IMG/VR virus record: IMGVR_UViG_3300031857_000939 | Location: 1-30,530 of that record | DNA from: a virus | Direction: 5' to 3' (one strand) | DNA length: 30,530 nt | Shown: positions 1 to 30,530 of the stretch, one piece after another | Numbering within the stretch: position 1 is the first letter of the stretch | How the letters are laid out: each line of letters begins with the position of its first letter | Position numbers and translations under genes: made by a program | The notes under the pieces: model-generated | The model's database searches: none | Seen by the model: only the letters and a program-made list of their open reading frames with translations | What the model was told of the DNA's origin: nothing

Positions 1-1073
1 CTGCCATGCTCAAACCGTCCTTGAAGTGACCAAATGATACGGTCGGTTTTTTTACGATTACCGTGGGTCAAGTCAACTATGTGCGAATATACATTATTCT
101 TCCGCATCAAGTCACTCAAATACGGCAAAACTGCGTTTTTTAACGCTCCACGCTCAATTCCTACAGAAAGTGGGCGATATTCCCGAATCTTAAGCAAAAT
201 GGTGGCGGCAGTCTCCCGAATGTCCCACCGTCCATAAACGATCTCTTTGACGAACCATTTCCCATCGTCAGTGACCTTGACCACCGCTATGGCGGTCTGG
301 TCTAGCCGCTTCTTGGAATTTGCCGCTTGTCTGGCAACCTCCTCAAAACCAGCCAAGTCACAGGCAATGAAGTAGCTCCCATACTCAGGCTCAACACCGT
401 ATTTCAGCCATTCTTCCTTAAAGATGTCAGAGCCAGCGTTATTGAACGAGGCAAGGTACTCTTGACCAAACGCAAAGCTAGATAACGTCTTCTTTGCACT
501 CTCAATCTCAGCCTCGTCAATCAAAGGGTTATCCTTGGTCGTGAAATGCCAAGATTTCCAGTCCTCATCCTCCCCATCCTGACCCAAGTTGTACAGGTCA
601 TAGAACCAGTTCCGACCCTTTGGCGTACCAATAAACATGGCACGACCCTTCTTATCCGACAACGAAGCTCTGATAACCTGCTCCCAAGTCTCTGGCTTAA
701 TGTCTGCCACCTCGTCTAGTACGGCGTATGTCAGACTGACACCCCGCAAAGTGTCAGGACGGTCAGAACCCCTTACATATATCTTTGCGCCGTTAATCAA
801 GGTCACTTCCATGTTGTTCACATGGCTAGACTGGATAATCTCACGCCCCACATCCAACAGGACATCCCAGACAATCTGACGAGCCTGACCTTGGGTGGGG
901 GCAACGTAAAGCACAGCACTGCCAGCGGGACAACTCAACCCCTCAATCAGTAAGGTGGTCACGGCAAGTCGTGACTTACCGCACCGCCTTCCAGCCACTA
1001 CGACCTTGAACCTCGTCTTGTCGGCGTATACCTCTTGTTGCCACGGCAATAGCGCAAAGTTCAGATCAGCCAT
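1..1073 (-). CDS. terL: Terminase large subunit, C-terminus cut by window edge
   Basis: This is the ATPase-nuclease motor that packages phage DNA into the procapsid. The frame read from the ATG at 1073 gives 357 codons with no stop before base 1. A Walker A motif GRRCGKS lies at residues 28-34. A Walker B motif (YAVLDEV) lies near 116-122, with the acidic pair D120/E121. A GTPKGRNW motif follows, typical of the ATPase coupling region. The nuclease domain begins with a first acidic residue in the context IACDLAG; the last nuclease residues lie outside the window. The start overlaps the 3' end of terS by 8 bases, the usual terS-terL order. Confidence is high because several independent motifs agree. 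Confidence 0.95.
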   Translation of the reverse strand, partial: MADLNFALLPWQQEVYADKTRFKVVVAGRRCGKSRLAVTTLLIEGLSCPAGSAVLYVAPTQGQARQIVWDVLLDVGREIIQSSHVNNMEVTLINGAKIYVRGSDRPDTLRGVSLTYAVLDEVADIKPETWEQVIRASLSDKKGRAMFIGTPKGRNWFYDLYNLGQDGEDEDWKSWHFTTKDNPLIDEAEIESAKKTLSSFAFGQEYLASFNNAGSDIFKEEWLKYGVEPEYGSYFIACDLAGFEEVARQAANSKKRLDQTAIAVVKVTDDGKWFVKEIVYGRWDIRETAATILLKIREYRPLSVGIERGALKNAVLPYLSDLMRKNNVYSHIVDLTHGNRKKTDRIIWSLQGRFEHG

Positions 1074-1491
1074 TCTTAGCCTCAATATCTTCTATGTCTT
1101 CAGGCTCAATTGTCGTTGTGGCGACAGTAGGTGCGCCAATGCCAGTAATAGTGATGTTGACTGCACTCCTCTGGCTCTTATCCTTCTCAAACATAGAAAC
1201 AGGCAGTGTCCTGTCTACGCACATCTTGATAGCCGCCATCTGTGCGGGGTGATTGTCATTCAACGCAATGGAAATCATCTTCTCAACAACATCCTTACCG
1301 CTAGACTTGATAAGCATATCCTTCAACTCTTTGAGCCGCTGGTGGTCAGTCTTAGGCAAGGCCAAGGCGGGATTCCTTGCGTATTCCTGTATCTGCCGCT
1401 TTAGGCCAAATGTGCCTTTGGGTCTACCAGCCTTCTTCTTTTGTGGCTCTGGCTGTTCATCCTGAATGTCATCAATGTGTTCTATGTTCAC
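1066..1491 (-). CDS. terS: Probable terminase small subunit
   Basis: This 141-residue protein lies directly upstream of terL and overlaps it by 8 bases, the position where small terminase subunits, which recognise the packaging site, are found. It starts at a GTG (1489-1491) preceded by AAGGAC. The N-terminus is acidic and is followed by a lysine run and an AT-hook-like AGRPKG (about residues 21-26), then predicted helices and an acidic C-terminal tail (PEDIEDIEAKNG). No catalytic motif is expected in this family. The function is assigned mainly from position and composition, because TerS proteins diverge quickly. Confidence 0.75.
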   Translation of the reverse strand: MNIEHIDDIQDEQPEPQKKKAGRPKGTFGLKRQIQEYARNPALALPKTDHQRLKELKDMLIKSSGKDVVEKMISIALNDNHPAQMAAIKMCVDRTLPVSMFEKDKSQRSAVNITITGIGAPTVATTTIEPEDIEDIEAKNG

Positions 1492-1560
1492 GATTGTCCT
1501 TGTGGTTGTGGGCGTGATGTTGGGGGATTATGGCTTTTTTTCATTTCCTATGGTAGATTT

Positions 1561-1816
1561 CTCTTGCTGGCGCAAAGTAACCGAACTACCTCCTTCAAGT
1601 CTTTGCTTGCTACTGTTCGGGGCTCCCTGCGTCCAGCACTAACACGCATGGGGATTGTGCAAGTCACGAGACGTGGTGGCGACTAAACAAGCACATCGCT
1701 TGGAGTGCAGTCCCCAGCCGTGTTGGTGAAAGCGGTTTGGCTCCGCTGGAAGTTTGTCGTTGCTGATTTGCATCCATACCCTGCCTCATGGGAGTCACCA
1801 ACTTCCCTTTTTTTTT
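1561..1816 (+). ncRNA. Predicted structured phage RNA with intrinsic terminator
   Basis: Nested inverted repeats fold this stretch into successive domains. (a) GCTGGCGC (1566-1573) pairs with 1629-1637 with one bulge, enclosing CCGAAC (1581-1586) with GTTCGG (1615-1620) and CAAG/CTTG. (b) A 22-pair stem: 1637-1646 with 1719-1728 and 1649-1660 with 1705-1716, separated by a 2x2 internal loop and capped by two small hairpins (AGTC 1662-1665 with GACT 1681-1684; CAAGC 1688-1692 with GCTTG 1698-1702). (c) AGCGG/CCGCT (1731-1747) with a 7-base loop. (d) GGAAGTT (1748-1754) with AACTTCC (1800-1806), then nine T. All four non-Watson-Crick pairs in (b) are G-U on the plus strand and would be A-C on the minus strand, so the plus strand is favoured. 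A weak -10 (TATGGT, 1549-1554) would start it near 1561; no good -35 is seen. Confidence 0.6.
1790..1816 (+). terminator. Intrinsic terminator of the predicted RNA
   Basis: GGGAGT (1790-1795) pairs with ACTTCCC (1801-1807) with one bulged T and a CACCA loop, followed directly by nine T (1808-1816). A competing longer stem (1748-1754 with 1800-1806) ends at the same T-run. No protein gene on the plus strand lies upstream, so the terminator itself argues for a plus-strand transcript here. Confidence 0.6.
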
Positions 1817-1866
1817 CAAATTGGGATAGTGGTTTGTTGGGATTTTGCTGATTTGGCCTCTGGTGA

Positions 1867-2181
1867 GGGTCGGCGGCTCCCACAATTATCACGACCAGAC
1901 CCGACCCCCTCCCCCCCATCCAAAAACCAAGCGAGTTATCCACAGGCACTTGTGGATTCTGTGGACAACATCTGCAAGTCGTTGATTCTATTGATGTTTT
2001 TCTGTACGCTTACAAACTGCTGACATATCTGGCTTTATACAATGTCCATTATGTTAACTAATAATATCTGAAAGCATTACACGCAATACCCGAATGAAAC
2101 GCAATCTGTAACCAACCTGCAAGATTGTGCATAACTTCGCCGATTGCCTGTGGATAACTCCGAATCGGCGGGTCGGCGGCT
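1867..2181. repeat. 12-base direct repeat flanking the origin candidate
   Basis: GGGTCGGCGGCT occurs exactly at 1867-1878 and at 2170-2181 in the same orientation, one copy on each side of the DnaA-box cluster. The right copy sits in a longer GGCGG-rich stretch. The repeat may be a binding site for a phage protein or chance similarity within GC-rich DNA. Confidence 0.4.
1936..2157. other. Candidate replication origin: DnaA-box cluster with AT-rich DNA
   Basis: There are two exact DnaA boxes TTATCCACA: 1936-1944 on the plus strand and 2149-2157 on the minus strand. Other sites on the minus strand are TTATGCACA (2126-2134, fits the relaxed TTATNCACA), TTGTCCACA (1960-1968, one mismatch) and GAATCCACA (1951-1959, two mismatches). 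Between the two groups lies AT-rich DNA (about 1980-2100) that could serve as an unwinding element. The region has no gene and lies next to the replication module. The phage encodes primase-helicase and SSB but no visible DNA polymerase, which fits initiation by host DnaA. Function is inferred; the boxes are directly visible. Confidence 0.6.
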
Positions 2182-2345
2182 GGCGGGCGGCGGAGAGGGA
2201 AAGAGGCGGAGGGTGCTTTTTGGGGGTACTAACCAAACTTTTAGTCATAAGACTTTTAAGTAGTAACAGATTGATTTGTTAGACATTTCAGTTATTAAAA
2301 GATACAAGACTCAAAGCATCCAGATAATCCGCAAGCCAATGCCAT

Positions 2346-2588
2346 TTAAACGCCACTAAAGGGGTCAGGAACGCCATCAATAGCGTCTTGCATGGTGTAG
2401 GTTACCTCTACGCTTTCAAGCGGCATAAACGGCCTGTAACCCAAACTCCAAACATGGACGTAAACCCGCTGAAGTTCCAGCCAGCCTTCGGTAATGTTTC
2501 CCTCACCAGCTTGAAGTAACAGCACCAACTCCTCTGGCGTTAACTTGCGTTGGAAGTACTTGGTATCTCTCTTGGTCGGCCTCGCCAT
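2346..2588 (-). CDS. Small protein of unknown function
   Basis: 80 residues, not recognised. It starts MARPTKRDTKYFQRKL and is basic at the N-terminus; the middle looks helical (EELVLLLQAGEGN) and the end is acidic. The ATG at 2588 is preceded by GGAGTAAAG, a good ribosome site, and lies two bases past the stop of the upstream gene, so the two are probably co-translated. It is the last gene of the leftward replication operon before the origin region. The ribosome site and the tight packing make a real gene likely. Confidence 0.65.
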   Translation of the reverse strand: MARPTKRDTKYFQRKLTPEELVLLLQAGEGNITEGWLELQRVYVHVWSLGYRPFMPLESVEVTYTMQDAIDGVPDPFSGV

Positions 2589-2590
2589 CT

Positions 2591-3241
2591 TTACTCCCCA
2601 ATCTTCTTGTACTTCGGCACATAGTCGCCGCCACCTTCAAAGGCGTGAAGGTCATCAGCCAAGTCCTCAAACCCTGAACCTTTGCCAAACCCTTCACCAG
2701 CCTTAAAGCTGATGACCTTGGCTGTTGGGTCAAAGGCTTTGACCTTGACGATGGCTTGCACCAACTCGTCATTGAGGATGACTTCCATTTCCTCCATGCT
2801 CCAGATGGTGAGGTCTTTGCGTTTGTTCTGTAGATTGACCGCATCGTTGACTGTCTGACAAACCGCCATGCGGATACCCTTTTGGTTCATCCACTCCACA
2901 AACCTGATTGGCGGGTTAGGTTCAACCTCATTCTCTACCGCCCACTTCTCCAAAGCGTCATAACCTTTGACCATGCCTTGAACTGCTCTAGCCAACCGAT
3001 CAAGGTCTTGAAAGTCCAACGAGTCCCAAACCCTACCCATCTGACCCCAAAACTTCGTCCTAAACTCACTGTCAACTAAAGTAATCAATCTATCAACACC
3101 CCATTTTTCCTCATGTTGCACCTTGCGCTTATCCAACTCAACCAAAATCGAGTTCGACGCAATCTCAAAATCTGTTGCCTTGCGCTTTGGCACTTGAACA
3201 TCCGGAACTTCCTTGCGTGACAATTTTCGAACCATTTTCAA
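2591..3241 (-). CDS. Protein of unknown function in the replication module
   Basis: 216 residues, not recognised. The N-terminus is very basic (KMVRKLSRKE). The middle is mostly predicted helix with tryptophans (KFWGQMGRVWDSLDF), and the C-terminus is glycine-rich (AGEGFGKGSGFE). No membrane segment or catalytic motif is visible. The start ATG at 3241 is preceded by AGAGGTTGAAA. It lies downstream of the primase-helicase gene, separated by 150 bases with tandem repeats and a hairpin. A DNA-binding or replication accessory role is possible from location alone. Confidence 0.7.
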   Translation of the reverse strand: MKMVRKLSRKEVPDVQVPKRKATDFEIASNSILVELDKRKVQHEEKWGVDRLITLVDSEFRTKFWGQMGRVWDSLDFQDLDRLARAVQGMVKGYDALEKWAVENEVEPNPPIRFVEWMNQKGIRMAVCQTVNDAVNLQNKRKDLTIWSMEEMEVILNDELVQAIVKVKAFDPTAKVISFKAGEGFGKGSGFEDLADDLHAFEGGGDYVPKYKKIGE

Positions 3242-3277
3242 CCTCTACAAAAAAAACAGACAACAGACAAACCGACA

Positions 3278-3320
3278 GTGGACAAACCTCTTGTTCATAG
3301 ACAAGAGGTGGTTTGTCCAC
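3278..3320. repeat. Long inverted repeat (hairpin) between two replication genes
   Basis: GTGGACAAACC plus TCTTGT (3278-3294) pairs with ACAAGA, a three-base bulge, and GGTTTGTCCAC (3301-3320). The loop is TCATAG and the stem has 17 pairs. On the minus strand a T8 run follows only about 20 bases later, so it is not a textbook terminator. It may be a weak terminator for the primase gene, a protein-binding site, or part of the repeat cluster described next. Confidence 0.6.
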
Positions 3321-3346
3321 ATAAACTCGGACAGACAATTTGGACA

Positions 3347-3373
3347 TTTGTCCGGTTTGTCCGGTTTGTCCAG
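3347..3373 (+). repeat. Three tandem 9-base repeats (iteron-like)
   Basis: TTTGTCCGG, TTTGTCCGG and TTTGTCCAG follow each other without gaps at 3347, 3356 and 3365. More TTGTCC or GGACAA words occur nearby: TTGTCCACA at 3313-3321 is one mismatch from a DnaA box, and AGTGGATAA at 3372-3380 is another near-box. Short tandem repeats next to a primase-helicase gene resemble initiator-binding iterons. Confidence 0.6.
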
Positions 3374-3393
3374 TGGATAAACATACAGTAGTG

Positions 3394-5418
3394 TCATACT
3401 CCGAACCTCTCAGAATCAGCCTTCAACCAGACGAATCCAGACCCTATTACAACCTTCTTAGCGTCAACAAGTCTCTCCCTTGCCCTAGTCCAAGCCTTCT
3501 GAAACGCCGCCTTATCATCATCAGTACAGCCTTTCATAGACCAGAATTCACCCTTCCAGTCCTCCAAAGTCACTCCATACCTAGTAGTACCATCTACTTC
3601 ACGATATGATGCTTTAGCCTTAATCACTTTCATCAAGGAATCCATCTCCAAACGCTGATTTCCACCACTACCAGCATTGTTTTTAGCGTTCTTCTTAGTG
3701 TTCTGGACTATCTCAGTGTTGGCCTGAACAGCCAGTGAGGTGACTGATTCAAACCCCAAGGCTGACCTTGAGACATCAATTGCCACGACATCAAAGCCAA
3801 TCGCTATGTCATCAGAGCCATCCTTTTGCTTGGTCACGGTGATAGTTCCTGAGCCTCTAACTGATGGGTCACCAGTGTTAATGACCGAATCTAGGCGGTT
3901 AATCTCAAGTTCAGTGTCCACGGCTCCTAAGAGTGATGAGTGGCCTCTAAGTCCCTTAGTGACATCTTTCCCACTGTGATGGATGACTAGCAAGGCACAT
4001 TCATATAGTGCTTGGAGTTTCCCTGCTTGGGTGATGAAGCCACCCATATCTTCTGAACTGTTCTCGTTAAAGCCACCTCCAGACATCCTCATCAAGGTAT
4101 CCAAGACAATCATCTGTAGCTTTTCTCCAACTGTCTCAAGCAAGTCGTTGATTGCGCTAATTAAGTTATCAAAGTCTTCCTGACTCGATCTCAGGTTGAT
4201 TTGCGCCCTGATGACGTACAAGGGCGCACCATCAGGGCTGTCATTCTTAATCTTGCAAGCCTTAATCCTTGCGCCTAAACCTCCATGACCTTCACCTGCG
4301 ATGTACAACACCACACCTGACTGCTTAACGGCCTTACCCATCCAGTCACGCCCTGTAGCTATTGCTTCAGCCATATCTAGGGCAATAAACGACTTGTAAC
4401 TTGCTGGTGGTGCATACAAGGCCACAAACGCCTTCTTAGGGATGATGTCCTCAATCAGCCACTCTACTGGCTCATCCTTAATGGAATCCCAAGACTCGAC
4501 CAGAAACCGTGACTTTTGGGTAGATTCAGATTGAGATGCTTCAGATTCAGGCACATCCAACTTCAATCTTTGCGGCAACCAGACATCATCTACCGACTTG
4601 ATGACCGCACAGGCTCTAGCCCTTGAAGCTAGTGTTTCCCTGTCACCACCATACTTAGTGACCCACTCAAAGGCATCCTCTTTCGGGTGTTTGAGTTCTA
4701 AATCCAACACCCTGATGCTCTTTGCGACTGGTAACAGTGCCTCTACCACTTTGGTAGCGTAACCCCAACCAGAAACATCGTTATCAGGCACGATCACCAC
4801 ATTTGCGCCAGCAAAGTACTGGTTGAGTTCAGGACTCCAGTTGCCTGAACCAGCATGACTTGTTGTAGCTACAACTTTCAGACTGCCCAAGGCATCTGCC
4901 GCCTTCTCACCTTCAGTGATGTAGACGACTCGTCCAGCGGCTGTTGCCTGTTGCAGATCGGGTAGCTTGTAGGGGACGATTCTGCAATCTCCTAGTTTGC
5001 CAACCCTTGAGTTGTCGGGCATGACTCTCAAAGTCTTGTAAGTCTTGCCTTTAGTGTCATTGGTCTTGAATCTTTGCTTAACGAACAGACTGACACCATC
5101 TTCATCTGTGTAGTGCCACTCCTGTTGAAATGTCGGTGTCTGGATGTAGGGTAGCGGCTTGATGCTTGATAGGTATTCAGGACGTTCAGGGAGACTTGGG
5201 AGGAGTCCCATATCTCTGATGGTCTGAAAGACGGTGTGCTGATCGCAACCGCTAAAGCATTTGAATAGGAAGTTGCCATCATCATTCATTGCGATGTGAA
5301 GGCTAGGGTTTTTGTCTCCATTGCCTTGACCGTGACTAGGTACAGGGCAACTAGCTAGGTAACCATTACCTGACTTTTTGGGGTGTCCCAACGCAGTGGC
5401 TAGTTCTTGTGCTGACAT
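3394..5418 (-). CDS. Primase-helicase (zinc finger, TOPRIM and RecA-like ATPase)
   Basis: This 674-residue protein should unwind the fork and lay primers. The N-terminal zinc-binding domain has C24, H29, C54 and C58. The TOPRIM domain follows, with ITEGEK at 167-172 and the metal-binding DND at 212-214. The C-terminal part is a RecA-fold helicase related to RepA/AAA_25. Its P-loop reads APPASYKS (336-343), where the last conserved glycine is replaced by serine-tyrosine, as in a subset of phage helicases. A Walker B-like IVLDTL and an IHHSGK motif follow. The ATG at 5418 has only a weak ribosome site. A TATAAA 20 bases upstream, after the SSB terminator, may be its own -10. Confidence 0.9.
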   Translation of the reverse strand: MSAQELATALGHPKKSGNGYLASCPVPSHGQGNGDKNPSLHIAMNDDGNFLFKCFSGCDQHTVFQTIRDMGLLPSLPERPEYLSSIKPLPYIQTPTFQQEWHYTDEDGVSLFVKQRFKTNDTKGKTYKTLRVMPDNSRVGKLGDCRIVPYKLPDLQQATAAGRVVYITEGEKAADALGSLKVVATTSHAGSGNWSPELNQYFAGANVVIVPDNDVSGWGYATKVVEALLPVAKSIRVLDLELKHPKEDAFEWVTKYGGDRETLASRARACAVIKSVDDVWLPQRLKLDVPESEASQSESTQKSRFLVESWDSIKDEPVEWLIEDIIPKKAFVALYAPPASYKSFIALDMAEAIATGRDWMGKAVKQSGVVLYIAGEGHGGLGARIKACKIKNDSPDGAPLYVIRAQINLRSSQEDFDNLISAINDLLETVGEKLQMIVLDTLMRMSGGGFNENSSEDMGGFITQAGKLQALYECALLVIHHSGKDVTKGLRGHSSLLGAVDTELEINRLDSVINTGDPSVRGSGTITVTKQKDGSDDIAIGFDVVAIDVSRSALGFESVTSLAVQANTEIVQNTKKNAKNNAGSGGNQRLEMDSLMKVIKAKASYREVDGTTRYGVTLEDWKGEFWSMKGCTDDDKAAFQKAWTRARERLVDAKKVVIGSGFVWLKADSERFGV

Positions 5419-5444
5419 TTGTTGTGGTTTCTTTTATAGGGGAC

Positions 5445-5476
5445 AAAAAAACCAGAGTCTCCCCCGAAACTCTGGT
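5445..5476 (-). terminator. Intrinsic terminator after the SSB gene
   Basis: On the minus strand an 8-base perfect stem (ACCAGAGT/ACTCTGGT, 5469-5476 with 5451-5458) can extend inward by three more pairs. It is followed directly by seven T (5445-5451). It sits 20 bases past the SSB stop, so it should end the transcript from the exonuclease-SSB side and leave the primase gene to its own promoter or to read-through. Confidence 0.85.
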
Positions 5477-5495
5477 GCTGTGAGTTGTGCAGTGT

Positions 5496-6086
5496 TTAGC
5501 TGAACATCTCATCATCACTCATTGCTGGTGATGGTGCGGGTTTGGCGACTGGTGTAGGTGCTGGCTTTGATGCTGGTGCTTGGAACTGCACTTCAGGCTC
5601 TGCACTCTCACCACCTGCCAATGCCGCTGGTCGTGCTACCCAACCTGAGATTTCAAAGATCGGCACTCGTGTGCTTCCCTTGCCAACCTTCTCAGGGCGT
5701 GAACCCTTGTACTCCACGACAGGCAATTTACCAGCGTTGGCCTCGGCTTGTGCTGACACTTGCTTGTATAAAGCCTCCAAGCCCATGTTAGCCCCTGCAC
5801 CGTTAGCACTAAATTCCGCAACACCCATCTGTTTGTTGAAGAAAGTTGCTTTAAAGCCACGCTTGAATTCGGGTGTAGGTTGTGCGCCTTTGCGACCAAG
5901 AGACTCGTCAGGCTGGAATTCAAAGATGCCAGTTGCAATGTGCATCCATCCAGTTTGCAAGTTCTCGTAATCGAATACAAACTTTTCAAGAATGAATTCA
6001 CCATCTTGGTTTGACCATGCGTTTGCTTGTGGGCTGAATCGGATGTAGTTACCGTTACCGCCGCCGCCTGAGAGATTTAAGTTCAT
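5496..6086 (-). CDS. ssb: Probable single-stranded DNA-binding protein
   Basis: 196 residues. The N-terminal part is glycine-rich and predicted to be beta-rich (about 1-150). A proline/alanine-rich flexible linker follows (about 165-188), ending in the acidic tail SDDEMFS. This layout of compact domain, flexible linker and acidic tip with a phenylalanine is that of SSB proteins, whose tip recruits repair and replication proteins. The position between the exonuclease and the primase-helicase agrees. The start ATG at 6086 is preceded by AAGGAACATCAA. The fold itself cannot be confirmed by eye. Confidence 0.7.
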   Translation of the reverse strand: MNLNLSGGGGNGNYIRFSPQANAWSNQDGEFILEKFVFDYENLQTGWMHIATGIFEFQPDESLGRKGAQPTPEFKRGFKATFFNKQMGVAEFSANGAGANMGLEALYKQVSAQAEANAGKLPVVEYKGSRPEKVGKGSTRVPIFEISGWVARPAALAGGESAEPEVQFQAPASKPAPTPVAKPAPSPAMSDDEMFS

Positions 6087-6108
6087 TTGATGTTCCTTGT
6101 TTAAAGTT

Positions 6109-6129
6109 AAAAAATGTGACAGATGTCAC
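6109..6129 (-). terminator. Possible weak intrinsic terminator
   Basis: On the minus strand GTGAC-ATCT-GTCAC (6116-6129) is followed by ATTTTTT (6109-6115). The stem is only five pairs, so it may attenuate transcription between the exonuclease and the SSB gene rather than stop it. Confidence 0.45.
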
Positions 6130-6151
6130 GGTGGGGGATTTGGGGGTGTGA

Positions 6152-7240
6152 TTATTGCGTCAGACCTTTGTCTCTTGCAAGCGTTAATCCACTGGATATG
6201 CGGGAAGTTAACGGTTCAATAGATTGCTTCAAGTCTTTCGGTAACAGTTTCTCCGCTTGTGCGGGGGTGATGAGTTCTTGCTTAACGATCTGGTCTATGG
6301 TGAGGCCACAAGCCAAGAGTGCAGGGACAACTTCAGAATCTTTTGTCCATGAACGCAATGCTCTCTTAGGCGTGAGTTGCCAGCCATCAATAACAGCACC
6401 TGACTCCATGCGTTTTAAGGCGTGATCTCTCACAGCCTTGATGTAGTCCTCAACCATATCGAATTGCGCCAGCAAGACGCTAATCTGTTGCTCTGTAAGC
6501 ACTGCAATTGGCGGCGCATTACTCACCACTTCAACAATCTGTTGCTGTGCAGGGCAGATAGTCTTAGCTGGACAGTACTGACAAGCAGAGTCTGAAGGTA
6601 CAGGTGGGAATGCAGGGTTCAAGGCATTCTCAATAGCTGGCGCAAGAACATAGTGTTCCCAATCAACTAACTCCTGAATAGTCATTGTGTGCTTACGAGT
6701 CTCACCATGATGCGGTTGGATAATCCACAACTCAACAGTCGAGATGTCACGAAACAAGTTGTTCTGATTGAGGGCTGACAGGGCATAGAGTTTCAGTTGT
6801 TCACTGTCAGCATCAACATATCCACGACCAGTCTTCAAGTCCGCAATGATGAGTTTGCGTTTCTCTTTGCTGATGCCAATCACATCAGTCGTGCCGCCTA
6901 CCTTGCAAACTTGTGTGTCCTGATAGGGGATGAACTGCTCAACCTGAACACTACCAGCACCAAGTTCATCTTCAATCTTCCAGATAGCTTTGAGATGCTC
7001 AAGAGCAAACTCACAGTTCTCCTCAGTCATGAGGATGCCTTCAAAGACTTGGCCTTCAAACTTTGTGGGGTCTAGGTCACCTTTGAAGCAGTGTTCTGCA
7101 AGTGAGTGAATCGCTGTACCTATCTTCGCCGCTTCGCCACCTTCCACATAGGGCATTTGTGCTGACAACCTTGCACTTGCAGGGCAAGCAATCCAACGAC
7201 TAGATGCTGATGCTCTAAGGTTCAGTTGTTTTGTTGCCAT
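6152..7240 (-). CDS. Cas4/RecB-like PD-(D/E)XK nuclease with Fe-S cysteines
   Basis: 362 residues; the layout fits phage exonucleases of the DUF2800/Cas4 type. GTAIH at 41-45 matches the conserved histidine motif. D119 (GGTTDVI) and D134-x-K136 (IADLKTG) form the nuclease core, and QLKLYAL follows at 148-154. Four cysteines (C19, then C220, C223 and C229 in CQYCPAKTIC) match the split 4Fe-4S cluster of Cas4 and AddB nucleases. It probably processes DNA ends in recombination with the neighbouring SSB and RuvC. The start at 7240 overlaps the upstream small gene by 19 bases. Confidence 0.85.
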   Translation of the reverse strand: MATKQLNLRASASSRWIACPASARLSAQMPYVEGGEAAKIGTAIHSLAEHCFKGDLDPTKFEGQVFEGILMTEENCEFALEHLKAIWKIEDELGAGSVQVEQFIPYQDTQVCKVGGTTDVIGISKEKRKLIIADLKTGRGYVDADSEQLKLYALSALNQNNLFRDISTVELWIIQPHHGETRKHTMTIQELVDWEHYVLAPAIENALNPAFPPVPSDSACQYCPAKTICPAQQQIVEVVSNAPPIAVLTEQQISVLLAQFDMVEDYIKAVRDHALKRMESGAVIDGWQLTPKRALRSWTKDSEVVPALLACGLTIDQIVKQELITPAQAEKLLPKDLKQSIEPLTSRISSGLTLARDKGLTQ

Positions 7241-7446
7241 GTGTCTCTCTCAATGTGATGGTTGTTAATTAGAAGTTGGTAGGCGAGTTGCCTTGTTTCG
7301 TTTGATACAGCATGACCCAAGTCTTCAGGGTCTAGGATTCTTTTGAGGAACACGACTGTTGATTGGTTTTGCTTGCGTTCCTGTTCAAGTTGTACTGACA
7401 ACCAAACAATGTGGTCACGCATGATTTGACGTTCTTTGTCATCCAT
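7222..7446 (-). CDS. Small protein of unknown function
   Basis: 74 residues starting MDDKERQIMRDHIVW, not recognised. It is mostly predicted helix, with a polar end (ERDTWQQNN). The ATG at 7446 overlaps the end of the ruvC-like gene, and its 3' end overlaps the exonuclease start by 19 bases. This tight fit inside an operon is the main support. A longer frame reading upstream to 7569 runs inside the ruvC-like gene and is not believed. Confidence 0.6.
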   Translation of the reverse strand: MDDKERQIMRDHIVWLSVQLEQERKQNQSTVVFLKRILDPEDLGHAVSNETRQLAYQLLINNHHIERDTWQQNN

Positions 7447-7912
7447 GCTTTGACCCCCACAAGGCGATGAGTGCGGCATCACTACGACCATCATCTTTGA
7501 CGCGTTTAAAGAGTGCAGTTTGTTCAGGGAACAACTCCATTGCTCTGGCTCTTGAGCCATCTTTACCACCTGTCATGCCAAGACCTTTTTGCCAAGTCTG
7601 TGGAGTCATGAGAGTTGTTTTAATCTTGAGGGTTGTCAACACTCCCTCAACAACACCAAGAGAACGACCAAAGGAGAAGACAGATGTCACGCCCTGCCCT
7701 GCCATAGCAAAGACCTTCTCTACATAGGCTTCATTAGGGTCAAACTGCTTGATGATGTCTACCAGTTCAGGCACTGACACCTGACGCTTGGCTTTGCCAT
7801 TACGGTCAAGGGTGACTGTTGGCATATCTACAACACTCACAAGTTCACCATCCACCACAAGGGCGATAGCACCATTCAATCCAACGTCAATACCCAAGGT
7901 GCGCTTAGTCAT
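7439..7912 (-). CDS. ruvC: RuvC-like Holliday junction resolvase
   Basis: 157 residues, close to the usual RuvC length. The RNase H-type catalytic acids are visible: D9 in GIDVGLNGA, E65 in YVEKV, and the C-terminal DDGRSDAALIA (140-150). Phages use such enzymes to resolve branched replication and recombination DNA before packaging. The start ATG is preceded by AAGGGGGTCAAA and overlaps the end of the upstream repressor gene by 8 bases (ATGACTAA), which implies coupled translation. Confidence 0.9.
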   Translation of the reverse strand: MTKRTLGIDVGLNGAIALVVDGELVSVVDMPTVTLDRNGKAKRQVSVPELVDIIKQFDPNEAYVEKVFAMAGQGVTSVFSFGRSLGVVEGVLTTLKIKTTLMTPQTWQKGLGMTGGKDGSRARAMELFPEQTALFKRVKDDGRSDAALIALWGSKHG

Positions 7913-8135
7913 TTTGACCCCCTTGGAGGGCTTGTATGCGGCTCTGAATCAGGGAATCTACCGATTCTTCTAGCCGTTTGATGGAAGTTACCAGTGGTAT
8001 GGTTTTACCTGTGGCGTATCTGGAGACTTGAGAGGGGTCAAGGCCAGCATGACGAGCTACATCAGTGATGGTGAAGCCAGCCTTTTCAGCCTTTTCCCTA
8101 ATCGAATCAATAAGTTGCATGGTTTGTGTGTTCAT
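7905..8135 (-). CDS. XRE/Cro-type helix-turn-helix regulator
   Basis: 76 residues, the size of small Cro-like repressors. A helix-turn-helix is seen at about residues 22-43 (TITDVARHAGLDPSQVSRYA), including the common QVSRY recognition helix. A predicted helical C-terminus follows and may dimerise. It is the first gene of the leftward operon and sits at the divergent promoter region, so it likely controls both promoters. Its ATG is only 4-5 bases from the predicted transcription start and lacks a ribosome site, so the message is probably leaderless. With no integrase seen, it need not mean lysogeny. Confidence 0.85.
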   Translation of the reverse strand: MNTQTMQLIDSIREKAEKAGFTITDVARHAGLDPSQVSRYATGKTIPLVTSIKRLEESVDSLIQSRIQALQGGQND

Positions 8136-8145
8136 GGGTGGGGAT

Positions 8146-8173
8146 TCTATAGGACTTTGGATTGGTTAGTCAA
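8146..8173 (-). promoter_or_regulatory. Leftward sigma70-type promoter for the replication operon
   Basis: On the minus strand TTGACT (8168-8173) and TATAGA (8146-8151) are separated by 16 bases. Transcription would start near 8139-8140, just before the repressor ATG at 8135. Confidence 0.8.
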
Positions 8174-8233
8174 GTGTTATTTGATTTAATACCCTACTGA
8201 AATGTGTGGGATTAAATAAGGGGTAGTTGACTA
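8167..8233. promoter_or_regulatory. Nested dyad operator between divergent promoters
   Basis: Three inverted-repeat pairs share one axis near 8200: TAGTCAA (8167-8173) with TTGACTA (8227-8233), ATTTAAT (8184-8190) with ATTAAAT (8211-8217), and CCC (8192-8194) with GGG (8208-8210). The outer arms contain the -35 elements of both promoters, so a regulator bound here could repress both. The XRE-type protein encoded alongside is the obvious candidate. Confidence 0.65.
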
Positions 8234-8254
8234 GGTAATCAAATGCTGTATGAT
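8227..8254 (+). promoter_or_regulatory. Rightward sigma70-type promoter for the small-gene operon
   Basis: TTGACT (8227-8232), a 16-base spacer and TATGAT (8249-8254). Transcription would start near 8261, about 30 bases before the first small gene, which has its own AGGAGT ribosome site. Confidence 0.8.
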
Positions 8255-8289
8255 TAGACCCATCAGCAAGCAACTCAAGGAGTAAACAA

Positions 8290-8487
8290 ATGACAAGTCT
8301 TTCCGTAGCGCAAGTTGGTGACAAGCAAGATAGAACTTATCGCATTGCGATTGCTAACAAGCCTCAAGTTTTTACCGTGAAAGGTGTTGGCAAGAACTTT
8401 ATGTTGTTTGATGGCGAACAACTTGTTCAGAGCTTTAAGACCTTGACCAAGTGCTGTGACTACATCAAAGAATCTGCAACCGCTTAA
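8290..8487 (+). CDS. Small protein of unknown function, first rightward gene
   Basis: 65 residues beginning MTSLSVAQVG; not recognised. It looks beta-rich in the middle (YRIAIANKPQVFTVKGVG), with a short helix near the end (KCCDYIKES). The start has AAGGAGTAAACAA ahead of the ATG, a strong ribosome site, and the gene follows the rightward promoter closely. First genes of such operons are usually made early and in quantity, which suits a host-interaction role, but the sequence does not reveal one. Confidence 0.75.
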   Translation: MTSLSVAQVGDKQDRTYRIAIANKPQVFTVKGVGKNFMLFDGEQLVQSFKTLTKCCDYIKESATA

Positions 8488-8496
8488 TCACCCCAA

Positions 8497-8512
8497 GGAG
8501 GCTTCGGCCTCC
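8497..8512 (+). terminator. UUCG hairpin after the first rightward gene (attenuator-like)
   Basis: GGAGGC-TTCG-GCCTCC is a perfect six-pair stem with a stabilising UUCG tetraloop, ten bases past the first gene. No T-run follows, so complete termination is unlikely. It may protect the upstream message from 3' decay or partially attenuate transcription. It may also hide the GGAGG from ribosomes. Confidence 0.6.
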
Positions 8513-8539
8513 ACTTTCAACCTTAAAGGAGAATTGAAA

Positions 8540-8812
8540 ATGACACGTTACACATTCACTAACAAACTTGAAGTCTTAGAGACAGTACGCCGAGCCATTC
8601 AGTTAGGCGTTAGCGACATTCACATTGTTGATTGCAGTGGTGATGGAGTTGGCTTTTGGATTGATATGGACTTGTCTTGCATCATGACAGATCAAGAACA
8701 AAAGTGGGTCACTCAATTTGCCGAACGTAAGGCAACCCCATTTGTTTACTACTCACCCTATAACGGCGAGTTCTTAGGCGCACAACCCGCTCGTGCTGGT
8801 CAAGATTACTAA
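8540..8812 (+). CDS. Small protein of unknown function
   Basis: 90 residues from the ATG at 8540, chosen because AAAGGAGAATTGAAA precedes it; an earlier in-frame start at 8456 would overlap the upstream gene and the hairpin. The sequence is mixed alpha/beta, with a helix (VLETVRRAIQLGV), a strand (DIHIVDC) and a tyrosine-rich segment (PFVYYSPYNGEF). No motif is recognised. Confidence 0.75.
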   Translation: MTRYTFTNKLEVLETVRRAIQLGVSDIHIVDCSGDGVGFWIDMDLSCIMTDQEQKWVTQFAERKATPFVYYSPYNGEFLGAQPARAGQDY

Positions 8813-8823
8813 GGACAACCACC

Positions 8824-8970
8824 ATGCCACTAGATGAATCAGACCTTGACTACATGAAAGCGGAGGACTTCCACCGCCGCCGCTATCAGTCAAACATTGC
8901 GGCTCACCCAGATTGCCGTGACCCTGCCCATGATGGCTGTGAACTTTGTGAGGAGAATGATGATGAATGA
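8824..8970 (+). CDS. Very small acidic protein with paired cysteines
   Basis: 48 residues. The N-terminus is acidic (MPLDESDLDYMKAEDF), then comes a basic patch (HRRRYQ). A cluster HPDC...HDGCELC could hold a zinc ion. The start follows the previous stop by 11 bases (AAGGACAACCACC before the ATG). The 3' end overlaps the next reading frame. Not recognised; support comes from the operon packing and the cysteine pattern. Confidence 0.55.
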   Translation: MPLDESDLDYMKAEDFHRRRYQSNIAAHPDCRDPAHDGCELCEENDDE

Positions 8971-9049
8971 GAAACTTCTTGATGTCCTAGCGGCTACCGC
9001 TATCGGTATCGGCTTTGCTGTTTTGCTTGTGGCATGGTGGTCATCATGA
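8957..9049 (+). CDS. Single-span membrane peptide
   Basis: Up to 30 residues (MMMNEKLLDV, then a hydrophobic helix rich in A, I, G, F and V, ending in WWSS). AGGAG at 8951-8955 best fits initiation at the ATG of 8960 or 8963, giving 28-29 residues. It overlaps the preceding gene by 14 bases and the next by 4 (ATGA). The hydrophobic segment spans one membrane width. Such peptides in early phage operons often act on host membranes, but no specific role can be read. Confidence 0.55.
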   Translation: MMMNEKLLDVLAATAIGIGFAVLLVAWWSS

Positions 9050-9246
9050 ACAACCCACCAGCATTTCCGACAAACCAATACGCCAATGGAATAAGCCCAT
9101 CAGGGTTTGATACAGGCATGACCTTGCGTGATTACTTTGCGGCAAAGGCTATGCAAGCATTAATCGACAAAGAGGTTTTCTTTGATGATGTTGCGGAAAG
9201 CGCTTACAAAGTAGCAGACCATATGCTAAGAGTGAGGGAAACATGA
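9046..9246 (+). CDS. Small conserved phage protein (MTLRDYFAAKAMQ type)
   Basis: 66 residues from the ATG at 9046 (ATGA overlap with the previous stop); an in-frame ATG at 9034 is possible. The segment GMTLRDYFAAKAMQAL (about 24-39) is one I recognise from many small proteins in early regions of phages and prophages, usually with the same proline-rich N-terminus. Their function is unknown. The C-terminal half is helical and mostly polar. Confidence 0.75.
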   Translation: MNNPPAFPTNQYANGISPSGFDTGMTLRDYFAAKAMQALIDKEVFFDDVAESAYKVADHMLRVRET

Positions 9247-9488
9247 CCGAACTCCAAGACTTCTGCCAAGAAGCCAGAACAATGGAGGAGCTTGTAGAGG
9301 CTGGCTTTAAGCCTCATAGCGTCTACAACGCTGTCAAGCGTAAGGAACTCATCAACACCAAGGCAACAGACGATTGGGGGCGCAAGATCAAGACTAAGGG
9401 CTTGTTCCTGTCAACGGTCACCATTGCGCCTATGAACTTCACCGCCTTGCAAGTTGCATGGCATCAACCACAGGAGAACAGAGTATGA
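9243..9488 (+). CDS. Small protein, possible helix-turn-helix
   Basis: 81 residues with an ATGA overlap to the gene before. The N-terminal half (MEELVEAGFKPHSVYNAVKR, about 14-33) resembles a short helix-turn-helix, with a basic second helix. The rest looks beta-like (KTKGLFLSTVTIAP). A DNA-binding role is possible but unproven, and no family is recognised. Confidence 0.65.
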   Translation: MTELQDFCQEARTMEELVEAGFKPHSVYNAVKRKELINTKATDDWGRKIKTKGLFLSTVTIAPMNFTALQVAWHQPQENRV

Positions 9489-9748
9489 GTATGCAAGCAG
9501 AACTTAAAGAGTTGGTGACTCGTATAGCACCATCTAAGGACATTGCTGGTGGCTTCATGTCCCGCAATGACATCATCCAACTCATCAACAAGGTGGCTGA
9601 TGAAGCTGTCCTGATTGGATGGGCAAGGGCTGAGACTTTAAGCCGCCAGCGGCTAGACAAGAAGATCACCAGCTTGGAACAAGAGATCGAGATTCTCAAA
9701 GACAGAATCAAAGACCTTGAACTTGAAGTCATTGCATCCACAAAATGA
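9485..9748 (+). CDS. Small coiled-coil protein
   Basis: 87 residues from the ATG at 9485, which is preceded by AGGAGAACAGAGT and overlaps the previous stop (ATGA). The C-terminal third (about residues 55-82) is a heptad-like coiled coil (SLEQEIEILKDRIKDLELE), so the protein probably forms oligomers. The N-terminal part is helical. Not recognised. Confidence 0.7.
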   Translation: MSMQAELKELVTRIAPSKDIAGGFMSRNDIIQLINKVADEAVLIGWARAETLSRQRLDKKITSLEQEIEILKDRIKDLELEVIASTK

Positions 9749-10110
9749 AAGTCTGGAATGCCATCATGATTGCAGTGCTTTGCGCCTTGGCTCTCATGTA
9801 CTTTGATTCGGAAGAAAAGGAGAAATCAGATGTTGGAAACAGTGCTTTACGTGTTCTTAGCAGGGATTTTCGGCTCGATATTGGGAATTTGCGTGTGTAT
9901 CGGGTTTGCGTTGTACCTAGTAAATCGGGACGATCGGGAAGAAAGATAGTGAAATGTCCAGTTTGTGACCAGTGGGTTAGCGTTCTCGAAACTAGAAGCA
10001 GAGACAACAACGAAACGTATAGACGCTATCGTTGCGCTAATGAACACCGATTCGTCACCAAGGAAAAGGTAGAACGAATTATCCTTGTAACTCAAAGAAA
10101 GAAAAAATGA
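9745..10110 (+). CDS. Long frame: membrane segment joined in frame to a zinc ribbon
   Basis: 121 residues if read whole. It starts with an ATGA overlap and a hydrophobic helix (VWNAIMIAVLCALALMYF, about 3-20). An arginine-rich middle (about 35-68) looks like the shadow of another gene, and the end is a zinc ribbon. The middle overlaps an alternate-frame membrane peptide gene (9830-9949) that has its own ribosome site. The zinc ribbon has its own GTG start at 9949. The cell may make the full protein, or separate products; this entry marks the open frame and its N-terminal membrane part. Confidence 0.4.
   Translation: MKVWNAIMIAVLCALALMYFDSEEKEKSDVGNSALRVLSRDFRLDIGNLRVYRVCVVPSKSGRSGRKIVKCPVCDQWVSVLETRSRDNNETYRRYRCANEHRFVTKEKVERIILVTQRKKK
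9830..9949 (+). CDS. Membrane peptide in an overlapping reading frame
   Basis: 39 residues, beginning MLETVLYVFLAGIFGSILG and continuing hydrophobic for one membrane span, then a polar end (NRDDREER). AAAAGGAGAAATCAG lies ahead of the ATG, one of the best ribosome sites in the operon. Its TAG overlaps the GTG that opens the zinc-ribbon frame (TAGTG). A hydrophobic helix followed by a charged tail is not what a random shadow frame gives. It lies entirely within the longer 9745-10110 frame. Confidence 0.6.
   Translation: MLETVLYVFLAGIFGSILGICVCIGFALYLVNRDDREER
9949..10110 (+). CDS. Small zinc-ribbon protein
   Basis: 53 residues if started at the GTG of 9949. CPVCDQW (3-9) and RCANEHRF (28-35) form a zinc site with the pattern C-x2-C ... 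C-x3-H, and ETRSRDNNETYRRYRC between them is a pattern I recognise from many short phage zinc-ribbon proteins that start MKCPVC. That usual length supports the internal start. The end is basic (TQRKKK). Nucleic acid binding is likely; the target is unknown. Confidence 0.65.
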   Translation: MKCPVCDQWVSVLETRSRDNNETYRRYRCANEHRFVTKEKVERIILVTQRKKK

Positions 10111-10325
10111 ACTGGCGAGACTTAACAATCAAATACGTCAAAGATTTGCTCAGGGCAAAGACTCCATTGGAGGTGGCTCACAAGGAACTCATTGAGGCGC
10201 AACACGCCAAGATGCAAGCTGAGACTTCTGTGGAGTACTCACAAGCCTTGGTGAATTACAACGAACAGAGAATCTTCAGGCTCTACAAACGCATCAACGA
10301 ACTACAGGAGTTTGGTCATGATTAA
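10107..10325 (+). CDS. Small helical protein of unknown function
   Basis: 72 residues with an ATGA overlap to the gene before. Almost the whole length is predicted helix with charged faces (KELIEAQHAKMQAETSVEY, then RIFRLYKRINELQEFG), so a coiled coil is likely. No family recognised. The next gene starts inside its last codons. Confidence 0.65.
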   Translation: MNWRDLTIKYVKDLLRAKTPLEVAHKELIEAQHAKMQAETSVEYSQALVNYNEQRIFRLYKRINELQEFGHD

Positions 10326-10554
10326 AGAACCAGAAGATGAAGCCTTTAACGACATTGAACGTCAAAGCCTGTGGCGTAAACAAGCGGTCTTGCAAGCCAT
10401 ACGCAATGAGAATGAACGGCTTGAAATGTATAGCGACCTGAATCCCTACAGAAGCCAAGTCATTGAAGAAGTCGCACAAGCCATCCTGAAGATGGAAGGG
10501 TTTGGCAAGGACACATTGCACAGCTTTGCGATTTACATTCGGGGGCTGAAATGA
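10318..10554 (+). CDS. Small helical protein of unknown function
   Basis: 78 residues from the ATG at 10318, placed after CAGGAG and overlapping the previous stop by 8 bases (ATGATTAA); a TTG two codons earlier is less likely. The sequence is charged and helical (IERQSLWRKQAVLQAIRNEN), ending in a mixed segment. Not recognised. Confidence 0.65.
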   Translation: MIKEPEDEAFNDIERQSLWRKQAVLQAIRNENERLEMYSDLNPYRSQVIEEVAQAILKMEGFGKDTLHSFAIYIRGLK

Positions 10555-10736
10555 ACCCACCAACAAACGCATTTGACTTCTCTGGCGCATCTATCTGGAC
10601 TAAGGACAAGGAGCTTGTTCAGATTAACAATGGCAAAATCAATGGCTCAAAGCGTAGAGAGCAAATGAGACTTACTGAGACTCTAAATGTGCGTGAGAAC
10701 TTCACGACTTACAGCAAGGCTAGAGTTGCCAAGTGA
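10551..10736 (+). CDS. Small polar protein of unknown function
   Basis: 61 residues starting MNPPTNAFDFSGASIW, with an ATGA overlap to the gene before. It is rich in N, K, R and T and has no long hydrophobic stretch (KINGSKRREQMRLTETLN). The opening resembles that of the 9046 gene (MNNPPAF), which may be chance. Not recognised. Confidence 0.6.
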   Translation: MNPPTNAFDFSGASIWTKDKELVQINNGKINGSKRREQMRLTETLNVRENFTTYSKARVAK

Positions 10737-10936
10737 TAGTCAAAATACGCACCTTCTATGGCAGAACTAAAGGGGTCAGAGGTGACCGCCAAACTGATGT
10801 CGTAATGGGTACGGCTTGGTTATGCCAGAAATGCGGTGAGGTGATCTTGTATGAACACCTCACCCCTAAACACTATTGCAAGCGTCCTCTTATGCCTGTA
10901 AACCTTGCAAGTACTGAGTCTTTCCCGCAACCTTAA
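10733..10936 (+). CDS. Small zinc-finger-like protein, last rightward gene
   Basis: 67 residues from a GTG at 10733 that overlaps the previous stop (GTGA). A likely zinc site is formed by C31-x2-C34 (WLCQKCGEV) and H47-x-C49 (PKHYC). The last 47 bases overlap the end of the convergent endolysin gene on the other strand, and no plus-strand terminator is visible. A perfect 9-base inverted repeat lies inside the gene. Confidence 0.6.
   Translation: MIVKIRTFYGRTKGVRGDRQTDVVMGTAWLCQKCGEVILYEHLTPKHYCKRPLMPVNLASTESFPQP
10835..10864. repeat. Perfect 9-base inverted repeat near the convergent gene ends
   Basis: GGTGAGGTG (10835-10843) pairs with CACCTCACC (10856-10864) with a 12-base loop. It lies where rightward and leftward transcripts meet. 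No T-run follows on either strand, so termination would need a factor such as Rho, or the repeat has another use. Confidence 0.5.
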
Positions 10937-11354
10937 CGGCTGTGAGTTCTTGATTTTTAAGATTAGATGGGTCAAAGCTACAGTGTATCCAGCCCGAATT
11001 TGGTTGTCCTTGTGTGTAGAACTCTAGGATAAGTTGGGTGTAGTCGAGGTTATCCATAATCCACTGAGCCACATCAGGGTTTGGCAGTCCATCAATTTCA
11101 AAATCAACAGCTTGGCCTTTGCAATGGTCTGAGGTTGCAGAGCCACCAGTGGCTTGGTTGACGGCTGGACACCTAAACCCAGATGTGATCTTGACAGGCT
11201 TGCCAAAGTGGTCACGCACTGGCTGTAGGATGTTTTCACAAAGCAACCGCAATGATTCAATCTGCTCATCATTTGGCGTATTGTCAATGTCTAAGCGTGT
11301 TGCAGTCTCAGACTTTGTAAGTTCATTCAAGGTGAAGTTTGCTGACAGGTTCAT
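10890..11354 (-). CDS. Endolysin, M15-family peptidase
   Basis: 154 residues. It should cut peptide crosslinks in the bacterial wall at the end of infection. The zinc-binding pattern of the M15_3 (VanY/Hedgehog-like) fold is visible: SDHCKGQAVDFEI with H77 and D84, and WIHCSF with H124, preceded by ITSGFRCPAVN. There is no signal peptide or membrane anchor, so it needs a holin to reach the wall. The start ATG at 11354 follows AAGGAAATCAA and overlaps the Rz stop (ATGA). It is the last gene of the leftward lysis and virion block. Confidence 0.9.
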   Translation of the reverse strand: MNLSANFTLNELTKSETATRLDIDNTPNDEQIESLRLLCENILQPVRDHFGKPVKITSGFRCPAVNQATGGSATSDHCKGQAVDFEIDGLPNPDVAQWIMDNLDYTQLILEFYTQGQPNSGWIHCSFDPSNLKNQELTAVKVAGKTQYLQGLQA

Positions 11355-11812
11355 TTGATTTCCTTTTGTGATTCAAGTGCTTGGTTATAAAGAGAGATAC
11401 AAGCGTTTAGCTTGGTTATTGCTCGATCACCCTCCTCGGCTATTGCGAAAAGAGTTTTTCCAACCTCTGGGTCAAGGTCGGCTCGTGCTTCTCCTCCACT
11501 ATTTCCTGCGGGAGTTGTGGAATCTGTGGGGGCTTGTATGGGGCAGGACGCTTTGAGGCGCAACTTGAGATTACCACTGTCAATAGCAAGATCACGCTGT
11601 TTTGTAACCAATTTGGCCTTTTCATTTGATACCCTCAATGCAGTTGATGTGGTGGTTACAGCGGCCACCAAAGCCGCCTCCTTTGCCCTAGCTTGGGTGT
11701 TTAAACGATCTACTTCCTCTTGTTGAGCCTTGGCCTCGTAGTGCTGGCCAGTACAGTAGCCACCACCAAAGACCAAGACCAGAATCAACAAGCCTCCAAG
11801 TATGTTACTCAT
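11351..11812 (-). CDS. Rz: Inner-membrane spanin (Rz-like)
   Basis: 153 residues with an N-terminal membrane helix (about 4-22, ILGGLLILVLVFGGGY), then a long periplasmic region with helical, heptad-like stretches (EEVDRLNTQARAKEAAL) and a C-terminal segment typical of Rz (KLNACISLYNQALESQ). Spanins disrupt the outer membrane after the wall is cut. The Rz1 gene is nested inside it in another frame, a hallmark of lambda-type spanins. The start overlaps the holin-candidate stop by four bases. Confidence 0.85.
   Translation of the reverse strand: MSNILGGLLILVLVFGGGYCTGQHYEAKAQQEEVDRLNTQARAKEAALVAAVTTTSTALRVSNEKAKLVTKQRDLAIDSGNLKLRLKASCPIQAPTDSTTPAGNSGGEARADLDPEVGKTLFAIAEEGDRAITKLNACISLYNQALESQKEIK
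11440..11625 (-). CDS. Rz1: Outer-membrane spanin lipoprotein (Rz1-like), nested in Rz
   Basis: 61 residues wholly inside the Rz gene in a different frame. A signal peptide (residues about 8-21) ends in the lipobox VISSC with C22 as the lipidated residue. The mature part is short and proline-rich (PAPYKPPQIPQLPQ), as in Rz1 proteins. GAGGGTATCAA precedes the ATG at 11625, a good ribosome site. Lipobox, proline content and nesting together make the call firm. Confidence 0.9.
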   Translation of the reverse strand: MKRPNWLQNSVILLLTVVISSCASKRPAPYKPPQIPQLPQEIVEEKHEPTLTQRLEKLFSQ

Positions 11813-12135
11813 GGCTTTGGCGGCTCATCATTGTCATTGGATTCAGCCTCTGCCTTTGCGGTAGCGTTGGCTACAGCCTTAACAGCAGTCCGACCAGCTA
11901 CACCGCCAAGAACGCCAGTAATGAACACCATGATGGTGTTGATTTGTTGCAAGTAAACAGAGTCGATTTTCGCCATCCCCGACATGGGCTGAGTTACGAA
12001 CGAAACTGAGTAGAGAAACATACCCATAGCGCCAAGCAGAATCGACACCAATACCACGATAACGAATGCCCATACCCTGACCTCAATCTCGTCTGATGTC
12101 AGTCGATTGTTGGTTTTATATCCAATGGTTGCCAT
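11809..12135 (-). CDS. Holin candidate with two membrane segments
   Basis: 108 residues. Membrane helices are seen at about residues 22-45 (VWAFVIVVLVSILLGAMGMF) and 65-82 (INTIMVFITGVLGGVAG). The C-terminal tail is charged (AKAEAESNDNDEPPKP). Two membrane spans, small size and a place beside the spanins and the endolysin fit a holin that opens the inner membrane. AGGAGAAAAAGTA precedes the start, whose ATG overlaps the previous stop (TAATG). The holin role is inferred from layout. Confidence 0.7.
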   Translation of the reverse strand: MATIGYKTNNRLTSDEIEVRVWAFVIVVLVSILLGAMGMFLYSVSFVTQPMSGMAKIDSVYLQQINTIMVFITGVLGGVAGRTAVKAVANATAKAEAESNDNDEPPKP

Positions 12136-12338
12136 TACTTTTTCTCCTGTTCAGGTTTGATGAGTTGATCGGGACAAGTACCTGTAGCGGTACAGATTGG
12201 GGGTTTGCATTCTGGTGTATCCCAATTCTTAGGGTCTTGGCAGGGATACCTAAAACGATCTTCACAACCAGCCAATAACCCGCAAAGGATACCAACACAA
12301 ATGGTCAGCATCACTACAGAAAAGTCATGTTTTGTCAT
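12135..12338 (-). CDS. Small lipoprotein in the lysis region
   Basis: 67 residues from the ATG at 12338, chosen because AGGAGAAACGCAAAA precedes it. A signal peptide ends with the lipobox LLAGC (C25). The mature part has a cysteine-rich pattern (EDRFRYPCQDPKNWDTPEC, then CTATGTCPD) that I recognise from a family of short lipoproteins beside phage lysis genes, which have no known function. It may be a second outer-membrane spanin partner or a superinfection-exclusion protein. It overlaps the upstream membrane-protein gene by 14 bases. Confidence 0.75.
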   Translation of the reverse strand: MTKHDFSVVMLTICVGILCGLLAGCEDRFRYPCQDPKNWDTPECKPPICTATGTCPDQLIKPEQEKK

Positions 12339-12492
12339 TTTTGCGTTTCTCCTGTTCAATTTGCCGTCTTAACTTCTGAACCTTTTCAACTTCTTGTTTA
12401 ACCTCGTGCTTGGCTTCCAAGATGTCGAGATAAAGCATTGCCCCCAAAGGGAGTAGGCACGCTATCAAAAAACAGCAGAATACCCATCCCAT
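12325..12492 (-). CDS. Small membrane protein with coiled coil
   Basis: 55 residues from the ATG at 12492, which overlaps the previous stop as TAATG and follows GGAGCAAGACATA; a longer in-frame start at 12615 would lie inside the upstream gene. An N-terminal membrane helix (about 2-22, WVFCCFLIACLLPLGAMLYL) leads into a charged coiled coil (EVKQEVEKVQKLRRQIEQE). The topology is like a short inner-membrane spanin, and the overlapping downstream gene is a lipoprotein. The role remains open. Confidence 0.6.
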   Translation of the reverse strand: MGWVFCCFLIACLLPLGAMLYLDILEAKHEVKQEVEKVQKLRRQIEQEKRKNDKT

Positions 12493-13166
12493 TATGTCTT
12501 GCTCCAACGACTTAGCAGGGCGAACCACAGCCACAGGTAGAGGAGGAATAGGGTAGTCACTGCTAGGTACGCTAGTTTTAGCTGGAAGCTTCTTTCTTCC
12601 TCCTTGCGTTGCCATACCTCTTGCCTCTTAAGTGATTCCTCTTTCAACCTTGCTTGCGTCTGCTCCTCCTCAATCTTGTCCTTCATGCTATATACAGAAC
12701 TGTACAAAGCACCCATCTCACTAGGTGCGTTATATACGAGACACTCTCTTATTTGAACTGTCAAACGCTCCATTTCTTGAGCCGCCATCACTCTCTTGAG
12801 TGCCGCTTCCATGTGGTTCTGGTTAGGGTCGTAGACTGTTATGCTTTTCAACTCCTCAGATCGTATGTGTTCAGCTAACTGCTCCTGAAGTCGAAAAAAC
12901 TCTGTTAAGTTTTGGACAATCCCAATTTTGACTTGAGTTTCGTCCACAGAGACATAAGCAGATTTCTTAGACTTAGCAACAGGTTTTGCAATTTGAGGCT
13001 TTGGTTTAGCACCAAAGAACTTGAGAAGCTGAGTCCAGAAGCCGCCGATCTCTTTACCAACGGCCACAGCTTGGTCAACGGTGCTTTTAACCTCAACAAA
13101 ATGCTCTTTAGCTTGTTTATAGAGGTCAACACCTTGCTGAATCTGCTTGACCAGACCAGCCGCCAT
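12492..13166 (-). CDS. Membrane-anchored helical protein of unknown function
   Basis: 224 residues. The N-terminal part is amphipathic helix (VKQIQQGVDLYKQAKEHFVE), then a lysine/proline linker (PKPQIAKPVAKSKKS, about 56-70), a long helical region with charged coiled coil (KIEEEQTQARLKEESLKRQE), and a C-terminal membrane helix (about 200-218, AYLAVTTLFLLYLWLWFALL). It lies between the internal virion genes and the lysis genes. It could be a virion-injected membrane protein or a lysis accessory. The ATG has a weak ribosome site. Confidence 0.65.
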   Translation of the reverse strand: MAAGLVKQIQQGVDLYKQAKEHFVEVKSTVDQAVAVGKEIGGFWTQLLKFFGAKPKPQIAKPVAKSKKSAYVSVDETQVKIGIVQNLTEFFRLQEQLAEHIRSEELKSITVYDPNQNHMEAALKRVMAAQEMERLTVQIRECLVYNAPSEMGALYSSVYSMKDKIEEEQTQARLKEESLKRQEVWQRKEEERSFQLKLAYLAVTTLFLLYLWLWFALLSRWSKT

Positions 13167-13199
13167 GAGGCAAATAGTGATTGGGTCAATTTCAGTCTC

Positions 13200-14801
13200 C
13201 TACTCTTGGACTTGCGCTTTTGAGAGCAAATTGAACATGGTTGGGTAATCAATATCAGGGAACAAGCCTCCAACTTTCCCAACCTGTCTAGCACCTTTAC
13301 CAGCCAAGTAGGAAGCCTCACCAACCAATCTAGGAGATGATGCGGCTAAGTAGGCTCCACTAAGAGGTGCTGATGAGAACAAAGAACCAACACCTACAGC
13401 GGCTGGAACGGTTCCAACTGCTGTAATACCTCTAGGAGTCACCTTGCTTAAAGCCTGACCAGCCAATGCTGGTGTGATTTGTATACCGCCACCATATTTA
13501 GGTGATGTGGCCTCAAGTTGATTGACTAAATTAACTCGTTGACCATAGTTTGTGCTTGCGTTATCACGCAGTACAGTCTGCAATTTACGCAATCCAGCAT
13601 CAGCACTTGCCCTCTTGCCTTGAGACAATGATCTTTCAATCTCACGAACTTGCTCTGCTGTATCAGCATAAGCCTTCATTGTTTCTGCATAAGTAGGGGC
13701 TTGCTTTTGAATAGTTGACTTGATAGAGTTGTAAATATCTCCAACAATATCCCTTGATGATTTCTTTGTTATTGGTATGTCTGAAAGTACATCATCATAG
13801 ATTTTTTGCTTGAGAATATCTAAACCTTCAGGAGTATGGAATTCTGCTGGGTCACTATTTTTCCAATCATTAATGATTTTTTGTGCTTTTGCGATATACC
13901 CTGCGGCATCTTCACTACGAACCTTGCCTTTATAGAAAACCCTATCTGCCGCATTACCTAATGAAGCATCTATGTCGCCAAAATCCAAAACAGACTTATC
14001 GTTTTTAATGTCTACCATTCCAGAACGATAATTAGCCTGTTGCTCCTGAATCATTGCCTTGAGATTTGATTTGGTATCCTCAAGAACTTGAAGCTGGTCA
14101 ACAGTACCACGCAAATTGCCAGTAAATGCCTGACCTCTAGCGCCTCCTTCTTTGCCAGCCTTGAATGCTTCTTCAACAGCCATAGAGCCAGCACCAGTAG
14201 TCATTCCTAAAGTTGGGGCTACTTGTTTTGAAGTAAAAACCAGTGGTGCGGCGGCTATTCTCAATGGGTCTGTGACTTTAGCGGCTGTAGTTAAGACCTT
14301 AGATGCTGTACTTGCTTTTGGAAGAATACTAGCGCCACCAGTAAAAACCAATGATGCGTCAGACAACACGCCAGCAGGGTCTGTCGCTAATGCTTGTTTT
14401 GCACCCTCAACACTTCCATATCTGTTAGCCATAAAAGCACCAACTTGTTCGGCAGACTTCTCACCTTTAAGACGCATCTGTTTCGCCAAGTCAGACTCAA
14501 AGAAAGGCTCACCAAGAACTTTAGATGTTGCCCCAACAAACAAAGTTCCCAAGTCTCTAGCTGTTTGCAAAGGGTCTGTAACAGTCTTAAATACATCAGT
14601 CGCCATGTTGTACAAAGAACTTGGAAAGTTCACAACAGCACCAGTCAACACTTCAGTTGTTGTCAAAGGCTTTTGACTCTGTGCTGTTTGCACTTGGCTT
14701 GGTTGTCTTGATGGAGTTAAACCTTGCTCACGCTCGTAAGCATCAATTTGAGCATCTGTGTACCCTGCCGCTTTAGCGGCTTGACGATTGATGGTTGCCA
14801 T
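13200..14801 (-). CDS. Putative internal virion protein
   Basis: 533 residues. It starts MATINRQAAKAAGYTDAQID, then a linker, then alanine/valine-rich amphipathic segments (around 165-215) and helices; the C-terminal third is glycine/alanine/proline-rich with hydrophobic stretches (TAVGTVPAAVGVGSLFSSAP). No enzyme motif is seen. It is the third of three large helical proteins in a row after the tail genes, the place where podoviruses keep proteins that are packed in the capsid and ejected with the DNA. The start has GGAGTAAGATAAAA upstream. The family is not recognised. Confidence 0.65.
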   Translation of the reverse strand: MATINRQAAKAAGYTDAQIDAYEREQGLTPSRQPSQVQTAQSQKPLTTTEVLTGAVVNFPSSLYNMATDVFKTVTDPLQTARDLGTLFVGATSKVLGEPFFESDLAKQMRLKGEKSAEQVGAFMANRYGSVEGAKQALATDPAGVLSDASLVFTGGASILPKASTASKVLTTAAKVTDPLRIAAAPLVFTSKQVAPTLGMTTGAGSMAVEEAFKAGKEGGARGQAFTGNLRGTVDQLQVLEDTKSNLKAMIQEQQANYRSGMVDIKNDKSVLDFGDIDASLGNAADRVFYKGKVRSEDAAGYIAKAQKIINDWKNSDPAEFHTPEGLDILKQKIYDDVLSDIPITKKSSRDIVGDIYNSIKSTIQKQAPTYAETMKAYADTAEQVREIERSLSQGKRASADAGLRKLQTVLRDNASTNYGQRVNLVNQLEATSPKYGGGIQITPALAGQALSKVTPRGITAVGTVPAAVGVGSLFSSAPLSGAYLAASSPRLVGEASYLAGKGARQVGKVGGLFPDIDYPTMFNLLSKAQVQE

Positions 14802-14803
14802 TT

Positions 14804-16426
14804 TTATCTTACTCCGCCAGTTACGTTAGATGGATTGGTGTTTTGACCTTCAACCACAAAGTTAGACAAAGGGGGTTTAGGTTTTAAAGCATCTAGTTGC
14901 GCCTTACTAAAACCGCCAACACGCAAAACTTTTTCTAACTTGTCATAGGCTTTAGCGGCTTCCTCTGCTTGTCTCTGCAAGTTCTTTTTAGCTTGAGCAG
15001 AGTTCATTCCTTTGGTGACCATTGCTTTCTCAAACTCAGCCTTCTCTGGCGCAGTCAAAGCTGAACCAAACAAATCGTTTCTGACCTTGTTGACATTGTT
15101 TTGATAATTTTGCCACCATTGATATAGCGCAACACTTTCCTCATCACTTTGCTTGCCAGCCGCAAAAACTGCAATTTCGCCAGCAGCATTAGTTCCATAA
15201 CCAGCATATTCTGGTTTAAATGCGTCATAAAGATCAACAAGTTTGTCAACTCCTGTTGCTCTGTCTGCCAGTTTTGTTGAATCGCCAAAGCTAATTGGCT
15301 TGCCATCCTTGGCTTTTTCGGCCTCACTTCTTGCTTGTTCAATTTTGAGTTTAGCCAGTTCAACATTCAACTCTCTGAGAGTATTGTTTGTATATCTTGA
15401 CTGATCTCTAGCACTCTTATCCGACTCATATCTTTGAGCATCGCTATTCAACTTTGTCAACTTTTCCAGCAATCCATTTTGGTCTTCAAAGTCAAGATTC
15501 GCAAAGTTTTTGGCAAGTTGGTTAGCGTAGGGCAATATCGTTGGATGAATTGCTTTGCTAGTAATCAATGTTTGAATTGCATTGTCAGATGTAACATTTT
15601 GAACTGGCTGACCCTCTGGAGTAATGAGTTTCCAAGTTCCATTTGGTTGACGTTCAAGGAGTTTTTCACCCTTCTTGAGTTCCTTAGTCTCTGGCGCAAG
15701 TTTCTTCAGAACCTCACGACCCTCAACAGTTGTAGAAAGTCTTGCTTCAACATCTTTGTCACGAGTCCCATCAGGTTTAAACAGAGTCCTAGCAAGTTGT
15801 TGAACTTGCAAAGATTCAACGCCCTGAACACTCTCAAGCCGTTGTTTGACAATATTTGCACCAGCTTGACCATATTGAGACACAAGCAAATTAGCGACAT
15901 CTTCATTGAATGTCTTAGTTGTTGCGTCAAACAATGGTTTTGTTGGCTCACCAGTGTCAGGGTTGATGCCGTTAGCAATGCTTAATGCTCTGGCTTCCAT
16001 GCCACGCTGTTGCATACCTTGACCACGGTCAACCAAGAACTTCTCACGCTCAAAGCCACGAATCTCTTGTTGTTGCGCCTGTTCTCTAACCTTCATCATC
16101 TCATTACGCAACAAGAAAGCGGCTTCTGTATCACCAACTTGCAATGCGGCTTGAATACCTCTTGCATAAGATTCAGGATTGGCAGGGTCAATCATGCCAA
16201 GGATTTGCTGACGTTGAGTAATCTTCTGCAATTGTGGGTCAACACCACCCAAAGCACCGCCAATACCACCACCCAACTGGTAGCCAGCCTGACGCATACC
16301 GATAGCGGCTTGTTGGAATGGGTCTAACTGAACTTCATTAGCCGCACGTTGGCGAAACTGAGCCAACTGGTTTGCTTGATATTGTTCAGGAGATTGAAAC
16401 AATCCTAAGATTTCTGATGTTGCCAT
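14804..16426 (-). CDS. Putative internal virion protein, long helical
   Basis: 540 residues, rich in Q, A, K and E. The N-terminus (ILGLFQSPEQYQANQLAQF) and a glycine-rich patch (GGGIGGALGG, about 52-61) lead into long predicted helices and a coiled-coil-like C-terminal third (LNVELAKLKIEQARSEAEKA). Such large helical proteins in podoviruses usually form the ejection machinery. The gene follows its upstream neighbour by ten bases, with AGGGGTAAGAC before the ATG. Assigned from composition and position. Confidence 0.65.
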   Translation of the reverse strand: MATSEILGLFQSPEQYQANQLAQFRQRAANEVQLDPFQQAAIGMRQAGYQLGGGIGGALGGVDPQLQKITQRQQILGMIDPANPESYARGIQAALQVGDTEAAFLLRNEMMKVREQAQQQEIRGFEREKFLVDRGQGMQQRGMEARALSIANGINPDTGEPTKPLFDATTKTFNEDVANLLVSQYGQAGANIVKQRLESVQGVESLQVQQLARTLFKPDGTRDKDVEARLSTTVEGREVLKKLAPETKELKKGEKLLERQPNGTWKLITPEGQPVQNVTSDNAIQTLITSKAIHPTILPYANQLAKNFANLDFEDQNGLLEKLTKLNSDAQRYESDKSARDQSRYTNNTLRELNVELAKLKIEQARSEAEKAKDGKPISFGDSTKLADRATGVDKLVDLYDAFKPEYAGYGTNAAGEIAVFAAGKQSDEESVALYQWWQNYQNNVNKVRNDLFGSALTAPEKAEFEKAMVTKGMNSAQAKKNLQRQAEEAAKAYDKLEKVLRVGGFSKAQLDALKPKPPLSNFVVEGQNTNPSNVTGGVR

Positions 16427-16436
16427 GTCTTACCCC

Positions 16437-17909
16437 TTATGTTCCAAAAATTCTTATGATGTCTTCTGCTGTGTATGTTTTTTGTTGTGGCTGAACACCA
16501 AACGCATTATTCAAGGCGCTACTAACCATTGGATTCTGAGCAAAACCAGACAACAAGTTACCAGATGCAGAGTAGGCATTTGCTGGAGCCATAGTAGCGG
16601 CGGCATTTGTAATACCTTCACTTAAGAATTGGCCTCCAGCCGCTGTACCCGCAGTTGTTCTTTCGCCAATTGATGTGCCAAGAGTCAATGGTACTTGTGC
16701 CAAATTCTCAAGTTTTGCCGATGTATCCATAGCGGTAGCAAATGGTTGATAAGCCGCTGTTTGACCAGTGTAGTAACGACCTTGCAAGTTAGCACCAGTA
16801 TCAAACAAACCAGCACCAAACTGAAGACGCTGTTGAGCCGCTTGGTCTGCTTCAGCCGCCAACACCAAATCTTGTTGAGCCAAAGAGTTGTAGTAAGCCG
16901 CAAGTTCAGGACTTGTAGCCATCAAATTACCGCCTTGAGCAGTAGCCGCACCACCACGACCTTGTTGGAACAGTCTGTTTTGCAACTCAGCTAATTGATT
17001 TTGTCGGCTAGGACTAATCAATGCTTGTTGTTTAGAGATGTAGTCAGCAGCAGCTTGGTCAGGAGACTTAGCCAAATACTGATTACCCAAACTAAACAGA
17101 CTCTGTGCCGCACCAGTCAAAGGCTGATAAGCGGCTCTTGCACCCTCAATGTCAGTCATGCCTTGACCAGCCAATGTAGACAAACGGTCTTGGTAACCCC
17201 GAATCTCAGGACTTGCCGCATAACCAGCACCAATGACATTGCCTTCAGCATCAGTTGTAAAGGCTGATTGACCAAAACGAGTAGTTACGCCAACAGGACG
17301 GAACTTAGCTGCATCAGCGGCAATACGAGCAGCTTCAATCTGAGCATCAGCAGAAGTTTGTGCAGCTTGTCTAGCTTGCTCTGCCTGTTTATTAGCACCA
17401 TAACCACTAAGCAATGCCTGAACACCAGCAGAACCAAGACTTGAAACAGTGTTTGGTGACAATCCAGTAAAGCTAGCTACTTTGTCAACCACACCACCTA
17501 ACAAGCCTTGTGATGCAACTTGATTTCCTAATTCTGCGGCTTGTGATGCGCTAAATGCAACTGGAGCAGTGCCACCAGCAGAAGTACCTGCAGGGATAAT
17601 TCCTGCATCAGCACCACCACTGAACAATCCGCTGTCAAATGCAGTTGGAGATACAGCAGCAACCGTACCGCCAGTTATGCCACCAATTGCCGCATTCTTT
17701 AAGATGTCTGCGGGTTTATCTCCAGCAACAGCACTTGCCGCACCACTTAGAGCAGCCGCACCAGCAGCCGCAGTTACTACAGCACTAGCGCCAGCAGGAA
17801 CAATTGCAGAACCAATCATCGGAATGAGTGGCGGGTAAAGAATAGCCGCAACTGTCGCTATGGGCTTAATGTTCTTCTTTACCCATTTACCAAGTTTCTT
17901 TAATCCCAT
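16437..17909 (-). CDS. Putative internal virion or ejection protein, hydrophobic N-terminus
   Basis: 490 residues. It begins with a basic helix (MGLKKLGKWVKKNIKPI), then a long A/G/V-rich hydrophobic region (about 18-80) that could insert in a membrane, then a glutamine/alanine-rich helical body (NKQAEQARQAAQTSADAQIEA). A basic amphipathic start followed by membrane-active segments is what an ejected channel-forming protein might have. The end (YTAEDIIRIFG) is typical of a folded tip. GGAGTTTGAT precedes the ATG. No family identified. Confidence 0.65.
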   Translation of the reverse strand: MGLKKLGKWVKKNIKPIATVAAILYPPLIPMIGSAIVPAGASAVVTAAAGAAALSGAASAVAGDKPADILKNAAIGGITGGTVAAVSPTAFDSGLFSGGADAGIIPAGTSAGGTAPVAFSASQAAELGNQVASQGLLGGVVDKVASFTGLSPNTVSSLGSAGVQALLSGYGANKQAEQARQAAQTSADAQIEAARIAADAAKFRPVGVTTRFGQSAFTTDAEGNVIGAGYAASPEIRGYQDRLSTLAGQGMTDIEGARAAYQPLTGAAQSLFSLGNQYLAKSPDQAAADYISKQQALISPSRQNQLAELQNRLFQQGRGGAATAQGGNLMATSPELAAYYNSLAQQDLVLAAEADQAAQQRLQFGAGLFDTGANLQGRYYTGQTAAYQPFATAMDTSAKLENLAQVPLTLGTSIGERTTAGTAAGGQFLSEGITNAAATMAPANAYSASGNLLSGFAQNPMVSSALNNAFGVQPQQKTYTAEDIIRIFGT

Positions 17910-17910
17910 A

Positions 17911-18192
17911 TCAAACTCCTAACTCGCCAGAGGTCATCATTTCTTTGACAATTTCTCGTGTGGTAATAAACAACCCAATAAGTTGATAGTCAATCTCACC
18001 AGATAAATCTGCTTCTTCAGCCAAATCGTTATCAATAACAGCTTGCAAGAACTGAGGATACAAAGACTTGTCTTTTAAGACTGCTTCAGCCATGTCGCCA
18101 AGTTGCATCAACATATTAGGGTCAAGACCCTCCTGTTTGATTGACTCAATCAGGTCACGTTTTGTTTGTTCAGCTTCTGGTGTTGTTGCCAT
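17911..18192 (-). CDS. Small helical protein of the virion block
   Basis: 93 residues, acidic and helical (TPEAEQTKRDLIESIKQEGL). No motif is recognised. AAGGAGAAGAACA precedes the ATG at 18192. It sits between a short fibre-like protein and the internal virion proteins and might be an assembly chaperone or a minor virion protein, but nothing in the sequence decides this. Confidence 0.65.
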   Translation of the reverse strand: MATTPEAEQTKRDLIESIKQEGLDPNMLMQLGDMAEAVLKDKSLYPQFLQAVIDNDLAEEADLSGEIDYQLIGLFITTREIVKEMMTSGELGV

Positions 18193-18203
18193 TGTTCTTC
18201 TCC

Positions 18204-18479
18204 TTAAATAGTGCCGTTGGCAATCACGTTGCCCAACACAGTCAAATTACCACTAGCATCAATCTTTGCAACAGCAGTAGATGAGTTGTAGATGTACAAG
18301 ACGTTAGATGTCTCTACAAACGAGAAGTTCGTAAAAGTACCATCAGCCTTGGTTGCAATGGCAGTCTGAATGTTTGTAAATTCAGTGTCAATCTCAGAAC
18401 CCTTGACAACCTTGCCAGCATTGCCAGAGGCCAAAGCATCTTTAGCGGCGAAATTCGTGGTTTTTGTGTAATTTGACAT
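18204..18479 (-). CDS. Short fibre-like structural protein
   Basis: 91 residues. The N-terminal half (NYTKTTNFAAKDALASGNAG, then KGSEIDTEFTNIQTAIATK) is a pattern I recognise from the start of tail-fibre or tail-associated proteins of aquatic podoviruses. The second half has short beta repeats (VLYIYNSSTAVAKIDASGNL) and ends GNVIANGTI, close to the end of the big collagen-like fibre (NIVANGTP). It probably forms or joins a trimeric fibre. The ribosome site AAGGAAAGAAT is good. Confidence 0.7.
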   Translation of the reverse strand: MSNYTKTTNFAAKDALASGNAGKVVKGSEIDTEFTNIQTAIATKADGTFTNFSFVETSNVLYIYNSSTAVAKIDASGNLTVLGNVIANGTI

Positions 18480-18488
18480 ATTCTTTCC

Positions 18489-20048
18489 TTAAACCGTTTT
18501 GCCATCTTTGGCTTGAATCTCAATCTTTTGAATGCTGATTGGCGAACCATTGATCTGCACTTCATATCCAGTCTGCACAACATTACCAAACCCTGATGCT
18601 GGTGCAGTCAATGTACTCAACTGAATGCCAGCAGAATAGTAAGCAACAGGAACACCATTAGCACCATATTCTGCCGTTCCATACTCAGCAACAGTAGTAA
18701 CAGGAATGTCCAATGTTGCCGAATAGTACTGACCAGAGAAGTCGTAGCCCCACTTGATAATGAAGCCTTGATTAGAGCCACCAATGACAACTACTGAAAT
18801 ACGTTTGAGAACAGAAGTAACTTCTGTCTCATTCAGATTTGCATAGTTGGTGAAGTACTGCATACGATAGGTAGTCGCATGGTCAAGATAAGTACCATAC
18901 TTGCCAACATAACCATTCTTACCAATCAGTAAGTCACCATTGCGTTTAGAGTACAGAGAAGTAGGCTCAATGGAGTCCCAAGTCGTTACCCTTGCAGAAC
19001 CATCTTGTAACTGTGCCTTTGTATCAAATACATACGTTACCTTGGTAACAGGCAAGTTCAACAAGTAGAAACCGTTAGATTCTGAGTAAACAGCCTTGAT
19101 GTTTGCCAAGACTTCAGAACTCACATTGGTCATCAAGTCATTACGCACATTCTTAGACAAGTCTCGCAAAGGTGCAGACTTCTCTTGAATAGTACGCAAC
19201 AGACTACGCACACCACTGTTTGACAAGAAGATGATGTCAGTGCCAGTCGTAGCAATAGAGTCTCTAGACAAGCAACCAATCTCTGCAATGGTGTCAGCCA
19301 AAGCCATAGTCGAAGGCGTTGTAGCACCTTCATAAACCAAGATTTGACGCTTGCCAAACACAAAGAAGTAATTGTTGTGAGCAGCCAAGCCCATGATCTG
19401 ATCTGCACCGTTAGGCCAAACTCTAGACACATCTAACGTGCCTGAAGTGCCACCAGTCCACACATGACCAGCCAACAAGTCAGAGAATGTGATTGTTACG
19501 TTGTCTGTGGATGTCTCAGCAACCCACAAACGACCAAAGGCAGAAACAACAATGTTGCCAAGTGGAACAGTACCAGCATATCCAGTCTTCTCTGACACTC
19601 TGCGGTATGTAGATGTACTTACAGCGGGGTCATAAATCAAAGGAGTATGACCAAGCTGGAAGAAGTAAGTGATGCCATTCAATGATGCACACTGCCAGTT
19701 ACTAGCTGTGATGGTAGGAGCAGTACCCCCTCCCCCATAGGTCAACTCGACAACAGCATTGGTTCCATCCAACTTGAATAGCTTGTTGTTGCCAGCAAAT
19801 AGGGTGGTCAAAGTACCGTCAACTTGGACTAATTCATGGATAACACCAATGTTGTTTGCACCAAGATTGCCTGAAGATGAGTTAACCCTTGACCAACCCT
19901 TGCGTGAGCCAACACGACCATATTGGTCAATAACGCAATTAGTGGCAATAGACGCAAAACCAGACACCAAATCTAAAGGCGAGTCTTGGGTATTCAGCCC
20001 GAAAAAGCCGGGGGCTGAGATGCCATAGATCATCAATGGCTTGCTCAT
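18489..20048 (-). CDS. Tail stabilisation or nozzle protein (P22 gp10 / T7 gp12 type)
   Basis: 519 residues, almost entirely predicted beta strand. The start (GISAPGFFGLNTQDSPLDL, then ATNCVIDQYGRVGSRKGW) matches the opening of podovirus tail proteins that close the neck and hold the packaged DNA. The repeated WVAETST, FVFGKRQI and IFLSNSGVRSL segments suggest a beta-propeller. The gene starts with an ATGA overlap to the adaptor gene, which agrees with a tail-tube role. P22 gp10-like is my preferred label; T7 gp12-like is the alternative. Confidence 0.75.
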   Translation of the reverse strand: MSKPLMIYGISAPGFFGLNTQDSPLDLVSGFASIATNCVIDQYGRVGSRKGWSRVNSSSGNLGANNIGVIHELVQVDGTLTTLFAGNNKLFKLDGTNAVVELTYGGGGTAPTITASNWQCASLNGITYFFQLGHTPLIYDPAVSTSTYRRVSEKTGYAGTVPLGNIVVSAFGRLWVAETSTDNVTITFSDLLAGHVWTGGTSGTLDVSRVWPNGADQIMGLAAHNNYFFVFGKRQILVYEGATTPSTMALADTIAEIGCLSRDSIATTGTDIIFLSNSGVRSLLRTIQEKSAPLRDLSKNVRNDLMTNVSSEVLANIKAVYSESNGFYLLNLPVTKVTYVFDTKAQLQDGSARVTTWDSIEPTSLYSKRNGDLLIGKNGYVGKYGTYLDHATTYRMQYFTNYANLNETEVTSVLKRISVVVIGGSNQGFIIKWGYDFSGQYYSATLDIPVTTVAEYGTAEYGANGVPVAYYSAGIQLSTLTAPASGFGNVVQTGYEVQINGSPISIQKIEIQAKDGKTV

Positions 20049-20692
20049 ATAGCCACAAACTCCTGATTTTCAGGGTAACGAGTGCCTTCCAAAGCAATGT
20101 AATCAGACAACATAGACTTGTACAACAAGAATGCTTCAGAGGAAGTCAAACCACCGTCTTCGCCACGTTCAACCAAAGCACGAGAATAAGCATTCTGGAC
20201 AACCAAAACATCAGGAACAAGCACTACAGTCTGGTCTAAAGTCAATGTGGCCTGTGGCACTGACAAGCTAAATGGGATGGTATACACGCCATCAGGACGA
20301 GGGTAAATATTTACCTTGGTGTCGTAGCTTCCATTAACGCCATCAAAGGCATATTCTGAAGGAATGCCACTGACAGGCGTAGAGAAATTCTGTTTGCGGT
20401 TCATTGACGCAAAGTCAATGTTCTTCATGCCAATATTGCTAGTTGTGTTCAGAACATCAATAACTTGAAACTTCTGACCAGAACCAGTCAAGGCATAGGA
20501 GTAAGTACCAGCCGATGTGGTGATGGTAATTGTTGTACCCAAGATATTCCACGAAAAAGCATCTTCAATCTGACGCTTTGCATCATTGACAAACTTGCCA
20601 ATCAAAGTGGAATAGCTTGTTGCAGTAACGGTTGCTACAGTTGGTTCACGCAACCGAATTAAGACATCGTTTACAAGTTCTAGGTATGTCAT
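20045..20692 (-). CDS. Head-tail adaptor protein (P22 gp4 / T7 gp11 type)
   Basis: 215 residues. The N-terminus (MTYLELVNDVLIRLREPTV) and the following segment (IGKFVNDAKRQIEDAFSW) are typical of the adaptor that sits under the portal ring in short-tailed phages. A beta-rich middle and a C-terminal helical end follow. The gene is directly upstream of the stabilisation-protein gene (four-base overlap), and its start overlaps the previous stop, consistent with ordered assembly of the tail. Confidence 0.8.
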   Translation of the reverse strand: MTYLELVNDVLIRLREPTVATVTATSYSTLIGKFVNDAKRQIEDAFSWNILGTTITITTSAGTYSYALTGSGQKFQVIDVLNTTSNIGMKNIDFASMNRKQNFSTPVSGIPSEYAFDGVNGSYDTKVNIYPRPDGVYTIPFSLSVPQATLTLDQTVVLVPDVLVVQNAYSRALVERGEDGGLTSSEAFLLYKSMLSDYIALEGTRYPENQEFVAI

Positions 20693-21000
20693 CTGCTTTT
20701 AGCCTTTGCTTTGTTCCTTGCGGATATAGCTTGAGCTTTTGCCTTTGCGTCAGCTTTGGAGTTAGCACCCCAAGCCTTTAGCGAAAGAAGCAGTCTTGTT
20801 GGTTCACCTTTCTTGTCGTATTCAGGGCCATCATTGCCACTCATACGAGCCAAGAAACTTGCTCTGCGGGGGTTATCCCCTGATTTCACTGGTGCTTTCA
20901 GGTTGCCACCAGTTTCCGCATTATAAGAGGCTCTCCCCTTGGCATTCAAGCCGCCACGAGGATTTTGACCAGCTTTTGTTTGCCAAGTGGGAGATTTCAT
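20689..21000 (-). CDS. Small basic protein (DUF6321-like)
   Basis: 103 residues, lysine/arginine-rich. The segments GGLNAKGRASYNAETGGNLK, KSGDNPRRASFLARM and GEPTRLLLSLKAWG fit a small family (I believe DUF6321) common in aquatic phage contigs; the function is unknown. The end is a lysine/alanine repeat (KADAKAKAQAISARNKAKAK). The ATG lacks a good ribosome site but lies just after the previous stop, so it is probably translated by re-initiation. Confidence 0.75.
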   Translation of the reverse strand: MKSPTWQTKAGQNPRGGLNAKGRASYNAETGGNLKAPVKSGDNPRRASFLARMSGNDGPEYDKKGEPTRLLLSLKAWGANSKADAKAKAQAISARNKAKAKSR

Positions 21001-21002
21001 AA

Positions 21003-21353
21003 TTAACGGCGTTTTAGGAATTTACTTGACAATCCACCAACCAATCTGCCGACAGGTTTATTGGCTTGTGATGCGACCGCTTTTTGCAATGCTGGTTTTT
21101 TTGCAACAGCAGTTTTGACATTAGCAGCCATTGACTTTACTGAAGACCGAAGGTTGCTCAGAGGTGCTTTTCTAGGAGATTGTGCAACAGCACCGCCTAA
21201 AGCTGGTTGAATTTGCTTAGAAGCGGCAACAGCACCACCAAGCGCAGGAGCCATCTTTTTTGGAGCAGCAGCCACAGCACCCCCCATAGCAGGAGCCATT
21301 TTCTTACTTGAGGCAATTGCGCCACCACGAACCAATTTTTTCAACATTTTCAT
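21003..21353 (-). CDS. Histone-like basic protein with internal repeats
   Basis: 116 residues, built of lysine, alanine, glycine and proline. Three near-copies of a 14-15 residue unit start at residues 17, 32 and 46 (KKMAPAMGGAVAA, KKMAPALGGAVAA, KQIQPALGGAVAQ). The C-terminal half is also basic (SSVKSMAANVKTAVAKK). The composition resembles histone H1 tails or bacterial HU/AlgP tails, so it could bind DNA, perhaps within the capsid. GGAGATAGAT precedes the ATG at 21353. The function is inferred from composition only. Confidence 0.65.
   Translation of the reverse strand: MKMLKKLVRGGAIASSKKMAPAMGGAVAAAPKKMAPALGGAVAASKQIQPALGGAVAQSPRKAPLSNLRSSVKSMAANVKTAVAKKPALQKAVASQANKPVGRLVGGLSSKFLKRR
21177..21305 (-). 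repeat. Three protein-level repeats in the histone-like gene
   Basis: The three coding units for (K)KMAPAxGGAVAA lie here in tandem. They differ enough in the third copy to show that the duplication is not recent. Confidence 0.65.
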
Positions 21354-21381
21354 ATCTATCTCCAGTTAAACTTACACAAAC

Positions 21382-21540
21382 TTACTTCACCTTTTTTGGC
21401 TTCTTTGCAGTCTTAGCCGCTTGTTTGAAGTCAGCGGCTGTAGGTGCGGCTTTAGAACCTACCTTGTTCATCTTTTCACCAGAACCAGCTTTGATTCTGG
21501 CTCTTTTAGCTTGAATGTTGCTATAAAGTCCTTGTTTCAT
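21382..21540 (-). CDS. Very small basic protein (MKQGLYSNI type)
   Basis: 52 residues starting MKQGLYSNIQAKRARIKAGS, followed by EKMNKVGSKAAPTAADFKQA and a lysine-rich end. I recognise this pattern (LYxNIxAKRxRIKxGSGE...APTAxxFKxAAKTAK) from many phage contigs; the function is unknown. The ATG overlaps the stop of the next upstream gene (ATGA). It belongs to the run of small basic proteins here. Confidence 0.75.
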   Translation of the reverse strand: MKQGLYSNIQAKRARIKAGSGEKMNKVGSKAAPTAADFKQAAKTAKKPKKVK

Positions 21541-21692
21541 TTCTTTTTAGCCTTTCCTGCAACTGATAACGCAATTGCAATTGCTTGGTCTTTGGACTTG
21601 ACAACCTTGCCATTCTTGCCAGAGTGCAAAGTGCCTTCCTTGTACTCCCCCATGACCTTCTTGACCTTTTTCTGAGATTTAGTCATCTTCAT
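21537..21692 (-). CDS. Very small basic protein (DUF6496-like)
   Basis: 51 residues from the ATG at 21692 (AAGGATAAACCCT upstream); a longer frame to 21752 would overlap the gene before it. The pattern KKVKKVMGEYKEGTLHSGKN then SKDQAIAIALSVAGKAKK is that of the DUF6496 family, short lysine-rich proteins found in phages and bacteria, of unknown function. Overlaps the next gene by four bases. Confidence 0.75.
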   Translation of the reverse strand: MKMTKSQKKVKKVMGEYKEGTLHSGKNGKVVKSKDQAIAIALSVAGKAKKK

Positions 21693-21703
21693 AGGGTTTA
21701 TCC

Positions 21704-21988
21704 TTAGTACATGATTTTGGCGGTAATCGTGCCAGTTACATAAACTGTGCAATTTGCTCGCAAATACTTAGGAGCATTGGCAACTGTAACGAGTCCATCA
21801 GCAGTTAAAGCAGTTCCAATGGTTGACCAATTTGTACCGTCAAGGCTACCTTGCAAAGCAACAGTGGCAGAAGTAATGCCACTAACTTGCAAGAATGCTG
21901 GTTGACCAGAATCAACTTGAACTGCTTTAGAAGCACCTGTTGCGACAACAGCACTCAACAAGGTGACAGGAGTGGTTAAAGATGACAT
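21704..21988 (-). CDS. Small beta-rich virion protein
   Basis: 94 residues with little charge and many T, A, V and S. The predicted strands (AVQVDSGQPAFLQVSG, ATVALQGSLDGTNWSTIG, KYLRANCTVYVTGTITAK) suggest a compact beta-sandwich, as in capsid decoration or fibre-head domains. The start overlaps the previous stop as TAATG. It lies among the small proteins downstream of the coat gene. Role inferred from fold class and place. Confidence 0.6.
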   Translation of the reverse strand: MSSLTTPVTLLSAVVATGASKAVQVDSGQPAFLQVSGITSATVALQGSLDGTNWSTIGTALTADGLVTVANAPKYLRANCTVYVTGTITAKIMY

Positions 21989-22176
21989 TATTTACCTCTT
22001 GAAGATTTCTTCATCATGTTGGTAGCGGTACGACCACCACGCATGGGCATACCCATTTTTGGCTTGCCAACAGCAATCATGACAGTCACAGGGACACCCT
22101 TTTTCTTGCCATACTCTTTGGCTTCTTTCTCGCCTTTTTCAGAGTAGGGAAACTTCTTTTTTCCGACCATAGGCAT
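21988..22176 (-). CDS. Very small basic protein of unknown function
   Basis: 62 residues from the ATG at 22176, placed by GAGGAGAACGCT; a longer frame to 22209 starts without a ribosome site. It is lysine/glycine/methionine-rich (MVGKKKFPYSEKGEKEAKEY, then KPKMGMPMRGGR). The MPMVGKKKFPY start is familiar from phage contigs, but no function is known. Fourth of the small basic proteins in this block. Confidence 0.7.
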   Translation of the reverse strand: MPMVGKKKFPYSEKGEKEAKEYGKKKGVPVTVMIAVGKPKMGMPMRGGRTATNMMKKSSRGK

Positions 22177-22186
22177 AGCGTTCTCC

Positions 22187-22390
22187 TCATTTCCAGATAC
22201 GATCAACAATAAAGGTAACGATACCGCCCATGAAAGAAGCGATAGTCATACCCATCCAAAAACCACCTTTACCCTTGTTGGCAAGTTCCAACAGGGATTT
22301 GACATCAGCACTCAATAAGTGCATCTCCTTTTGGAGAGCCTCGACTTGAGCTTCTAATTTGCCAAAATCTCTTGCATCAATATCAGACAT
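22187..22390 (-). CDS. Coiled coil plus C-terminal membrane helix, holin-like
   Basis: 67 residues: a helical N-terminus with a heptad pattern (GKLEAQVEALQKEMHLLSAD) and one C-terminal membrane span (about 45-64, WMGMTIASFMGGIVTFIVD). This layout resembles XhlA-type proteins and some small holins. The lysis cassette further left has a better holin candidate, so this may be a second holin, an antiholin or a virion membrane peptide. AAAGGTAGCAA precedes the ATG. Confidence 0.6.
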   Translation of the reverse strand: MSDIDARDFGKLEAQVEALQKEMHLLSADVKSLLELANKGKGGFWMGMTIASFMGGIVTFIVDRIWK

Positions 22391-22601
22391 TTGCTACCTT
22401 TCGGGGTCTACCCATACGTTTAATTGTGGGAATGACAGGCGCACGAAAGGCGGTATCTGTACGAACAGAATCATGAGACTCTATGGTTACTTCTGGCTCA
22501 TCTACCCTTACATAACCTTGATGACCCTTCATGGAGTCAATGTCATGTTGCAAGGTGAAAGTCACGGTATTACCCGACTGGAGACAACGAAAAGTAGCCA
22601 T
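22383..22601 (-). CDS. Small protein of unknown function
   Basis: 72 residues from the ATG at 22601 (GAGGGGTTTT upstream). The first half is beta-like (ATFRCLQSGNTVTFTLQHD), the second has VRVDEPEV and ends in a basic tail with an AT-hook-like GRPRK. It follows a terminator hairpin, overlaps the next gene by 8 bases and is not recognised. Possible virion or DNA-binding role. Confidence 0.65.
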   Translation of the reverse strand: MATFRCLQSGNTVTFTLQHDIDSMKGHQGYVRVDEPEVTIESHDSVRTDTAFRAPVIPTIKRMGRPRKVANV

Positions 22602-22618
22602 AAAACCCCTCAAGTGAG

Positions 22619-22638
22619 AAAGGGGGGACTAGCCCCCC
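22619..22638 (-). terminator. G6/C6 hairpin after the decoration-protein gene
   Basis: On the minus strand GGGGGG-CTAGT-CCCCCC (22622-22638) is followed by TTT and CTC. The stem is strong and the T-run short, so termination is probably partial. The loop sequence CTAGT is the same as in the terminator after the coat gene. Confidence 0.65.
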
Positions 22639-22643
22639 TATCA

Positions 22644-22970
22644 TTAAACTACAGCACGACCGATGATGAGTTGCAATGTAGTTGAAGCCAAATTAACGTC
22701 ACCTGCTGTTGGGTTGTAGCTAACGATAGTCACAGTGTCTGCGGCTGAAACATAGGCTCGGCGAACCAAACCAGCTTCACTAACACCAATTGACATACCA
22801 AGAACCATGTCACCCAAAACAACGCCCGGAACAGTTACTGTGTCTGTAGCTGTAGCAGTGGTGGCAATTAATGCCGTATCCAAAGTACAAGAAACATCCC
22901 AAGTGTCTGTAAACAGGCCACGAAATTGATCGTTTCCACGGCGGGAAACTACTGCTGTTGCGCTTGCCAT
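22644..22970 (-). CDS. Probable capsid decoration or coat-associated protein
   Basis: 108 residues, beta-rich and threonine/alanine/valine-rich (TALIATTATATDTVTVPGV). It is directly downstream of the coat gene and lies between two terminator hairpins, a setting typical of cement or decoration proteins made in high amount. AGGAGAAATCAA precedes the ATG at 22970. No family is recognised with confidence. Confidence 0.65.
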   Translation of the reverse strand: MASATAVVSRRGNDQFRGLFTDTWDVSCTLDTALIATTATATDTVTVPGVVLGDMVLGMSIGVSEAGLVRRAYVSAADTVTIVSYNPTAGDVNLASTTLQLIIGRAVV

Positions 22971-22991
22971 TTGATTTCTCCTAATTAGGTT

Positions 22992-23022
22992 AAAAAAGTC
23001 CCCCCACCACTAGGGCAGGGGG
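22992..23022 (-). terminator. Intrinsic terminator after the coat gene
   Basis: On the minus strand CCCCCTGCC-CTAGT-GGTGGGGGG (23000-23022) forms nine pairs with two G-U, followed by ACTTTTTT (T-run 22992-22997). It lies 12 bases past the coat stop and should set the ratio of coat to downstream proteins. Confidence 0.85.
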
Positions 23023-23033
23023 CGCAACTGCAA

Positions 23034-24017
23034 TTAGCTAGGAACAACCAAAGCGAACATGGAAGAAGACTTAGCGGCTCCCACAGAGGCGGCATCACGC
23101 AAAGCGGCAACACCGTACAAAGTGTCAGAAGTGAACAGAGTAGCCAAATACTCTTGTTTGTACTGAACTTGTGAACGAACACCAACTTGCTCAACCAGAA
23201 CCATAGAGTCCTTGTGACCCATCAAGCAGACACGAGCAATAGCAGAACCACTTGCGGGGAAAGTGGAAGTTGCAGATGCAGAGTCAGCATTGCTGGAAGT
23301 GAACACAGGGATACCATACAGGTTACCGATTTCACCGTTACGGATAGCATCGCCATTACCGACAAATGCTTGTTCGGTGTAACGAGCCAGACCCATCAGG
23401 GTGTTGCGGCTTGATGGAGGGATGATAAAGAAACGATTGTCCATAGGAGTATCGTTGTCATCCAAACGCTGAATAGTGCGGCGAATAGCGGCATCAGTCA
23501 GAGCAGAAGCGTTACCAGTGTTGGTGTTAGCTGTGTAGTCAAAGGTAGTTGTACCGTCACCGCCGATGAAGGCAGAACCGTAACGTGCGCCAGAAGAACC
23601 ACCGTTAGCCAAACGACCCAACTGAATCAAGTCGGTATCAACTTGACGAGACAGGGCGTAACCAGCGTCAGAAGTGTAGAACTGACGCATAGAGTTCAGT
23701 GCTTGGGCTTCCACGATGTCCTCGATCAAGCGGCTATATTCATAGTGCTTGTTGATAGACACAGTAACTTCAGACTCAGTAGCGGCAATCAAAGTGACTG
23801 CTGTCTCAGCGGCTTTAGCAGAAGCAGAACCACGGGTAGGTGCAGGAATGTGAACGGTGTCACCTTTCTTGCCCTTGAAGTTCATCTTCATAACGAGGTT
23901 AGCAAGAACCAAGTTTTTCTTGTAAGCCGCTACGATTTCATCTGACCAAATCTCTGGGATGAATGTTGCGCCAGTGCTTGTGGTCACTGAATTGGTGGGG
24001 GAAAATGATGTTGCCAT
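23034..24017 (-). CDS. Major capsid (coat) protein, HK97 fold
   Basis: 327 residues. The opening (ATFIPEIWSDEIVAAYKKNL), GKKGDTVHIPAP, the E-loop region and EYSRLIEDIVEAQ helix, and RFFIIPPSSRNTLMG in the P-domain fit the P22-type/T7-type coat proteins of short-tailed phages. Insertions such as NGGSSGARYGSAFIGGDG are typical variable loops. It is immediately downstream of the scaffold gene and followed by an intrinsic terminator. GGAGATACAAC precedes the ATG. I do not see a fused protease or an extra Ig-like domain. Confidence 0.9.
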   Translation of the reverse strand: MATSFSPTNSVTTSTGATFIPEIWSDEIVAAYKKNLVLANLVMKMNFKGKKGDTVHIPAPTRGSASAKAAETAVTLIAATESEVTVSINKHYEYSRLIEDIVEAQALNSMRQFYTSDAGYALSRQVDTDLIQLGRLANGGSSGARYGSAFIGGDGTTTFDYTANTNTGNASALTDAAIRRTIQRLDDNDTPMDNRFFIIPPSSRNTLMGLARYTEQAFVGNGDAIRNGEIGNLYGIPVFTSSNADSASATSTFPASGSAIARVCLMGHKDSMVLVEQVGVRSQVQYKQEYLATLFTSDTLYGVAALRDAASVGAAKSSSMFALVVPS

Positions 24018-24047
24018 GTTGTATCTCCAATAAAATCAAAAGTTAAG

Positions 24048-24809
24048 TTATTTGACCCTGCCCTCTGCGTATGCTTGCATGATTTCATCACTCAAAGCAT
24101 CGTATCGGTTCGGGTCTTGCATCTTCAGCCGAATAAGGTCAGCCCTTCGGTAAACTCGTTTTCCAGATTCACCAGTACCCCCTACATCTACAGATGCGGC
24201 TTTGAGATTAGTCTTGCGTTGGGCTTCCCCTGCATCGCTAGTCTGTTTAGCCTTAACACCCTTCAACTGCTTGTAGGTACTGAGCAGTTCGTTAGCACTG
24301 TCATAGTCATACTCACCATCAGCTTTAGCGTACAAACCAATGCGAACAGGGGAAGATTTCACCCAATTCACAAAGTCTGCATCCTGAGCAATCTGACCGA
24401 AATCAGGGTGTTCAGCCGCCAGCTTTTGCTGAATCTGCATCTTTTTGAACTCAAGAGCCGCTTGGCGACCCGCAAGGACATCAGGATGGTTATCAACAGT
24501 CTTACGAACAGCCGCCTGTGGATTCTCGAAAAAATCTACTTCTGGCTCGTCCTCTTTAACAGGTTGAGACTTTCCCGCAAGGTTCTGCTTAATGAGTTCA
24601 TCCGCTAATTTGCGTACTTCTCCCACTTCTTGAGCTTGCTTGCCAATCAGCTTTTCAGCCTCTTGGTGCATCTTGATAATGTCTGACAGTTCTTTGCCCC
24701 GATACTTGTCGGGAATGTCATCACTAGCTTGCTCAACGGTGGAATGAAGTTTCTGCTTTTCAACGACTTCTAATTCACTTTGCAACTCGTCTGGGTTATC
24801 AATCAACAT
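24048..24809 (-). CDS. Capsid scaffolding protein
   Basis: 253 residues, highly charged and helical, with an acidic N-terminal half (ELQSELEVVEKQKL, EDEPEVDFFENP) and a basic helix near the end (GKRVYRRADLIRLKMQDPNR) typical of the coat-binding end of scaffolds. The gene directly precedes the coat gene, the universal place. AAAGGAAAAAACA precedes the ATG. Scaffold proteins diverge rapidly, so composition and position carry the call. Confidence 0.85.
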   Translation of the reverse strand: MLIDNPDELQSELEVVEKQKLHSTVEQASDDIPDKYRGKELSDIIKMHQEAEKLIGKQAQEVGEVRKLADELIKQNLAGKSQPVKEDEPEVDFFENPQAAVRKTVDNHPDVLAGRQAALEFKKMQIQQKLAAEHPDFGQIAQDADFVNWVKSSPVRIGLYAKADGEYDYDSANELLSTYKQLKGVKAKQTSDAGEAQRKTNLKAASVDVGGTGESGKRVYRRADLIRLKMQDPNRYDALSDEIMQAYAEGRVK

Positions 24810-24850
24810 TGTTTTTTCCTTTTTCCTGCCACTTTTGGGTTCTAGGAGAT

Positions 24851-24877
24851 CACAACGGCATAAATGCTTATGTTGTG
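24851..24877 (-). repeat. Hairpin over the stop of the zinc-ribbon gene
   Basis: CACAA, a three-base bulge, CATAA (24851-24863), loop ATGC, TTATG TTGTG (24868-24877): ten pairs. It overlaps the stop codon of the zinc-ribbon gene and lies upstream of the scaffold gene. No T-run follows, so a message-stability or processing role is more likely than termination. Confidence 0.45.
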
Positions 24878-25095
24878 GCTTTGCGCTCTGCCGCTAACTT
24901 TTCACGGTGTTTATGGTCAAACTGCATATGTGCAGTTGGGAAATGACCTGACCACCCTTCCAACTTAACGCTAGGTGCGCTCATGATGCGACTGGCTGAA
25001 CCACCGCACTCACACTGAACAGACTGCAACTCATAATTGCAATACCGTTCAATTTTGTGTCCGTTTTCACAGACAAATTCATACATTCTTTTCAT
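24868..25095 (-). CDS. Small zinc-ribbon protein (FmdB-like)
   Basis: 75 residues. MYEFVCENGHKIERYC and QCECGGSASRIMSAP form a zinc ribbon (C9, H13, C28, C30) like FmdB-type proteins, followed by a histidine-rich, basic tail (AHMQFDHKHREKLAAERK). Phages often carry this protein between portal and scaffold; its function is unknown. GAGGAATTGA precedes the ATG at 25095; MYEF at 25086 is an alternative start. Confidence 0.75.
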   Translation of the reverse strand: MKRMYEFVCENGHKIERYCNYELQSVQCECGGSASRIMSAPSVKLEGWSGHFPTAHMQFDHKHREKLAAERKATT

Positions 25096-25318
25096 TCAAT
25101 TCCTCGTAGGCTCGTTCGCTGACCTCTTTCAAGGTTTTCAGCCAAGTCAAGATGGAAAGTTCACCTTTTCTAAACATCAAGGTCTTTTCATCAGGAATCA
25201 CGCTTATATTATTCAAGGACTCTATCATATTGTCAATGTCAATAGTCAAGTCCTTCCAGCCATCCATGCTCATCATGTCAAAGCGGGACTCGTAATAGCG
25301 TTGGAGTTCTGGTGTCAC
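25079..25318 (-). CDS. Small helical protein of the head module
   Basis: 79 residues from a GTG at 25318 that overlaps the previous stop (GTGA) with AGGAG seven bases upstream; a TTG one codon earlier is possible. Charged and helical (TPELQRYYESRFDMMSMDGW, then FRKGELSILTWLKTL). I recognise the pattern LQ.YYE.RFDMM...GWKDL from podovirus head regions; the role is unknown. It overlaps the zinc-ribbon gene by 17 bases. Confidence 0.7.
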   Translation of the reverse strand: MTPELQRYYESRFDMMSMDGWKDLTIDIDNMIESLNNISVIPDEKTLMFRKGELSILTWLKTLKEVSERAYEELNEKNV

Positions 25319-25605
25319 CAAGGCACTCCTGTGGCGGTTGTTGGATTCTTCTTGGCTTCAATCTGTGCCGCTAAAGAAGCCTCAACAGCGTCCTTGTCCA
25401 CACCATTTGCCCAAATCCAACCAAGGACTTGTTCTTGTGTCAGGTCGGCATAGGCTACGGTGGGAGTGCCATCAGACCATGAGCAGGTGGCATAGGTGGA
25501 TGCTGAGTAGTCGCCATCAACTGCTGTGGCTTGCCAGTGGGCAGTGGTTACAAATCCATCAGAGGTTTGATGGTCAAGTTGGGAGATTGTCCAAGTGGTG
25601 GTCAT
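25315..25605 (-). CDS. Small protein following the tail fibre (DUF7936-like)
   Basis: 96 residues from the ATG at 25605 (AAGGAAAAATC upstream); a longer frame to 25671 lies inside the fibre gene. The pattern TTTWTISQLDHQTSDGFVTT, YATCSWSDGTP and QEQVLGWIWANGVDKDAVEA is familiar from aquatic phages, where it follows fibre genes. It may be a fibre cap or folding chaperone, which I infer from the position alone. Confidence 0.7.
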   Translation of the reverse strand: MTTTWTISQLDHQTSDGFVTTAHWQATAVDGDYSASTYATCSWSDGTPTVAYADLTQEQVLGWIWANGVDKDAVEASLAAQIEAKKNPTTATGVPW

Positions 25606-25616
25606 GATTTTTCCTT

Positions 25617-26744
25617 TTAACAAGCCATCAGCACACATGGCACACAGTAAGAACCGTCTGCATAGGTGCAAGTGACATGGGTTGATGTGACTTTGGCAAC
25701 TGTCTTGGAGCGAACAATGTCGTCACCCTGCGGTTTGGCAGTGCCATCACCAGCAGACATGAGTAAGTCACCACGGGCAACAGTCACGCCCTGAGCGATG
25801 CGGATAATCATGTCTCCCGTCATCGCCATGTTGATTTCGTCAACATTGTGTTGCTCATCGTGTGACCAGTTAACAAACACACCCGCCACGTTTGCATCGC
25901 CCTCGGTGTCAGACACTTTGACTTTGTTTAACTGCTCATTGTCAACAGGATTGCCTTCAGCGTCTGTGTACACATTCATTGCATCAAGGTTGGACAAGAC
26001 AGTACCTTTGACGATTGAATCGTTTTTGGCAGATGTGGTTTGCGCCCAGCGTGAGAGGTGTCCGCCGTTGTATGAGACGGTTGTGCCTGAAACGGAAATG
26101 GTTCCCTCGCCGACATTTGCATGACGAAATTCAATTAAAGTCCCGTCGGTACTTTGACGATTGATAAACATTGCAGTGGCTGTTGCTGTGCCTATTCCAA
26201 CAACCCCACCCGCTTCTATTGAAACGCCCGCAACCGTAAGATCGGTGCTTGTTTTTCCAAAAAGAAATGTACCGCTGGAGTCGATGCGGGCGCGTTCGGT
26301 GAATGTGCCGGTCACACGTTGGCCAAAACGAATACCATTACCAGCCCCTGAAAAAATTTGAAGCTGGTCTGAATCAGGTGTGCCAATACCAAAATCAGAT
26401 GAAAAACAATAAAACGAGTGCCCAATGCCAGCGTAGGCGCTTCCGCCTGCAATGTGCAGCTTGTAGCTCGGCGAACTCGTACCAATCCCCAAATTACCAG
26501 AGGAGTCGATACGCATAGCCTCCGCACCGCCTTCAGAGAAAGCAATAGTGTCAGCAGCAGGGAAGAAGATGCCTGTGTTGGTGTCGCCAGTAGTGGTGAT
26601 GGATGGTGTACCTACAGCGCCAGCGTTAAACTCTACGCCTTGGCTTGCATTGATAGTTACAGCAGTTGTAGTTCCATTGGTCTTCAGTGCAAGGCTACCA
26701 GCACTATCCACTGAGCCTGAATTAAGAGTTACTTGAGTTGCCAT
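25617..26744 (-). CDS. Tail fibre or spike protein
   Basis: 375 residues, beta-rich. The unit RIDSSGNLGIGTSSP (78-92), repeated more loosely near residue 153 (RIDSSGTFLFGKTS) and as GVVGIGTATATA, is a common fibre-shaft pattern. The C-terminal region (about 285-375) is more compact, with charged segments, and ends in a cysteine-rich tip (CTYADGSYCVPCVLMAC), likely a receptor-binding or trimer-folding domain. AAGGAAATAAAAC precedes the ATG. It lies next to the collagen-like fibre, so the two may join end to end. Confidence 0.8.
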   Translation of the reverse strand: MATQVTLNSGSVDSAGSLALKTNGTTTAVTINASQGVEFNAGAVGTPSITTTGDTNTGIFFPAADTIAFSEGGAEAMRIDSSGNLGIGTSSPSYKLHIAGGSAYAGIGHSFYCFSSDFGIGTPDSDQLQIFSGAGNGIRFGQRVTGTFTERARIDSSGTFLFGKTSTDLTVAGVSIEAGGVVGIGTATATAMFINRQSTDGTLIEFRHANVGEGTISVSGTTVSYNGGHLSRWAQTTSAKNDSIVKGTVLSNLDAMNVYTDAEGNPVDNEQLNKVKVSDTEGDANVAGVFVNWSHDEQHNVDEINMAMTGDMIIRIAQGVTVARGDLLMSAGDGTAKPQGDDIVRSKTVAKVTSTHVTCTYADGSYCVPCVLMAC

Positions 26745-26756
26745 GTTTTATTTCCT

Positions 26757-28814
26757 TTAAGGTGTTCCATTTGCAACAATGTTTGTCGCAGAAGTGATGA
26801 CTCCAGTTGAAGACATAGAAGCAATTGTCGTTGCTCCATACTTAAACAGCAATTTACCGCCAGATTCTTCAATTGTAAAGTTTGTGGTCAGCAGTTTGGG
26901 TGTTGATGCCGCAGTCCCTGCGGTGTTCTGGTTCAGAGTAGGAATATCAGCCGCAACAATCGCCCTGAATGTAGGCACTCCAGCAGAACCATTAGGTGAG
27001 GCTAAGACATAGTTGGCAGTCTTAGAAGCATAAGGATTCTGAGTGTCGCCATAACCAGAAGCCAAGCTAATAGCTGGAGTAGTGCCACCTGAAGACGCAA
27101 CAGGAGAACTACCAGTGACAGAAGTCACAGTCCCTGTAAAAGCATCATTTGAGGTGATTGTGAAGTTGGGATATGTACCACTGATAGACGTAGTACCAGC
27201 ACCAGTCAATGCAACTGTTTGGTCAGGTGCAGAGTTGGTAATAGTGATAGTCCCCGCACCCTCAGTAATGCTGATACCTGTGCCATCAGTTAGGAAAGCA
27301 TTTTCCCAAACACCAGCAACAGCATCGTAAATCAAGGTGTTGCCAGATGCTAACGATGTGAAGTTGACATTTCCATCTGTTCCACCCAATACAGAACCAA
27401 ATGAAGGACGAACAAACAATACGCCATTTGACGAACCAACATGAACAACAGCCGCCACAATGCAAATAGCATTAGGCACTGATGGCTTGGTCTTGGTCAA
27501 ACCACCTGTGACAGATGGGTTGTAGTAAAGAACATCACCTTGCACCCAAGTCTCTGCACCACCAGTCGTGTTGATTGACTTGACTTCACCAAAAGTCGTG
27601 ACAAAAACCCAATCGTTTGTAGCGCCAGTTTCAGCGGCAACACCAAGAATGTAATGTGCTTGTTCTGGTTGCAACCCTGTAGCTGGTGCGGCAGTCAAAC
27701 CACCACTAGAACCAAGAGTACCAGTGAACATCAACACTTGGCCTTTGGTTGCCGCAGAAGACAACTTAACTCGGTAATACAGTTCTTCACCAATGTGCTG
27801 AACCTGATTGCCATTCATCTGGAATGACAATGTTTGGAATTGATCTTCAGCGTTGTAATACAACTTACCAGTTGCATTCGTAACAGTTGCGGCAGTGTCA
27901 AACTGGATGAAATCAGGGGAGGAGATACCTCCTGTAACACCAGTCATGGAAGTGATGTTGTCGTTGGCTCCAGCAATAGCCCAACTTTGGTCAATCTTCT
28001 GCCAAACAGAACCATTGAAGATTAGCCAGTCCCCTGCTTTCCAATCAGTAATGCCGTTTAGGTTGGTAGAACCAGCAGTATCAACAACATAATAATAGCC
28101 GCTTGTTCCAACACTAGAAGTGAGAGTAGGAGTGTTTGTAGACGCATTCCATGTTCCTTGGTAATTCAAAGCACCAGCAACATTACCCCATGAAAGGGTA
28201 GAACCATTGGTAGTTAAGAACTTGCCAGAATTCCCTGATTGGCTAGGAATCAGATTGTTAATCTGGGTTTGGAGTGAAGCTAGAGTATCAAGTACAGACT
28301 GAGAAGTACCGCCACCATTAGTAATGACTTTGATGCGTTCTGCAAGATCAGGAGCAACAACTTCACCAACATTGAGTTCACGACCAGTAGACAGTGTAAT
28401 AACAAGGCTACCGTCAAAATCAATGCGAGCAGAGGTAACAGAAACACCGTCAACACCATCCACTCCATCACGCCCATCTCGACCAGCGTCACCTCGATCA
28501 CCTTTAGCGCCATCTTTGCCTGATCTTCCATCTTTTCCATCTCGACCATCCTTGCCATCAGCACCATCACGACCATCTTTGATGGAGGCTACACGCTTTT
28601 CAATGGAGTTACCCACATCGTCAAAGCGGGAACGAATGTCAGATTCAATCTTCTTTAGAGCCTGAACAACTAGGTCAACATTCTCACCAATCTTGCGCTT
28701 TTGCACTTCTTTTGCTTGAGCAACAGACTGCCGAACAGAATCCAAAACAGCCATTTGCTGCTCTGGAGTCATGTTTTTAAGGATTAACTCCTTGGCAAGA
28801 TTTTCGACATTCAT
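26757..28814 (-). CDS. Tail fibre with coiled coil and collagen-like repeats
   Basis: 685 residues. The N-terminus (about 1-75) is helical, with a coiled-coil pattern (LVVQALKKIESDIRSRF), likely the part that attaches to the virion. Residues 81-123 are uninterrupted G-x-y triplets (GRDGADGKDGRDGKDG...), a collagen-type triple helix. Long beta-rich regions follow (e.g. NYQGTWNASTNTPTLTSSVG). The end (SSTGVITSATNIVANGTP) resembles the end of the short fibre-like protein at 18204. The start overlaps the portal stop (ATGA). The trimeric fibre should extend from the virion to bind the host. Confidence 0.85.
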   Translation of the reverse strand: MNVENLAKELILKNMTPEQQMAVLDSVRQSVAQAKEVQKRKIGENVDLVVQALKKIESDIRSRFDDVGNSIEKRVASIKDGRDGADGKDGRDGKDGRSGKDGAKGDRGDAGRDGRDGVDGVDGVSVTSARIDFDGSLVITLSTGRELNVGEVVAPDLAERIKVITNGGGTSQSVLDTLASLQTQINNLIPSQSGNSGKFLTTNGSTLSWGNVAGALNYQGTWNASTNTPTLTSSVGTSGYYYVVDTAGSTNLNGITDWKAGDWLIFNGSVWQKIDQSWAIAGANDNITSMTGVTGGISSPDFIQFDTAATVTNATGKLYYNAEDQFQTLSFQMNGNQVQHIGEELYYRVKLSSAATKGQVLMFTGTLGSSGGLTAAPATGLQPEQAHYILGVAAETGATNDWVFVTTFGEVKSINTTGGAETWVQGDVLYYNPSVTGGLTKTKPSVPNAICIVAAVVHVGSSNGVLFVRPSFGSVLGGTDGNVNFTSLASGNTLIYDAVAGVWENAFLTDGTGISITEGAGTITITNSAPDQTVALTGAGTTSISGTYPNFTITSNDAFTGTVTSVTGSSPVASSGGTTPAISLASGYGDTQNPYASKTANYVLASPNGSAGVPTFRAIVAADIPTLNQNTAGTAASTPKLLTTNFTIEESGGKLLFKYGATTIASMSSTGVITSATNIVANGTP
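28446..28574 (-). repeat. Collagen-like G-x-y repeats in the fibre gene
   Basis: Fourteen consecutive G-x-y triplets, mostly GRD, GKD, GAD and GVD, encoded in frame. Asp and Lys/Arg occupy the x and y places, a charge pattern that stabilises bacterial and phage collagens lacking hydroxyproline. Confidence 0.85.
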
Positions 28815-30530
28815 CGCACAATTCCTGTCTGGGAAGCATTCAATTGTTGCGTCAGTTGGTTGAGGAAGTCTTCTTCCATGCCAGCCATCTTGTTATTCTT
28901 CTCTGACATCTGCAATTCAACAATCTTAGACTTGTTCTTGATGTCGGCTTCTTTCAACATCAGTTCAGCAATCTTAACTCGCTTATCAAACTCACGAGAA
29001 GCCGCTTCATCCTCATTGGGCAAGTTCTTAGTGGTTGCGCCAAGCACTTTAGCCTGAATCTCTTGAGGCATCAACTGTGCTTCCATCGACAGTTTCACAG
29101 CATTTGCTTTGTTTTCTTCAGCCTGAGTCGTGTTGACAGCAATCTGAGCCTGAGCCGCTTGCATCGCCAATTCAGCTTGCATTTGTTGCATTTGCTGTGC
29201 TTGTGGGTTAGGCGCACTCATCTCATCCAAAGCCGCAATCAACTCATAACGGTTGGTCAGGCTAGAGTTAGACAGGATACCTTTAAGAATGATCGGCAGA
29301 ACTGGTGTATCTGGGCCAAGAGTCTGCAACAAGCCAATGAACTGTTTCTGCTCATATTCACGAGCAATGATGCCCAAAGTGGCAGTCGGGATAAAGTTCA
29401 TGTCCACAGAAGGATAACGCTCTGGGTCAAACTGCATATAGCGGAAAGCAGCCTTCTTGATGAATGGAATCAGGAAGTCTTCTTGGAAGTTAACCAGTGT
29501 GCGCTTGTACTTCTTGATGATGGTGGCTACAGCCATAGACATACCATCACCATCACGAGCAGAATTACTAACCATTCCCTGTGAATCAAGAGTGCCAGTA
29601 GCTTGCAACAGCATACGCTCAAACTCTTTGGCGGTTGCCAAGTTGTTAGGGTCTGTCTCGCCAAACTTAAATGGCATCAAAATCTCTGTGGGAGAACCGT
29701 TTACAAGGATAGCTTTTCCGGGCTTGACCTCAAACTTAGCACCACGAGGTAAACGAGTTGCATCCATTGCAATCATTGGGCTTGTGGTCAATGCCAGTGA
29801 GTCCAAATGGCTACGAGTCTGGGCATCAATAGCTTTTTGCATATTGAAAGCCTTTTCAACCGTACCCCGACCCAACAAACGGTTAGGAATCGTGTCATCT
29901 TGATAGCTCAAGACTGGACGATCTTTCATCATGTAGGGGTTTTCTTCAGCTTTAAGGAGCAAACCATCGTTGGCGATGACCACAATGGCCTCAACCATGT
30001 CTGTGTAGTCTTCAGCGGCTGAATTTTCAGGGAACAACTCAACAATTTCTTTGTTTTCTTCTAAGTTGTTCAGGTATTCACGAGGAACAAGACCGTAATA
30101 GGTCAGCAAAAGCACCTTTTCGTCCTGATATTGGCTAACCTCTTGGGTTGGCTCAAGGTCAGTGTCTTCATAGGTAGGGGTGATGTCAACCTTTCGGTAG
30201 ATTCCACGTTCAATACCTTCAACAACCTTATGAATTGACACGTATTTCTCGATTGCCACGCCCATACAGTCATCAATGCTTGTCCCATTGGGGTCAAACA
30301 AGAAGTTCTTGGGGTTCACAGGAACAATCTTGACCGCAATACGGTTGGTTTCAGTCACACCAATAGCCGCCTGACCTGTTTGGTTAGGGATGGCACGAGT
30401 TGTAGGGATGTATTCCTTCTCAGTCTTGACGATGATCTCGCCAATACCTGTTCCATAGATTTCAGCCATCAACTCGATCTGGTCGATAGATTTTCTGATT
30501 TTGTCTTTCTTGAAGTCTTCCATCAGTTGA
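28811..30530 (-). CDS. Portal protein, N-terminus cut by window edge
   Basis: The visible part is 570 residues counting from an internal ATG at 30523; the frame stays open to base 30530, so the true start lies outside. The segments VPVNPKNFLFDPNGTSIDDC, YMMKDRPVLSYQDDTIPNRL and LGRGTVEKAFNMQKAIDAQT match portal rings of short-tailed phages, where this protein forms the DNA channel at one capsid vertex. The C-terminal third is a long glutamine/alanine-rich helix (QQMQQMQAELAMQAAQAQIA) like the barrel of P22 portals. It should follow terL across the window ends. Confidence 0.9.
   Translation of the reverse strand, partial: QLMEDFKKDKIRKSIDQIELMAEIYGTGIGEIIVKTEKEYIPTTRAIPNQTGQAAIGVTETNRIAVKIVPVNPKNFLFDPNGTSIDDCMGVAIEKYVSIHKVVEGIERGIYRKVDITPTYEDTDLEPTQEVSQYQDEKVLLLTYYGLVPREYLNNLEENKEIVELFPENSAAEDYTDMVEAIVVIANDGLLLKAEENPYMMKDRPVLSYQDDTIPNRLLGRGTVEKAFNMQKAIDAQTRSHLDSLALTTSPMIAMDATRLPRGAKFEVKPGKAILVNGSPTEILMPFKFGETDPNNLATAKEFERMLLQATGTLDSQGMVSNSARDGDGMSMAVATIIKKYKRTLVNFQEDFLIPFIKKAAFRYMQFDPERYPSVDMNFIPTATLGIIAREYEQKQFIGLLQTLGPDTPVLPIILKGILSNSSLTNRYELIAALDEMSAPNPQAQQMQQMQAELAMQAAQAQIAVNTTQAEENKANAVKLSMEAQLMPQEIQAKVLGATTKNLPNEDEAASREFDKRVKIAELMLKEADIKNKSKIVELQMSEKNNKMAGMEEDFLNQLTQQLNASQTGIVR

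Follow-up and report, generated by a model that had tools for sequence, protein, structure and literature searches.

We conclude that a short region beside the terminase genes of this phage is almost certainly an instance of an accessory locus for a modular structured RNA, in which one to four units combine standard stems with exchangeable folded tips. The region lies in IMG/VR virus record IMGVR_UViG_3300031857_000939, whose positions 1 to 30,530, the whole 30,530-nucleotide stretch analyzed, are here called the window. The original prediction, made from the window's letters, placed a plus-strand structured RNA at 1561-1816. Indeed, the plus-strand fold of 1540-1830 has an energy of −104.4 kcal/mol, compared to −86.2 kcal/mol in dinucleotide shuffles (z = −3.83), and beats 200 of 200 shuffles; 1561-1816 alone folds to −93.5 kcal/mol on the plus strand and −81.4 kcal/mol on the minus strand, which makes the plus strand 12 kcal/mol more stable. 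The four non-Watson–Crick pairs that had been named (1640-1725, 1655-1710, 1658-1707 and 1659-1706) are all present in the window fold at those positions, and all are G-U. The terminal hairpin with nine U is likewise evident, as a T9 at 1808-1816 following a terminator-like hairpin at 1790-1806. The central stem, described as having 22 pairs, exists, but it has 21 pairs in the minimum free energy (MFE) fold. The proposed run of consecutive stem domains needs one correction: comparative data support a cloverleaf for the 3′ part, and its P1 helix competes for bases with the outermost pairing of the long central stem (1637-1642 with 1723-1728).

All parts of the window RNA are on the plus strand. 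The 5′ domain (1566-1637) is a hairpin with the stem GCTGGCGCA/TGCGTCCAGC and, on the basis of the MFE fold and the relatives, an optional module. It is retained in locus L018, where the rest of the element is absent, and in L253 a shorter hairpin with GCTGGCG/CGCCAGC arms stands ahead of the first unit. Hairpin A (1640-1728) is a conserved, covarying stem with a hypervariable structured tip. Its 5′ arm, TAACACGCATGGGGATTG (1640-1657), is supported by arm-pair counts and a match to model R2 (56.1 bits), and the last seven bases (1722-1728) of its 3′ arm, CAGTCCCCAGCCGTGTTGGTG (1708-1728), double as the 5′ strand of cloverleaf P1. The intervening tip (1658-1707) forms two small hairpins with stems GTCAC/GTGGC and CAAGC/GCTTG and loops GAGACGTG and ACATC. 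Cloverleaf B (1722-1802; R1 model match at 1720-1805, 90.3 bits) directly abuts hairpin A with no gap. It comprises P1 (1722-1729/1795-1802), P2 (1732-1735/1743-1746), P4 (1779-1781/1790-1792), a variable P3 arm and a covarying loop-loop kiss (1739-1741 with 1783-1785). In the window alone the cloverleaf fold lies 2.7 kcal/mol above the MFE, with the kiss left uncounted. The terminator-like hairpin and T9 together (1790-1816) share bases with helices P4 and P1 on their 3′ sides. Thus, folding of cloverleaf B and termination would be mutually exclusive, and a switch between the two is possible in the window's clade. T-runs like that of the window are also found 3′ of the RNA in L001, L020, L036 and L045.

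As judged from aligned sequences, covariation is present in the hairpin A stem, in the helices of the tip and in cloverleaf B. These covariation claims are based on alignments A1 and A5 and on arm counts; the R2 alignment, which contains two rows with hand-shortened tips, was used for searching only. Between the arms of hairpin A, ACACGCATGGGGATTG and CAGTCCCCAGCCGTGT, lies a tip whose length runs from 4 to about 80 nt, with a median near 47. Counting cells across 118 distinct arm pairs gave 1420 Watson–Crick, 169 G-U, 6 A-C and 57 other; when the consensus U-G pair is dropped, the ratio of G-U to A-C is still about 72 to 6. This asymmetry indicates selection on the plus strand in single-stranded form, as had been proposed from the four G-U pairs of the window, and on this ground we rejected a DNA palindrome. 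Because folded single-stranded DNA would give the same G-U sign, the placement of promoters matters as well. For cloverleaf B, RNAalifold predicted P1, P2 and P4 unaided, and 98.6% of the cells in an alignment of 34 sequences are paired versus 93.8% in shuffles. The kissing pair is A-U in 19 of the 34 sequences, G-C in 15 and broken in none. Relatives therefore show both conservation and compensatory change, and conservation restricted to a coding frame was not seen.

The tips, in contrast to this fixed chassis, are diverse and mobile. The 171 distinct tips group into 99 families, of which 62 are singletons; this suggests that small RNA folds of this kind form a large pool yet to be sampled. 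Forty-seven families occur in at least two loci; 38 of these are found with at least two downstream modules and 39 with at least two upstream flanks. The family of the window's own tip is present at 15 loci, where 13 different flanks occur on the upstream side and 13 on the downstream side, and stem A is found in 15 of 15. Both of its helices covary and its loops, GAGACGTG and ACATC, are constant, the invariance being partly by construction as the search pattern demanded both loops. RNAalifold returned for this family the fold already present in the window. Covarying stems with constant loops indicate that the tip fold itself is under selection, and the recurrence of the same tips with conserved folds between varied flanks indicates that tips are exchanged units under structural selection. 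When the 171 tips were compared with the fetched loci, with arrays masked, six matches were obtained, the clearest of which (29 nt) lies in another RNA-like element. Specifically, a segment at L239:1425-1453 and L254:5292-5320 equals an array tip of L209 and L221 and sits between GGATGCTGTGC...GCACAGACGC in an intergenic RNA-like element of another kind; this suggests a second scaffold with common modules. A tRNA-like look is limited to a few tips. At L102:1336-1521 and L116:884-1069 a tip with D-, anticodon- and T-arm-like parts stands on stem A, and real tRNA genes follow downstream; ARAGORN called a tRNA, of undetermined type, inside one array only (L208:6068-6140). The window's tip resembled group I intron P7/P8 by eye, a candidate that was rejected on the lack of an Rfam match and on the different fold of the tip family.

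To trace the element among relatives, we used the window TerL as a query, which yielded 80 viral contigs that are 87-99% identical. The intergenic region compared across them is modular, with units varying by presence, length and tip: L018 lacks 1639-1809, L027 lacks 1541-1809, and L001, whose TerL is 99% identical, has one extra unit and different tips. Such differences, including the loss of whole units in L018 and L027, led us to reject a protein-coding origin. In L065, L051, L079 and L073 the same element is turned the other way round and lies immediately upstream of terS. Among 54 close terL relatives, 11 carry the element beside terS, in either orientation, and 43 lack it, so the RNA is accessory. 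In ten records without it at terS, no copy was found elsewhere. Arrays hold one to four tandem units, and with both models the element occupies essentially one locus per carrier record, its units side by side, with one extra weak R1 match in G023.

Patterns from the conserved parts retrieved 76 IMG/VR stretches with one and at least 120 with another, whereas two exact patterns had no match in 84,980 cellular species genomes. A blastn search of 50,697 phage records gave no match beyond one of 26 bases at E 0.5, and one of plasmids a single weak match; we take both as chance. A host or prophage origin was rejected on these results. Uncultured phages carry the RNA family widely, and none of the cultured phages searched showed it, which explains how it escaped annotation. 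The original prediction had also held the RNA to be apparently undescribed and proposed an Rfam search. The Rfam 15 covariance models gave zero matches to the window at the gathering threshold; over 1400-2400 at E values up to 10 the only matches were two chance microRNA hits on the minus strand, and in 18 related loci only tRNA, tRNA-Sec and int-alpA were detected. The int-alpA (RF02996) matches are at L202:5427-5494 (plus) and L201:2677-2753 (minus), the latter below the gathering score. The RNA is outside every Rfam 15 family, GOLLD, ROOL, pRNA and group I introns included. The literature searched, which included few subscription papers, yielded no description of such an RNA, nor of any RNA family that mounts exchangeable folded tips, each conserved in its own right, on a constant stem chassis.

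In the window, terL (3-1085, minus strand; phrog_2, E 1.7e-43) runs off the end, and the adjoining gene at 1066-1491 (minus strand) is probably terS, given its position next to terL; a PHROG match sought for it was not found. Its transcription leads away from the RNA. The RNA of the window, like those of its clade, points in the direction opposite to terS, and beyond the T-run the next genes are all on the opposite strand. A strict promoter scan of the window found none. Adjoining the RNA, an intergenic stretch conserved among relatives (1936-2157) contains a cluster of DnaA-box-like sites (TTATCCACA), with the window's only two exact ones, and is a possible replication origin.

The location beside terminase genes, noted for the window, proved to be the usual placement and a trait of the family. 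In 90 of 183 pattern-fetched loci, a member of one terL family is found no more than four genes away, and in 12 a member of a second; several terS-like families also lie near arrays, and for the largest the median distance downstream is 26 nt. Most arrays are on the same strand as, and just ahead of, a gene, and the downstream genes vary among loci; in 20 loci (e.g., L133) a phrog_858 gene, annotated as a starvation-inducible transcriptional regulator, directly follows the RNA in place of terS. Promoter-like sites (score ≥11) precede 29% of arrays versus 5% of shuffles, a figure that related loci inflate, and the promoter-like −10 site is often 10-35 nt 5′ of the first hairpin. Of 27 tRNA genes in 199 loci, 20 lie no more than 400 nt from an array; every one of these is downstream on the same strand, and they are often tRNA-Met. 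Of the 199 arrays, 15 have such a gene within that distance and most do not. No protein family is common to all 22 carrier records, the maximum being 13. The best candidate for a shared protein partner, an HNH nuclease, is present in 12 of the 22 and so falls short of all carriers; the comparison is limited in that its non-carriers belong to a single clade. In 20 loci (e.g., L082), a small HNH nuclease (phrog_131) lies just upstream on the same strand. This small nuclease could reflect module exchange or merely the terminase neighborhood.

We infer that the RNA is transcribed, acts in trans and has host targets. As a mechanism we tentatively propose that the RNA acts in trans and offers its exchangeable domains to host factors. 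The stems (hairpin A, cloverleaf B and the optional 5′ hairpin) would serve as a shared scaffold or as a frame for processing; the tips would bind host molecules or titrate them, perhaps factors of defence or of translation, and would be swapped between phages as hosts change. As no protein family exceeds 13 of 22 carriers, either host partners or an RNA-only function is indicated, and tip exchange on a constant chassis combined with the lack of a common phage protein is best, if still tentatively, fitted by varying host partners. In the window, divergence from terS and the terminator-like end favor a trans role; this arrangement fits a stand-alone RNA, and many other loci fit a leader. Against the trans reading, most arrays are placed as a cis leader would be, tRNA-like tips are few, and the window scan for strict promoters was empty. 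The recurrent terminase-side placement is left unexplained by a decoy role. Locus and mechanism taken together are our best explanation, with a probability somewhat short of even. If tips do bind host factors, they would be an RNA counterpart of protein anti-defence repertoires. We think it rather unlikely that the system amounts to RNA-based modular host takeover or counter-defence, with one chassis and dozens of domains, each for a different host molecule and traded in the manner of protein anti-defence genes.

The strongest rival, which we nevertheless consider unlikely, is a cis leader of the terminase or late operon, acting as a put-like antiterminator or controlling the first gene; if correct, it would be a new route of phage late-gene control. 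The HK022 put sites, of about 70 nt, also have two stem-loops, and putL lies just 3′ of its promoter (PMC9378689). The excess of promoter-like sites upstream of arrays, the zero unpaired bases between adjoining helices and the short distance to the largest terS family all fit such a leader, but the window RNA and those of its clade point away from terS into a T-run, and the genes downstream differ from locus to locus. To our knowledge, moreover, exchangeable tips are not a feature of put. A packaging element, either a pRNA-like RNA assisting terminase or a DNA site of packaging start, would account for terL families within four genes in about half of the 183 loci and for the several terS families. 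The original prediction had listed a packaging RNA as an option, which found no specific support: 43 of 54 close terL relatives lack the element, its orientation with respect to terL varies between the two possible ones, and about 100 tip families would be superfluous. Strand asymmetry also speaks against a double-stranded DNA site, and we regard packaging as quite improbable.

Another self-assembling ornate RNA of the ROOL/GOLLD kind, with the variable parts as peripheral or cargo domains, is improbable. It would agree with the phage-borne, single locus per genome, the adjoining tRNA genes (often tRNA-Met) and the pairing of one conserved domain with a variable remainder, but the element is much shorter and matches neither family in Rfam. 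We also know of no ROOL or GOLLD RNA with tandem units and swapped tips. Guide-like spacer arrays in structured repeats, or attC-like single-stranded DNA cassettes, would share the repeat-variable-repeat layout, the rapid exchange of variable parts and the loss of whole units in close relatives, and folded single-stranded DNA would tolerate G-T pairs too. However, the tips are folded and conserved in families, few match outside arrays in the fetched loci, the clearest in an RNA-like element, and promoter placement and tRNA linkage suit an RNA, making this reading highly improbable. A CRISPR- or TIGR-type guide array was rejected on the comparison with the fetched loci, where the variable segments gave six matches outside arrays, the clearest in another RNA-like element.

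Among known systems, the phage RNAs GOLLD and ROOL are encoded close to tRNA islands; in GOLLD the 3′ region is conserved and the 5′ region less so (PMC12286853). The element resembles them as a phage-encoded structured RNA that is part conserved, part variable and, in 15 of 199 arrays, near tRNA genes, and differs in its length, its lack of a covariance-model match, its repeated stem units with interchangeable tips and its absence, by exact patterns, from the cellular genomes searched. Like phi29 pRNA, it is a phage RNA considered for a link with DNA-packaging genes; unlike pRNA, it is modular and accessory, with 11 carriers among 54 close terL relatives, and has no Rfam match, and its phages encode terL and a probable terS. 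Integron attC sites have conserved arms, a variable terminal structure and tandem occurrence. The element shares all three, but its stems are conserved well past short boxes, no gene cassettes lie between units, and it is linked to promoters and tRNA genes. With HK022 put it shares adjacent stem-loops in a phage leader, often just 3′ of a promoter; many loci have this promoter-proximal position on the operon strand, while the window and its clade do not. Unlike put, some members are stand-alone RNAs that point away from the operon and have a T-run behind them, and the element has tandem units, hypervariable structured tips and a cloverleaf with kissing loops. By analogy, then, the element appears somewhat ROOL/GOLLD-like in manner, being phage-borne and tRNA-linked, and has the put geometry.
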